Both the position numbers and the translations under genes were made by a program. Shown here piece by piece: positions 1 to 52,866 of a DNA stretch of 52,866 nt. This stretch comes from Verrucomicrobiota bacterium (lineage in GTDB: Bacteria > Verrucomicrobiota > Verrucomicrobiia > Chthoniobacterales > SZAS-18). How positions within the stretch are numbered: the stretch's first letter is position 1; every line of letters begins with the position of its first letter. Below the pieces are notes generated by a model that made no database searches, had not been told where the DNA came from, and saw only the letters and a program-made list of their open reading frames with translations. The stretch is taken from positions 1 to 52,866 of the forward strand of contig JANXRG010000076.1 of assembly GCA_025353105.1 (NCBI GenBank), given 5' to 3'.

Positions 1-225
1 GGGTCGGCGTCGGGGTCACAGTCGGCGTCGGGGTCTGGGTCGGCAGCGATGTCGGGCTCGGGGTCGGCGTCCCGGTCGACGTCGGCGTGGGAGTTTCCGT
101 GGGCGTCGGGGTCGGCGTTTGCGTCAGCGTGGGCGTGGGCGTCGGGGTCCCGCTCGGCGTCGGCGTGACCGTCGGGGTCGGAGTGATCGTCGCAGTCGGA
201 GTGGGCAGCGGCGTGAACGGTGTAT
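1..225 (-). repeat. Low-complexity Thr-Pro coding repeat (copy 2, part)
   Basis: On the plus strand this is a run of GTCGGC/GTGGGC/GTCGGG hexamers. Read on the coding minus strand it gives TPTPT, TPTPTVT and similar blocks at the C-terminus of the pilin above. It continues beyond the window edge, so its full length cannot be given. Short tandem units of this kind vary in length by slippage. Confidence 0.85.
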
Positions 226-1471
226 CGCCACCGCCACCGCCGGGCGTACGCGCCGCGAGATTCGCCTTATTGCGCAGGGCGGTCCGGACGTCGTAGTAGT
301 TGTTAAATTCGGTACTGGCTTGCTTGCCGGCAAGATAGCTGTCGCTGGGGTTCGCGCGATTGTAGGCCTCCTGCGCGCCCTGCGAGCGGAATTTCAAATC
401 CAGCAACACTCCATCGTTTCGGGTGTCCGGCCGGAAGGGCGGGTTCGACAAGGTCTCGGTCACCGCCAGGTTCGGACTGAGCAAATTGAAAAGTCGGTTG
501 CCTCCCGCATCGAACAGCTTCACGCGGCCGGGCACGCCGGTCACGAATTGCATGCCTGAGATTGAAACCAGATCCGTGCCGACATCCGGGTCCAGGCCCA
601 ATTCAAACGCGGCATAAAGCTGCGGCCGTTTGACCGTGCAAAGTTGGATCGTCCCGACGACGCGGGCCGTATAGGATGCGCCCAAATCGACCGTGACGGA
701 ATAGTTCGATCCGTCCACCGCCGGCGGATCGATAAGAGCCACCGTCGTGATGGGAGCGTCCAGCAGGGGCGGATCGTCGATCGTCATGAGGTCGCCGACC
801 CTCGGCGCGCTCTGGGCCACTTCACCGGTCAGAATATTCCCAGGACGGACCTCGATGGGGAGCGTCAATGTCGTGTCAGCCGGTACCACCGGCACCGCAG
901 AGGTGATCCGATAGGGTTGCGAATTCAGTGGGATATTGACCACAAAGCCATTCGTCCTCTGAACGCTTGGAAGAATCTGGCTATAAGCCGCCGGGTTGGT
1001 CGGAAGGCCGGGGCCAACGTATACCCGCATGTCCCCCACCGCCCAAGGTCTGTCCGGCAGGCTGCCAGCCACGCTGACGACGAAATAATCGCCGATTTTC
1101 GACGCGCTCTTATTGCTCACGGCAAAGCCGGTGGCCGCGTTGAAATCATCGATGAAATGACGCGCCGTGCTATAGGTGAGGTCCAACGCGGTCGCGGGCC
1201 CCGTCGCGGGATATCGCGCCACGCTGACCATCTGCGGGGCGTCTACCGAACGCGCGACGTCGAACGCCATTTTATCCACCGCGCTGCGGGCGGTGCCGTG
1301 GACTTGGTTGATGGCGAGGTTCTTGGCGAAGAGCGTCAAAGCAGCCTGAGCCGCTACGAAGATCACCCCGCCAATCACGACCATGATCGCCACGCCGATC
1401 ATCAACTCGGAAATGGTGTACCCGGCAGCTCGCTTGAGCATTCGTCGGAAGAGTGCGGGCACTTGTTTCAT
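1..1471 (-). CDS. PilW-like prepilin with Thr-Pro tail, copy 2 (3' end cut by window)
   Basis: The frame opens at the ATG ending at 1471 and stays open to base 1, so the C-terminus is outside the window. The N-terminus has the class III signal motif [13 protein letters not shown], with cleavage after Gly17 and the conserved Glu at mature position 5, followed by one hydrophobic helix. The middle (to about residue 415) is a PilW/minor-pilin-like globular part and then a GGGGG linker leads into Thr-Pro-rich repeats. It is a close paralogue of the gene at 5262-7508. It lies 25 bases after the small prepilin at 1497-1991, in the same order as in the other copy. Family knowledge: such minor pilins prime type IV pilus or pseudopilus assembly. 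The exact apparatus is unknown. Confidence 0.82.
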
Positions 1472-1496
1472 TCAGGTTCAAAAAATCTGGCGGAGT

Positions 1497-1991
1497 TCAA
1501 TCCTGACGCGCCACCACCGTGTACGCCGTCAAAGGTTCCACCGGAATGCCGCGGTAGGTGTAGGTCACCTTGAATCCAATCACCATGAGGTCGGCCCGTT
1601 CACCTGCCCTCGCCGACCGCTGCAATGTCGCCGGCACGGTATCCTGCCCGCCCGGCGTGGTGAAGAGGCTGATCGCCCCATCGGCACGCGAACCGATCGG
1701 GAGGGCGTTTCTTCCCTCGTTTGGCGGGCTAAAAGCCACAAAGGATCCACCCGTATCAAAATGGATTTCCTTCTGGTATGTGCTCGTCCAAGGCGTGCCG
1801 ATCGTCTCGTTCAGGCACGAGCCGAGGACTACCTTGGCCGAAGTGCTCAATCGCGAGCTGACGGCAAATTGGTTCGCGCCGCCGAACGTGGCGTAGAACC
1901 CGCCCACCACGAGGGCAAGGATAGCGGCGGAAACCGACATCTCCACCATCGTAAAGCCTGCCGACCTGCGTATGGACAATCGTTTTGACAT
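1497..1991 (-). CDS. Small prepilin-type protein, copy 2
   Basis: A 164-residue protein with a short basic leader and the prepilin signal RRSAG|FTMVEMSVSAAILAL: Gly12 precedes the cut, Phe13 becomes residue 1 and Glu17 is the conserved E5. One N-terminal helix is followed by a small globular domain with a single Cys (GSCLNETIG). The ATG at 1991 is chosen because the paralogue at 7533-8033 starts at the same residue; in-frame ATGs at 2021 and 2093 lie upstream, the latter inside the leader. It is first in a unit with the PilW-like gene 25 bases downstream. The family (PilV/GspH-like minor pilins) is processed by PilD and methylated. Its own function is not known. Confidence 0.8.
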   Translation of the reverse strand: MSKRLSIRRSAGFTMVEMSVSAAILALVVGGFYATFGGANQFAVSSRLSTSAKVVLGSCLNETIGTPWTSTYQKEIHFDTGGSFVAFSPPNEGRNALPIGSRADGAISLFTTPGGQDTVPATLQRSARAGERADLMVIGFKVTYTYRGIPVEPLTAYTVVARQD

Positions 1992-2042
1992 AGAAACCAA
2001 ACGGCTTAGCCGTGAACTCATCGAGTGAAGTAGCACCAAACA

Positions 2043-2153
2043 TACCAGTGTCTCCGACTCCCGGCTTTGCCGGTCAGTCACCCACCAAAACACTCGTATC
2101 CGCAGCGTCTCACCGACGGGATATATGAGATATGAATCAGAATTGAGAGACGC
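2043..2153 (-). ncRNA. Candidate structured 5' leader RNA, copy 2
   Basis: Read on the minus strand, this leader can fold into two parts. The first is a 7-bp stem (2147-2153 with 2105-2111, GCGTCTC/GAGACGC) around an AT-rich loop. The second is a stem AGTGT/ACACT (2090-2094 with 2047-2051) enclosing a hairpin of GACT/AGTC (2076-2079 with 2056-2059) and CCGGC/GCCGG with an AAA loop. The same layout is present at 8084-8195 before the paralogous gene, while the flanks have diverged. No known riboswitch class was recognised. A leader or cis-regulatory role is inference. Confidence 0.5.
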
Positions 2154-2167
2154 CGTGAGAAAGTCGC

Positions 2168-2195
2168 ATTATTGCGAGACACGACAGGAATGCAA
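2168..2195 (-). promoter_or_regulatory. Promoter with dyad over the -10, pilin unit copy 2
   Basis: On the minus strand TTGCAT (2195-2190) and AATAAT (2173-2168) are spaced by 16 bases, giving a sigma70-like promoter about 180 bases before the prepilin start. The -10 sits in the centre of the dyad TCGCA-atAa-TGCGA (2164-2177). The paralogous unit has the same spacing and the same dyad at 8205-8237, which supports function. The binding protein is unknown. Confidence 0.5.
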
Positions 2196-2340
2196 CGTTT
2201 ATTCACCGGAGGAGGTAGAAATGGGGGACGATTCAAATCCGAACTCTGGAAATCGGGGCCCCGGCAGGTCGTCGCGCGGATGATGAATGACGCGCCGGCC
2301 AGGCCTGGGCTCCGCGGTTTGACGCGGTACCGCAAACTCT

Positions 2341-2560
2341 ATAAGCCAACTTTTCGACCCTTTCCTCGTTTACCCCACCCTGCGTGAACACGAGGCGCTT
2401 GTCTTTTGGCGTTGACCCCAGGCATTTCAGCTGCGCTGTGACGGGCGGTCTTCACCGAGCCCCAAGAGAGACTTGGGTGCCTTTGCTGGGTGCTTGCCGC
2501 TTTGCCCCGCTGGGATTCTCGTCCGGCAGATGGACACGCACCGCGGGCGTGCATTGCTGA
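2341..2560 (+). pseudogene. Decayed 5' fragment of the DUF2298 gene
   Basis: The stretch aligns with the first bases of the gene at 8380 at a constant offset of about 6,039 bases. The first 30 bases match at 22 positions, TTCCTCGT (2362) and GTGAACACGA (2384) align with 8401 and 8422, and GACTTGGGT (2470) matches 8543 after a deletion of about 34 bases. The start codon has become ATA and a TGA follows after 24 codons, so it cannot encode the protein. It is a by-product of the tandem duplication of the pilin unit, which included the divergent gene's 5' end. The right limit is uncertain; similarity fades after about 2530. The rest of 2180-2675 shows no gene I can support. Confidence 0.55.
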
Positions 2561-2675
2561 CCGATCCCGGCATGGCCTGCAATGTCACGGATGCGCTGCT
2601 CGCCAGAAAAAATACGCCGGTCGCGTCCGATGTTGCCGGCTAGATCGGCCGGCACCATCGTGAGGAGGGCCCGAC

Positions 2676-5141
2676 CTAGAACCTCTCCCATGCGCCCTTG
2701 ACGTACGTGATCGTCTTCGGGAAGCCCTGGGGCGGCTTCGTAATGTATGACTGGTCGAATTGCACGTCTCGAACCGGGGCATTATACGCCTGTCGCAGCC
2801 CGGGTGGGGACCACGGTGACGTGAATTCCCGCGAGAAGAAGGACTGCATCATCGAGCCCTTGTAGGTGAATTTTGTCGTTGTGATTCCATTGGCGGGATT
2901 ATAAAAATCCTTATCCGTGCTGTACCCGGTGGGAACTTGGCCCCAGTTTTCCATGAAGCGAAGCAGGTTACTGGCTCCTCCCCCGGCCTCCGTTACATTG
3001 TTCTGGAAAATTCCGGACACGACCGCGGTGTTGACCGTGGTCGAGACGGCCTGACGACTTAAGGCCGTGACGGAACCAGCCGTGCCTGGAGCGACTTCTA
3101 TCCCCGTCGCGGGATCGATGGCCGCGGCCTTCGTTGCGTCGAAAGTGCTACGCCTAGGTTGAAAGAAATCGTCGTATCCCTTGGTCGGATCAAAATTTCG
3201 TGACACCACCGAAATGACATCGCCCATTACCGCGGCCGTGACGGGATCGTAGCCGGCAACATAGGTGTTCGTTCCGTCGGCCGTATTGGTAAAATTACTC
3301 GGGACCGTTGAGCCGACACCTCCCGTGTTGTAGTCGCCCTTGATGTAAACGGCGTTTTCTGATGCCACGGTGAAAGATCGTTCCGGGTCGCTGAGATCCG
3401 TCCTGATGGTGGCGAAGGGAAGCACCGCCCCATTCGTGAGCATGATGCCATGCTTTAGCCGCCTCGTATCCGGGGTCGTCTCATAATCTTTCAGGTTGGA
3501 ATTGGCCGCGACGGTCATCCCGTTATTGTAGGAAAGCGTGTCCGCGTCCTGATTTGTCACGTCGGCGACATAGAGAATCCCGTTGAAATGCGTCAAGGTG
3601 GACGCTTCAAGGGCGGCGGCGAGCCGCGCCACATCAATCGTCGTGGTGGCAATGGCGTTGAGCGTACCGCGTTGCGCCTCGCGCGCGTCCGACACGAGAC
3701 CCCGCGTGCGCGTCAAGTACGTGCCGCTCCCGTCCGCCGGCACATTCAACGCGTTCAGAATCGCCGTACTCAAGGCGGGATCGTAAGTCGAGACGTTTGG
3801 TCCGTCTGCCTTGCCGGCGGGAGTAGTCGCCCTGATGATCGTCTTGGCGGTGTCGATCAGACCGGTGACAGGGTCGTAGACTAATAATACTTTAATCGAT
3901 GCCTGATTATACAGCCGTGCCGATTCGATCGCCGCCTGGGCCGCCGCGGCGTCGGAAGTGCTGGTTGCCACGTCCCAATACGTGTTGTAGTCGACCGTTG
4001 TTGGATCCAAAAGGGATTTCCCCGTCTGCCGGACGGGTCGCTCGATGATCTCCCGCAACGAATTGTTATTGTACGAGGGATTCTGCAAGCTGAACGGCTG
4101 CAGGAATGTGCGGTCGATGCCTCCAACCATCATCGCCGCGACCTGATCCGGCGATCCGCTGAGATTCCCGGGGAAGCGGTTCACCGGCGCGGGGTCGAGC
4201 GCACTGTCGTCCAAGGTTCCATATCCAAGTTGAACGATGTCGTGGCCCGGGGAGGGCGTGCCCGACGCATTCGCGTTATAGTCAATGCCAGCGTACGTCA
4301 CTCTTTTCAAGAAATCCAAGGTGGTCCCGGCGCTCAGACGTGTGCCTTGAAATAGATTATCGTTCGTGTGAACGCGGCCGGCGACGCTCATGTTAGAACC
4401 TGGGAACAGCTCAAGTCGATTTTCAAAGAAGATTGCGGCTTGCGCTGCGTTCGCCAGGGAGCGCGTGAAATGGCGCTTCACATTGACCGTGATTGGACCG
4501 TTCCGACTCGGCACGTTCAGTTGCACTTGCACCTCGTAAATGATGTTGACGGCATCGAATCCATTGGCGGATCCGATCGCCGTGAGGAAGGTGTAGTCAG
4601 CCGGTGAACCCGGCGGGGGATAGTAATCGTTGGTGACCGCATTGTAACCATTCCGATTGGTGGCCTCGATCAGCTTGGTGCTAGCATTGTTGCACCGTAA
4701 CCCCACGGTGTCGTAGTCACCGTAGAGGCGACCATACACGTCGACCGTTCGAATCGTGATCATTCCCGCGCTCGTGGAGAGACTACTGAAATCATAGAGG
4801 GTGTCGGGCAATCCCAGATAGCCGGGGGGAAGACCCAATCTCGACAGGGTGACGTTCGTGATGTCAATCCCGAGGTTGTTGTAGACCGAAGTGGGATCAA
4901 TGAAGACCTTCGCATTAAGATTCTTGTTTGTTTGGGACGCCACGATCGCGCGCCAGCGCGAATACACCAGCTCCATCGCCGCGTCGGCCACGCCATATCC
5001 CAGGGTCATCTGGGTGCTGCGCAACCCAGCTGAAGCGGTTCCGGACGTGTAGTTGAACGCGGCGCCGGCAAATACCGAAAGCACCACGATAAAGAACAAA
5101 ACAACAAACAGCGTGTTTCCACGATTACGGCGAATTCTCAT
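2676..5141 (-). CDS. Large PilX-like pilus assembly protein
   Basis: An 821-residue protein with an N-terminal membrane helix in a prepilin-like context: NRG|NTLFVVLFFIVVLSVF, Gly8 at a possible cleavage point, but Val rather than Glu at mature position 5. This lack of E5 is typical of tip subunits such as GspK and some PilX proteins. The rest is a long soluble domain rich in Asn, Thr and Ser with no Cys pairs that I recognise as disulfides. It is the third gene of the pilin unit, 120 bases after the PilW-like gene. Proteins of this size with a PilX N-terminus are known from Verrucomicrobiota and relatives, but the function is not settled. A role in a pseudopilus tip or adhesive fibre is inference. 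Confidence 0.72.
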   Translation of the reverse strand: MRIRRNRGNTLFVVLFFIVVLSVFAGAAFNYTSGTASAGLRSTQMTLGYGVADAAMELVYSRWRAIVASQTNKNLNAKVFIDPTSVYNNLGIDITNVTLSRLGLPPGYLGLPDTLYDFSSLSTSAGMITIRTVDVYGRLYGDYDTVGLRCNNASTKLIEATNRNGYNAVTNDYYPPPGSPADYTFLTAIGSANGFDAVNIIYEVQVQLNVPSRNGPITVNVKRHFTRSLANAAQAAIFFENRLELFPGSNMSVAGRVHTNDNLFQGTRLSAGTTLDFLKRVTYAGIDYNANASGTPSPGHDIVQLGYGTLDDSALDPAPVNRFPGNLSGSPDQVAAMMVGGIDRTFLQPFSLQNPSYNNNSLREIIERPVRQTGKSLLDPTTVDYNTYWDVATSTSDAAAAQAAIESARLYNQASIKVLLVYDPVTGLIDTAKTIIRATTPAGKADGPNVSTYDPALSTAILNALNVPADGSGTYLTRTRGLVSDAREAQRGTLNAIATTTIDVARLAAALEASTLTHFNGILYVADVTNQDADTLSYNNGMTVAANSNLKDYETTPDTRRLKHGIMLTNGAVLPFATIRTDLSDPERSFTVASENAVYIKGDYNTGGVGSTVPSNFTNTADGTNTYVAGYDPVTAAVMGDVISVVSRNFDPTKGYDDFFQPRRSTFDATKAAAIDPATGIEVAPGTAGSVTALSRQAVSTTVNTAVVSGIFQNNVTEAGGGASNLLRFMENWGQVPTGYSTDKDFYNPANGITTTKFTYKGSMMQSFFSREFTSPWSPPGLRQAYNAPVRDVQFDQSYITKPPQGFPKTITYVKGAWERF

Positions 5142-5261
5142 GGTTGATGGGGTTGGGGGAAAGTTAACTTCGGAGCGTCACCACGGGTTCGAATGGCCGA
5201 CGGCGACCGGATTCTAAATTGAGTTCCTACGGTGAAGCCAAAGTGTTGATGAAATATTGAC

Positions 5262-7508
5262 CTACGCGATTGGGGTCGGAGTCGGCACCTGCGTCGGTGT
5301 CACGGTCGGAGTCGGCGTCACCGTCGGTGTCGGGGTCACGGTCGGCGTGATCGTCGGCGTAATCGTCGGCGTGGGCGTGCGCGTGGGCGTCGGTGTCGGC
5401 GTGACCGTCGGGGTATTGGTCGGCGTTGGCGTCTCCGTCACGGTCGGCGTCGGCGTCGGCGTCGGCGTAATTGTCGGTGTCTGCGTAACCGTCGGGGTGG
5501 GTGTGGGCGTCGGCGTCAGTGTCGGCGTCGGCGTCGGCGTGACCGTCGGGGTGTTGGTCGGCGTCGGGGTCTGCGTCACGGTCGGCGTCCGCGTCGGCGT
5601 CGGCGTTATGGTCGGCGTCTGCGTGATCGTTGGAGTGGGCGTGGGCGTCGACGTGGGTGTAATCGTCGGGGTGTTCGTCGGCGTCGGCGTTTCCGTTACG
5701 GTTGGCGTTTGTGTCGGCGTCGGTGTGATGGTCGGGGTCGCCGTAGCAGTCGGCGTCGAGGTGGGCGTGGGCGTGGGCGTGGGCGTGGGCGTCGGCGTGA
5801 CCGTTGGGGTGTTGGTCGGCGTCGGGGTCTGCGTCACGGTCGGTGTCTGCGTGGGCGTCGGCGTGATCGTCGGTGTCTGCGTCACGGTCGGCGTCGGCGT
5901 CGGCGTGCCCGTGGGCGTGACCGTTGGCGTCTGCGTGACGGTCGGCGTCTGCGTGACCGTCGGCGTGGACGTGGGCGTCGGTGTCTGCGTCGGCGTCGCC
6001 GTGATGGTGGGAGTCGGCGTCTCGGTCGGGGTGGGCGTCGGAGTCTGGGTGTTTACGGCCGTCGGACTCGGCGTCGGCGTCCCGGTCGATGTTGGGATCG
6101 GGGTCGGTGTGCTCGTCGGCGTGGGCGTTTCCGTTGGCGTCGTGGTGGGCGTCGGACTCGGCGTCGGCGTCGCGGTCGGCACGGGCGTTGGAGTAATCGT
6201 CGCGGTCGGAGTCGGCAGCGGCGTAAACGGCGTGTCGCCTCCACCACCGCCACGACCACGCGACGCGAGATTTGCCTTGTTGCGCAGGGCGGTTCTGACG
6301 TCGTAGTAGGTGTTGAATTCGCTCGCGGCCTGCTTGCCGGCGAGATAGCTGTCGAGGGCGTTCGTCCGGTAAAATCCCTCTTGTGCCCCTTGCGAGCGGA
6401 ATTTCAAATCGAGCAAGACTCCATCGTTGCCGGGGTCCGGCCGAAACGGTGGATTCGTCACGGTCTCGGCCACCGCCAGGTTGGGACTAAGCAAATTGTA
6501 AAGCCGGTTGCCGCTTCCATCGATCAGTTTCACCCGTCCCGGCACGCCGGTCACGGCTTGCATGCCGGAGAGCGAAATCAGATCGGTTCCAACGTCCGGA
6601 TCCAAGCCCAATTCAATCGCCGCATAAAGCGTAGGTCGTTTGACCGTGCAAAGTTGGTTCGTCCCGACTGTGCGCGCGGAGTAGGACGCGCCTAAATCGA
6701 CGGTCACGGAATAGATTGTCCCGGCAACGATGCCGACATTGGTGATGGGTGCGTCGAACAAGGGCGGATCGTCAATCGTCATGAGGTCGCCGACCCTTGG
6801 CTCGCTCATGCGCGGCTCACCGCCCAAGACCCCGATCGAGACGGTGGTCGGCGGGACCGGAGTCGGCGGTAGACTGCCCGGCCGCACATCGATGTTGAGC
6901 GTCAGCGTCGTGTCAGCCGGTACCACCGGCACAGGGGTGGTAATTCGGAACGGCTGCGGATTCAGCGGGATATTGATCACAAAACCGTTCATCCTCTGGG
7001 CACCCGGAAGAATCTGGGCATAGGCCGCTGGATTAGCCGGAAGGCCCGGGCCGACGTACACCCGCAGGTCGCCCACTGCCCAGGGTCTGTCCGGCAGGGT
7101 ACCGGCCACCGTTACCACGAAATAATCGCCGGTTTTCGCCGCCTGCTTGCCGCTCACAGGCAGGCCGGTGAACGCGTTGAAGTCATCCACGTAGCGACGC
7201 GCCGAACTGTAGGTGAGGTCCACCGCGGTCGCCGGTCCGGTTGAGGGATAGCGTGCCACCGCGACCAGCAGCGGCGCTTCCACGGAGCGGGCGACGTCGA
7301 AAGCCATTTTGTCCACCGCGCTGCGGGCCGTGCCGTGGACTTGGTTGATGGCGAGATTCTTGGCGAAGAGCGTCAAGGCGGCCTGAGCGACCACGAAGAT
7401 CACCCCGCCAATCACGACCATGATCGCCAGGCCGATCATCAACTCGGTTAACGTATAGCCCGCGGCTCGTTTCAGCAGCCGTTGGAGGAGTCCAGGAACC
7501 CTTGACAT
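5262..7508 (-). CDS. PilW-like prepilin with about 320-residue Thr-Pro tail, copy 1
   Basis: A 748-residue protein. Residues 1-17 are the leader, with [17 protein letters not shown] and Glu22 as E5, followed by a hydrophobic helix to about residue 45. The globular PilW-like part runs to about residue 415. A GGGGG linker then gives way to a tail of about 320 residues made almost only of T, P, V, I, Q and E in TPTPT, TQTPT and TPTETPTPT units. It follows the small prepilin by 24 bases and precedes the PilX-like gene. Thr-Pro tails of this kind often act as rigid, possibly O-glycosylated stalks; this is inference. An overlapping plus-strand frame is an artefact of the repeat. Confidence 0.85.
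5265..6222 (-). repeat. Thr-Pro coding tandem repeat (about 960 bases)
   Basis: The plus strand reads as GTCGGCGTCGG/GTGGGCGTC/GTCGGGGT variants throughout, with units of 6 to 18 bases and scattered synonymous changes. Coding is on the minus strand (tail of the PilW-like protein). The synonymous variation argues for protein-level selection on the Thr-Pro pattern rather than recent slippage alone. Assembly of such a region from short reads is error-prone, so the exact length should be treated with care. Confidence 0.9.
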
Positions 7509-7532
7509 GCGGAGGAAAAAATCGTGCCGAAG

Positions 7533-8033
7533 TCAATCCTGACGCGCCACAACGGTGTACGCGACTAATGGCTCCGCCGGCACGCCGCGGTAGGTGTATC
7601 TGACCCGAAAAGCAACCACCATCAGGTCGGAACGTTCCGCCGTGAGGATCTGCGCTGACCGCTCCAACGTCGCGGGCACCGTTTCATCCCCGGCCGGAGT
7701 GGTGAACAGGCTGATCTCGCCGTCCGCATGCGAACCAAGCGGGAGAGCAAATATTCCTTCATTCGGCGGGCTAAAGGGCACAAATGCGCCCCCCGTATCA
7801 AAATGGATTTGCTTGCGAAACGTGCTGGTCCAGGGCGTGCCGATCGTCTCATTCAGGCACGAGCCAAGAATCACCTTGGCTGAAGTGTTCAACCGCGAGT
7901 TGACGGCAAACTGGTTCGCGCCGCCAAACGTGGCAAAAAAGCCTCCGACCACGAGGGCCAGAATGGCGGCCGAAACCGCCATCTCAACCATCGTGAAGCC
8001 TGCTGACCGGCGTTGGGACAATCGTTTTGACAT
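7533..8033 (-). CDS. Small prepilin-type protein, copy 1
   Basis: A 166-residue protein nearly identical in layout to the one at 1497-1991: leader RRSAG, then FTMVEMAVSAAILALVVGG with Glu17 as E5, one helix, and a short globular domain containing GSCLNETIGTPWTST. The ATG at 8033 is preferred over an in-frame TTG at 8042. It opens the unit prepilin, PilW-like, PilX-like, transcribed from the promoter at 8210-8237 through a leader of about 170 bases. It shares its upstream region with the divergent DUF2298 gene. Family knowledge places it among minor pilins/pseudopilins; the substrate or surface role is unknown. Confidence 0.82.
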   Translation of the reverse strand: MSKRLSQRRSAGFTMVEMAVSAAILALVVGGFFATFGGANQFAVNSRLNTSAKVILGSCLNETIGTPWTSTFRKQIHFDTGGAFVPFSPPNEGIFALPLGSHADGEISLFTTPAGDETVPATLERSAQILTAERSDLMVVAFRVRYTYRGVPAEPLVAYTVVARQD

Positions 8034-8083
8034 AGTGACCAAAGGGCAAGGACGTACAATTTATTTGGCGGCGGACTAAAAAT

Positions 8084-8195
8084 TACCAGTGTCCCCCGGC
8101 TACCGGTTTTTCCGGCTAGCCCACCCTCTAAAACACTCGTATCCGCGGCGTCTCACCGATGGAATATATGAAATATGATCAGAATTGAGAGACGC
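8084..8195 (-). ncRNA. Candidate structured 5' leader RNA, copy 1
   Basis: Minus-strand reading gives the same two-part fold as copy 2: GCGTCTC/GAGACGC (8189-8195 with 8148-8154) and an AGTGT/ACACT stem (8133-8137 with 8088-8092). Inside it is GGCTA/TAGCC (8117-8121 with 8098-8102) capped by CCGG-AAAAA-CCGG. One pair differs by compensation between copies: G-C (8120 with 8099) here, A-T (2078 with 2057) in copy 2. The leader ends about 50 bases before the prepilin ATG. The ligand or binding protein, if any, is unknown. Confidence 0.52.
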
Positions 8196-8209
8196 TTTTA
8201 GAACCTCGC

Positions 8210-8237
8210 ATTATTGCGAGTTTTGGCAGCAAGGCAA
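8210..8237 (-). promoter_or_regulatory. Promoter with dyad over the -10, pilin unit copy 1
   Basis: Minus strand TTGCCT (8237-8232), a 16-base spacer and AATAAT (8215-8210). The -10 lies inside the perfect dyad CTCGCA-ttat-TGCGAG (8205-8220). Both elements and the spacing recur in copy 2 at 2164-2195. A regulator bound here would block RNA polymerase; the identity of that regulator is not visible. Confidence 0.52.
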
Positions 8238-8379
8238 CAATTAATTTCGGTTGACGCGCACATTCTAAGCGGATTTGTCCGGATACTCTGATAATCGATA
8301 CTTGGGCAGGCCTTTAATCTGCTGAATGAGGCGCAGGCTAGACGTGCCCGCCGTTCTTTGACAGGTTGCCCACGCCCGC

Positions 8380-10419
8380 ATGAATCATCTTTTTAACCTT
8401 TTCCTCGTCGGCCTCGTTCTGGTGAACACGACCGGGGCGGGCCTGCTGGCGTCCCGCTGGATTCGGTTGCCGTTCGGCCTCGGGCAGGCGGCCGGCCTTC
8501 TCGCGCTCTGCAGCGGGTTGTTTTTCATCGAACACCTCGAAGGACTTGGGTCACTGGGCTGGGTGCTACCCTTGAGCACCGTGGGTTCGGCTTGGTTGAT
8601 GTACACCGAGCGCGCGCAGCTCCGGACTGCGTGGCACGCGAACCTCTGGCTGTTGATTGGATTCGGGTACGTCTTCGCGTGGCGTTACGCGCTGCCAAAC
8701 ATTGATTCGAACACGGAGCGCCTGCCCGACCTCAGCTTTGTCGTCAACTACATGCAGGGCGTGACCCTGCCGCCGCCGGACCTTTGGTATCCGCCGCACG
8801 TGCTCAATCATTACTACAGCTTCCAACACTACGGCGCGGCGCTGCTCGGGCGGATCTTCATGATCGAACCCGGTATCGCCTACAACGTCTCCTACGCGCT
8901 GCTCGCCGGACTCGCCATGTCGGCCGCCTACGAGGTCGTCGTCCAAATCTGTCGCCAGCGCTGGGCGCAAGCCATGGTGCTCGCCGTCTTCCTGGTTGGC
9001 GGCACGGGAGCCTCCATCATCACGCCGTTCATGGCGAAGCCCGAGGGCAAGGTTTGGTGGACGGAGCACACCTATGACTCGATGCGCTTCGCGGGGGGCA
9101 CAACGTTCTACCCGGACGAGCGCCTTTCGGCCTTCGGTCAATGGATCAAGGAACTCGGAACCCCGCTCGGCGCGCAACGCGAGCAGGTCTATGAGTTGCC
9201 GATGGAAACGTTCAGCTACGTCGTCGAGCTGGGCGATTACCACGCGCCGCTCGGCGGGTTCTGGATTCTCGCGATTTCGCTGGCCGCCCTGATCCTCCTG
9301 CGCCGCAACCCCGCCGATCCGCACGCCGCCGCGCTCCTCGGCGCCACCATCCCGCTCACGGTCGCGATCGATACCTGGAATTTACCGTTTCAAGGCGTGA
9401 TGTCCGTTGGGCTGATTGCATTTCTGTGGCTGGAGCGGCGGGAATCGATCGCGCGGTCGCGACCCGCGCTGTCCCCGGTGAACTGGCCGGCGTTCCTGCT
9501 CGGCGCGGCCGGTGCGGCGTTCCTGATGTACCCGTTTTTCAGCTACTTCCTCGTGCTGAACATCGGCAACAAATCGCCGCTGCAGATGATTCCGACCGGG
9601 TCCAACACGCCGGTGATCTACTTCCTGATCGTGTTCTGGCCGGTTCTGATCGTTTCGCTGCTGCACTTTTTTTCTGCGCGCGGCACCGCGCGATTCCACG
9701 CGTTTTTCTGGCTCCTCGCATTGCTCGCCAGCGAGCTGTTTTATATTAACGATATTTACGCCGGCAGCGCGGAACGATTCAACACCACGCTGAAATGGTG
9801 GCCATGGGTCTTCAATGGCGCGCTGCTCACGCTCGCCGCCAGCAACCTGAACTCGGCGAAAAGACTGGTCCGCTACGGCACGGTCGGCGTCCTCGCCCTC
9901 CTGCTTACGTACACCGCCAGCCTCGGCCATTATTACTTCGGCACGATCTACAATCTCGCGAAGATGGGGATCTGGCACGTGGGTGAGCTCAATGGCTCTG
10001 CCTGGCTGCGACAGGATCCACCGGTGCGTACCGCGCTCGAATTTCTCAAGGTCAACCCGCGCGGCGTCGTCGTGGAAAGCCCCGACAACATGGCCTTCTG
10101 CCAGGTCGGCGCATTTTCGTTGTTCAGCGGACAGCCGACCCTGCTCGGCTGGGCGTCGCACGAGCAGCTCTGGCGGGGCTACCTGACCGACACCTACGAT
10201 CGCTATCTCAACATCAAGAAACTCTTCACGGGGGACATGGTGGACCCGCTCAAATTCCTGAAGGCCCACGACGTGCGCTATGTGCTGTGGCTGCCCCGCG
10301 ACAACGCGAACAAGGAGGCGCTGGTGAAGCTTTCCGCGCAGCTCGCGCCCGATTACCACTGGAATGAGTTCTACCGCGCGAACGAAAACTACGCGGTCGG
10401 AATCTGGAGCCGGCGTTGA
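8380..10419 (+). CDS. DUF2298 polytopic membrane protein
   Basis: A 679-residue protein with roughly a dozen hydrophobic segments. It has the family's conserved motif set after the first helices: a region around LPDLSFVVNYMQG, LPPPDLWYPP and NHYYSFQHYG (residues about 110-155), typical of DUF2298 (Chlor_Arch_YYY) proteins, which resemble GT-C glycosyltransferases using polyprenyl-linked sugars. A soluble C-terminal part follows after about residue 540. The ATG at 8380 follows a CGCCCGC stretch without a clear Shine-Dalgarno site. The next gene (a HAD-UbiA fusion) starts about 50 bases downstream in the same direction, so the two probably form an operon. A glycan or lipid-carrier role is inference. 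Confidence 0.78.
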   Translation: MNHLFNLFLVGLVLVNTTGAGLLASRWIRLPFGLGQAAGLLALCSGLFFIEHLEGLGSLGWVLPLSTVGSAWLMYTERAQLRTAWHANLWLLIGFGYVFAWRYALPNIDSNTERLPDLSFVVNYMQGVTLPPPDLWYPPHVLNHYYSFQHYGAALLGRIFMIEPGIAYNVSYALLAGLAMSAAYEVVVQICRQRWAQAMVLAVFLVGGTGASIITPFMAKPEGKVWWTEHTYDSMRFAGGTTFYPDERLSAFGQWIKELGTPLGAQREQVYELPMETFSYVVELGDYHAPLGGFWILAISLAALILLRRNPADPHAAALLGATIPLTVAIDTWNLPFQGVMSVGLIAFLWLERRESIARSRPALSPVNWPAFLLGAAGAAFLMYPFFSYFLVLNIGNKSPLQMIPTGSNTPVIYFLIVFWPVLIVSLLHFFSARGTARFHAFFWLLALLASELFYINDIYAGSAERFNTTLKWWPWVFNGALLTLAASNLNSAKRLVRYGTVGVLALLLTYTASLGHYYFGTIYNLAKMGIWHVGELNGSAWLRQDPPVRTALEFLKVNPRGVVVESPDNMAFCQVGAFSLFSGQPTLLGWASHEQLWRGYLTDTYDRYLNIKKLFTGDMVDPLKFLKAHDVRYVLWLPRDNANKEALVKLSAQLAPDYHWNEFYRANENYAVGIWSRR

Positions 10420-10468
10420 GGAGGCGCGCCGACCGGGCCAACGCGAAGCGAACGTGAGCGATCCCGGC

Positions 10469-11908
10469 ATGCCTCCCGCGAAGGTCCGTCCGTTGTGCGT
10501 GGATCTCGACGGCACGATCCTGCGCGGCGACTCGTTTTGGGAACAGGTCTTCGCGCTCGCCCATCGCGATCCGCTGATCGTTTTCCGCGTGCTCGCCTGG
10601 AGCCGGCGCGGCAAACCCTTCGTCAAGGAGCACCTCGCGGGGCTTCCGCTGCCCGAGTGGTTGTCTTTCAACGTTGATGCCGGACTCGTCGCGTGGCTGC
10701 GGGCCGAGCGCGACGTGGGCCGGCCCGTGCATCTCGTGACGGGCGCGCACCGCGCCGCCGCGCAGCTCGTCGCGGAACATCTCGACTGCTTTGACGCGGT
10801 GCATTGCACCACCGCTGACCTGAATCTCACCTCCCAGCGCAAGGCCGCCCTCCTGCGCGAGCTGCACGGCGCGGGTGGATTCGACTACGCGGGAAATTCC
10901 AGCGCGGATCTCGCGGTCTGGCAGGAGGCACATACCGCGATCGCGTGCCACGCGCGGCCGCATACGATCGAGCGGCTGCACGCAATGCATCCGCGCGTCG
11001 AGGTGCGCGACCCGCTCCCGTCGACCCCGCGCACGATCCTGCGGCAGTTGCGGCCGCATCAATGGGTGAAGAACCTCCTCGTTTTTCTTCCACTCATCCT
11101 TGCGCACCGGCTCGCCGACGTCGCCGCGTGGAGCGCGTCGGCGCTGGCCTTCGTGTCGTTCTGCTGCCTCGCTTCCTCCGCGTATGGCCTGAATGATTTG
11201 CTCGACCTCGCCGCCGACCGCGCGCATCCCACGAAGCGGCGCCGTCCCCTTGCCTCGGGCGATCTGGCACCCGTGGCGGCCGTCGCGCTCACGCTCGGCT
11301 TGCCGATAATCTCCTTCGCGATCGCCGTGTTTCTACCATGGGGCTTCACGGTTGCCCTGGCCCTTTACGGGCTCGGCACGCTCGCCTACTCCGTTGCGGT
11401 CAAGCGCCGCGCCGGCGCGGACGTCATCCTCCTCACGGCGCTGTACACGATCCGGATTCTTGCTGGTGGTCTCGCCGCGGGCATCCTGGTGTCGCAATGG
11501 CTGCTGACGTTCTCGATCTTCTTTTTCCTCAGCCTCTCCCTGCTCAAACGCCACGGCGAAATCCTGCTCGCTTCTGATTCGAACGCGGAACGCATCCCGG
11601 GGCGCGGCTATGGATCCGGCGACCTGAGACTCGTCGGGATCATGGGTCGCGTCAGCGGCTGGGTGTCCGTCCTCATTCTCGTCCTTTATCTGAATGGCGA
11701 GGCCGTGACGCGCCTCTACCGGTCCCCCGCCCTGCTCTGGCTGCTGGGGCCCCTCCTGCTGTTTTGGTTTCACCGACTTTGGAAATTCTCGGCGCAGGGT
11801 CGGATTCCCGGAGATCCAATTCCATTCGTCTTCACCGATCCCGTGAGCTACGTCGTGGCGGGATTGACCGGCTCGCTGCTGGCGGTTGCCACCATCGTTA
11901 CGATTTAA
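10469..11908 (+). CDS. HAD hydrolase-UbiA prenyltransferase fusion
   Basis: About 479 residues. The N-terminal third is a HAD-type phosphatase domain: VDLDGTIL carries the two catalytic Asp, LVTGAH is motif II and GNSSADLAVW is motif IV. The C-terminal two thirds is a UbiA-family membrane domain with LRPHQWVKN at its start, NDLLDLAADRAHPTKRRRP as the first Asp-rich motif, and eight or so helices. The same fusion is known in many bacteria and resembles decaprenyl-phosphate phosphoribosyltransferases. The ATG at 10469 is chosen; GTG at 10454 is possible, while the ATG at 10364 overlaps the previous gene by 56 bases. It likely modifies a polyprenyl phosphate, together with the upstream DUF2298 protein. 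Confidence 0.83.
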   Translation: MPPAKVRPLCVDLDGTILRGDSFWEQVFALAHRDPLIVFRVLAWSRRGKPFVKEHLAGLPLPEWLSFNVDAGLVAWLRAERDVGRPVHLVTGAHRAAAQLVAEHLDCFDAVHCTTADLNLTSQRKAALLRELHGAGGFDYAGNSSADLAVWQEAHTAIACHARPHTIERLHAMHPRVEVRDPLPSTPRTILRQLRPHQWVKNLLVFLPLILAHRLADVAAWSASALAFVSFCCLASSAYGLNDLLDLAADRAHPTKRRRPLASGDLAPVAAVALTLGLPIISFAIAVFLPWGFTVALALYGLGTLAYSVAVKRRAGADVILLTALYTIRILAGGLAAGILVSQWLLTFSIFFFLSLSLLKRHGEILLASDSNAERIPGRGYGSGDLRLVGIMGRVSGWVSVLILVLYLNGEAVTRLYRSPALLWLLGPLLLFWFHRLWKFSAQGRIPGDPIPFVFTDPVSYVVAGLTGSLLAVATIVTI

Positions 11909-11909
11909 T

Positions 11910-12476
11910 TCAACCCGTGAACACCATCTGCACGCGGTAGTCGTGCGGTTCCATCGGCAGCGTGTCGCGCATCTGGCACGCAAAGGCGAGCGCGACGGTC
12001 GAAACCTCTGCCGGCAGCGCGGCCAGAAAGCGGTCATAATATCCCCTGCCCCGCCCGAGACGACCGCCGTCCCGGGTGAACGCGAGGCCCGGTACCACGA
12101 CGAGGTCCAGCGTGGCGGGATCCACGACGGTCGTCTGCTCCAGGTCGGGCTCGCGCAGTCCGAACGCGGCGGGCCGGAGCTGCGTCACCGCGGTGACCAT
12201 CCGAGCCTCGAGTTCGCGGCCCACGATGCGGGGATAACAAAACTCGCGATTCGCGCGCTGCGCCCACAAGCAATCCAAAACCGGTTCGATCGGCATCGGC
12301 GCATAAAGCATCACCCGCTTTGCGCCCCGCCAGGCATCGGTCTGGTCGAGTTGCGCGAAGGCCCGCCCGGTCGCGCGCGCGCGCGCATCCTGCGACATGA
12401 GCTGCAGCGCGGCGGCGACCTCGGCGCGAATTGCCTTTTTCGCGGCGCGCACCGATCCGGGATCGGGGGCGTTCAC
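11910..12476 (-). CDS. 5-formyltetrahydrofolate cyclo-ligase
   Basis: 188 residues, the usual family length. The signature VPGLAFTRDGGRLGRGRG followed by YYDRFL (residues about 128-151) holds the ATP and folate phosphate site, and the N-terminus has the Lys-rich start AAKKAIRAEV. The enzyme converts 5-formyl-THF to 5,10-methenyl-THF with ATP in the cytoplasm, returning a storage folate to the C1 pool. Its start overlaps the stop of the upstream aspartokinase gene by 4 bases (12473-12476), so the two are translationally coupled. It ends 1 base from the convergent HAD-UbiA gene. Confidence 0.92.
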   Translation of the reverse strand: MNAPDPGSVRAAKKAIRAEVAAALQLMSQDARARATGRAFAQLDQTDAWRGAKRVMLYAPMPIEPVLDCLWAQRANREFCYPRIVGRELEARMVTAVTQLRPAAFGLREPDLEQTTVVDPATLDLVVVPGLAFTRDGGRLGRGRGYYDRFLAALPAEVSTVALAFACQMRDTLPMEPHDYRVQMVFTG

Positions 12477-13705
12477 GACGCGAGCATCGGTCCGCTCGCC
12501 AGGCCGAACGCATCGTGCGCCACGTTCGCGGCGCGGGCGATGTCCGCCTCATCGATGATGACCGCAATCTTGATTTCCGAGGTCGAGATCATCTCGATGT
12601 TGATCCCGGCCGCGCCGAGGCAGGCAAAAAGTTTTGCAGCGACGCCGGAGTGCGAGCGCATCCCGATGCCCACCACACTCAGCTTTGCGCTGCCACTCTT
12701 GGCGAGGAGCGCGCGCGCGCCGATCTCCTTCACCACGGGTTCGAGCGTGCGACGCGCATGGTCGAGATCGTCCTTATTGAGCGTAAACGAAATATCCGTT
12801 GCCCCGGTGCGCGAAACGTTCTGCACGATCACGTCGATGACGATGTTCGCCCGCTCGAGCGCGCCGAAGATCGCCGCGGCCGCGCCGGGCCGGTCGGGCA
12901 CGCCGTCGATTGTGACCTTGGCCTGATTCCGTTCCACGCTCAGGCCGCGAATGACGACGTTTTCCATGCTCATGGTTTCTTCAATCACGCGGGTACCGGG
13001 AAGATGGTGAAAGCTGCTGCGCACCTCGAAGGGAACCCCAAATTTCTTGGCGAACTCGACCGAGCGCGACTGCATCACCTTCGATCCGCTGCTCGCCATC
13101 TCAAGCATTTCCTCGTAGCTCAATTCGTCGAGCTTCCGGGCCGACGGGACCAGGCGCGGGTCGCAGGTGAACACGCCATCCACATCCGTGTAAATCTGGC
13201 AAAGGTCGGCGTCGAGGGCCGATGCAATCGCGATCGCGGTGAGGTCCGAACCGCCACGCCCGAGCGTGGTGATCTGACCTTCCATCGTCTGTCCCTGGAA
13301 ACCCGCCACGATTACAATTTGCCCGTCATTGAGGAATCGCTGCATCTCCGTCGGCGTGATGTTCGCGATGCGCGCCTTCGTGTGCACGCCGTCCGTGACA
13401 ATGCCCGCCTGCGCGCCGGTCAGCGAAACGGCCCGCGCGCCTCCCGAATTGATCGCCATCGCCAGCAACGCAATCGTCGTCTGCTCGCCCGTGGCCAATA
13501 ACACGTCGAGCTCGCGCTCGGTCGGACTGGCCGACACCTCGCGCGCCAGGTTGATCAGGGAATCCGTCACGCCGCTCATCGCGGACACCACGACGACGAC
13601 GCGGTCGCCCCCGCGTTGCGTTGCGATCACGCGTTCCGCCACGCGGCGGATCCGCTCGGGATTGCCGACGCTGCTGCCGCCGTACTTTTGGACGATGAGG
13701 CTCAT
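12473..13705 (-). CDS. lysC: Aspartate kinase
   Basis: 410 residues, typical of the monofunctional enzyme. The N-terminal KYGGSSVGNPERIRR is the ATP/aspartate-binding motif, TDVDGVFTCDPR lies in the kinase core, and two ACT domains follow from about residue 265 (for example VTIDGVPDRPGAAAAIF and LSVVGIGMRSHSGVAAKLF). It phosphorylates aspartate, the first step to lysine, threonine and methionine, and the ACT domains imply feedback control by lysine and/or threonine. No lysine riboswitch is seen in the 64 bases upstream. It is followed by the MTHFS gene with a 4-base overlap. Confidence 0.95.
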   Translation of the reverse strand: MSLIVQKYGGSSVGNPERIRRVAERVIATQRGGDRVVVVVSAMSGVTDSLINLAREVSASPTERELDVLLATGEQTTIALLAMAINSGGARAVSLTGAQAGIVTDGVHTKARIANITPTEMQRFLNDGQIVIVAGFQGQTMEGQITTLGRGGSDLTAIAIASALDADLCQIYTDVDGVFTCDPRLVPSARKLDELSYEEMLEMASSGSKVMQSRSVEFAKKFGVPFEVRSSFHHLPGTRVIEETMSMENVVIRGLSVERNQAKVTIDGVPDRPGAAAAIFGALERANIVIDVIVQNVSRTGATDISFTLNKDDLDHARRTLEPVVKEIGARALLAKSGSAKLSVVGIGMRSHSGVAAKLFACLGAAGINIEMISTSEIKIAVIIDEADIARAANVAHDAFGLASGPMLAS

Positions 13706-13769
13706 CGGTGGAGCGGCGAGGAAAGCGAGGAAACCCGCCGGCGCAAGCCCGGGTCCGGCGTCGTGCGCG

Positions 13770-14222
13770 TCATGACGATTGTTGTCGCCGCGCCTCGTAG
13801 AGCACGATGCCGACCGCGGTCGCGAGATTCAGGCTGCGCGCCTCGGGTGCCATCGGAATGGTAAGTGTGCGTTCCGCGTTCGTGGCCAGCAGCCCGTCCG
13901 GCAATCCGCGCGTCTCGCGACCAAAGACGAGGTAGTCGCCCGGCTCGAAGCGCTGCGTGAGGTAACTTTGGGAGGCTTTGGTGGTGAGAAAGAAGCACCG
14001 CTCCGGCGCCGGGCACGCGGCCGAGAAGGCGTCCCAATTTGGCCACTCGCGCAGCGCGAGATGCGGCCAGTAATCAAGCCCGGCGCGCTTGAGTTCCCGA
14101 TCGTTGATCTGGAAACCGAGTGGATGGACGAGGTGGAGTGTTGCACCGGCGGCAACGCAGAGCCGGCCGATGTTTCCCGTGTTCGGCGGGATCTCGGGTT
14201 CGACGAGCACGACGTGGAACAT
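13770..14222 (-). CDS. trmL: tRNA (cytidine/uridine-34 2'-O)-methyltransferase
   Basis: 150 residues, the typical size of this minimal SPOUT enzyme. All three SPOUT knot motifs are present: NTGNIGRLC at residues about 14-22, FGRETRGLP at about 99, and SLNLATAVGIVLYEA at about 128. It methylates the ribose of the wobble nucleotide of tRNA-Leu isoacceptors as a homodimer using SAM. It lies between the rplU-rpmA terminator and lysC, all on the minus strand. Confidence 0.92.
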   Translation of the reverse strand: MFHVVLVEPEIPPNTGNIGRLCVAAGATLHLVHPLGFQINDRELKRAGLDYWPHLALREWPNWDAFSAACPAPERCFFLTTKASQSYLTQRFEPGDYLVFGRETRGLPDGLLATNAERTLTIPMAPEARSLNLATAVGIVLYEARRQQSS

Positions 14223-14232
14223 GCGGGCAGCG

Positions 14233-14262
14233 AAAAGCGCGGACGTTTCGGTCCGCGCTTCA
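14233..14262 (-). terminator. Intrinsic terminator after rpmA
   Basis: A perfect 10-bp stem AAGCGCGGAC/GTCCGCGCTT (14235-14244 with 14251-14260) with a 6-base loop lies 26 bases past the rpmA stop. On the minus strand it is followed by a short T run (CTTTTCG). It would end the rplU-rpmA transcript just before trmL. Confidence 0.7.
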
Positions 14263-14285
14263 CAAAATCAAATTCGCGATGAGCC

Positions 14286-14537
14286 TTACGCAACCAGCGC
14301 GTCCACATTGATGCGGCGGCCAGCGCGATCGAAACGCACCTTGCCTTCGACGAGCGCAAAGATGGTGTAATCGGTGCCCATGCCGACGCCCTTGCCGGCC
14401 TTGAACTTCTGCCCGCGCTGGCGGATGAGGATATTGCCGGCGAGGACATGCTCGCTCCCAAATTTCTTCACGCCGAGACGCTTGCTGACGCTGTCGCGTC
14501 CGTTCTTAACGCTGCCTTGACCTTTCTTGTGAGCCAT
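14286..14537 (-). CDS. rpmA: 50S ribosomal protein L27
   Basis: 83 residues beginning [16 protein letters not shown], the standard L27 N-terminus that reaches the peptidyl-transferase centre, with [12 protein letters not shown] and GTDYTIFAL further on. No Firmicutes-type cleavable extension is present. It lies 36 bases after rplU and shares its terminator; the usual obgE neighbour is not next to it. Confidence 0.97.
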
Positions 14538-14573
14538 ATGCGGGAGGGGGTAGGAAAGTGACTTCGCGCGGGC

Positions 14574-14891
14574 TTACGCGCCAATGATGGACTGAATCTT
14601 GACCGTGGTGAGCTTGCGGCGATGGCCGACCGAACGGTGATAGCCCTTACGGCGCTTGTACTTGAAGGCGAGCACCTTTTCGTCCTTGATCTGACCGACC
14701 ACTTCGCCCTCGACCGTCGCTCCGGCGAGGAATGGTGCGCCGGTGCTAAACTTGCCCCCGTCCGCCACCATGAGGACCTCGCTGAAAGTGGCCTTGTCGC
14801 CGACTTTCAGGTCGAGTTTCTCGACGTTGATTTGGTCGCCGGTCGAAACCTTGTACTGTTTACCGCCGGTCTTGAGAATTGCGTAAGACAT
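14574..14891 (-). CDS. rplU: 50S ribosomal protein L21
   Basis: 105 residues with MSYAILKTGGKQYKVSTGD at the start and the KRRKGYHRSVGHRR basic motif near the C-terminus, both diagnostic of L21. It binds 23S rRNA in the large subunit. Upstream on the minus strand there is a possible promoter TTGCCA, a 16-base spacer and TAGTTT (around 14920-14950), with a poly-T tract before it. rpmA follows in the same operon. Confidence 0.97.
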   Translation of the reverse strand: MSYAILKTGGKQYKVSTGDQINVEKLDLKVGDKATFSEVLMVADGGKFSTGAPFLAGATVEGEVVGQIKDEKVLAFKYKRRKGYHRSVGHRRKLTTVKIQSIIGA

Positions 14892-15010
14892 AAGTGTCGC
14901 TTCAGGGTGAAAAGGGCCGGAAAACTAACCGGAAGCGGGCGCTTGGCAAGTGATTCGCCAAAAAAACGAATTAGCTGGTCCGGCGGCTCCGGATCTCCCA
15001 TTCTGCCGCT

Positions 15011-15445
15011 ATGTCCGCGCTTCCAAAGTGGGCCGCCCTCGTGAGTCTTGCATTCGCGTCATTTGTCCGGGCCGCCACCCCCGAATTGGAGGCCAGCAAG
15101 CCCCCCGTGAAAGCTGAGATCGTCGCCGTTATTGAAGGTCAGCTCGCCGCGTTTCGCGCAGGGGATTTCGGCAAGGCGTACACGTTCGCCTCCCAGCCCA
15201 TTCGCGAGATGTTTCCGCTCGCGGAATTCCAAAACATGGTGAGTTCCGGCTATCCAATCATCGTGAAATCGGTGAAGGCCGACTTCGGCATCTGCCTCGA
15301 CAACGGCTATGAAGCCTCCGTGTTCGTGCGCATTGAAGGTCCAGATGGAAAGTCCAAGGAATACCAGTACGCGCTGACCCGCGAGCCCATCGGCTGGCGC
15401 ATCACCGGCGTGACCGAGCCCGAGGCCCGGGGATCGCGGGTGTAA
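15011..15445 (+). CDS. DUF4864 secreted protein
   Basis: 144 residues. An N-terminal hydrophobic segment ending FVRAATPE looks like a cleavable signal peptide, so the protein is probably periplasmic. The rest matches the DUF4864 pattern: VIEGQLAAFRAGDFGKAYTFAS, then REMFPLAEFQNMVSSGYP, an NTF2-like (cone-shaped) fold by family knowledge. The last 139 bases overlap, on the opposite strand, the 3' end of the gene at 15307-15939. No enzymatic role is known. Confidence 0.75.
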   Translation: MSALPKWAALVSLAFASFVRAATPELEASKPPVKAEIVAVIEGQLAAFRAGDFGKAYTFASQPIREMFPLAEFQNMVSSGYPIIVKSVKADFGICLDNGYEASVFVRIEGPDGKSKEYQYALTREPIGWRITGVTEPEARGSRV

Positions 15446-15939
15446 GCGTCATCTAAGGGCTTGGCGCCCTTGGCCGCGGGCTCGCGACCGGTTTTCAATC
15501 GCCGCATTTCGTCGAACGTTAGCCGTCGATTGCTGATTTCAAGCCCCGGCCCGGTCGGCCGGACGTCGCCAAAGTAGGGACAGATTTCATTTTGCTGCCG
15601 CTTGCTGACCCACAGGCCGCCAACCGAAAAATCTTCTCCAGACTCCGGCCGCAGCAGGCGAAGACCGCGCGCCGTTTGAAAGAAACCGCCCTCCGCGCTT
15701 TCGCTCACCGGAAGGTACTTGCCCGGGATTAAGGCGTAGCCCCAGCGCTCGGATCCCTGCCGGTGCGACGCCCCCGACTCGATGCGGTTGGAATCGAACA
15801 AGACGAGTTGCTCGATCGTTCGGCCCTGGATTTTTGCCGCGCCCTTGACCGGCGTACGCGGCGGCTCGGCTCCGGCCGTCGCGACGAAAGCGCAGGATGC
15901 GATCAAGACCGTCAAAATCCGCGCACCGCGGCGGTTCAT
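15307..15939 (-). CDS. Secreted protein of unknown function with extended C-terminus
   Basis: 210 residues with a signal peptide (ASCAFVATAGAEPP). The core VKGAAKIQGRTIEQLVLFD, a GYALIPGKYLPV segment and a C-terminal RRLTFDEMRRL match the neighbour at 16001-16483 (IQGREIEQFVLMD, FAMLPGQFVAA, RPMIVEDMKKF), so these are paralogues. The paralogue ends soon after that helix, whereas here the frame runs on about 48 residues into the antisense of the DUF4864 gene. A one-base shift after KGAKP would give an immediate TAG. A lost stop, or a true antisense overlap, are both possible. No function is assigned. Confidence 0.65.
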   Translation of the reverse strand: MNRRGARILTVLIASCAFVATAGAEPPRTPVKGAAKIQGRTIEQLVLFDSNRIESGASHRQGSERWGYALIPGKYLPVSESAEGGFFQTARGLRLLRPESGEDFSVGGLWVSKRQQNEICPYFGDVRPTGPGLEISNRRLTFDEMRRLKTGREPAAKGAKPLDDAYTRDPRASGSVTPVMRQPMGSRVSAYWYSLDFPSGPSMRTNTEAS

Positions 15940-16000
15940 GGCGAAACGATGTCAGACGCTTCGACGGCGGCCAGACGAATCTGGTGCCCGCTGCCTCACG

Positions 16001-16483
16001 CTACTTCTTGAGCGCCTTTGCCGGAGCGCTCTTCGCCACCTGAAATTTCTTCATGTCCTCGACAATCATCGGCCGGTGATTAAGCAGGCTGACCGGCCCG
16101 CTTTGATTTCGGGCATCGCCAAAATAGACCGTCATGGAATTCTTCCCCGTCCGACTCACGTAAACGCCGCCCACGACGACCGCGCTTGGATCCTGCGCCA
16201 CCCGAAATCCGTTTACCGCCTGATAATATACGCCGCCGCCGTCTTCACTGGCCGCGACAAACTGGCCGGGAAGCATCGCGAAGCCGGACGCACCCGGGCC
16301 GCCGGCGTTGACCGAAGTTTTCATCCGGATGTAGTCCATCAGCACAAATTGCTCAATCTCCCGTCCCTGAATCTTCGGGACCCCGGTGACCGCCGTGCGA
16401 GCCGGGCCGGCGAGAGCGGCCGCCGAAAAAAGCAGGGAACAAATTCCGGCAAACCATGCAAACCCGCGGGACCTGTTTTTCAT
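16001..16483 (-). CDS. Secreted protein of unknown function, paralogue of 15307-15939
   Basis: 160 residues. A signal peptide (CSLLFSAAALAGPA) is followed by TGVPKIQGREIEQFVLMDYI, a Gly-rich middle (DGGGVYYQAVNGFRV), and a Lys/Ala tail. It shares the IQGRxIEQ motif and overall order with the upstream-adjacent gene, so the pair arose by duplication. Periplasmic location is inferred from the leader. I do not recognise the family. Confidence 0.68.
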   Translation of the reverse strand: MKNRSRGFAWFAGICSLLFSAAALAGPARTAVTGVPKIQGREIEQFVLMDYIRMKTSVNAGGPGASGFAMLPGQFVAASEDGGGVYYQAVNGFRVAQDPSAVVVGGVYVSRTGKNSMTVYFGDARNQSGPVSLLNHRPMIVEDMKKFQVAKSAPAKALKK

Positions 16484-16658
16484 GGCCGCATTTTGCGAAA
16501 AAGTGGCCGACTTGCAAGCTCATCGCATGGGAGGTGATTGACCCGGACGGCGCATCGATCAAAATGTCGAGTTCGTGGGTGAGGCCCCTCTTCTTCCGTC
16601 GCCGCACATTCCGGCGCGCGGGTCGATCGACCGGCACCGCCCTAGCGCGCAACTGGGT

Positions 16659-18089
16659 ATGCAAACCGTCACCAACCCGACCGGACCACCGGCCCTCGCC
16701 CGCGTGCTCGGCACGCGGGATTTGGTGCTGCTGAACATCGCGGCGATTGTTGGGCTGCGCTGGCTGACGACCGCCGCCAAGATCGGGCCTTCGAGCCTCA
16801 TCCTTTGGGCGCTGGGACTTATCCTTTTTTTCGTGCCGGTGGCGCTGGCGGTTCTGGAATTGAGTTCCCGCCTGCCCGGCGAAGGAGGCCTCTATCTTTG
16901 GACCAAGGCAGCGTTTGGCAATCGGCACGGCTTCATCGCCGGGTGGACGTACTGGATCTCGAATCTTGTCTTCTTTCCCGCGCTCCTTTTGTTCGGGGCC
17001 GGGGTGTCCCTTTACCTGGGCGGCGATCGGTGGCTGGCCTTGGTCGACAATCCGGCCTACAACGCAACTTATTGCGTCGTGGCATTGTGGGGCGCGACGG
17101 CGCTGAACATCGTGGGGCTTCATCGCGCAAAATGGTTGCAAAATATCGGGGGCATCGCCACCTGGTCGGCCGCCGCCTTGCTGCTCGCCGCTGGCGTCGT
17201 TGTGTGGTTCAAGTTTGGTTCGGCGACGTTGATGACGACATCGAATGTGATTCCCGATTTGGGATCGGCGGCCACGCTGACGGGCCTGGCTACGATCGCA
17301 CTCGCTTACGGCGGCATGGAATTGGGCCCGATCCTCGGAGGTGAAATCAGGGACCCACGAAGGCAGATTCCGCAGGCCATGCTCATCTCCGGGATCTTCG
17401 TCACGGTAATCTACATGGCCGGCACGTTCGCGTTGCTGGTGGCCCTGCCGGCCAATCAAGCCGACCTCATCGGGGGCATCCCCCAGGCCTTCGCGGCCGT
17501 GGGCCAGCGCCTCGGGTTTCCCGCGTTTGGTCCGGTCGTGGCCGGGCTCATCGCGCTCGGAAACCTCGGCGGGATCGGAGCGTGGATCGCCGGGACCGCG
17601 CGCCTGCCGTTCGTCGTCGGAGTGGATCGTTACCTGCCCCGCGGCCTGTCGGGCTTGCACCCGAGATACGGCACGCCCCATGTGGCGCTGCTGACCCAGT
17701 GCATTCTTACCACCATCATCCTGTTTGGCGCGCTCTCCGGTTCCACGATGCATGAGGCGTTCACGGTGCTCGTTGACATGACGGTCATCCTCGGGTTCCT
17801 GCCGCTTCTCTACATTTTTGCAGCGCTGCCCGTGTTGCGGCGCCGGGCCGTCGGCAATGATGCGCGCGTCAGCTTAATCCCCGGCGGAGCCGCGGCGTGC
17901 TGGCTGGTGAGCGCCGTCGGGTTCATGACGACCCTGCTGGCCATCGTCACGTCGATGATCCCGCCTCCCGACAGTCAGGAACGCGGGCTCTTCTTTCTCA
18001 AGGTTTTGGGCGGTTGCGTCGTGCTGATCGGCACGGGTCTGCTGTTTTACCAACGCGGTCAGAATCGGCAGACTTCGGCCGCGTCCTGA
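16659..18089 (+). CDS. APC-family amino acid permease
   Basis: 476 residues from the ATG at 16659, with about 12 hydrophobic segments. TM1 is unwound in the usual way around LLNIAAIVGLRW, and LSSRLPGEGGLYLWTKAAFG (TM2-3) and GGEIRDPRRQIPQA (after TM6) are hallmarks of the amino acid-polyamine-organocation superfamily. Substrate is not predictable; the family includes amino acid/proton symporters and glutamate/GABA antiporters. A longer frame opens at 16575 but adds a Pro/Arg-rich stretch with no membrane character, so the internal start is preferred. It stands alone on the plus strand and converges on rng. Confidence 0.85.
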   Translation: MQTVTNPTGPPALARVLGTRDLVLLNIAAIVGLRWLTTAAKIGPSSLILWALGLILFFVPVALAVLELSSRLPGEGGLYLWTKAAFGNRHGFIAGWTYWISNLVFFPALLLFGAGVSLYLGGDRWLALVDNPAYNATYCVVALWGATALNIVGLHRAKWLQNIGGIATWSAAALLLAAGVVVWFKFGSATLMTTSNVIPDLGSAATLTGLATIALAYGGMELGPILGGEIRDPRRQIPQAMLISGIFVTVIYMAGTFALLVALPANQADLIGGIPQAFAAVGQRLGFPAFGPVVAGLIALGNLGGIGAWIAGTARLPFVVGVDRYLPRGLSGLHPRYGTPHVALLTQCILTTIILFGALSGSTMHEAFTVLVDMTVILGFLPLLYIFAALPVLRRRAVGNDARVSLIPGGAAACWLVSAVGFMTTLLAIVTSMIPPPDSQERGLFFLKVLGGCVVLIGTGLLFYQRGQNRQTSAAS

Positions 18090-18151
18090 GGAACAAATTC
18101 TCTGATTCAGATGTCACGCGTCACGAGCAGGATGCCCTTGCCCCGAAAGGC

Positions 18152-19744
18152 TCACCCCCGCATTTCCTGGTTGGTCGTGGCATCGAGCACGATAAATTTC
18201 TCCAGCGAGCCCTGCGGATCCGTGCGGAACGTGAGACGGGCCTCATAGCGGCGTTCGAGATCAACCAGCAAATCCTCGTCCTCGGTGCGCAGGCGCTGCA
18301 GGACCTCGGGATGGATGACCACCTTGTACTCGTGGATCTCCCCGCGGTGCTTGCGCATGATCGAATGGAGGAGGCGTTGCAGCTCCACGCTCATCGACTC
18401 GGCGCTCTTCACGCGGCCCCGGCCGTTGCAGTGCGGGCACGGCACGAACATCGTGCTGCTGATGCTCTCCTGCGCGCGTTGCCGGGTCATTTCCATCAGG
18501 CCCAATGCGGAAATCGGGAGGACATGCGTCTTGGATTTGTCGCGCTTCAACCGATCGCGCATGCGGTCGTACACCGACTGCTGATCCTTGCGGCTCTTCA
18601 TGTCGATGAAGTCGCAGATGATCAATCCGCCGACGTTGCGCAGGCGGAGCTGGCGCGCGATCGCTTCGGCCGCCTCGAGATTGGTCTGCAGGATCGTCTT
18701 GTCCATGTCGCGGCCCTGGCCCTTGTTGCGGCCGGTGTTCACGTCGATCGCGATGAGCGCCTCGGTCTCGTCGATCACGATGTAACCGCCGCACGGCAGC
18801 CAGACCTGGCGGTGGTACGCATCCTCGATCTGCTTTTCGACCCGGTAATTTTCAAAGACCGGGATCTGGCCCTGGTGCCACTCGATCCGGCTGCGCGAAC
18901 GCTTGGAAATCTGGCCGACCAGATCCTGCATGCGCTTGACCGATTCCTCGTCGTCGCAAACCACCCGGTCGATTTCGTCGGTGAGAAAGTCACGCACGGT
19001 GCGCTCGATCAAATCGGGTTCCTGAAACAGGCACGCAGGCGCGGGCAGCTTCTTCATCTTCTGTTCGATGCTGCGCCACTGCTCGACGAGCAGGCTCAAG
19101 TCCCGGACAAAAAAGCGCGAACGCTGGCCCTCGCCGACGGTGCGCAGGATGACGCCCATGCCCTCGGGAATTTCGAGTTCGCGCAGGATCTTGCGCAACC
19201 GCTCCCGCTCCTTGGGGTCCTCGATCTTGCGCGAGATGCCGCTCTGGTCCGAGTACGGCATGAGCACGAGATAGCGGCCCGCGAGGCTGAGATTGGTGGT
19301 GACGCGCGGACCCTTGGTGCCGATGGGTCCCTTGGTCACCTGCACGATCACCTCGGCGCCGACGGGATAGATGCTCGGGATATCCTTAACGGTCGGTTTC
19401 TTGGCCGCCTTGCGCTTGCCGTCCACCCGGCTGATTTCCTCGATGCCGCTGTCGAGTGCGGCGGGAAGCGCATCCCAGAAATGGAGAAAGGCATTCTTGT
19501 CGAAGCCGATGTCGACGAACATGGCCTTGAGGCCGTTCTCGATGTTCTTCACGCGGCCCTTGAAGATGCCGCCGACGATGTTTTTGTCGGACGCGCGTTC
19601 GACGCTGTATTCCTCGAGCACGCCGTCCTCGAGGAGGGCGACGCGACGTTCGAGTTTTTCGACGCTGATGGCGATGAGGTTGGATGGCTTTTTCTTGCCG
19701 ATCCCGAGAATTTTTTTAACGGTTTCTTTCACGAGTTGAAGCAT
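18152..19744 (-). CDS. rng: Ribonuclease G/E family endoribonuclease
   Basis: 530 residues: an S1-like RNA-binding part in the first 150 residues (IFKGRVKNIENGLKAMFVDI, with an inserted Lys-rich loop around residue 110), the DNase I-like catalytic core with IAIDVNTGRN and CDFIDM carrying the metal-binding Asp, and the Zn-link CPHCNGRG at about residue 422. No long unstructured E-type C-terminal scaffold is present, so it is RNase G-like. It cuts single-stranded AU-rich RNA in rRNA and mRNA processing. It is the last gene after mrdA in the shape operon, as is usual for rng. Confidence 0.95.
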   Translation of the reverse strand: MLQLVKETVKKILGIGKKKPSNLIAISVEKLERRVALLEDGVLEEYSVERASDKNIVGGIFKGRVKNIENGLKAMFVDIGFDKNAFLHFWDALPAALDSGIEEISRVDGKRKAAKKPTVKDIPSIYPVGAEVIVQVTKGPIGTKGPRVTTNLSLAGRYLVLMPYSDQSGISRKIEDPKERERLRKILRELEIPEGMGVILRTVGEGQRSRFFVRDLSLLVEQWRSIEQKMKKLPAPACLFQEPDLIERTVRDFLTDEIDRVVCDDEESVKRMQDLVGQISKRSRSRIEWHQGQIPVFENYRVEKQIEDAYHRQVWLPCGGYIVIDETEALIAIDVNTGRNKGQGRDMDKTILQTNLEAAEAIARQLRLRNVGGLIICDFIDMKSRKDQQSVYDRMRDRLKRDKSKTHVLPISALGLMEMTRQRAQESISSTMFVPCPHCNGRGRVKSAESMSVELQRLLHSIMRKHRGEIHEYKVVIHPEVLQRLRTEDEDLLVDLERRYEARLTFRTDPQGSLEKFIVLDATTNQEMRG

Positions 19745-19781
19745 TGGGGGTAAACGGTTTCGGGTGGAATGCGGTTGGGCG

Positions 19782-22085
19782 TCACGGACGCGTGGCCCGC
19801 GAGGGAGTGGATTCGGAAGCGGGGGCGTCGCCGCCGCGTTGGAAAAACTTGCGCACGGTGTTCAACACCGGTGTATCGGGTTTCGCGGCCGGCGTCGGGG
19901 CCGGTTGGGCGGGCCGGTTCACTGGGATTGCCACGCGCACCGGCACCTGCCCGCGCGCATCGGCATCGGCCCGGATGACCGGCTCGGCCTTGCGCACCTC
20001 GCGCTGCGTTTCGCGATCGCGATCGCGGCCGCGTTGTACAATGGCCTGCTGGTCGTCGACGGTGTCGTCGGCGTCCGCGTCATCCGCCGAAGCCATCGCG
20101 GCGTCGGGCATCGTGACCACCGGGTCCGACTTGCTGTAATCGATCGCGCTGATAAAACGGAAACTGCCCGGCGCCGGCGCGAGCGCGGCGAGCTTTAACT
20201 CGGCGCCGTCGTCCAGCGCGAGGCACTCTTCCATGATCTTCGCCGAGATGGGCGCGGAGACGCCGCCGCCCGACTTGGCCCCCTGCACGAGTACGGCGAT
20301 GGCATAGCGCGGCGCCTCATACGGGGCGAAGGAAAGGAACCACGTGTGATTATCCTTTTCGCCGTTGCGATAAAATTCCGCCGTACCCGTTTTGCCCGCG
20401 ACCTGCACGCCCTTCAGCCGCGCGCGCGCGGCGGTGCCCCCCGACTCGTTCACGACTTTCCACATGCCGCGCCGGACCACTTCGATCTGGGCGGCGGTCA
20501 GGCCCTCGTCCAGCAGGTTCGAGCGGACGCGCGGCGGATCCTGCAGGTCGATGTTGCCGTCGCGATCCGTCACCTTGTCGATCAGCCGCGGATAGAAACA
20601 CGTGCCGCCATTGGCCACCGTGGCCGCGATGAGCGCCATCTGCAGCGGCGTCGTCTCCACGTAGCCCTGGCCGATTGAGGTGTTCGCGGTCTGGCCGTCC
20701 GACCAGCGCGCGCGCGGCGTGCGCGAAGTCAGCCAGTTGCGACCCGGCTGCGTGCCGGTCGCCTCGCTGGTCAGCTCGACGCCCGATTTCTGGCCGAGGC
20801 CGAGCAGCCGGCCGACCGTTTCGATCTGGTCGATGCCGGCGTCGTTGCCGAACTGGAAGAAGAACGCGTTGCAGGAATATTTCAGCGCATCGGCGAGGCC
20901 GATCGTTCCATGCGTGCCCTTGCCGAAGATGTGGCACTTCATGAATTTGTCGCCGTATTGCACGCCGCCCGCACAGTTGTAGCTGCGGCTGCCAATGCCA
21001 CGGCGAAGCCCCGCGAAGGCCGTGATCGGTTTGTAGGTCGAACCGGGGGCAAAAGAAGAAATCGCGCGATTGACCAACGGGTTGGTGTCGTCCTTCAACA
21101 GCGTCGACCAGTCCTTCGCCGAGACGCTCGGGATGAAAGTGTTCGGATCGAACGACGGCACCGACGCCATGGCGAGGATATTGCCGTTGTTTGGGTCGAC
21201 GACGACCGCCGCGCCGCGGCCCACCGCGCGCAGCGCCTGCTCCACGATGAATTGGATGCGCGCGTCGATCGTGAGATAAACGCTGGAGCCGGGGGTCGGC
21301 GGCGTGTAGCTCGCCTCGCCTTCCACGACGCCCTTCACGTCACGTTTCAGCACGCGAACGCCGGGCTTGCCGCGCAAATAGCGATCCATCGTGAGTTCGA
21401 TGTTCGCCTTCCCCGAGACGTCGGCCTGGTAGAAATTGTAGCGCTTGGCCTCCTCGGGATCCGTGTCCTCGGGTCCGACGTAACCGAGCACGTGCGCGGC
21501 CAGCGCCCCGTAGAAATACTGGCGGACGGGCCGCGGAGAAACGTTGACGCCCGGCAGGCCGAGGTTGCGTTCGGAGAGCTTCGCCATGTCGGCAAACTTA
21601 AGGTCTTCCACGAACGTGTAAGGCACCTGGGTGTTGTTGCGGAAATGTTTTTGCAGGCGCTCGGCGTTGTAGTCCTGCCGGATGCCGAGCTGCGTGAGCT
21701 GTGGCTGCACGACGTCGTTTACAATGCGCACGACATCCACTTCCTTCGTGTCCTGCAGCATGCCGCGCACCGTGTGGGTCGCGGGGATCACCGGGACGGC
21801 CTTGGGCCCGACCGCGCGCCGGTAACCGTTGACCATGTCGGGCAGATAGAACTCGAGTTGATAGCTCGAGCGGTTGCCGACGAGCGTGACACCGTTGCGA
21901 TCGCGGATTTCGCCGCGCACCGAGGGAATGCGCACGGTGACCTGCGAACCGCCGCGGATTTTCTGCGCATACTGGTCACCCTTGACGACCTGGACCCACC
22001 ACAAACGGGCGACGAGGCCGCCGACCGCCAGCACCACAAAGAGGGCGAGCAGTTGCAGCCGGGTTTCTTTGGAGAAGGCAGCCAT
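19782..22085 (-). CDS. mrdA: Penicillin-binding protein 2 (peptidoglycan transpeptidase)
   Basis: 767 residues from the ATG at 22085. An N-terminal membrane anchor (LQLLALFVVLAVGGLVARLWW) precedes the pedestal domain and a transpeptidase domain. Active-site motifs are PGSTYKP (Ser about 349), YSCN (about 403) and GKTGTAEF (about 564). A 90-residue Pro/Ala/Asp-rich tail follows the domain. It crosslinks peptidoglycan during rod elongation, with RodA, MreC and MreD as partners; rodA is not adjacent here. mreD ends 5 bases upstream. Confidence 0.95.
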   Translation of the reverse strand: MAAFSKETRLQLLALFVVLAVGGLVARLWWVQVVKGDQYAQKIRGGSQVTVRIPSVRGEIRDRNGVTLVGNRSSYQLEFYLPDMVNGYRRAVGPKAVPVIPATHTVRGMLQDTKEVDVVRIVNDVVQPQLTQLGIRQDYNAERLQKHFRNNTQVPYTFVEDLKFADMAKLSERNLGLPGVNVSPRPVRQYFYGALAAHVLGYVGPEDTDPEEAKRYNFYQADVSGKANIELTMDRYLRGKPGVRVLKRDVKGVVEGEASYTPPTPGSSVYLTIDARIQFIVEQALRAVGRGAAVVVDPNNGNILAMASVPSFDPNTFIPSVSAKDWSTLLKDDTNPLVNRAISSFAPGSTYKPITAFAGLRRGIGSRSYNCAGGVQYGDKFMKCHIFGKGTHGTIGLADALKYSCNAFFFQFGNDAGIDQIETVGRLLGLGQKSGVELTSEATGTQPGRNWLTSRTPRARWSDGQTANTSIGQGYVETTPLQMALIAATVANGGTCFYPRLIDKVTDRDGNIDLQDPPRVRSNLLDEGLTAAQIEVVRRGMWKVVNESGGTAARARLKGVQVAGKTGTAEFYRNGEKDNHTWFLSFAPYEAPRYAIAVLVQGAKSGGGVSAPISAKIMEECLALDDGAELKLAALAPAPGSFRFISAIDYSKSDPVVTMPDAAMASADDADADDTVDDQQAIVQRGRDRDRETQREVRKAEPVIRADADARGQVPVRVAIPVNRPAQPAPTPAAKPDTPVLNTVRKFFQRGGDAPASESTPSRATRP

Positions 22086-22090
22086 CGGAA

Positions 22091-22615
22091 CTAGATGCCG
22101 CGGTGCAGGCCGCGGGGTTCGCGCGGATTCTCGCGGACGGGGTAATGCAAAAGGTTGGCCAGAATGGTGAACCCGAGATAGACGACCGGCGCGAGGAGCA
22201 GCGCGATCGCGCCGGGCGCAAGAATGCGCCACCACATCACCGGCGGGAAGTCGAACCCGCCGCGCTTGAGGTTGAGCACAAGAAACTCGGCGAGGAGAAT
22301 GGCGATGGTGCAGAGACTGCTCAGGAGGACGTGAATTTCCCAACGGCCGCGCAGGAACAACGGGCGCAAGCCGTGCATCAGGGTCCCGAGCAGTCCGTAG
22401 AGCACCACGCTGGTGCCCGCGAAGACCTCGACCGAGGGCGTCTTCAGGAGCGTCGCCGTGGACGTGATGACCTGGAGGTTGAGCAAATCCCAAAGCAGGC
22501 CCGAGCAGAACGCCAGCGTCAGCACGAGCGGATACGGCAGCGCGAGCGAGCCATAGGCGAGCAACACCGGGAAGAGCGTGATGCGCGCGCCGTGCAGCAC
22601 GTCGAATGACGGCAT
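22091..22615 (-). CDS. mreD: Rod shape-determining protein MreD (N-terminally interrupted)
   Basis: 174 residues from the ATG at 22615, with four or five membrane segments, including LPYPLVLTLAFCSGLLWDLL and the C-terminal ILAPGAIALLLAPVVYLGF; size and context fit MreD, which links MreC, PBP2 and RodA in the elongasome. The ATG at 22615 has no Shine-Dalgarno site. In the same frame, an ATG at 22678 stands 2 bases after the mreC stop with a strong GGAGGGAGG in front, but a TAG at 22630-22628 interrupts it after 16 codons (see finding). Confidence 0.85.
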   Translation of the reverse strand: MPSFDVLHGARITLFPVLLAYGSLALPYPLVLTLAFCSGLLWDLLNLQVITSTATLLKTPSVEVFAGTSVVLYGLLGTLMHGLRPLFLRGRWEIHVLLSSLCTIAILLAEFLVLNLKRGGFDFPPVMWWRILAPGAIALLLAPVVYLGFTILANLLHYPVRENPREPRGLHRGI

Positions 22616-22678
22616 CGCGTGCTGGAGCTATTGCGCAACGAGCGTCGCGCCGATCAGGAAGGCGGCAAACGGCAGCAT
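22616..22678 (-). other. In-frame upstream segment of mreD ending in an amber codon
   Basis: Sixteen codons, MLPFAAFLIGATLVAQ, read from an ATG with good ribosome binding site and coupled to mreC, then TAG (22630-22628), then four sense codons to the ATG at 22615. The peptide is hydrophobic and looks like the first membrane segment of MreD. A single-base change of CAG or TGG to TAG would explain it. Confidence 0.6.
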
Positions 22679-22680
22679 GC

Positions 22681-23499
22681 TCAGCCTCCCTCCTTGTGGG
22701 GAACGACGACGAACAAATTCTCCAGCCGTGACATGTCGACCGCCGGGCTCACGCGCACCTGTGCATCCAGTTCACGCACGCGCGGCTCCTCGGCCACGGT
22801 GCCTAGCACCAGACCTGATGGAAACACGCCGCCGCTCACGCCGGACGAGTAAACTTTCTGGCCGGGCTTCGCCTCGACCGTCTTCGGCAGGAACCGGATC
22901 AGCAGCTCCGGCTGGGCGCCGGTCGAAAGCCGCGTCCCGGAGAGAATTCCTTGATCCCGCGTGCCTTCGATGGAAACCGCGACCTTGCAATTCTCATCCG
23001 CGACCAGCAGCACATAGGCCGTGCGCTGCGCCACGATCGTGGTTTTGCCGACGAGGCCTGATTCGGTGAGGACTGGCATGTCACTTTCAATGCCATCCTG
23101 TTCGCCGCGATCGATCTGGACCTGGCTCCACCACGTGGCCGACTCGCGCGCAATCACGCGGCAGGGAATGAGCTTGAAATTCGAACGCTGCTTGTAGGTA
23201 AGGGCACGGCGCAGGTTTACGTTCTCATCGCCGAGGTCGCGGAGCATCTGGTTCGTCACGCGGAGCTCGTTATTTTCCGTCTTCAGCCGCTTGTTGTCGT
23301 CCTCCAACTCGGCGAGCGACTTCACGCCGGTGGTGTACGCCTGCACGCGGGTCTTCACGCTCGAACCGGTGCTGAACACCGGTGCGACCGCCTGTAATAC
23401 CGCGGCGGAAAGCTTTTGCTGCGTGCGCGGGTTCAGGCTGAAAAGCAGGCCCGTCGCGATGATAAACACCGCGAGCGCGATGAGCCCGGCGCGCGTCAT
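22681..23499 (-). CDS. mreC: Rod shape-determining protein MreC
   Basis: 272 residues: one N-terminal membrane helix (LIALAVFIIATGLLF), a coiled coil at residues about 65-100 (LAELEDDNKRLKTENNELRV), and the beta-barrel domain with CRVIARESATWWSQVQID and GLVGKT. It sits in the periplasm, binding PBP2 and the Mre/Rod complex. Its stop is 2 bases from the coupled ATG of mreD. It lies 138 bases after mreB. Confidence 0.93.
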   Translation of the reverse strand: MTRAGLIALAVFIIATGLLFSLNPRTQQKLSAAVLQAVAPVFSTGSSVKTRVQAYTTGVKSLAELEDDNKRLKTENNELRVTNQMLRDLGDENVNLRRALTYKQRSNFKLIPCRVIARESATWWSQVQIDRGEQDGIESDMPVLTESGLVGKTTIVAQRTAYVLLVADENCKVAVSIEGTRDQGILSGTRLSTGAQPELLIRFLPKTVEAKPGQKVYSSGVSGGVFPSGLVLGTVAEEPRVRELDAQVRVSPAVDMSRLENLFVVVPHKEGG

Positions 23500-23637
23500 G
23501 GCGTCGGCGCTCCCGGTGGAATTTGTCCGCGATCGAGCGGATGGACGGCGACAGTGCGCGCGGCGGACCTACCGGCCGCCGGCCCCTTCGTGTCTGGGCG
23601 TCTGGCTTTCATCGCCCTGGCATCGCGGCGCTCGTGG

Positions 23638-24687
<1,050 letters not shown>

Positions 24688-25014
24688 TCAAACAAGACTT
24701 TCTAGAAAGGGACTGCAGAGTGAAGAGTGGAAGGCCGCCAGCCGGAGAATCGCGGGAACCGCCGGTTGCGGGGCCGGGGGCGCCGGCCCAGCGGCAAGAA
24801 TACTTTCCTGACGGGCGAGGTGCAACTCCGCCGGGGCGGGGTCGGGAAAAGATTTCAAGACGACTGGGTTGGAAACCCGGCCTGATTTTCATGCGAACAC
24901 TGGGAGAGGCGGTGCGATGCGTCAAGTGATTCCCGGAAAAAATCGCTTGCGAGGCGGGCGCTCCAAACCATCTTTGACGGCCCGTCGCCCGTCGGTGATG
25001 CGGGTGTCGCAAAA
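24688..25014. other. Intergenic region between mreB and tRNA-Asn
   Basis: No coding gene is supported. It holds the minus-strand mreB promoter (24797-24825), leaving an mreB leader of about 100 bases. Towards the right there is a weak plus-strand promoter candidate for the tRNA (TTGACG at 24974-24979, a 17-base spacer, GATGCG). The GC-rich dyads between (around 24770-24790) have no clear role. Confidence 0.5.
24797..24825 (-). promoter_or_regulatory. mreB promoter
   Basis: On the minus strand TTGCAC (24825-24820), a 17-base spacer and TATTCT (24802-24797) match the sigma70 consensus well and point to mreB. Transcription would start near 24790, about 100 bases before the mreB start. Confidence 0.55.
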
Positions 25015-25089
25015 TCCTGAGTAGCTCAGTGGTAGAGCGGTCGGCTGTTAACCGACTGGTCGTAGGTTCGAATCCTACCTCAGGAGCCA
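25015..25089 (+). tRNA. tRNA-Asn (GTT)
   Basis: A full cloverleaf: acceptor TCCTGAG (25015-25021) pairs with CTCAGGA (25079-25085), discriminator G25086, encoded CCA 25087-25089. The D-arm is GCTCAGTGGTAGAGC, the anticodon loop CTGTTAA gives anticodon GTT at 25047-25049, and the T-arm is GTAGG-TTCGAAT-CCTAC. It is the only RNA gene of this kind in the window. Its 3' part is repeated 139 bases downstream. Confidence 0.96.
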
Positions 25090-25248
25090 GCGATGCGCGT
25101 TCAGCGCATTCCTCGTCCGATTCGAACCCGTGGGTTCGATTGCCAGGCCGCGTTCAGCGGCAATCCCGTACGCGAAGCGCAATGCGCAAAGGTCCGCTCA
25201 ATGCGCACCAATCCTACCTCAGGAGCCAGCGATGCGCGTTCAGCGCAT
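25071..25248 (+). repeat. Direct repeat of the tRNA-Asn 3' end
   Basis: Bases 25071-25109 and 25210-25248 are identical over 39 bases, covering the tRNA 3' end, CCA and a following small hairpin ATGCGC-gttca-GCGCAT. The 100 bases between hold another dyad (TTCGAACCCGTGGGTTCGA, about 25121-25139) and no gene. This looks like a remnant att site or a local duplication. The second copy abuts the rsmI stop. Confidence 0.85.
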
Positions 25249-25922
25249 CAGTCGGCCCGCGCGGAAATCACGAGCACAATCTCGCCCTTTGGCGGATGGG
25301 CGTTGTAATGAGCGGCGACTTCGCGGGCCGGGCCTCGCCGGTACTCCTCAAAGTGCTTCGTGAGTTCGCGCGCGACGCAGACTTCGCGCGATGGCTCGAG
25401 CAACGCCATTAAGTCAAGCGTCCGCTGCAAACGGTGAGGCGACTCAAAAAAGAGCGAGACGATGTCGCGTTCCAACGCGCGCCGCACTTCGCGCTCGCGG
25501 CCGCCAGATTTGTTTGGCAGGAATCCGCCGAAGAAAAATCCGTCGCCGGCATCGAAGCCCGAACCCACCAGCGCCAGCCCTGGCGCGCTCGCCCCCGGTA
25601 GAATCGTGAACGGCAGGCCCTCTCGTTGGCACGCCTGGACGAGTCGCAGACCGGGATCGGAAAGGCCCGGCAGGCCGGCATCAGTCATCACCGCGACATT
25701 CGCTCCGGCCTTCATCCGCTCGATTAATTCCGCCGTGCGGCGCGCTTCATTGTGCTCATGGAAACTCAGCAGCGGCTTTCCCGCGATCCCGTGGTGCCGC
25801 AGGAGGATTTGCGAATGACGCGTGTCCTCCGCGGCAATCACGTCCACCGCGCGCAGAGTTTCCAAGGCGCGCAGCGTGATGTCGGCGAGATTACCGATGG
25901 GCGTGGCGACCAGGTAGAGCAC
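25248..25922 (-). CDS. rsmI: 16S rRNA (cytidine-1402 2'-O)-methyltransferase
   Basis: From the GTG at 25922 the protein is 224 residues and starts with the classic LYLVATPIGNLADITLRALE. Further family motifs are AAEDTRHSQILLRHH, HEHNE, MTDAGLPGLSDPG (SAM loop) and ESPHRL. It methylates the ribose of C1402 in the decoding centre with SAM. The frame extends upstream to an ATG at 26006, but those 28 codons are made of a hairpin repeat and are not conserved in the family, so the shorter start is preferred. It is on the minus strand after lptE. Confidence 0.93.
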   Translation of the reverse strand: MLYLVATPIGNLADITLRALETLRAVDVIAAEDTRHSQILLRHHGIAGKPLLSFHEHNEARRTAELIERMKAGANVAVMTDAGLPGLSDPGLRLVQACQREGLPFTILPGASAPGLALVGSGFDAGDGFFFGGFLPNKSGGREREVRRALERDIVSLFFESPHRLQRTLDLMALLEPSREVCVARELTKHFEEYRRGPAREVAAHYNAHPPKGEIVLVISARAD

Positions 25923-25933
25923 GGCGGGAGCGT

Positions 25934-25995
25934 CGAGCGTCGAAGATCGAAAGTCGAGAGTCGCGTCGACTTTCGATTGTCGAAATTCGACATTA
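25934..25995. repeat. TCGA-rich hairpin repeat before rsmI
   Basis: A run of TCGA-containing units forms a perfect 12-bp stem, ATCGAAAGTCGA (25946-25957) with TCGACTTTCGAT (25966-25977), and an 8-base loop. It ends with TGTCGAAATTCGACA. It belongs by style to the hairpin repeats found at 36.7, 39.7, 48.5 and 52.5 kb. It lies in the 5' part of the rsmI frame. Confidence 0.65.
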
Positions 25996-26023
25996 AGTAT
26001 TCCCATTCCGCATTCGGCATTTC

Positions 26024-26584
26024 CTAGAAACCTTCCGAAAGCTGACCGACCAATCGCTGCGCGGCCTGTTCGGCGGCGCGCGGGAAGGCCTGGCGCTGGT
26101 CCTGCTGCAAATCCGTGCTGACAAAAAAACTCGCTTCCCCGGTCACCCGGCCACCGTCGAGCACCCGGCCGCGGTCGCCCGCGCCTTCGCGCAATTCATA
26201 ACGGATTTTGAGGCTCATCACGAATGCACTCGCTTGCTGCACATTTCCTGGAACCGAGCGAACGGGCGTCAGCTGCACTGCTTCGAGCGTGCACCGCAGC
26301 GTTGCATCACCGCCCCCGGACGGCGCAATTTTGAATGTTCCGTCACGCTGAAACTCCTTGATGAGGGTCGTCGTCAGCAGGCTCTCGACGTGCGGCACCA
26401 GGTCGTCACTGCGGAACATCGGAACCGAAAGTCGGTGGACCGCGTTGAGATACGTCGGTTTGGCGGGACCAAGCGAATAGGCGCAACCGGCGAGCAGAAG
26501 TACCGCCGGGAAAATGCCGACCCTCCCGACGCGGGAAAACCATCCGGGCCGCGCGTGGCAGGTCGCAACGATAGCCATGCGCAA
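26024..26584 (-). CDS. lptE: LptE-like LPS-assembly lipoprotein
   Basis: 186 residues with a lipoprotein signal: a hydrophobic stretch ending LLLAGC, Cys34 as the lipidation site, followed by AYSLGP, as in LptE family members. Downstream, VPMFRSDDLVPHVESLLTTT and ALRC-like strand segments match the LptE fold. LptE plugs LptD in the outer membrane for lipopolysaccharide insertion. It lies 11 bases after the BamD-like gene and likely in its operon. The family is divergent, so the symbol is a best guess. Confidence 0.72.
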   Translation of the reverse strand: MRMAIVATCHARPGWFSRVGRVGIFPAVLLLAGCAYSLGPAKPTYLNAVHRLSVPMFRSDDLVPHVESLLTTTLIKEFQRDGTFKIAPSGGGDATLRCTLEAVQLTPVRSVPGNVQQASAFVMSLKIRYELREGAGDRGRVLDGGRVTGEASFFVSTDLQQDQRQAFPRAAEQAAQRLVGQLSEGF

Positions 26585-26595
26585 CGAGCCCCTGA

Positions 26596-27912
26596 CTAAC
26601 GCGAAGGTGTCGGCGCCGGATCGACCGACGGCGGGGTCGGTTCCGCCGGGGGCGCGGGCTCCCCGGTGGACTCAGGCGCGGGTCGCGCGCCACGTGGTCC
26701 CAAGGACGATGGACCGCCGAACGGATTGGTCGGATCGAAATTGGGATCCAACCCGGGGGCACCCTCAGGGCCCATGCCGGCTTCATCCGGCAACGGAGCA
26801 TCGAGACCGGGAGCCAGCGGTGGGAGCTGCGAAACGGGCTGGCCCAGGGGGCCGCCCCCCGGCGGAAGCTGGCGACCCTGCAATTCCGCGACGCGACGCG
26901 GATCCGGTTTGCCGGGGGTGAGAATCGGATCCTTGAAGATGGTCTCACCCAATTTCGTCCGCAGTTGCGCGAGTCGGTCGGTGGCCACCTTCGCGTCCGG
27001 CGAATCAGGGGTCTGCCGCACCACTTCGTTGTAATACATGAGGGCGGCGCGCCAGAGCTTGGCCTTGTCGTAATACTGCGCCACCTTCAACGAGGTGCGC
27101 GTCTGCGCCTTGCCGAGCGAGGCGAGATAGTCGCGTGCCTGTGCCGCCTTCTCGTGCTTGGGGTAGGTGGCGAGAAAATCCTCGAGGTATTCGCGCGCGA
27201 ACCGGGCGGCATTGCGGTCGTAGGAACCAGCGCGCACCATCGTGACATAAACGTACCCGATTTGGTACATGGCATCGTCCGCCACGTCGCTGGTGGGATA
27301 TTTGTCGACGACAATCTGGTACGCGTTGATTGCACCCGAGAAGTCACCCTGCTTTTCCCGCGCGCGGCCAATGTTGAATTCCGCCAGGGGCGCATACTTG
27401 CTGTACGGCGCGTTGCGCATGATCGAAGTGTAAATGTCGACCGCGCGCCCCATCGAAGGCAGGGTCGGGATGCCGAGAATTTTTTGCCGGCGGCCGTTGA
27501 GGTACGCGTCGGCAACGCGCATCTGGCCCTCGATCGAGGAGTTGAAGTCCTCACTCCGGGGGTAGTCCTTGTTCAGCTTGGTGAAGGCCTTGAACGCGCC
27601 CTCGAGGTCCCCGTTCTTTTCGAGCAGTAGGCCCACCTTGTACTGCGCGCCCGAGGCGAAAGGGCTCCGCGGAAACCGGCGCACGACCTTGCGGTAGGCC
27701 TGGACCGCGCTGGAGATGTTTCCGCTCCTTTCGAGCTGGGCGGCATAATCGAACTGTGCTTGCGCACTCGCCGCATCAGGCGCGCGCTCGACGCCCGGGG
27801 ATACGTATTCCGCGCCTTCACCCGGCCGGACCACGATGGGCGCCGGGCTGCGCAGGGGCGGGAAGACGAGGCCGGCAAGAAGCAGAAAGAGCGCGAGGCG
27901 GGACTTGCTCAT
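26596..27912 (-). CDS. BamD-like tetratricopeptide outer-membrane assembly protein
   Basis: 438 residues from the ATG at 27912. A signal peptide (LALFLLLAGLVFPP) lacks a lipobox Cys, unlike E. coli BamD. Five or six TPR-like repeats follow (FDYAAQLERSGNISSAVQAY, YKVGLLLEKNGDLEGAFKAF, FNIGRAREKQGDFSGAINAY), with YfiO/BamD-like spacing, then a 110-residue Pro/Gly-rich tail of low complexity. Family knowledge links such proteins to beta-barrel insertion; here the extra tail and missing lipid anchor leave the role open. It is placed between rlpA and lptE, an outer-membrane context. Confidence 0.75.
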   Translation of the reverse strand: MSKSRLALFLLLAGLVFPPLRSPAPIVVRPGEGAEYVSPGVERAPDAASAQAQFDYAAQLERSGNISSAVQAYRKVVRRFPRSPFASGAQYKVGLLLEKNGDLEGAFKAFTKLNKDYPRSEDFNSSIEGQMRVADAYLNGRRQKILGIPTLPSMGRAVDIYTSIMRNAPYSKYAPLAEFNIGRAREKQGDFSGAINAYQIVVDKYPTSDVADDAMYQIGYVYVTMVRAGSYDRNAARFAREYLEDFLATYPKHEKAAQARDYLASLGKAQTRTSLKVAQYYDKAKLWRAALMYYNEVVRQTPDSPDAKVATDRLAQLRTKLGETIFKDPILTPGKPDPRRVAELQGRQLPPGGGPLGQPVSQLPPLAPGLDAPLPDEAGMGPEGAPGLDPNFDPTNPFGGPSSLGPRGARPAPESTGEPAPPAEPTPPSVDPAPTPSR

Positions 27913-28094
27913 GAGACGATTCGAGGGGAGCGAACGGGACCGCTCACGTGTCGGAGACGGCGTGGCTGGATGGCATTTTTTCGAGAACGGGCAGGCTAGC
28001 GGAAGATTCCACAGGGTCAAGAAGTCGCGTGCGCAGAATCAGACGCCAATGCGGCGAAGCTTGTTCGATCCATCCCGCGATTCCAACGACCCGG

Positions 28095-28517
28095 CTAAAG
28101 TCGCACGACCTCGATTTTCACCTTACCCACCCCGGAACCCTTGATTCCGATAGCTTCGGCCGCGCGCGGGCTCAGGTCGACAATCCGCCCGCTGATGTAC
28201 GGTCCACGGTCGATGATCTGGACCACAATCACCTGCTTGCTGCCGAGGTGCGTCACCCGCACAAAAGTCCCGAGGGGAAGGCTCTTGTGCGCGGCGATCA
28301 GTTCGCCGTTGCTCCAGCGCCTGCCGCTCGCGGTGCGACTCTGACTGCTGAAACGACTCGGCCCGTGCCACGAAGCGACGCCGTACTCGATTCGCCCGGT
28401 CGGGGTGGCCGCCTTGACGGGTTCAGGGATCACGGCTCGCGGCTGGTTCGACGCGCACGAGGTTAGCGCGACCATCGCGATCAGGGCCAGCGCGCAGAGG
28501 AGGAAGGTTAATCGCAT
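28095..28517 (-). CDS. rlpA: RlpA-like septal ring lytic transglycosylase/lipoprotein
   Basis: 140 residues. The signal peptide ends LTSC with Cys21 as lipidation site. The double-psi beta-barrel domain has YGVASWHG, TASGRRWSNGELIAAHKSLPLGT (in part) and VVQIIDRGPYISGRIVDLS, the standard RlpA markers including the catalytic-site Asp in DRGPY. No SPOR domain is present. It cleaves naked glycan strands or supports septation at the outer membrane. It precedes the BamD-like gene by 182 bases. Confidence 0.92.
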   Translation of the reverse strand: MRLTFLLCALALIAMVALTSCASNQPRAVIPEPVKAATPTGRIEYGVASWHGPSRFSSQSRTASGRRWSNGELIAAHKSLPLGTFVRVTHLGSKQVIVVQIIDRGPYISGRIVDLSPRAAEAIGIKGSGVGKVKIEVVRL

Positions 28518-28586
28518 CGCGCCCTTATCCAGGATTGAACGGAAAACGCAATCGTCCGGTTGCGCCCCCCGGCCCTGGCGTCCGAT

Positions 28587-28910
28587 TCAGACGCCCGGCG
28601 GCTTCTGTTCGGACAGCCGTCTGAAAATCTCGTCCAGTTCGCGCAACTGGCCCACCACCTGCGGACCCTTCTCGGCCACCACCTGGACCAATCGCTTCGC
28701 GTGATCCGGATTCCGCGCCGTCATCTCCGACAGCGCCATCACGATCGCCAGAGCGTTGTTGGTGGAGTGTTTAAACTCGCGAAACTTCCGATGCAATTCC
28801 TCGAAGCTCGGCCCCTCGGGCGGCAGCGGGATCGGGGCGTGGCCGGTCATGGTGGGATTCAGGCGGACGGTCTGGACGTCATCGCGGGTGGGTGGCAGCG
28901 GAGTCGTCAT
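28587..28910 (-). CDS. Small protein with histidine-kinase-dimerisation-like helix
   Basis: 107 residues from the ATG at 28910, soluble, no signal peptide. A Pro-rich first third is followed by FREFKHSTNNALAIVMALSE, which resembles the H-box region of histidine kinases (His followed by Asn-Asn), then a second helix about 30 residues later. There is no ATPase domain. It could be a histidine phosphotransfer-like or dimerisation module, or simply a helical pair; the resemblance is by eye. It is divergent from uvrA with 58 bases between. Confidence 0.55.
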   Translation of the reverse strand: MTTPLPPTRDDVQTVRLNPTMTGHAPIPLPPEGPSFEELHRKFREFKHSTNNALAIVMALSEMTARNPDHAKRLVQVVAEKGPQVVGQLRELDEIFRRLSEQKPPGV

Positions 28911-28968
28911 GTTAATACTCGTCGGTGACCCAAGTGGGGAGCAATATCCGGGCCGACCCTGATAAAAG

Positions 28969-31830
28969 ATGTCCGCCTTGCCCAATCAGAATCTCCGCGT
29001 GGTCGGCGCGCGCCAGCACAATCTGAAGGACCTCCACCTCGAGATTCCACGGGGCAAACTCGTCGTCGTCACTGGGGTCAGCGGCTCGGGCAAATCCTCC
29101 CTCGCCTTCGACACGCTCTACGCCGAAGGCCGGCGCCGCTATGTCGAGAGTCTTTCGGTCACCGCGCGACAGTTTCTCGACCGGATCGAAAAGCCCGACG
29201 TGGATCGCATCGAGGGCCTCTCCCCCGCCATCGCGCTCGAACAACGCACGAATGCGCCCGGGCCCCGCTCCACCGTCGCGACGACAACCGAGATTCATGA
29301 CTACCTGCGGCTCATTTTCGCGGCGGCGGGCTCACCGCGCGACCCGAAGACCGGCCGGCCGCTGGGTCGGCAGACCCCGACGGAAATCGTCGACCAGCTC
29401 GCCAGATTCGGCGACGGGACGCGCGTCATTCTGCTCGCGCCGCTCGTGCGCGGACGGGTCGGAACGCACGAGGACCTGTTTGAGCGCATTCGCCGCGACG
29501 GATTCACGCGGGCCCGGGTGGACGGCGAGATCCTCGACCTGAGCGCGCTGCCCGAGGGCCGGCCTAAGCTTGCGAAGTCAAAGCCGCACACGATCGAACT
29601 GGTCATCGATCGCCTCGTGCTGCGCGATGGTATTCGATCCCGCCTGGCGGACTCGGTCGAGACGGCGCTGCGCTGGGGCGGGGGCTCGCTGTCAGCGTTG
29701 CATGGCGTCGACGACGCGATGACGGAAACGGCTTACTCAACGGAATTTCGTGATCCGGTGACGGGCTACACGCGGCCGCCGCCGACCCCGCGGGATTTTT
29801 CGTTTCACAGTCCACACGGAGCGTGTCCGGCGTGTCACGGGGTGGGCACGCGGCTCGATCCCGATCCGGACTTGATCGTTCCTGACCGGACGCGCTCGCT
29901 GGCCGACGGCGCGATCGTGCCGTGGTCGTCCGCGCCGGACCGGATGCAGCCATTCTATCGCGCGCAATTGCACGATCTCGCCGCGCACTACGGCGTCTCG
30001 CTCGACACGCCGTTTGCGCAATTGCCGGAGTCGATGCGAAACGCGCTGCTGCACGGCAGCGGCGACGAGGCGATCGTCTTTACCAAGTCCGCGAAGCAGC
30101 CGTTCGCGGGTCTGGTCGCGCAGCTCGCCTCGCGATGGAAGGAAGCGACGAGCGAGGCGGTGAAGGCTAGGCTGCGCCGTTACCTGTCCCCGCGGCCATG
30201 TCCCGTCTGCGGTGGCGCCCGGCTCAAACCGGAATCACTCGCCGTGATCCTGGCCGATCAATCAGGCCGCGAACTCAACATCCATGGCGTCAGTCAGCTC
30301 ACCGTCGCGGGCGCCGCGGCATTCGTCGAAAATCTCGCGCTGGAAACGATGGCGCGCGTGATCGTGGCCGAACCGCTGCGCCAGATGCAGGCGCGACTCG
30401 ATTTTCTCCGCGAGGTCGGACTCGATTACCTCACGCTGGATCGTGAGACCACCACTCTTTCCGGGGGCGAGGCGCAGCGGGTGCGACTGGCCACCCAAAT
30501 CGGCGGCGGCCTCTCCGGCGTGCTGTACGTCCTCGACGAGCCCAGCATCGGCCTGCATCCGCGCGACAACGATCGTTTGATCGCCACGCTGCATCGCCTG
30601 CGAGACCTCGGAAATTCCGTCCTCGTCGTCGAGCACGACGAGGCCATGATTCGCGCCGCGGATCACCTCATCGAGATCGGCCCGTCGGCCGGCGCCGACG
30701 GTGGCAGGCTGCTCGCTCAGGGTTTCCTCGACGATCTGCGCGAGGCCCCGATTTCGCCCACCGCCGATTATCTCCTTGGCCGCAAGAAAATCCATCCGCC
30801 CACGCGGCGTCTCCCGGCCAATGATCGCGACTGGCTCGTCATTCGCGGCGCCGCGGAGCACAACCTGCAGAATGTCACCGTGCGGATACCCCTCGGCTGT
30901 CTCGTGTGCGTGACGGGCGTCTCAGGCAGCGGCAAGTCGACTCTGGTGGACGAGATTCTCCGCCGCGCGCTGTTCCAGCACTTGCATCGTTCAACGGATC
31001 GGCCCGGCCGCCACGCAGGCATCGACGGGATGGAAAAACTCGATCGCGTGGTGGTGGTGGACCAGTCACCGATCGGTCGAAGCCCGCGTTCCAACCCGGC
31101 CACCTACACCGGCCTGTTCGCGCCGATCCGCGATTTGTTCGCGAAGCTCCCGGCCGCGCGCGCGCGCGGCTTCACGGCGTCGCGCTTCAGTTTCAACGTC
31201 AAGGGCGGCCGCTGCGAGCGCTGCGGCGGCGACGGCCAAATCAAAGTCGAGATGCAGTTCCTGCCGGACGTGTACGTGACGTGCGAAGCGTGCGAGGGCC
31301 GGCGGTTCAACCGGGAGACGCTGGAGATCACGTTCAAGGGAAAATCGATCGCGGACGTCCTCGCGATGAGCATCGACGAGGCCGCGCGCTTCTTCACCGC
31401 CGTACCCGGGCTTGCTCCCCGCCTGGCCGTGCTCGCCGAAGTCGGGCTGGGCTACCTCGCGCTCGGGCAATCTGCCGACACGCTTTCCGGCGGCGAGGCA
31501 CAGCGACTGAAGCTGGCGACCGAACTCATGAAAACGCCGTCGGCCGGCCAGGCGATCTATCTGCTCGACGAGCCAACCACCGGCCTGCACCTCGCCGACA
31601 TGGATCGATTGATGACCGCACTCGTGCGATTGCGCGACGCCGGCCATACGCTGGTGGTCGTGGAGCATCATCCCGATTTCATTAGGTGCGCCGATTGGGT
31701 GATCGATCTGGGACCCGAGGCCGGCGACGGCGGCGGACGCGTGGTGTCGGTGGGTCCGCCCGAGGCGATTGCCGCCGATTCCGCCAGCCACACCGGTCGC
31801 GCGCTCGCCGAAGCGATGCGGCGGCGCTAG
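28969..31830 (+). CDS. uvrA: Excinuclease ABC subunit A
   Basis: 953 residues, the usual length. Two ABC modules: Walker A motifs [13 protein letters not shown] (about residue 36) and [13 protein letters not shown] (about 652), signature motifs [12 protein letters not shown] and [12 protein letters not shown], and Walker [10 protein letters not shown] and LLDEPTTGL. The C-terminal zinc finger is intact (CERCGG near 748 and CEACEG). The first zinc module keeps only CPACHG near 285; the partner pair is replaced by DPVTGY. UvrA finds helix-distorting lesions in nucleotide excision repair with UvrB. The start overlaps no other gene. Confidence 0.95.
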
Positions 31831-31855
31831 ATTTCCCTCGTCGGTCTTTGCCCCC

Positions 31856-33196
31856 GTGAAATTGCCCATTCTCCCCGCGTGCTGCGCCGTTTCCATCGCG
31901 CTGTTTTCCACGCGCGCGGCGGAGGTTCCGGCGTCGAATGACGCGGAGGCGCATGACGCCTTCAACGCGGCGATCCAGATCCTCCGCGACGGCGACGACG
32001 AAAAATTCGTGTCTGCCGTGGCGGATTTCCGCACCCGGTTTGCCGCGGAGGCGTTGGTCGGCGATTTGCGTCTGGAAAGCGCGCTCGTCCGCGCCGGCCA
32101 GGCTTGGAACTCGGGATATAGCATCGATTTCGAGGCGGCCGCCAACGCGCTCCGCGAGTTCACGCGCGAATTCGCGTGGCACTTGCGGGTCGCAGAGGCG
32201 CGCCTGGCGCTATCGGAAATCGCGGCGTACGGCCCGGATCACGATCTGGACACGGCCCGCAACCAACTGCGTCTCGCGCGCGCGGGAAAGCCGGCGGGAA
32301 TCTTGGCGGAGCGAGTCGACCTACTCGCCGTCCGGCTCGCCGCCGAGTCCGGCAGCGCCGACGATCCCGTCGCGCTGGCCAATCGCTTCCTCAAACAATA
32401 TCAGGATTCCCCCCGGACGGACTCGGTCAGATTCACGCGGGCGGAAGCATTATTTCGCCGTGGGGACATCGACGACGCCGGCATCGCGTGGGAGCGACTC
32501 GCGGAGGACCGACCCGACTCGTCGTTGGTGCCGGCGGCACTGCTGGGCGCGGGCGAAGCGGCTCTGCGCGGCGAATCGGCGCCCTCACTCGAGCGCGCAG
32601 CGACGCTTTTTGAATCGGTCGCGGGCATCACCCCGCCCGGGCCGTTGCGCGCGGCAGCGCGCCTTGGCCAGGCGCGCGCAAAGTTGAGGCTCGGCCGGGC
32701 CGCCGTGGGACTGTTGCACTGCGACGCGATCCTGCGGGGCGAAGAAGGCCCGCCGCTGGAAGCCACCCGGCTGGTCGCGGAACTGACGCGGGGTGAAGCG
32801 CTGCTGCGGCTTTCGACCGACGACCCGCTGCGCCTGCCCGAGGCCGCTGCGGCCTTTCTATCTGTAGCGCAATCAACCGCCTCGCCTCCGGAAGCAAGGC
32901 GGCAGGCGTTGACGCAATTGGGCGACGCGCGCCGCCGCGCCGGCGACAAGGCGGGTGCGATCGCCGCGTGGCGGGAGGCGCTGCGTCCAACCCCCGTCGG
33001 CGGGCAGGACACCATTTGGTTTGCCCGCGCGGGATTCGACGCCGCGCAAGCCCTGCAGGAACTTGAGCGCTGGCGGGAGGCGGCCCTGGTGTATGAGACG
33101 CTCGGGCAGGCCGGCGGGATGTTGCAAACCGAAGCGGAGGCCCGCCTCGCGCAACTGAGACTCGCGCATTTCCTTTGGCCGCTATCACCGCGTTGA
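31856..33196 (+). CDS. Secreted TPR-repeat protein
   Basis: 446 residues from the GTG at 31856, which gives a proper signal peptide (LPILPACCAVSIALFSTRAAE). The body is Ala/Arg/Leu-rich helical repeat of TPR type (ALFRRGDIDDAGIAWERL, LGDARRRAGDKAGAIAAWREAL, ERWREAALVYETLG). It starts 25 bases after uvrA but is probably unrelated in function. Periplasmic scaffolding is inferred; partners are unknown. A longer frame from 31769 overlaps uvrA and lacks a leader. Confidence 0.72.
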   Translation: MKLPILPACCAVSIALFSTRAAEVPASNDAEAHDAFNAAIQILRDGDDEKFVSAVADFRTRFAAEALVGDLRLESALVRAGQAWNSGYSIDFEAAANALREFTREFAWHLRVAEARLALSEIAAYGPDHDLDTARNQLRLARAGKPAGILAERVDLLAVRLAAESGSADDPVALANRFLKQYQDSPRTDSVRFTRAEALFRRGDIDDAGIAWERLAEDRPDSSLVPAALLGAGEAALRGESAPSLERAATLFESVAGITPPGPLRAAARLGQARAKLRLGRAAVGLLHCDAILRGEEGPPLEATRLVAELTRGEALLRLSTDDPLRLPEAAAAFLSVAQSTASPPEARRQALTQLGDARRRAGDKAGAIAAWREALRPTPVGGQDTIWFARAGFDAAQALQELERWREAALVYETLGQAGGMLQTEAEARLAQLRLAHFLWPLSPR

Positions 33197-33255
33197 TCCG
33201 CGCGAAACTTTCATTTTTTTGCGGAGCGGTTCGGTGCCAACGTGCTCGACTCACC

Positions 33256-34338
33256 ATGACGACGCGGAATCACACCAAGCTGTTTATCCCGGGGCCCGTC
33301 GAGGTCTCGCCCAAGACCCTCGCCGCTTTTTCGAAACCGGTGATTGGCCACCGCGGGAGCGACTTCACCAAGCTGTACGCTTCGATCCAAGGTCCGCTGC
33401 AAGAGCTTTTCGCGACCAAACAAATGGTCCTGCTGTCGACGTCTTCCGCTTGGGGCGTGATGGAGGCCGCCATCCGCAATCTCGTGCAGAAGCGCGTCCT
33501 CTGCTGCATGTGCGGGGCGTTTTCCGACAAGTGGCTGGATGTTGCCCGCCGGTGCGGTCGCCAGGCCGATGGGCTCCAGGTCGAATGGGGCAAGCCGATC
33601 ACACCGGATCTGCTCGAGGCAAAACTACGCGAGCGCGCGTACGACGCGGTCACGCTCATTCACAACGAAACCTCCACCGGCGTGATGAATCCGCTGGCCG
33701 AACTTGCCGCGGTCGTGCGGAAATTCCCCGGGGCGCTGCTGATCGTGGACGCGGTGTCGTCGTTCTCGGCGGTGCCAATCGCGACCGATGAGCTCGGCCT
33801 GGACTTGTTGTTGACCGGCAGCCAGAAGGCGCTGGCGTTGCCGCCCGGTTTTTCGCTGCTGACCATCTCCGACCGCGCCTACGAGCGGGCGACACAATCC
33901 AAGGATCGCGGATACTATTTCGATTTCCTCGAGTTCAGGAGGAACGCGGAGGGAAACATGACGCCGGCCACCCCGAGCGTGAGCCACATCTTCGCGTTGC
34001 AGTCCAAACTTGAAGACATCTTCGCGGAAGGACTCGCGCACCGACACGCCCGGCACGCCCGGACCAATGCGCTCGTGCACGACTGGGTGACGCGCCGCGG
34101 GTTCGACTTCTTCGCGCCGGAAGGCTTTCGCTCGAAATCGCTCACGTGCGTGGCGAATACGCGCGGAATCGACGTGGCGGACCTTGTGAGCAAGCTCAAG
34201 CAGCGCCACCGCCTCGCGATCGACGGCGGCTATGGCAAGCTCAAGGGCCAGACTTTCCGCCTTTCTAACATGGGCGACGAGACCGCGGAGAGTGTTGGCG
34301 AATTGCTCGACGCGCTCGACGACTGCCTCGAAACCTGA
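33256..34338 (+). CDS. Class V aminotransferase (alanine/serine-glyoxylate type)
   Basis: 360 residues, fold-type I PLP enzyme. LFIPGPVEVSPKTL at the N-terminus, HNETSTGVMNPL, a VDAVSSFSAVPI segment with the PLP-binding Asp, and LTGSQKALALPPG with the Schiff-base Lys191 define the alanine-glyoxylate/serine-pyruvate aminotransferase family. It moves an amino group between Ser or Ala and glyoxylate or pyruvate; the exact donor is not predictable, and soluble hydrogenase small-subunit annotations exist for the same family. The ATG at 33256 is chosen over 33175, which lies inside the previous gene. It converges on the LarC-like gene with 11 bases between. Confidence 0.85.
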   Translation: MTTRNHTKLFIPGPVEVSPKTLAAFSKPVIGHRGSDFTKLYASIQGPLQELFATKQMVLLSTSSAWGVMEAAIRNLVQKRVLCCMCGAFSDKWLDVARRCGRQADGLQVEWGKPITPDLLEAKLRERAYDAVTLIHNETSTGVMNPLAELAAVVRKFPGALLIVDAVSSFSAVPIATDELGLDLLLTGSQKALALPPGFSLLTISDRAYERATQSKDRGYYFDFLEFRRNAEGNMTPATPSVSHIFALQSKLEDIFAEGLAHRHARHARTNALVHDWVTRRGFDFFAPEGFRSKSLTCVANTRGIDVADLVSKLKQRHRLAIDGGYGKLKGQTFRLSNMGDETAESVGELLDALDDCLET

Positions 34339-34349
34339 AGTACCGCCCG

Positions 34350-34985
34350 CTAGGCCAGCTCGCCAAGCACGGCGCGCAGCGACTGACCTTCCGCGCCGAT
34401 GCCCTGGCCGGTCCGCGTAATTTCGATTGCCGGCATTCCCTCGGATGACGAGACAAACTCGGCCGCAAACGCCGAGCCGGAATCAATCGTTGCGTCCATC
34501 GTGCCCTCGCGACAGAAAAAGGCTACGCGCTCCGGCTTCAAGGCGTTCAACGCGGACGTGGCGCAGATCACCGCCGCCGCTTCGTCGAGCGTAAGCGCGT
34601 CGTGAGTCTGACCAAGCCGCGAGAGAATCGATCCGATGCGACCCTTCACCGGGCCCGGCAAACCGGATGCCTCGACCGACGCGGCGAGCTTGGGAATTGA
34701 ATGCACGGATTTTTTGTCGTGCTCGTGGTCGTGTTCGCACTCGTGTTGATCGCGATCGTGCTCCTTGTCCTGGTCCGGGGTGTGGACCGCGCCGGGGTGA
34801 ATCGAGAATTTCACGCCGGCGACACCGCGTTCCGTCACCCGCTCGAAGTGGGCGTGGAATTCGCCGAGGTCAACCTGGGACAATTCCCAATCCAAGGCCG
34901 ACGGTTTCGCGCCCAAGTCGCACAGCGCGCCCACGAGCATCGAGCCGCTGAGCCCCTTGGAACAATCGAAGAAAAGCGAACTCAT
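34350..34985 (-). CDS. Shortened LarC-like nickel-insertion protein
   Basis: 211 residues against about 400 for LarC. The start LFFDCSKGLSGSMLVGALCDL matches the LarC1 N-terminus, a His/Asp/Glu-rich loop follows at residues about 65-92 (HDRDQHECEHDHEHDKK), and ASGLPGPVKGRIGSILSRL matches the next helix. The usual HEVGAVDSIVDIVG segment is absent and replaced by LTLDEAAAVICATSALNAL. The end, MPAIEITRTGQGIGAEG, resembles the end of LarC1. LarC2 (the C-terminal half) is missing. LarC supplies nickel to the pincer cofactor of lactate racemase; whether this variant does so is doubtful. It overlaps the upstream GNAT gene by 4 bases. Confidence 0.65.
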   Translation of the reverse strand: MSSLFFDCSKGLSGSMLVGALCDLGAKPSALDWELSQVDLGEFHAHFERVTERGVAGVKFSIHPGAVHTPDQDKEHDRDQHECEHDHEHDKKSVHSIPKLAASVEASGLPGPVKGRIGSILSRLGQTHDALTLDEAAAVICATSALNALKPERVAFFCREGTMDATIDSGSAFAAEFVSSSEGMPAIEITRTGQGIGAEGQSLRAVLGELA

Positions 34986-35494
34986 AGGCGGGGCGTGATG
35001 ACAGGTCCGCGGCGATCGCCGGGCGATACTGGGGCGAGGAGCAGGCGCATCGGGATCATTTCGCTCGAGACGAAGCCGTGCTTGCGGAAAAAGCGCTGCG
35101 AGGGCTCGTCGATTCGATCGGTCAGAAGCGTGATGCGGTAGAAATTTTTCTTCTGCGCGTAGTCGACGGCGTATTTCAGCATTTCCTCGCCGAACCCGCG
35201 ACCGCGATGGTCGTGATGGATCACCAAATCCTCGAGCAGCAGGACGAAGCCTCCCTCGGCCGTGCTAATCGTGATGAGCAGATTGACCATGCCGATGATG
35301 CGATGGTCGCCCGCGCGCAAGACGAAGATGCGTCCGCGATTGGGTTGCTCGAGAATGAGCTGCAGGCCGCGCATCTGCTTTTCGTGATCGGGGCGGAAAT
35401 CCGCCTCGTGCGAGAAAAGGTCGGCCAAGAGGTCCGCCAATTGCGGTAAATCCTCCAGGCTAGCGGGCTCAATGCGGGTTTGGGAGCTCGGCAT
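34982..35494 (-). CDS. GNAT-family N-acetyltransferase
   Basis: 170 residues from the ATG at 35494. The core has a LLLEDLVIHHDHRGRGFGEE segment, with the Q/RxxGxG/A acetyl-CoA loop as RGRGFGEEML, and the terminal strand-helix RFFRKHGFVSSEMIPMRL. It transfers acetyl from acetyl-CoA to an unknown amine. Its stop overlaps the start of the LarC-like gene by 4 bases, so the two are co-translated. It is divergent from rpmH. Confidence 0.85.
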   Translation of the reverse strand: MPSSQTRIEPASLEDLPQLADLLADLFSHEADFRPDHEKQMRGLQLILEQPNRGRIFVLRAGDHRIIGMVNLLITISTAEGGFVLLLEDLVIHHDHRGRGFGEEMLKYAVDYAQKKNFYRITLLTDRIDEPSQRFFRKHGFVSSEMIPMRLLLAPVSPGDRRGPVITPRL

Positions 35495-35559
35495 GCGACC
35501 GCGACGGTACATCCGCATCGGAGACCGGGTAAAGGAGATTGACCGCCGGTGACAGAAGG

Positions 35560-35587
35560 TTGACAAGCGGGCTGACGTCGCTAATTT
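35560..35587 (+). promoter_or_regulatory. rpmH promoter
   Basis: TTGACA (35560-35565) is a perfect -35 box, followed by a 16-base spacer and TAATTT (35582-35587). It is about 60 bases before the rpmH ATG. It probably drives the rpmH-rnpA-yidD-yidC group. A second TTGACC copy lies 20 bases upstream. Confidence 0.6.
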
Positions 35588-35648
35588 CCGCGCCCGCGCC
35601 AATCTGGCTGGTTTCAGCTTGGACCGGTCAATTCAAGTCCCCTTTCCC

Positions 35649-36017
35649 ATGAAACGCACGTACCAGCCCTCGAAACGGTGCCGCCGGCAACAGTTCGGTT
35701 TCCGCGCCCGCATGAAGACCAAGAACGGTCGCGCGACGCTGAGCCGCCGCCGCCGCCAAGGCCGCAAGCGCCTGCTGCCAAAGGGCACCGAGTTGGAATT
35801 CCGCCGTCACAACCATTCCAATCATCCGGAAAAAGCGGGTGGCTATCAGGCGAAGGGGTGGCGAAAGCGGATTGTCCGCTCACGCGCCCGCCGCGCCGTC
35901 CGCAATGAGGTGAAGCACGGCGTGAAGCCCGTCGCCCGCGCCGCGAAGCCGAAGTCCGCCAAGGCCAAGGCGCCCAAGACGTCCACCAAGAAGACGGCCT
36001 CCACAAAGGCGTCCTGA
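35649..36017 (+). CDS. rpmH: 50S ribosomal protein L34 with long C-terminal extension
   Basis: The first 45 residues are a normal L34: [18 protein letters not shown] at the start and [14 protein letters not shown]. The frame then continues for about 77 more residues, giving 122 in total against 44-46 for usual L34. The extension contains a basic helix ([16 protein letters not shown]) and a tail of Lys, Ala, Thr and Ser ([18 protein letters not shown]). The sequence is consistently basic, so it may contact rRNA. It is followed by rnpA in the standard order. The extension's conservation is unknown. Confidence 0.9.
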
Positions 36018-36049
36018 TTGATCGCCGGAACCGGCGAAGGAGGCAGGAT

Positions 36050-36454
36050 ATCGACCTTCCACCGCCCAACGACGCGGCGGGAGCCCCGCGACCCGGCCGT
36101 CTGCGCTTTCCCCGCGCGGCACGACTGAACTTGACCGCGGAATTCCGGCGCGTACGCGCGGAAGGGCGGTCGTGGCCGGGACGCAATTTCACGCTCGCCG
36201 TGCTCGAAAACGCCGGCACCGGACCCAGCCGCATCGGCTTCATCACCACCCGCCAACTGGGCGGAGCCGTCGTGCGCAATCGCATTCGCCGGCGTCTGCG
36301 AGAAATCGTGCGCGCATCCCGCCCGCGCTTGAAAACGGCGTGCTGGATCGTGGTCATCGCGCGTTCCGCTTCGGCGCGTGCAACCTCCGACCAACTGCGC
36401 GCGGAATGGGATCGTCTCGCCGCGCGCGCGAAACTGTGGAAGGGCGTCCCCTGA
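36050..36454 (+). CDS. rnpA: Ribonuclease P protein component
   Basis: The RnpA fold is clear: [19 protein letters not shown] at the N-terminus, the RNR motif in [17 protein letters not shown], and a C-terminal helix. It binds the RNase P RNA and helps 5' tRNA maturation. In this frame there is no ATG, GTG or TTG upstream of the conserved N-terminus; the first such codon is a TTG at 36131, which would cut off the first strand. A strong AAGGAGG (36037-36043) stands 6 bases before an in-frame ATC at 36050, giving 134 residues, so I mark that as the likely start (see finding). yidD follows. Confidence 0.82.
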
Positions 36455-36491
36455 TTTGACAACGCGGCCGGGCGGCCGGAAACGACCGGCG

Positions 36492-36821
36492 ATGATCAAC
36501 GTCGTCCTGCGCCGCCTGCTTCGATTTTACAAGCGGTTCATTTCGCCCGCGCTACATGCGCTGACCGGCCCGACGTGCCGGTTCGTTCCGACGTGCTCCG
36601 AGTATCTTGGCGAGGCGCTGGAGAAGCACGGCACCTTGCGCGGCCTTTCGCTGGGCGCGCGCCGTATCTGCCGCTGCCACCCTTGGGGCGGTCAGGGATA
36701 TGACCCGGTTCCCGAAGTGGCCGAGTCGAGGGTCGAGAGTCGAGACTCAAGCCAGGCGAGAACGCCTGGGCTGCGCGAGGGACAGTCGGAGACCAGAACC
36801 AACTCCGAATTCAAAGCGTAA
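36492..36821 (+). CDS. yidD: Membrane protein insertion efficiency factor YidD
   Basis: 109 residues. The family block is complete: [29 protein letters not shown] and [18 protein letters not shown] with four conserved Cys. After residue 76 comes a tail ([19 protein letters not shown] and on) translated from the hairpin repeat at 36717-36909 and not part of the family. YidD assists YidC-dependent membrane insertion. It overlaps no neighbour and lies between rnpA and yidC as is standard. Confidence 0.9.
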
Positions 36822-36909
36822 AATCGCCCTGATCGCTCATTCGAGCGCGAACGTACGCCGGTGCGGCAAACTCAGGCCCTCGACGCTCGACCCTCGACCG
36901 TCGGCCACT
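36717..36909. repeat. Long inverted repeat at the yidD 3' end
   Basis: Outer arms GTGGCCGA (36717-36724) and TCGGCCAC (36902-36909), inner arms GTCGAGGGTCGAG (36725-36737) and its exact complement (36887-36899). An inner hairpin CCAGGCG-agaa-CGCCTGG (36752-36769) adds a stem. The left half is inside the yidD coding region. It could slow or end transcription between yidD and yidC. Confidence 0.7.
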
Positions 36910-36971
36910 TTTTCTCCGGGTGGATTTTTGCCAATCCGCACCTATTGTCCCGCCCACTCAAAAAGCCCCGC

Positions 36972-38789
36972 ATGGATAAAAAAGCTTGGATCGCGATCTC
37001 CCTCAGCGTCATCGGCATGATCGCGTGGCAGTTCTATTTTAACCGCGAGCTGGCCAAGTCCCTGCCGACCGCACCTCCCCCTCAGACGGATCCGGCCGCG
37101 AACGCGACCGCGCCATCGACCCCGCCCGCATCCGCCGTTCCGGCGACCGTGAAAATGGATGCGGCGCCGACGAAGGACGAGCCAACGGCCGAACGAATTC
37201 CGGCCAAGGTTGAGAAGGTGGTCAACACGGTGGCGGAGTGGCGTTACACCAACCTCGGTGGCGGCATCGCGCAGGCCACGATGCTCGGCAACCGGAATCT
37301 CAACGCGGCAGGTGGCCAATTGGAATTGAATGCCGTCGGCGGCGTGCCGATCGGCGCGCTTTCCGAAAAGCCCGGCGACACGGCAGCCGCGAGCGCGGCC
37401 TATGAGACGCAGCGCGAAGGCGAGGCGGTGCTCTTTCAGCGAACCACGCGCGACGGCCTGCGGATCGTGAAGAAATTTTCGCCGCCCGCCGGCGATGCGG
37501 TCGATCCCTACCTGACGCAACTTGAGATTACGTTCACAAACACCGGTGGTCAGATCTACCGCGACGAAGGATTCTATCTGCACCTTGGCTCCGCCGCCCC
37601 GATCCACACAGGCGATCAGGCGACCTACACTGGATTCGATTGGCATCACGAAGGTAAGACCACCTTTAAGGACACAAACTACTTCGACCCGTCACGAATT
37701 CCTCTGATTGGGATCGAGACCAGTCCCGCCAAAGCTTTGTATACCGAGCCGGCCGAGCGCATCGCGTGGGCGGCGGTGAACAATCAGTTTTACACGACCG
37801 TGCTCACCGCCCTCGGCGCGAAGCCGAACGAGGATCCCGCCGCCCGCGGCGTCTGGGCGGTTCGCTTCGCGATCGTTCCTCCTCAGGGGAACGGCTCCGC
37901 CGCGCCGAGCACGCCGATCTACGCCATCACGGGTGCCATCGGACTCGCGCCCCTCAAACTGGAGCCGGGCGAGAGCCAGACGCTCCGCTTCCAGATCTAC
38001 ACGGGACCCAAGGAATACAAGCGGCTCAAGGCGCTGGGCCACGGCGAGGACGACATCCTCAACTTCGGCATCTTCAAAATCTTCAGCGTGTTCCTGCTGA
38101 CGTCGATGAATTTCCTTTACCGGTTCCTCGGTAATTACGCGCTCGCGATTATCGTCCTCACCTGCATCATCAAGGCCTGTCTGTGGCCGCTGCAAAGCAA
38201 GGCGATCCGCGAGATGAAGAAGATGTCGTTGCTCGGGCCGAAGATGGCCGAGCTGAAGGAGAAGCTCAAAGACGAGCCGCAGAAGCTCAACCAGGCGATG
38301 TGGCAGTTGCAACGCGAATACGGCGTAAACCCGATGGGCGGCTGCCTGCCCACGATCGCCCAGATGCCGATTTTCTTCGGCTTCTATTCCATGCTCGGCA
38401 CCGCGGTCGAGCTGCGCCAGAGCAGCTTCCTCTGGATCAACGACCTGTCGGTTCCCGATACGGTCGGTCATATCTTCGGGTTCCCGCTAAATCCGCTGCC
38501 GCTCATCATGGCGGCCACGATGTTCTGGCAGATGAAGATCACCCCGAAAACGGGCGATCAACAACAGCAGAAGATCTTCATGTTCATGCCGTTCATTTTC
38601 ATCGTGTTCTGCTATAATTTCGCCGCGGCGCTCGCGCTTTATTGGACCGTGCAAAACCTCCTGTCCGTGCTGCAGACCTACCTGACGCGACACCGGCCCC
38701 TGCCGGCGCTGACGAAGGTCGCCTCGGGCGAGAAACCGGCCAAGGCGCAGGTGGTCGGCGGCAACGCGAAGAAAAAGGCCCTGCGCTAA
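36972..38789 (+). CDS. yidC: Membrane protein insertase YidC
   Basis: 605 residues. An N-terminal membrane anchor (KKAWIAISLSVIGMIAWQFY) is followed by a Pro/Ala/Thr-rich linker, a periplasmic beta-domain (residues about 80-365, diderm type), and five membrane segments: LTSMNFLYRFLGNYALAII, the KMSLLGPKMAELKEKLKDE coiled-coil cytoplasmic loop, MGGCLPTIAQMPIFFGFYSM and the rest. It inserts and folds inner-membrane proteins with or without SecYEG. The ATG at 36972 replaces a longer GTG frame that starts in a repeat. jag follows. Confidence 0.95.
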   Translation: MDKKAWIAISLSVIGMIAWQFYFNRELAKSLPTAPPPQTDPAANATAPSTPPASAVPATVKMDAAPTKDEPTAERIPAKVEKVVNTVAEWRYTNLGGGIAQATMLGNRNLNAAGGQLELNAVGGVPIGALSEKPGDTAAASAAYETQREGEAVLFQRTTRDGLRIVKKFSPPAGDAVDPYLTQLEITFTNTGGQIYRDEGFYLHLGSAAPIHTGDQATYTGFDWHHEGKTTFKDTNYFDPSRIPLIGIETSPAKALYTEPAERIAWAAVNNQFYTTVLTALGAKPNEDPAARGVWAVRFAIVPPQGNGSAAPSTPIYAITGAIGLAPLKLEPGESQTLRFQIYTGPKEYKRLKALGHGEDDILNFGIFKIFSVFLLTSMNFLYRFLGNYALAIIVLTCIIKACLWPLQSKAIREMKKMSLLGPKMAELKEKLKDEPQKLNQAMWQLQREYGVNPMGGCLPTIAQMPIFFGFYSMLGTAVELRQSSFLWINDLSVPDTVGHIFGFPLNPLPLIMAATMFWQMKITPKTGDQQQQKIFMFMPFIFIVFCYNFAAALALYWTVQNLLSVLQTYLTRHRPLPALTKVASGEKPAKAQVVGGNAKKKALR

Positions 38790-38818
38790 GCCACGCTGGC
38801 CGACCCGCAATTTTAAAC

Positions 38819-39265
38819 ATGGAACCGAATCCCAAGGAAATACTGGACGACATCCTCGGACTCCTCGGCTTCGTCGTGACGATCGAGGAATCCGGCACCG
38901 CGGATGCGCCCGTCCTGCAGGTGCACACGCCGGAGGCCGCGCGACTCGTCGGGCCCGACGGCCAGACGCTGGAGGACCTGCAATTTCTCCTCAACCGCCT
39001 CCTGCTCGCCCGGAGCCCGGACGCGCCACGCGTCACCATCGACATCGAGCACCATCGCGCGATGAAGGAGGACCACCTCATGCAGCACGTGCGCGCCGCG
39101 GCCGACCAGGTGCGCCAAACCGGCCGGCCGGTGCAGCTGGAGCCGATGAATTCCTACGACCGCCGGCTCGTGCATCAGGCCTTCAAGGATGACCCGGAGG
39201 TCATGTCGGTGAGCCCGAATGATGACAGCCGGCTCAAGCGGATCACGCTCCAGCGCCGGGGTTGA
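38819..39265 (+). CDS. jag: Jag/KhpB RNA-binding protein
   Basis: 148 residues from the ATG at 38819. A KH domain with LVGPDGQTLEDLQFLLNRLL is followed by an R3H domain with GRPVQLEPMNSYDRRLVHQAF (in part), the invariant Arg-x3-His. There is no Jag_N extension, so it is the short form. It binds RNA and affects cell elongation in Gram-positives; here it sits 29 bases after yidC, a conserved neighbourhood. Confidence 0.92.
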   Translation: MEPNPKEILDDILGLLGFVVTIEESGTADAPVLQVHTPEAARLVGPDGQTLEDLQFLLNRLLLARSPDAPRVTIDIEHHRAMKEDHLMQHVRAAADQVRQTGRPVQLEPMNSYDRRLVHQAFKDDPEVMSVSPNDDSRLKRITLQRRG

Positions 39266-39367
39266 CAAAGCCCCGGTCCTCTCCATCGTCTTCGCTCCCA
39301 TGCCGGTCGCGGTTCTTTCCAGCCCACTCTCTTCGTCGCCCGCCGCTGCCAGCGGTCGATTCGCCCT

Positions 39368-39580
39368 ATGCACGCCAATCTTCTCGACGAAGCCTCCAAA
39401 ATTATCACCGACCCGCTCGTGCTCGTAAACGTCGTTTCCAAACGCGTTCGTCAGATGAGCAAGGGCCAGCGCCCGATGGTGGAAGTCGGCGTGCGCGCCG
39501 ATCTCTGCGATATCGCCCTGCGCGAAATCATCGAAGGCAAGCTCGTGCCGCGCGCGGCCTCGGATGCGAAAGAGGACTAA
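39368..39580 (+). CDS. rpoZ: RNA polymerase omega subunit
   Basis: 70 residues, the expected size. NLLDEASKIITDPLVLVNVV, SKRVRQMSKG and DLCDIALREIIEGKL form the conserved omega core that wraps the beta' C-terminus. It assists RNA polymerase assembly. It lies between jag and smpB on the same strand. No strong ribosome binding site is seen. Confidence 0.85.
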   Translation: MHANLLDEASKIITDPLVLVNVVSKRVRQMSKGQRPMVEVGVRADLCDIALREIIEGKLVPRAASDAKED

Positions 39581-39675
39581 GCGACCGCGGTGCGGATTGC
39601 CGTGAACGGTGATCCGGCGGAACTGAAACGTCGCGGCCCCGGCCGGACTTTCAGGATTTGTTCTTTGCGTTTCTT

Positions 39676-39715
39676 TCGAGTTTCGATCTTCGAGTTTCCC
39701 GCGCCTCCCGGGCGC
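39676..39715. repeat. Half copy of the long hairpin element
   Basis: Bases 39676-39701 are identical to 52601-52626 (right arm of element B), ending in GTTTCCCG. The complementary left arm is not present. A short hairpin GCGCC-tcccg-GGCGC (39701-39715) follows, immediately before smpB. It shows that the element is dispersed and may be truncated. Confidence 0.65.
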
Positions 39716-39722
39716 GGACCGT

Positions 39723-40187
39723 ATGTCTGAAGACATTGCCAATAACCGCAAGGCGCTGCGCGATTATCACATTCTCGACCGTTTCGAGGCCGGCGTCGCG
39801 CTGAAGGGCACGGAGGTAAAGTCCATCCGGCTGGGACATGTCAATATCAACGACGCGTTTGCGCGGATCGACCAAGGGGAACCCACGCTCCATCAGGCAG
39901 ACATCCAGCCGTACGTCAAAGCCAGCCACGAACAGCACGAACCCCGTCGCGAGCGGCGGCTGCTGCTGCACAAAAGCGAAATTGAAAAGCTTCGGTCGGC
40001 GTCGGCCATCGAAGGCCACGCGCTGGTGGCGTTGCGACTCTATTGGAAGAACGGGCGCGTAAAGATCGAAATCGGCGTCGGCAAGGGAAAACTCGCGCCG
40101 GACAAGCGCCAGGACCTCAAAGCCAAGGCCAACAAACGCGAGGTTGATCGCGAGGTCGCGCGATTCAATCGCAAGCAAGGGATTTGA
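39723..40187 (+). CDS. smpB: SsrA-binding protein
   Basis: 154 residues. GTEVKSIRLGHVNINDAFAR is the OB-fold tmRNA-binding face, and the C-terminal basic tail (KRQDLKAKANKREVDREVAR) is the part that inserts into the mRNA channel. SmpB delivers tmRNA to stalled ribosomes in trans-translation. ssrA itself is not in the window. The gene is preceded by a half repeat and a short hairpin. Confidence 0.95.
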   Translation: MSEDIANNRKALRDYHILDRFEAGVALKGTEVKSIRLGHVNINDAFARIDQGEPTLHQADIQPYVKASHEQHEPRRERRLLLHKSEIEKLRSASAIEGHALVALRLYWKNGRVKIEIGVGKGKLAPDKRQDLKAKANKREVDREVARFNRKQGI

Positions 40188-40256
40188 TTCGCGGTCAAGC
40201 GTGGAAGCCGCGTTAATCACGTTTCGTCCTTCTGGCGTCTGGACGTTCCCACGCCT

Positions 40257-40943
40257 TCACCGCGTTGCGGCCGATCCACCGGTACGTGGCGCGACGGCCA
40301 CGGCGGGGCCAATCGAAACGGGTTCGCCCAGTTTCCCCGGCTGACGCTGGAGAATCGTCACATCCAGCACCGCGATGAGCCGCGCAAACCGCTCGCGAAT
40401 CGCGGCCCGCATGCCGTGCACGAATCCGACGTCCGGCGCATCGTAGCCCACGACGTCGAGCCCACGACGGCTCGCGATGAAGATGGCCCGCTCGTTGTGA
40501 AAGCGTTGGGAGATGACCGTGAACTCCCGCTGGCCGTAAATTTCCCCCGCCCGGACAATCGAATCGAGTGTGCGCACGCCCGCCCGATCGAGATAAATCC
40601 GATCCACCGGAATGCCCAGCCGGACGAGGTCGTCGCGCATCGTAGCGGGTTCGTCGTAATTCTTCGAATGATCGCCGCTCACGATGAGGTATTCCACGCG
40701 TCCAGCCTTGAACAACTTTTCCGCCGCCGCGATCCGGTTCCGGTAATGATGATTCTCGCGGCCCGGCCGGACGTACTTCGATGTGCCCAGGACCACGCCC
40801 ACCTTTCGCTGCGGCACCGCGTCGACCTCGGTAAAACACCGCGGCGCGGCCATCCGCGAAATCCACCACGAGGGCAAGGTCAGCGTGGCCGTCACGAGCA
40901 GGCCCGTGATCAGCAGGCTGAGGAGAAAAATTCGTCGTCGCAT
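40257..40943 (-). CDS. sanA: SanA/YdcF-type DUF218 membrane protein
   Basis: 228 residues from the ATG at 40943. A membrane anchor (RIFLLSLLITGLLVTATL) precedes the DUF218 domain: VGVVLGTSKYVRPGRENHH, YLIVSGDHSKNYDEP, and YLDRAGVRTLDSIVRAGEIY match SanA. SanA-type proteins affect envelope permeability (vancomycin sensitivity at high temperature in E. coli). The YdcF/ElyC relatives act in polyprenyl-linked envelope sugar metabolism. The longer frame starting at 41177 overlaps yjbQ and is rejected. It follows yjbQ by 11 bases. Confidence 0.87.
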   Translation of the reverse strand: MRRRIFLLSLLITGLLVTATLTLPSWWISRMAAPRCFTEVDAVPQRKVGVVLGTSKYVRPGRENHHYRNRIAAAEKLFKAGRVEYLIVSGDHSKNYDEPATMRDDLVRLGIPVDRIYLDRAGVRTLDSIVRAGEIYGQREFTVISQRFHNERAIFIASRRGLDVVGYDAPDVGFVHGMRAAIRERFARLIAVLDVTILQRQPGKLGEPVSIGPAVAVAPRTGGSAATR

Positions 40944-40954
40944 CGAAGGGGTGA

Positions 40955-41371
40955 CTATTCGCCGAGAATCTTGATCAGCACACGTTTGGGCCGCCGGCCG
41001 TCGAATTCGCCGTAGAAGATCTGTTCCCAGGGTCCGAGATCCAACCGGCCTTTCGTGATCGCGACCGTTGTCTCGCGTCCCATGATGGTCCGCTTGAGAT
41101 GCGCGTCGGCGTTGTCCTCGTGGCCATTGTGGTCGTATTGCGCATACGGCTTTTCGGGTGCGAGTTTTTCGAGCCACCGCTCGAAATCACGATGCAGGCC
41201 GGATTCATCGTCGTTGATGAACACGCTTGCGGTGATGTGCATCGCGTTTACCAGACAGAGTCCCTCCGCCACTCCGCTGTCGCGGACCGCGTCGGCCACC
41301 TGCGAAGTGATGTTCAGCAGCGCGCGGCGGGTCGGCGTCTCGAAGAAGAGCTCGTGCCGGTGAGATTTCAT
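40955..41371 (-). CDS. YjbQ/UPF0047 family protein
   Basis: 138 residues, the family's usual length. [22 protein letters not shown] and the end [13 protein letters not shown] match the YjbQ beta-barrel fold with conserved His and Asp. Some members show weak thiamine-phosphate synthase activity, but the main role is unknown. It follows the LysR gene by 16 bases and precedes sanA, so all three may share a transcript. Confidence 0.88.
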
Positions 41372-41387
41372 GACACCGGAAACGGGC

Positions 41388-42365
41388 TTAACCTGACGGG
41401 ACCAACCGCGGGCCGGGGCCGCTCCGCAGCATCGGGCGCCCGCCGTTGCGTCGCCCCCGGCTGAATCCGCTGTTCGCCACCCCGGGCAGCGGGTGCTTCA
41501 GAATTTCCACAAACTGTCGCTGCGCGGCCGAAATCGGCCGGTTGCGCTGGTAGATGACGCCGAGCGGACGCCACATCGAGTCCGCCTCGATTTCCTTCGA
41601 AACGAGCAGGCCCGTGCGGACCTCGTGCACCACCGCGGTCTCGGGAATGATGGAGATGCCGTTCTCGATCTCCACCGCGCGCTTCACCGTCTCGATGTTA
41701 TCCAGTTCCATGACGCGCTTGATTTGCACGCCCGCCAGCCGGAGCGACTTGTCGATCGCCTTGCGGGTCGGCAAATCCGGTTCAAACGAAATGAAGCGCT
41801 CGCCCTGCAGGTCCGACAACTTCACGCGTTTGCGCGCCGCCAGCGGATGCCCGGGATGACAGATCAGGACCATGCGATCCTCCCAGAATGACTCAACCAC
41901 CAAGCCGTGCCGACGTTGCGGATAAGCCACCAGACCGAGATCCGCCACGCCTTCCAACACATCCGAATAGATTTGGGTCGAACGTCGGTATTCCACCTCG
42001 AGATTCACGTCCGGATAAAGCGCGCGGTATTTCTTGAGATAGGGCGGCAGGTCGTGCAGCCCGACGCTGTAAATCGCCGCAATCTTGAGTGGGCCCGCGA
42101 CCACGTTCTCCAACTCGCGCAAGCGATCCGCCAGGCCATCGTACGACTTGAGGATCTCCTTGCTTGCCTGCAGGAACGCGCGGCCCTCCTGGGTCACGGA
42201 AAAATTCTTTTTGCCCCGCTCGATCAGGCTGACGTGAAATCGGCGCTCGAGCGCGCGAATCTGCTGGCTCACCGCGCTCTGCGTCACATGATTCAACGCA
42301 GCCGCGCGGGAAAAGCTGGCGGTTTCCACCAAATCGCAAAACACCTTGAACGTCTCTATCTGCAT
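41388..42365 (-). CDS. LysR-family transcriptional regulator
   Basis: 325 residues. The winged helix-turn-helix is at residues 1-60 ([27 protein letters not shown] in part), and the periplasmic-binding-protein-like effector domain runs from about residue 88 ([19 protein letters not shown]). A 30-residue Arg/Gly tail ends the protein. The ligand is unknown; the type is close to CysB/CysL-like regulators. It is divergent from yggS, with a 72-base spacer that holds a dyad. Confidence 0.88.
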
Positions 42366-42385
42366 ACAGAAGCTATGGGGGCATC

Positions 42386-42416
42386 GTTTCGAATTAGCCC
42401 GTCTAATAGACGAAAC
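42386..42416. promoter_or_regulatory. Dyad between the LysR gene and yggS
   Basis: GTTTCG (42386-42391) and CGAAAC (42411-42416) form an inverted repeat with a 19-base spacer that contains a CTAATAG-like core. LysR regulators commonly autoregulate from such divergent sites (T-N11-A type). The binding is inference only. Confidence 0.35.
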
Positions 42417-42437
42417 TCATCTTTGCAATCTTTTCTA

Positions 42438-43130
42438 ATGGATACAATCGCCGAGCGTTTCGCTGTCGTGAGGGAAAAAATGGTCGATGCCGCCACCGCC
42501 GCCGGGCGTTTGCCGGATGAGATCGAACTGGTGGCGGTCTCGAAAACCCATCCGCCCGAGTCGATCCGCGCCGCGGTGGAGGAGGCCGGACAGACCCTGT
42601 TCGGCGAGAGCCGCCTGCAGGAGGCGCGCGCCAAGCAGCCGCTGCTGCCGGGCCGGCTCCGCTGGCATTTCGTCGGCCACCTGCAGAAGAACAAGATCCG
42701 GGCGGCGCTGCCGCATTTTGAATTGTTTCACGGCGTCGACTCGCTCGAACTCGCGCGCCAGATTCAGCGCATCGCCGAAGAGGAGGGTCTCCGGCCGGCC
42801 GTGCTGATTGAGGTGAACGTCGCGGGCGAGGCGTCGAAATTTGGCTTCCCTGCCGCCACCGTCGAGGCGCAGATCGAGGACCTGCTCGCGCTGGACCGGC
42901 TCGCGATCGAGGGTCTCATGTGCATTCCTCCGCCCGGTCCGACGCCCGAGCATTCGCGTCCGTTTTTTGTACAGCTCCGCGAACTGCGTGATCGCTTGCA
43001 GATGTCTGCGCGCGTCGGTTTGCCGCACCTCTCGATGGGCATGAGCAACGACTACGAGGTTGCCGTCCAGGAAGGTGCAACGCTCGTCCGGGTGGGCACC
43101 GCGCTTTTCGGCGAGCGAACGCGGAGATGA
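42438..43130 (+). CDS. yggS: YggS-family pyridoxal phosphate homeostasis protein
   Basis: 230 residues. The PLP Lys is Lys36 in ELVAVSKTHPPESI, and FGESRLQEA, WHFVGHLQKNK, HGVDSLELA and LSMGMSNDYEVAVQEGATLVR are family blocks. It is a monomeric PLP carrier (PLPBP) with no known catalytic activity, used in vitamin B6 and amino acid homeostasis. The ATG at 42438 follows no obvious Shine-Dalgarno site. DUF971 follows 16 bases later. Confidence 0.94.
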   Translation: MDTIAERFAVVREKMVDAATAAGRLPDEIELVAVSKTHPPESIRAAVEEAGQTLFGESRLQEARAKQPLLPGRLRWHFVGHLQKNKIRAALPHFELFHGVDSLELARQIQRIAEEEGLRPAVLIEVNVAGEASKFGFPAATVEAQIEDLLALDRLAIEGLMCIPPPGPTPEHSRPFFVQLRELRDRLQMSARVGLPHLSMGMSNDYEVAVQEGATLVRVGTALFGERTRR

Positions 43131-43146
43131 CGGGTAAAGTTGTTGC

Positions 43147-43452
43147 GTGAAAATCGCCCCCGCCAACATCCAGGTCATCGGTTCCGAAGTCGCCATCGCG
43201 TGGAACGACGGCACGGAAACCTATGTGCCGCTCGAGAAACTGCGGCTCCTGTGCCCCTGCGCGACCTGCAGCGGCGAGCCCGACGCGATGGGCCGCGTGT
43301 ACAAGCCCAAAGTCTCATACAACGCCGCCACCAGTTTTCAGATGCGCACGTGGGGTCTCGTAGGCGGCTACGCCTGGCAGCCGACCTGGCAGGACGGCCA
43401 CAGCACGGGTTTGTACACCTTTGACTACTTGCGCCGGATGGATTCGCTTTGA
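43147..43452 (+). CDS. DUF971 domain protein
   Basis: 101 residues starting with GTG at 43147. The family pattern is seen as IAWNDGTETYVPLEKLRLLC, CPCATCSGE (Cys-rich) and GGYAWQPTWQDGHSTGLYTF. The domain is the N-terminal part of gamma-butyrobetaine hydroxylase-like proteins and, alone, is found next to Fe-S cluster proteins. A role in iron-sulfur or metal handling is inference. It lies between yggS and the GNAT gene. Confidence 0.88.
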   Translation: MKIAPANIQVIGSEVAIAWNDGTETYVPLEKLRLLCPCATCSGEPDAMGRVYKPKVSYNAATSFQMRTWGLVGGYAWQPTWQDGHSTGLYTFDYLRRMDSL

Positions 43453-43475
43453 GCGAGGCGGGGGCTTGACGCGAA

Positions 43476-44171
43476 ATGGGCACCGAAGAAATCCTCTTCG
43501 CCGACGGCGCAGTTACCGCCTTCCGCTTTCACGTGGGCAACATCGAGCTCGCCCAGAAATTTCTCGAGGCCAACCCGGGGTTTTCAGAAATGGTCGCGGG
43601 CCGCCCGCCTCGCGCCGACGAGGCCAGCCACGAATTAACGGACTTTCCGGCGTCGGTTCGACCCGCCGACGCCTTCGTCATCGGTCTGCGTCTCGCTGGA
43701 GAAATGGTGGGTTTCGCGGGAGTTTTGCGGTCGTGGCCGGTGGAGGGAGTCAGTCAAATCACGCTTTTCCAGATTGCCGAGTCGCGACAGGGATCGGGGG
43801 CCGCGCACGTGATTCACGGCGCTCTCGAGCGCTGGATGATCGACGCTTTCGCTCCGCGCTGGCTGCGTCTCGGCGTCGTGGAAGTTAATGCGCGTGGCCG
43901 GCGATTCTGGGAACGCGTCGGTTACCACGAGATTGAGCGGAAGGCGGGGATTGCGATCGGTGACTTAACGCACACCGTCGTGATCATGATCAAGCCCGTG
44001 CAAGGGGCGACGATTTGGAATACGGTCGGTATGTCTCCACCAGCTCCCTGCCAACGCGTTGACAAACCTGCCGCGATTGCGAATCTGGTTGTTAACGTCA
44101 TTAATTGTTTGAGGACCGAAGTAAATTTTCCACGTTCGTCCCCTTCGAGCGTGCCATCTTCCGGCCCCGGT
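43476..44171 (+). CDS. GNAT-family N-acetyltransferase without its own stop codon
   Basis: The reading frame starts at 43476 and encodes a GNAT-like domain of about 170 residues: DAFVIGLRLAGEMVGFAG, FQIAESRQGSGAAHVIHGAL (acetyl-CoA loop) and FWERVGYHEIERKAG (terminal strand and helix). It then continues without a stop for about 60 residues of unconserved sequence into the acrA-like gene, in the same frame, up to the stop at 45329. The lipoprotein signal of that gene starts at 44172, so I end the GNAT gene there, but no stop is present. A lost stop or a sequence error are the likely causes. Confidence 0.6.
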
Positions 44172-45329
44172 ATGCGAACATCCCTCCAAATCGCCTTTTT
44201 CTTCCTCGCCTTGGCTCTCGCCGGGTGCGGGAAAAAGGCCGAGCCCGCCGGTCCGCCGACGCGGTCGGTCACCGCCGCCCGGGCCGAAGTCCGCGACGTG
44301 CCGCTCTACATCGACGAAATCGGCAGCACCACCGCGGTCGAGTCAGTCAACGTTCAGGCGCAGGTCTCCGGCCAAATCCAGCAGGTGCATTTTCAGGACG
44401 GGGCTGAGGCGCAAAAGGGCGACCTGCTGTTCACGATCGACCCGCGCTCGTATCAAGCGGCGCTGGACAAGGCCGCCGCGACGCTCGCGCAGAATTCCGC
44501 CAAGCTCGAGTTCCAGCGTGCGCAGATGTCACGGATGGAGGAGCTGCGCCGCAAGAACGTCGCGGCGTCGCAGGATTTCGATCAAGCCCGCGCCACGCTC
44601 GGAGAATACGAGGCCATCGTGCGCGGCGACCAGGCGAACCTCGACAACGCCAAGTTGAATCTGGAGTACTGCTCCGTGCGCGCACCCATCACCGGGCGCC
44701 TCGGCAAGCGACTCGTGGATGCCGGCAACGTGGTCGCGTCTCCGGGTGGACCCATCCTGGTCTCGATCCAGAAACAGGATCCGCTGTACGTTGATTTCAC
44801 GATCGCTGAGGACAAGTTACCGGCCGTGCGCGCTTATCAGAAAAACGGCACGTTGCGCGTCGAGGCGTGGTTCGCCACGGAGCCGCAGAAACGGCGCGCC
44901 GGCGAGTTTGCCTTTCTCGACAACGCGGTGCAGCTCGGAAACGGCACCGTGCGCCTGCGCGCCCGCATTCCGAATGAGGACCGACTGTTTTGGCCCGGCC
45001 AGTTCGTGAACGTCCGCCTGATTCTGGACACCGTGAAGTCCGCCGTCGTCATCCCAAGTCAGGCGCTCCAAACCGGCCAGATCGGCACCTTTGTTTTCGT
45101 CGTGACAGACGAGATGAAAGCCGCCATCCGCCCGATCCGTCCAGGCCAGCGCCAGGGCCCTGAGATCGTGATCGAAGATGGCGTAATAGGCGGTGAAACG
45201 GTCGTCCTCACCGGCCAGCTCCTGCTTTCGCCTGGGGCGCCCGTCAAAATCGTCGGCGGACCCGCCGCCGCTGCGCCGCCCGCCGCAAAAGTCGATCCGC
45301 CAAAGGAAGAAACGAAGAAGCCGCTCTGA
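44172..45329 (+). CDS. RND efflux periplasmic adaptor lipoprotein (AcrA-like)
   Basis: 385 residues from the ATG at 44172. The lipoprotein signal FFFLALALAGC has Cys19 as the lipid site. The lipoyl half-motifs (SGQIQQVHFQDGAEAQKGDLLF and VRAPITGRLGKRLVDAGN) flank a coiled coil, then beta-barrel and membrane-proximal domains. It bridges the RND pump to an outer-membrane channel. A possible promoter TTGACA lies at 44059-44064. The RND pump gene follows 46 bases later; no tolC-type gene is seen. Confidence 0.92.
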   Translation: MRTSLQIAFFFLALALAGCGKKAEPAGPPTRSVTAARAEVRDVPLYIDEIGSTTAVESVNVQAQVSGQIQQVHFQDGAEAQKGDLLFTIDPRSYQAALDKAAATLAQNSAKLEFQRAQMSRMEELRRKNVAASQDFDQARATLGEYEAIVRGDQANLDNAKLNLEYCSVRAPITGRLGKRLVDAGNVVASPGGPILVSIQKQDPLYVDFTIAEDKLPAVRAYQKNGTLRVEAWFATEPQKRRAGEFAFLDNAVQLGNGTVRLRARIPNEDRLFWPGQFVNVRLILDTVKSAVVIPSQALQTGQIGTFVFVVTDEMKAAIRPIRPGQRQGPEIVIEDGVIGGETVVLTGQLLLSPGAPVKIVGGPAAAAPPAAKVDPPKEETKKPL

Positions 45330-45375
45330 GCGGATCACGCTTCGCCAGGTTTCGAACTCCCGCCCCGCGCCTGCC

Positions 45376-48300
45376 ATGAATCTCTCCGAGCCCTTCATTC
45401 GTCGCCCGGTGATGACGCTGTTGCTGACGGTGACAACCGTCATCTTCGGCGTGCTGGCCTACCGGCAGCTGCCGGTGAATGATTTGCCGTCGGTCGATTT
45501 CCCAGTGCTCAGCGTGAATGTCGGCTATCCAGGCGCCAGTCCCGAGACCATGGCCGCGACGGTCGCCACGCCGCTGGAGCGGCAGTTTCTGCAGATTCCC
45601 GGAATCGACATCATCACCTCGAACAGCACGCAGGGAAGCACCGGGTTGACGCTGCAGTTCAATCTCAGCAAGAGTGTCGACGCTGCCGCCACGGACGTGC
45701 AGGCCGCGATTCAGCAAGCCTCCGGCGCGCTGCCGGCCGATCTCCCGTCGCAGCCGACGCTCAGCAAACAGAACCCCAACGAGCAGCCGATTATCTACAT
45801 CGGCCTCACCAGCGCTTCGCTCACATACGGCCAGCTTTACGATTTCGCGAACACGCTCGTGGCGCAGCGCATCTCGATTCTGCCGGGCGTTTCCAAGGTG
45901 GACATCTTTGGCTCGAAGGGCGCCATCCGGGTGAAAGCGGATCCGAGCAAGCTCGCCTCCCGCCAGCTCACGATGGATGAACTCGCGACCGCCATCCGCG
46001 CCGGCAGCAACTATCAGGGGGCCGGGCAATTCGACGGTCCAAACCGCACTTTCCTGCTGCAACCGCAGGGACAGCTCGAGACGGCCGCCGATTACGAACG
46101 CCTCGTCATCGCGCAGCGGGACGGCAGCATAATCCGCCTTGGCGACGTCGCAAAATTGACGGAATCGGTGACCGACGAACGCTTCGCGCGCATCTACCGG
46201 GTGCGGGGCCGGCTCGACGCCGCCGCCTCCGTGACGCTCGCAGTTTCCCGCCAGCCCGGGACCAACGCCGTTGAGGTCGCGCGCACCGTCCGCACCCTCC
46301 TGCCCCAGCTTCTGCGCGAGTTGCCGGGCTCGATCGATCTCATCCCCACGTACGATCGCTCCGTCACGATCACCGCTTCGGTCAATGATGTGCAGGAGAC
46401 TCTTTTCATCGCGTTCGCACTCGTGGTGCTGGTGATCTTCGTCTTCCTCGGGCGCGCCTCGGATACCCTCATTCCGGTGGTCGCGCTGCCACTCTCCCTC
46501 CTCATCACCTTTATCGTGATGCAGTGGCTCAGCTACAGCATCGACAATCTTTCGCTGCTCGCGCTGACGCTCGCGATCGGGTTTCTCGTGGACGACGCGA
46601 TCGTCTTTCTCGAGAACTGCGTCCGACGAATGGACACCTTTGGTGAGAGCCCGCTGCAGGCCGCGCTCGCCGGGGCCAAGGAGATCAGCTTCACGATTCT
46701 CTCGATGACCCTCTCGCTCGCGGCGGTGTTTATTCCGCTCGTGTTTATGCCGGGTCTGCTCGGTCTGCAGTTTCGCGAATTCGCGGTCGTCATCATCGTC
46801 GCGATCATCGCCTCGGGTCTGGTTTCCCTTACGCTCACGCCGTTGATGTGCGCGCGGTTGCTGGAGGGCCACGCGAGCGGAAAGAAAACGTGGATGGAGG
46901 CGCGCATCAACGTGCTGATGAGTCAGGTCGTTGGCGCCTACGGGCGCACGCTCAAAATCGCACTGCAACACCGCTGGGTTTCGCTCGTCGCCTTCCTGGT
47001 CTGCCTACTCGCGACGTTCGTGCTGTTCCGCGCCCAGCGCATCGCGTTTCTGCCGGTGGGGGACAGCGGCTTCGCCCGGGGCGTCGTGCGCACCGCCGAA
47101 GGCACGTCGCCGGATGCCTTGCGCGGTTATCTGACGGCGATTCAGGACATCATGAAGCGCAACGACGCCGTCGACAAATTTCTCGTCCGCACGCAGGGCT
47201 TCAACGTCTTCACGGTCATGTTCCTGCGTCCGCGATCCGAGCGGCCGCCCATCAACGATGTCATCGCCGATGTCACGCGGCAGATTAATCAAATCCCCGG
47301 TCTGCTGGCATATATCTCGCCGAATCCCGTGCTGCAGATTTCCACCGGTGCCACGAACAACAGCCAGGGAAAATATTCTTACTCCATCTCCGGGATCGAC
47401 ACCAACGAGGTGCGCCGCGCGACTGAGGACCTGACGGAGCGCCTGCGCGCCTATCCGGGATTTCTCTACGTGAACAACGATCTCCAGACGAACACCCCCA
47501 ACCTGGACATCGAGATCCTGCGCGAACCAGCGGCGACCTACGGCGTCTCCGCCCAGCGCATTCTCAGCGCGCTGCGCGCGGCCTATTCGCAAAACTACGT
47601 CTATCTGATCAAGAAGCAGACGGATCAATACCAGGTCATCCTCGAAGTCGATGACGGCCAGCGGTCGGTGCCGGATAATTTGAAGTTGCTCTACGTCCGG
47701 AGCGACGACGGGAAGAGGCTGGTCCCGCTCAGCGCGGTGGCGCGTTGGAAGGAAATTGTCGGCCCGCAGAACATCGCGCATCTCAACCAGTTTCCGGCCG
47801 CGAACATTTCCTTCAACCTGAAGCAGAACACCGTCATCGGCGACGCCGCGGCCTTTGTCGAAAAAACAGCCAAGGAGGTGCTGCCCGGGTCCGTGCGCGG
47901 CGAGGCGCAGGGGGAAACGAAAGTCTTTGTCGAGACCATTCGCTCGCTGAGCGTCCTGATGATTTTCGCCGTGTTCGCGATGTATGTAATCCTTGGGATC
48001 CTTTACGAGAGCTACGTGCATCCCATCACCGTTCTCACCTCGCTGCCCGTCGCCGCGGTCGGCGGCCTCGCCACCCTTCTCATTCTGCGACAGGAATGCT
48101 CCCTCTACGCCTTCGTCGGCATCTTCCTGCTCCTCGGCATCGTGAAAAAGAACGGCATCATGATGGTCGATTTCGCGCTGCAGCGCATGAACGAGGGCCT
48201 CGATAGTGTTTCGGCCGTGCACGAGGCCAGCATCGAGCGCTTCCGGCCGATCATCATGACGACGCTCGCCGCCCTGATGGGCGCGCTGCCGCTGGCCTTC

Positions 48301-48522
48301 GGTTTTGGCGCCGACGGCGCCGCGCGCAAGCCGCTTGGATCGATCATCGTGGGTGGTCTGATTGTCTCCCAAATCATCACGCTCTACATCACGCCGGTGC
48401 TGTTCCTCTATCTTGAGGATTTCCAGGAAAAGGTTCTCGATCGCGTCCCTTTATTCCGCCGCCAGAGTCTGTCGAAGCCGGCCGCCGGGGGTGATAAACC
48501 CACCGAGCCGGTGACGGCGTAG
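45376..48522 (+). CDS. RND multidrug efflux pump (AcrB-like)
   Basis: 1,048 residues, the typical length, with 12 membrane segments and two large periplasmic loops. TM1 has FIRRPVMTLLLTVTTVIFGV, TM4 has GFLVDDAIVFLENCVRR with the proton-relay Asp pair, and TM10 has GIVKKNGIMMVDFAL with the conserved Lys. These are hydrophobe-amphiphile efflux (HAE1) features. It exports toxic compounds across both membranes as a trimer. Starts 46 bases after the adaptor; longer upstream frames overlap it. A long hairpin repeat follows the stop. Confidence 0.95.
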   Translation: MNLSEPFIRRPVMTLLLTVTTVIFGVLAYRQLPVNDLPSVDFPVLSVNVGYPGASPETMAATVATPLERQFLQIPGIDIITSNSTQGSTGLTLQFNLSKSVDAAATDVQAAIQQASGALPADLPSQPTLSKQNPNEQPIIYIGLTSASLTYGQLYDFANTLVAQRISILPGVSKVDIFGSKGAIRVKADPSKLASRQLTMDELATAIRAGSNYQGAGQFDGPNRTFLLQPQGQLETAADYERLVIAQRDGSIIRLGDVAKLTESVTDERFARIYRVRGRLDAAASVTLAVSRQPGTNAVEVARTVRTLLPQLLRELPGSIDLIPTYDRSVTITASVNDVQETLFIAFALVVLVIFVFLGRASDTLIPVVALPLSLLITFIVMQWLSYSIDNLSLLALTLAIGFLVDDAIVFLENCVRRMDTFGESPLQAALAGAKEISFTILSMTLSLAAVFIPLVFMPGLLGLQFREFAVVIIVAIIASGLVSLTLTPLMCARLLEGHASGKKTWMEARINVLMSQVVGAYGRTLKIALQHRWVSLVAFLVCLLATFVLFRAQRIAFLPVGDSGFARGVVRTAEGTSPDALRGYLTAIQDIMKRNDAVDKFLVRTQGFNVFTVMFLRPRSERPPINDVIADVTRQINQIPGLLAYISPNPVLQISTGATNNSQGKYSYSISGIDTNEVRRATEDLTERLRAYPGFLYVNNDLQTNTPNLDIEILREPAATYGVSAQRILSALRAAYSQNYVYLIKKQTDQYQVILEVDDGQRSVPDNLKLLYVRSDDGKRLVPLSAVARWKEIVGPQNIAHLNQFPAANISFNLKQNTVIGDAAAFVEKTAKEVLPGSVRGEAQGETKVFVETIRSLSVLMIFAVFAMYVILGILYESYVHPITVLTSLPVAAVGGLATLLILRQECSLYAFVGIFLLLGIVKKNGIMMVDFALQRMNEGLDSVSAVHEASIERFRPIIMTTLAALMGALPLAFGFGADGAARKPLGSIIVGGLIVSQIITLYITPVLFLYLEDFQEKVLDRVPLFRRQSLSKPAAGGDKPTEPVTA

Positions 48523-48527
48523 GTGGC

Positions 48528-48676
48528 GGGAAACTCGAAGTTCGAAATTCGAAACTCGAAGGAAGTTTCGAAAAAGATTGAAACGGGAAAAATTCCCAAG
48601 GCGCTCCTTTGGGTTTTCTTCACATTTCATCCTTTGAATTTTCTTCCAGTTTCGAATTTCGAACTTCGAGTTTCCC
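48528..48676. repeat. Long hairpin repeat element A
   Basis: Perfect 29-base inverted arms (48528-48556 and 48648-48676), made of CGAAA/CTCGAA units and bounded by GGG and CCC, with a 91-base middle that is itself partly self-complementary. It begins 6 bases after the RND pump stop. Its left half shares sequence with element B at 52483-52626 (CTCGAAGGAA, TTTCGAAAA, TTGAA, CGGG). It may act as a terminator and is likely a dispersed non-autonomous element. Confidence 0.8.
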
Positions 48677-48732
48677 TCTGAAGCCAGGCGGACGTGCCGG
48701 GCAATGGCGCCAGACATCGCTCGCGAAAATCC

Positions 48733-48760
48733 TTGCCTTGTTTTTATACGACCGTATAGT
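48733..48760 (+). promoter_or_regulatory. Promoter and operator of the TetR-exporter operon
   Basis: TTGCCT (48733-48738), 16 bases, TATAGT (48755-48760). The palindrome TATACG-AC-CGTATA (48745-48758) covers the spacer and the -10, a TetR-type operator layout. The predicted start of transcription is at or next to the ATG at 48767, so the mRNA would be leaderless. Autorepression by the downstream TetR protein is inference. Confidence 0.6.
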
Positions 48761-48766
48761 TTGCGC

Positions 48767-49414
48767 ATGGCCCGGCCGTCGCAGAACCTGGATCAAAGGC
48801 TCACGCGGGTGGGCCGGCGTCACTTGACGCGCCGGGGATCAGCGCGCTTCAGCGTGCGCGAGCTTTGCGCCGAAGCGGGGGTGAACCTCGGCATGTTCCA
48901 CTACCATTTCCGGAGCAAGGCCGCGTTCATCAGCGGGCTGCTGGAGGAGATCTACAATCCGATGTTTGCCCGCCTGAATCTGGCCGCTGGCAGCGGTCAG
49001 GATCCGGTGGAAAAGCTGCGTTCAGCCCTCCGTGTCTTTGGCGGCTGGGTGACCGAGCATCGCGTCCTGCTCTCCCGTCTCGCGGCGGATCTGCTCGGGG
49101 GCGAAAGTAACGTGGCGGCCTTTATCCGTACCGCCGAGGTCCGGCATATTGCGGTCATGGTCGGTCTCATCCTGGAGTGCCAGCGCGCGGACCGTTTTCC
49201 ACCGGGGCATCCCGGTGAGATCATGGTCTTCATCGGCGGCGCGACGTTTCTGCCATTGCTCGTCGGCACACTGGCCCAAAACAACAAGCATTTGCCCGCT
49301 CCGATCCGCGCGGTGCTGAAGGACGGTACGCTCTTCACCGAGGCCGCGCTCAGTCGCCGCATCGACGCCGCTTTGCGCGGGCTCACCCTGCCCCTTCCCA
49401 AATTACGCGCATGA
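48767..49414 (+). CDS. TetR-family transcriptional regulator
   Basis: 215 residues from the ATG at 48767. The DNA-binding helix-turn-helix is SVRELCAEAGVNLGMFHYHF (residues about 28-48) followed by RSKAAFISGLLEEIY. The C-terminal ligand domain is helical and unremarkable. It leads a four-gene operon TetR, HlyD-like adaptor, ABC ATPase, permease, similar in order to the E. coli cecR-ybhGFSR cluster. It overlaps the adaptor gene by 4 bases. The ligand is not predictable. Confidence 0.92.
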   Translation: MARPSQNLDQRLTRVGRRHLTRRGSARFSVRELCAEAGVNLGMFHYHFRSKAAFISGLLEEIYNPMFARLNLAAGSGQDPVEKLRSALRVFGGWVTEHRVLLSRLAADLLGGESNVAAFIRTAEVRHIAVMVGLILECQRADRFPPGHPGEIMVFIGGATFLPLLVGTLAQNNKHLPAPIRAVLKDGTLFTEAALSRRIDAALRGLTLPLPKLRA

Positions 49415-50379
49415 ACACTAACCTCCCGTCGGTTTTTGTCGCCGTCCTGCTCGCCGTGGCGTTGCTCTGCATCCCCGCGTGCTCGCGTTCGTCTTCCGAA
49501 GTGTGGAACGGCTACATGGAAGGCGAGTTCGTGCGCGTGTCGGCGCCGATCAGTGGCCAGCTCATGAAGCTCGCGGTCGCGCGCGGCGCGGAGGTCCGGC
49601 CGGGCGCCGCACTGTTCACGCTCGAGAGCGCGAGCGAGGCAGCCGCCGTCGCCGAGTCTGAGGCGAAATTGGCGCGATCCGAAGCGCAGCTCGAAAATCT
49701 CCGGAAAGGTAAGCGGCCCGTCGAGATGGAGATGGTGGAGGCCCAGCTCGCGCAGGCCGAGGCAAACTGGCAACTCGCCACCGCCAACCGCGCCCGGCAG
49801 GAAAAGCTCGCCGTCGAGCGCACGGTTTCCGCCGTCACGCTCGATGAAGCCCGCGCCTCGGAGGTCAACGCCCGCGCGCGCGTGGCCGAGCTGCGCGCGA
49901 TGGTCGAGCAGGGCAAACTCGGGGCCCGGGCGGATGAGATCAGCGCCGCGGAATCTGAGGTCGAGGCTGCGCGCCGGACGCTGGTTCAGGCGAAATGGAA
50001 AATGGATCAAAAAACGCAGGGCGCCCCAGCCGGCGGACGCGTGACGGACACGTTCTTCCGCGAGGGCGAAATGGTCGCCGCCGGCACACCCGTGGTGGAA
50101 ATTCTTCCGCCGGAAAACGTGAAAGCGCGGTTTTTTGTCCCCCAGGATCAACTGCCGTCGCTCCCGCCAGGGACCCCGGTGCAAGTCCGCACCGACGGCG
50201 GCAGGGCGACCATTCCCGCCCGGGTCGTGCGAGTCGCTTCGCAGGCGGAATACACCCCGCCCTTCATCTATAGCCGCGAGAACCGATCGCACCTCGTCTT
50301 CCTCGTCGAGGCGAAGCCGGACAATCCGGCCGACGCCGTGAACCTGCCTCCCGGTCTGCCGGTGGAGGTGACCCGATGA
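49411..50379 (+). CDS. HlyD/YbhG-like ABC exporter adaptor lipoprotein
   Basis: 322 residues. A signal peptide with a lipobox-like IPAC (Cys24) precedes the first lipoyl half (VSAPISGQLMKLAVARGAEV) and a long coiled coil (residues about 85-200), then the second half (GAPAGGRVTDTFFREGEMVAAG). It spans the periplasm between the ABC transporter and an outer-membrane channel. It starts inside the TetR stop (ATGA) and ends in a 4-base overlap with the ATPase gene. Confidence 0.88.
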   Translation: MNTNLPSVFVAVLLAVALLCIPACSRSSSEVWNGYMEGEFVRVSAPISGQLMKLAVARGAEVRPGAALFTLESASEAAAVAESEAKLARSEAQLENLRKGKRPVEMEMVEAQLAQAEANWQLATANRARQEKLAVERTVSAVTLDEARASEVNARARVAELRAMVEQGKLGARADEISAAESEVEAARRTLVQAKWKMDQKTQGAPAGGRVTDTFFREGEMVAAGTPVVEILPPENVKARFFVPQDQLPSLPPGTPVQVRTDGGRATIPARVVRVASQAEYTPPFIYSRENRSHLVFLVEAKPDNPADAVNLPPGLPVEVTR

Positions 50380-51314
50380 ATGGAAACGTCGCGGCGCCCG
50401 CGATTGATGTGCGCGGGTTGACGAAGAGCTTCGATGGCCGGCGGGTGGTCGACGACTTTTCGATGCGGGTCGATCGCGGTCGCATCTACGGTTTCCTCGG
50501 CCCAAATGGCAGCGGCAAGACCACCACGATTCGCATGCTCTGCGGATTGCTCACGCCGGATGCCGGTGAGGGCACCTGCCTGGGGCTTGACTTGCGCACG
50601 CAGGCGCAGGCGATCAAGCGCCAGGTCGGCTACATGACGCAGCGCTTCAGCCTTTACGAGGATCTGAGCATCGAAGAAAATCTCGATTTCATCGCGCACG
50701 TTTATCAAGTGCCGGAGCGCGCCCAGCGCGTTGACCAGACCCTGGATTCGCTCGGGCTGACCGGACGCCGCAAGCAACCGGCCGGCTCGCTTTCGGGTGG
50801 CTGGAAGCAACGCCTCGCGCTCGCCGCGTGTCTCATCCACGATCCGCAACTGCTTTTGCTCGACGAACCCACGGCTGGCGTTGACCCCAAGGCGCGCCGC
50901 GATTTCTGGGATCACATTCACGAGCTTGCCGCCGGCGGCATGACGGTACTCGTGAGCACGCATTATATGGACGAGGCGGAGCGCTGCCATGCCCTCGCGT
51001 ACATCGCGTACGGCAAGCTGGTGACCCGCGGAACGGCCGCGGAAATTATTAGCGAGGCGGGCCTGACGGTATTTTCGATCCGTGGCGAAGATCTGACCGC
51101 CGCCGCCGCGGATCTGCGGGGCATGCCGGGCGTTGAGCTGGTCATTCCGTTCGGCACCGCGTTGCATGCAGGTGGGACTGACCGCGCCGCGGTGGAACGT
51201 GCCATGGGGCCCTTGCACGAGAAATACGGAATCACCTGGACCGCGGTGCCGACGAATCTCGAGCACGTCTTCATCCGCCTGATGGATCGGACACCGGACA
51301 ATTTCTCTGCGTAA
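50376..51314 (+). CDS. ABC transporter ATP-binding protein (exporter type)
   Basis: 312 residues with one nucleotide-binding domain: Walker A GPNGSGKTTTIRM, Q-loop YMTQRFSLYEDL, signature LSGGWKQRLALA, Walker B LLLDEPTAGVDP and switch His in VSTHYMDEAERC. The order fits drug-type ABC-2 exporters (YbhF-like), but E. coli YbhF has two such domains and this has one. It energises the permease that follows 20 bases later. Confidence 0.94.
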   Translation: MNGNVAAPAIDVRGLTKSFDGRRVVDDFSMRVDRGRIYGFLGPNGSGKTTTIRMLCGLLTPDAGEGTCLGLDLRTQAQAIKRQVGYMTQRFSLYEDLSIEENLDFIAHVYQVPERAQRVDQTLDSLGLTGRRKQPAGSLSGGWKQRLALAACLIHDPQLLLLDEPTAGVDPKARRDFWDHIHELAAGGMTVLVSTHYMDEAERCHALAYIAYGKLVTRGTAAEIISEAGLTVFSIRGEDLTAAAADLRGMPGVELVIPFGTALHAGGTDRAAVERAMGPLHEKYGITWTAVPTNLEHVFIRLMDRTPDNFSA

Positions 51315-51334
51315 ATCCCCGCGCTCCTCCCGCC

Positions 51335-52477
51335 ATGGAACATCCGCATTTCTCGATTGATCGCACGCTCGCGGTGTTGCAGAAGGAATTCCGCCATATG
51401 CGACGCGACGGCGTCACGCTGCGCCTCGTGGTCGCACTGCCGTTGATGCAGCTCATCCTGTTTGGCTACGCCATCAACGGCGATCCCAAGCACCTTCCCA
51501 CCGCCGTCGTCGCCGCGGATTCGAGCGAGTTTTCCCGCAGCCTCATCGAGGGCATGCGCAACTCGCGCTACTTCGACGTCACCCGCCGCCTGCAAAGCGA
51601 AATTGAGGGCGATCGGCTGCTCGCCGAGGGGCGCGTGAAGTTTCTTGTCGTCATCCCGCCGGATTTTGGCCGGACGCTGATGCGCGGCGAGCGGCCCGTG
51701 GTTTTGGTCGCGGCGGACGCGACTGATCCGGCCGCCACGGGCAACGCCATCGCATCGCTCGCGCAGATCGCGCAGCGCGCGGTGGGACGCGACCTGGTGG
51801 GCGTGGCCGCGCGGGCCGGTGCATTCACCCCGGCACCGGTCGAGGTGCGCGTGCAGGCGCGCTACAACCCCGACGGCATCACGCAATACAACACGGTGCC
51901 TGGCCTCATGGCCGTCGTCCTTTCGCTTTCGTGCACCCTCCTGACGTCGATCGCCGTGACCAAGGAGCGCGAGAAGGGAACGCTGGAAAACCTGCTCGCG
52001 ACCCCGGTGCGGCCGCTCGAGTTCATGGCGGGAAAGGTGCTTCCGTACGTCGTGGTGGGTTACACGCAGGCGATCATCTGCCTGGCGTTTGCGCGCGTGC
52101 TCTTTGGCGTGCCGTTTGAGGGCAGCTTCCTCCTGCTCATGCTCATGACGGGCGTCTTCATCCTCGCCTCGCTGGCCGTCGGCTTCACGTTCTCCACGCT
52201 GGCCCAGACGCAAATGCAGGCGATGCAGATGTCGCAGTTCTTCTTCTTGCCGGGCATGCTGCTGTCGGGCTTCATGTTCCCGTTCGAAGGGATGCCGAAA
52301 TTTGCCCAATGGATCGGGTCACTACTCCCGATGACCCATTTCCTGCGCATCGTGCGCGGCATCATGCTCAAGGGCAACGGTCTCACCGAGGTGCTGCCGC
52401 ACTTCTGGCCGCTCGCCGCCTTCACCGTCGTGGCCGTGCTCATCGCGCTCGCGCGGTACCGGCAGACGCTGGATTAG
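51335..52477 (+). CDS. ABC-2 type permease (YbhS/YbhR-like)
   Basis: 380 residues. A first membrane helix (VALPLMQLILFGYAI), a large periplasmic domain (residues about 50-175), then five helices including GLMAVVLSLSCTLLTSIAVT and the EREKGTLENLLATPVRPLEF motif of ABC-2 exporters. It forms the membrane channel with the upstream ATPase, probably as a homodimer, since only one permease is present where E. coli has two. The stop is followed by repeat element B. Confidence 0.92.
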   Translation: MEHPHFSIDRTLAVLQKEFRHMRRDGVTLRLVVALPLMQLILFGYAINGDPKHLPTAVVAADSSEFSRSLIEGMRNSRYFDVTRRLQSEIEGDRLLAEGRVKFLVVIPPDFGRTLMRGERPVVLVAADATDPAATGNAIASLAQIAQRAVGRDLVGVAARAGAFTPAPVEVRVQARYNPDGITQYNTVPGLMAVVLSLSCTLLTSIAVTKEREKGTLENLLATPVRPLEFMAGKVLPYVVVGYTQAIICLAFARVLFGVPFEGSFLLLMLMTGVFILASLAVGFTFSTLAQTQMQAMQMSQFFFLPGMLLSGFMFPFEGMPKFAQWIGSLLPMTHFLRIVRGIMLKGNGLTEVLPHFWPLAAFTVVAVLIALARYRQTLD

Positions 52478-52482
52478 CCAAA

Positions 52483-52626
52483 CTCCAAACTCGAAATTCG
52501 AAACTCGAAGGAAATTTCGAAAAGGTTTGAAGCGGGGAAAATCTTTGCTGCGGCCCTTTGGTCCTTCCTCGTTTCAAAAAGGTTAAACTTTCTTCGAGTT
52601 TCGAGTTTCGATCTTCGAGTTTCCCG
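52483..52626. repeat. Long hairpin repeat element B
   Basis: Left arm about 52488-52530 and right arm about 52575-52626 are inverted copies of each other with a few indels (the right arm has one extra 7-base CGAAACT unit). Sequence, size (about 145 bases) and position just after a stop codon are like element A. It separates the convergent permease and M3 peptidase genes and could terminate both. Confidence 0.75.
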
Positions 52627-52640
52627 GGCGGCGCCCGGTC

Positions 52641-52866
52641 TCAGTTCTTCTTGGGAACCGCCGCCGGGGCCGCCTCCAGTCCGCGCCGCTTCAACAGCGG
52701 CGCAATGTCGGGCTCCCCGCCGGTGAAATTCCGGAAGAGCGTCATCGCCTCTTCGCTCCCTCCGCGCGAAAGCAGCATGTCGCGGAAGCGATCCCCATTC
52801 TCGCGCGTCAGGCCGCCGTGGTTCTTGATCCAGTCGACGCTGTCGGCATCGAGCACCTCGCTCCAG
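52641..52866 (-). CDS. M3-family metallopeptidase, C-terminal part
   Basis: The frame is open to the right edge, so the start and the HEXXH active site lie outside. The visible 74 residues include WSEVLDADSVDWIKNHGGL, TRENGDRFRDMLLSRGG, TLFRNFTGGEPDIAPLLKRR, the usual C-terminus of oligopeptidase A/dipeptidyl carboxypeptidase. The enzyme degrades short peptides using zinc. It converges on the ABC exporter operon across repeat element B. Confidence 0.88.
   Translation of the reverse strand, partial: WSEVLDADSVDWIKNHGGLTRENGDRFRDMLLSRGGSEEAMTLFRNFTGGEPDIAPLLKRRGLEAAPAAVPKKN

Follow-up and report, generated by a model that had tools for sequence, protein, structure and literature searches.

The mreD locus and its interruption

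The window analysed here, a stretch of 52,866 nucleotides from the metagenome-assembled genome of a soil-type bacterium, carries on its minus strand a gene cluster in the order mreB-mreC-mreD-mrdA-rng (Table 1). A preliminary description of this DNA had reported that mreD is interrupted by one in-frame amber codon and then continues as an open frame, and all the bases stated for this reading are present. The mreC stop codon (TGA, 22683-22681) is followed by GC and then by the mreD start codon (ATG, 22678-22676), which confirms the spacing of 2 bases given there. After opening at this ATG, the frame reads 16 codons (MLPFAAFLIGATLVAQ) up to the TAG at 22630-22628, past which 178 open codons lead to the final TAG at 22093-22091. 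Coding signal was found on both sides of the stop, with a codon log-likelihood of +5.8 for the first 16 codons and +16.9 for the next 40, and the gene carries a single lesion.

ATG 22678 had been credited with a strong ribosome binding site. Accordingly, its pairing with the anti-Shine-Dalgarno sequence amounts to -11.9 kcal/mol, while the threshold for the top 1% of random sites is -9.8 kcal/mol. The internal ATG 22615 was likewise correctly described as being devoid of such a site, since the value obtained there is +1.2 kcal/mol, i.e. no Shine-Dalgarno sequence. This ATG is the sole one near the TAG at which reinitiation would be possible, and according to the AlphaFold2 model it is located directly after predicted helix 1 (residues 2-21). 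Folding of the RNA at the mreC-mreD junction revealed nothing unusual (z -0.39).

Table 1. Features of the mre cluster in the window, and additional genes interrupted by lone in-frame stops elsewhere in the same genome.
Feature	Position	Strand	Stop	Remarks
mreD frame	22091..22678	minus		ATG 22678 to terminal TAG, one interruption; orthologues in 95 relatives
In-frame stop of mreD	22628..22630	minus	TAG	codon 17, within predicted membrane helix 1 (residues 2-21)
Native start ATG of mreD	22676..22678	minus		2 bases past mreC stop
Strong Shine-Dalgarno of mreD	22686..22694	minus		AAGGAGGGA region, in mreC 3' end
Internal ATG of mreD	22613..22615	minus		codon 22, 12 bases past the TAG, without Shine-Dalgarno
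mreC	22681..23499	minus		intact
mreB	23638..24687	minus		intact
mrdA (PBP2)	19782..22085	minus		intact
rng (RNase E/G family)	18152..19744	minus		intact
ABC ATPase	L159 (G000:C117:78165)		TAA	clear case; also flagged by family search
PGA_cap protein	L161:6901		TGA	clear case
Kelch protein	L167:2071		TAG	clear case
Kelch protein	L169:9619		TGA	clear case
Subtilase	L160:6127, 5353		TGA + TAA	motif continuity; Pfam match stops just before the TAA
Small protein without Pfam domain	L236:4950		TAG	probable

Identity of the gene and comparison with relatives

The gene lies immediately after mreC and before mrdA within the mre cluster, which is the position of mreD. Its product did not match the Pfam profile PF04093 and remained under the curated cut-off of NCBIfam TIGR03426. 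When the latter profile was applied to 20 relatives, 12 of them matched at E<=0.01, the best at 1.4e-5, all of these matches being weak and below the cut-off. Since the homologues of the order all behave alike, the low scores reflect the coverage of the profiles. Homologues were detected in 54 of 57 related genomes and at 67 loci of Verrucomicrobiota, mostly Chthoniobacterales/Spartobacteria. The AlphaFold2 model of the protein (pLDDT 84) predicts a six-helix membrane fold resembling that of S-components, and most of its best-ranking matches in the PDB are ECF S-components, with a probability of up to 0.99 and E-values of only 0.06-0.7. An ECF S-component fold with six helices has been described as common to MreD (PMC11109136). 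Synteny, homology and the predicted fold support the view that the gene encodes a divergent MreD. Compared with MreD proteins (PF04093 / TIGR03426) encoded in other mreBCD-mrdA clusters, it agrees in gene order, size, predicted fold and the weak TIGR03426 matches, whereas its sequence stays under the curated cut-offs throughout the order and the frame of the present copy is not uninterrupted, with the stop falling in helix 1.

MreD is below the Pfam and NCBIfam cut-offs across the whole order (window 22091-22678 and L031-L097), and automatic annotation will miss it there. In a 0.9-Mb relative, the MreD match at G012:C1:676825-677301 holds one TAA, which may be a normal stop overrun by the match.

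In all 95 relatives the mreD frame crosses the stop site uninterrupted and begins at a homologous upstream start (93 ATG, 2 GTG), as had been predicted for the N-termini of the orthologues. This indicates that the TAG is unique to the present assembly and does not represent a conserved signal. Among the 87 distinct relatives, the column of the stop is occupied by I in 58, V in 22, L in 3, M in 3 and A in 1, and a hydrophobic residue of helix 1 would be expected at this position. The proposal that the original codon was CAG or TGG was not borne out, as neither Q nor W occurs in this column in any of the 87. At the site of ATG 22615 the relatives carry I, L, V, C or F, and Met is present in none of these 87 sequences.

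Orthologues that begin at the internal ATG, named in the preliminary description as the finding that would speak against an interruption, were not encountered, and a native start at 22615 is ruled out by the upstream starts of all relatives and by a site that is never Met. A conserved short leader peptide is ruled out as well, the stop being absent from every relative, and the relatives lack both the stop and the internal Met that a programmed reinitiation leader would be expected to conserve. The number of lineage-specific residues in MreD (14-19, against 15-26 in a congener) gives no sign of accelerated change. Together with the single lesion and the coding signal on both sides, this argues that the gene is not decaying.

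Other lone stops in the same genome

We scanned about 845 kb of the same genome, the window included, for in-frame stops flanked by coding signal, inspected each candidate by eye and set aside normal tandem genes. Approximately seven other lone in-frame stops were recognised, among which TAA, TGA and TAG are all represented; these numbers are rough, the scan being blind to lesions as near the gene start as that of mreD and the judgement by eye being unblinded. In the clear cases, namely the ABC ATPase, the PGA_cap protein and the two kelch proteins, a Pfam domain match or repeat array spans the stop (Table 1). Part of this load may consist of true pseudogenes because several of the genes are accessory and one of them contains two stops. 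The same scans recognised no lone stops in 720 kb of one congener (G001) and 60 kb of another (G004), where the candidates were judged to be ordinary gene ends. A homology scan of the frames against a congener was swamped by antisense frames and re-found mreD as the only sense-frame case.

Origin and meaning of the stop

It is highly probable that the TAG is an isolated nonsense point change, either recent or artefactual, which is unique to one assembly and affects an otherwise ordinary mreD with no mechanism attached to it. The open frame in every relative, the single lesion flanked by coding signal, the intact partner genes and the other lone stops of the assembly all speak for this explanation. 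The present copy resembles single-lesion nonsense alleles, pseudogenes and consensus errors in draft metagenome-assembled genomes in having one in-frame stop with coding signal on both sides, in the absence of this stop from relatives and in the occurrence of further cases in the same assembly. Unlike such cases, however, mreD is usually essential for rod shape. A literature search on stop errors in assembled genomes found no paper.

With respect to the base itself, we infer with roughly even odds that the metagenome consensus took up a miscalled or minority-strain base in codon 17 of mreD, and we prefer this origin over a true recent mutation. The organism would then normally make the full-length MreD from ATG 22678. 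Against a miscalled base, a high base-error rate was not directly seen in MreB and PBP2, in which a test of low power found no surplus of unusual residues in conserved columns. The second version, a true recent nonsense mutation, is given somewhat less than an even chance, even when a short MreD and a null allele are taken together.

If the stop were real, ribosomes might load at ATG 22678, halt once 16 codons have been read and begin anew at ATG 22615, which would yield an MreD lacking exactly helix 1. Translation reinitiation downstream of premature stops has been investigated in E. coli (PMC7538156), and the present locus resembles such cases in its strong upstream loading site, its short first frame and the short gap of 12 bases between the stop and the next ATG, which is placed just past predicted helix 1. 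Moreover, the internal Met is peculiar to the source genome, as would be expected for a compensating new start, but replacement of I by M at a single hydrophobic position is frequent. In contrast to known reinitiation sites, ATG 22615 is unconserved and has no Shine-Dalgarno sequence, and the product is putative. Furthermore, helix 1 is one of six in the fold shared by MreD and S-components (PMC11109136) and is retained by every relative, and an MreD without it would have a disturbed topology. We therefore regard this route as unlikely. That the lineage makes a five-helix MreD by reinitiation with an elongasome that still works, the ATG and the nonsense codon having arisen together, is improbable.

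Slightly less likely than the restart at ATG 22615 is a real stop that makes mreD a fresh null allele, tolerated as the lineage no longer needs MreD, either through an altered PBP2/RodA or through another cell shape. The other stop-interrupted genes of the genome would fit this explanation, and in E. coli an activating PBP2 variant was able to replace essential components of the Rod system (PMC6207328). In addition, in the congener G002 (L173, G002:C205) the gene after mreC at 10902 is a TPR gene on the opposite strand and not mreD, and neither mreD nor the operon mrdA was found in this genome; the contig with its rng (L215, G002:C5), however, ends just before the expected mrdA, and the mreD-mrdA pair may simply be unassembled. 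MreD is described as one of the essential proteins of the elongasome, and in E. coli it modulates the interaction of PBP2 and RodA (PMC7793260). In the source genome MreD evolves no faster than that of the congener, and MreB, MreC, PBP2 and RodA are kept intact, RodA (L202) being 73% identical to the RodA of the congeners. Because these partners are intact, a true loss of MreD would be surprising and is unlikely. Only one SEDS gene (RodA) each and no FtsW-type copy were found in the whole genomes G000 and G004, which could be due to missing contigs; four other family members (G001, G002, G003, G005) have two SEDS matches each.

The least probable explanation is suppression of the codon, which the preliminary description had offered as an option. 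The frame resumes immediately past the TAG, and a C following a stop codon, as is present here, constitutes a leaky context. Nevertheless, RF1 is present in the source genome, no CUA anticodon occurs among the 46 tRNAs detected in it, and TAG is a common terminator, closing 110 of the 352 long frames of the genome sample. Recoding of TAG is thereby strongly disfavoured, and with TAA and TGA occurring in other interrupted genes, read-through, whether by a suppressor tRNA or through a changed genetic code, is hardly to be expected. Two tRNA-Lys(TTT) genes with equal scores are located about 1.1 kb apart at L108 (G000:C97:54628-55893) and possibly represent a recent duplication.

If the base is wrong, the interruption is a matter of annotation only, in that gene callers will place the mreD start at 22615 and leave out helix 1 unnoticed. 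Should the stop be real, the organism would provide a natural test of the need of MreD for helix 1 or, alternatively, of the loss of MreD while MreB, MreC, PBP2 and RodA stay.

Follow-up and report, generated by a model that had tools for sequence, protein, structure and literature searches.

A probable ATC start of rnpA and recurrent loss of canonical rnpA start codons in Chthoniobacterales

Introduction

Where does translation of rnpA begin when its reading frame offers no ATG, GTG or TTG ahead of the conserved protein? The question is raised by the window, the whole stretch of 52,866 nucleotides analysed here, which is one contig of a 3.7-Mb draft genome in 121 contigs from a Verrucomicrobiota bacterium of the Chthoniobacterales. 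The gene order at the locus is rpmH (35649-36017), rnpA, and two further frames that are probably YidD-like and YidC-like. The identity of the rnpA product as the bacterial RNase P protein is certain from a whole-domain profile match (PF00825 at 95.4 bits, positions 1-108 of 109, cut-off 22.3), and nine PDB RnpA sequences match it at E<=6.3e-07. The features of the locus to which the argument refers are as follows.

35649..36017, + strand: rpmH (ribosomal protein L34), with a long Lys/Ala-rich C-terminal tail; TGA stop at 36015-36017
36014..36016, + strand: CTG overlapping the rpmH stop, a rival start
36019..36034 (approximate, by eye from dot-bracket notation), + strand: possible 6-bp hairpin with a GAAC loop, between the rpmH stop and the Shine-Dalgarno (SD) sequence
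36037..36043, + strand: AAGGAGG, a strong SD-like sequence
36050..36052, + strand: ATC, proposed rnpA start codon, 6 nt after AAGGAGG and in the rnpA frame
36050..36454, + strand: rnpA (RNase P protein) as read from the proposed start, 134 codons plus TGA 36452-36454
36131..36133, + strand: TTG, first canonical in-frame codon, within the conserved protein; unlikely start

The L34 encoded by rpmH in the window has 122 residues, and long forms also occur in G001, G002 and G053.

Results

A strong Shine-Dalgarno sequence precedes an in-frame ATC

The rnpA frame is open from 35909, where TGA 35906-35908 inside rpmH closes it, and contains no ATG, GTG or TTG from there to 36130, the first canonical codon being TTG 36131. 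No forward frame holds ATG, GTG or TTG within 36019-36130, and TTG 36018 is out of frame. The conserved RnpA stretch [10 protein letters not shown] is encoded at 36098-36127, which bears out a sequence-only reading of this DNA that had placed the conserved N-terminus upstream of the first canonical codon. Over the stretch that begins some 46 codons ahead of ATC 36050 and ends at the core, the in-frame near-cognates are CTG 36014, ATT 36017, ATC 36050 and CTG 36101; CTG 36125 and TTG 36131 both lie within the conserved core. AAGGAGG does stand exactly 6 bases before ATC 36050, as that reading had also claimed, the spacer being CAGGAT.

A search for 16S rRNA gave no match in this genome, which is listed as 97.6% complete, and the anti-SD sequence therefore had to be assumed; a missing 16S gene is common in metagenome bins. 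With the assumed anti-SD, the duplex energy at ATC 36050 is -12.2 kcal/mol, and the values at the rival sites are -3.4 (CTG 36014), -3.9 (ATT 36017) and -1.7 (CTG 36101 and TTG 36131). An SD as strong as that of ATC 36050 is found at 4 of the 4942 ATC/ATT/ATA/CTG positions of the window (both strands), ATC 36050 itself counted in. SD sequences are weak in the window: among its validly placed ATG starts (n=15, taken from the ORF list) the best energy is -10.6, and only three are below -5. Across 129 loci of the order, none of 80 ATG codons at -25..0 reaches an SD energy of -8, and AAGGAGG is the strongest anti-SD match of all rnpA start candidates compared. The locus thus has two features of genes with a near-cognate start, the lack of a canonical in-frame start at the point where the protein has to begin and an SD at normal spacing, and on sequence grounds we consider ATC 36050 the most likely start of rnpA, with a probability of roughly three in four.

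Gene callers restricted to canonical starts would choose TTG 36131, the first canonical codon, and a start there or at CTG 36101 would dispense with the N-terminal extension altogether. We regard such a start as very improbable, since the SD energy is -1.7 at both sites, TTG 36131 encodes residue 28 counted from the ATC, and the alignments to all nine matched RnpA sequences of solved structure already begin at residue 17-24. Initiation at TTG 36131 would also remove an Arg found in 155 of 158 loci (3 of 161 loci fall outside a pattern allowing R, K, H, Q or N). The TTG was rejected because a start there loses residues that solved RnpA structures contain and that are conserved across the order.

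The position of the start is supported by relatives

RnpA was matched in five of the seven genomes searched in the family (the window genome, G001, G002, G004 and G005) and had no match in the other two. ATC 36050 stands at codon -19 from the core Phe, and the congeners G001 and G002 have ATG at -18; G004 has GTG at -12 and ATG at -4, and G005 has GTG at -23 and a TTG at -27 that overlaps the end of rpmH. The ATC is not conserved, the other four family members with a match having ATG or GTG. In the more distant G083, a TTG lies 7 codons before GAC GCG GCG, the same spacing as the ATC here (by eye). The sequence-only reading had called for a comparison with relatives, which gives ATG one codon away in both congeners and TTG at the equivalent position in G083; these homologous positions support the proposed place of the start. 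DAA and [11 protein letters not shown]-like residues of the N-terminal extension recur in genus g7 of family f5, an argument that the extension is translated.

Residues upstream of the core could in principle be read by a frameshift from rpmH, yielding an L34-RnpA fusion, as the open frame runs through the end of rpmH and every spacer length in genus g7 of family f5 is 2 mod 3. This mod-3 pattern is, however, also expected if only the extension is translated, and an in-frame stop lies between the two genes in G001, G002 and G004. We rejected the fusion, whose probability we consider negligible, on the strength of the in-frame stops in congeners.

A more serious rival is CTG 36014, which lies in the rpmH stop overlap (CTGA) and could be reached by termination-reinitiation. 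The rnpA frame is open at this codon, a CTG also overlaps the rpmH stop in G019, G085, G057 and G078, and in G057 this CTG is the only near-cognate in 45 codons. The overlap arises simply from the last codon of rpmH having C before TGA, however, and a start there would have a weak SD (-3.4) and would leave AAGGAGG as an unused coincidence. Such an overlap is unavailable to the congeners G001 and G002, which are in phase 0 relative to the rpmH stop. We judge initiation at CTG 36014 to be improbable.

Canonical rnpA starts are lost repeatedly in the order

RnpA was found in 196 of 213 genomes of the order, and 161 of the 196 rnpA loci (129 + 32), among the matches listed, were scanned for an ATG, GTG or TTG, starting at the in-frame stop (or 45 codons upstream) and ending at the second core codon. 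No canonical start was found in 13 of the 161 loci. Two of these (G079 and G122) have their sequence cut by the locus edge, and in a third (G007) a TTG lies two codons into the core; a start there would retain the conserved Arg-Leu, so this TTG is probably a canonical start. Ten loci among the 161 listed are thereby left without one: G000, G046, G123, G019, G085, G057, G078, G014, G040 and G150. Because any GTG or TTG present by chance passes as canonical, the true number of such loci may be higher.

The near-cognates available at these ten loci differ. The window genome (G000) has ATC with an SD, and in G046 and G123 (family f8) ATC codons are the only near-cognates between the in-frame stop and the core. 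G014 and G150 offer no near-cognate but CTG; G040 has CTG plus an ATC at -41 inside rpmH; G057 has the CTG overlapping the rpmH stop; and G078 has both such a CTG (at -26) and a CTG at -2. In G019 and G085, ATT is among the near-cognates at a position where their sisters have ATG (G082), TTG (G010) or GTG (G080 and G081), as judged by eye. The closely related G078 has TTT at this position, so the ATT may not be the start in G019 and G085. The proposed near-cognate starts other than that of the window genome lack a strong SD (-2.6 or weaker, computed for all but G150). Besides the window's family, start loss is seen in three further families of the order.

As a control, ATG was found within three codons of the rpmH motif in all 82 loci where rpmH was recognised (of 129). 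Elsewhere in the class, a canonical start was lacking in 0 of 47 rnpA loci (19 + 28). Fisher tests that ignore kinship, and whose order count of 11 of 161 includes the probably canonical G007, gave p 0.018 against 0 of 82 for rpmH and p 0.07 against 0 of 47 for the rest of the class; the latter value does not establish an order-specific effect. Among 80 loci of named relatives, 68 could be anchored, the other 12 being left out as their match begins far inside the protein. A canonical start was present in 63 of the 68 and absent in five (L031, L045, L058, L068 and L078), of which L031 is apparently G150 again and L045, L058 and L078 were anchored upstream of the apparent start. The remaining locus, L068, from a member of the Bryobacteraceae outside the order, is a real miss, its RnpA frame having no ATG, GTG or TTG before the core.

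These results bear on the choice, left undecided by the sequence-only reading, between a genuine weak start and a single wrong base. A wrong base would mean that the true genome has ATG at 36050 and that the metagenome consensus is erroneous or reflects a minor variant, as might be thought from the ATG in both matched congeners and from the draft state of the assembly (121 contigs). Random errors should not, however, single out rnpA starts. Ten loci among the 161 listed have neither a canonical start nor a better alternative, and two pairs of the ten share the same near-cognate, while rpmH retains its ATG at every recognised locus. The recurrent loss thus favours a genuine weak start in the window genome, and we consider a wrong base unlikely, although it is the strongest of the alternatives. 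To us, that canonical rnpA starts have been lost repeatedly in the order is of more interest than the window case alone.

In family f6 the rnpA start appears to lie inside rpmH

Family f6 has 18 loci with a recognised rpmH, and in these no more than 10-19 nt separate the rpmH stop from the RnpA core downstream. In 17 of 19 f6 genomes, every canonical in-frame start within 45 codons is inside rpmH. The loci with an apparent rnpA start inside rpmH are as follows.

L007, L012, L020, L024, L121, L124, L137, L140, L175-L182 and L184

The overlapping GTG is created by a Gly codon of rpmH, which is GGT in 16 of 18 f6 loci versus 11 of 64 loci elsewhere (p 3e-8, kinship ignored) and versus 13 of 51 for the other rpmH Gly codons of f6 (p 3e-6, kinship ignored). 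This codon choice fits a putative rnpA start inside rpmH in f6.

Discussion

We propose that rnpA in the window genome would be translated from ATC 36050 by initiator tRNA, with the unusually strong SD holding the 30S subunit and so partly making up for a start codon that IF3 normally rejects. Lying directly behind rpmH, rnpA would share its transcript with a very abundant protein; RnpA is needed in a far smaller amount than L34. The weak start would then keep RnpA low, limiting its amount, and make it dependent on the level or fidelity of IF3, so that low, IF3-sensitive expression is to be expected from an ATC with a strong SD. A terminating rpmH ribosome might also open the fold just before the ATC, a weak element of the model. 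Initiation at ATC, the shared transcript, low output, IF3 dependence and any coupling to rpmH termination are all steps that we infer. In a reconstituted system with changed initiator tRNAs, weak third-base pairs at AUC are reported to be disfavoured as IF3 rises (PMC10158994).

With regard to the fold, the centroid structure pairs the rpmH-stop region with the bases directly before ATC 36050. The folding z-score is only -1.46, and 20 of 200 shuffles are at least as good; as the region folds little better than shuffled sequence, a regulatory role of mRNA structure is mentioned here as a remark only.

Near-cognate starts, a target of IF3, are already known for infC and sigR, and rnpA would add to them. 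According to PMC5472188, very few natural cases have been characterised: infC, encoding IF3, begins with ATT in E. coli; in Streptomyces, infC begins with ATC and sigR with GTC, the latter start being repressed by IF3. Like infC, rnpA is an essential gene of the translation machinery with a putative start of the ATC/ATT type that IF3 discriminates against, but the gene here is rnpA, so direct IF3 autoregulation would not apply. The infC of the window genome carries an ATG where one is expected, at codon -91 relative to the IF3_C match (L214 around 1228), and autoregulation of the infC type was rejected for this genome on that account. The likeness to sigR lies in a gene other than infC whose rare start would lower output relative to an operon partner. 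The sigR codon is conserved and experimentally tested, whereas the rnpA codon varies among relatives and is known here from sequence alone.

An unusual arrangement of the rnpA start against rpmH also recalls Thermus, in which, according to PMC9841429, rpmH is nested in rnpA with an AUGGAUG double start. Unlike in Thermus, there is no nesting in the window, where the rpmH ATG (35649) lies upstream of the rnpA-frame stop at 35906-35908; nesting of this type was rejected, since that TGA keeps rpmH from lying wholly inside the rnpA frame. Family f6, with its apparent rnpA start inside rpmH, is nearer to Thermus than the window is, although the Thermus geometry differs.

In the literature that we searched, mostly outside subscription journals, we found no report of a near-cognate rnpA start or of canonical rnpA starts being lost repeatedly in this order. 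The absence of the usual start in the window and in several relatives suggests that rnpA, an essential gene, may be deliberately hard to start. As a tentative and rather doubtful extension, the rnpA start in Chthoniobacterales may have been selected to be poor, with lineages independently replacing ATG by ATC, ATT or CTG or moving the start into rpmH, so that IF3 and rpmH translation would set RnpA synthesis. If true, RnpA would join infC and sigR in an IF3-controlled group, linking tRNA maturation to initiation capacity. Recurrence at one essential gene across an order would also offer natural replicates for asking whether near-cognate starts set protein level. For annotation, gene callers accepting only ATG, GTG and TTG would truncate or miss RnpA in such genomes.

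Elsewhere in the window, the minus strand at 5262-7508 carries a 748-residue frame with a very long Thr-Pro repeat tail.
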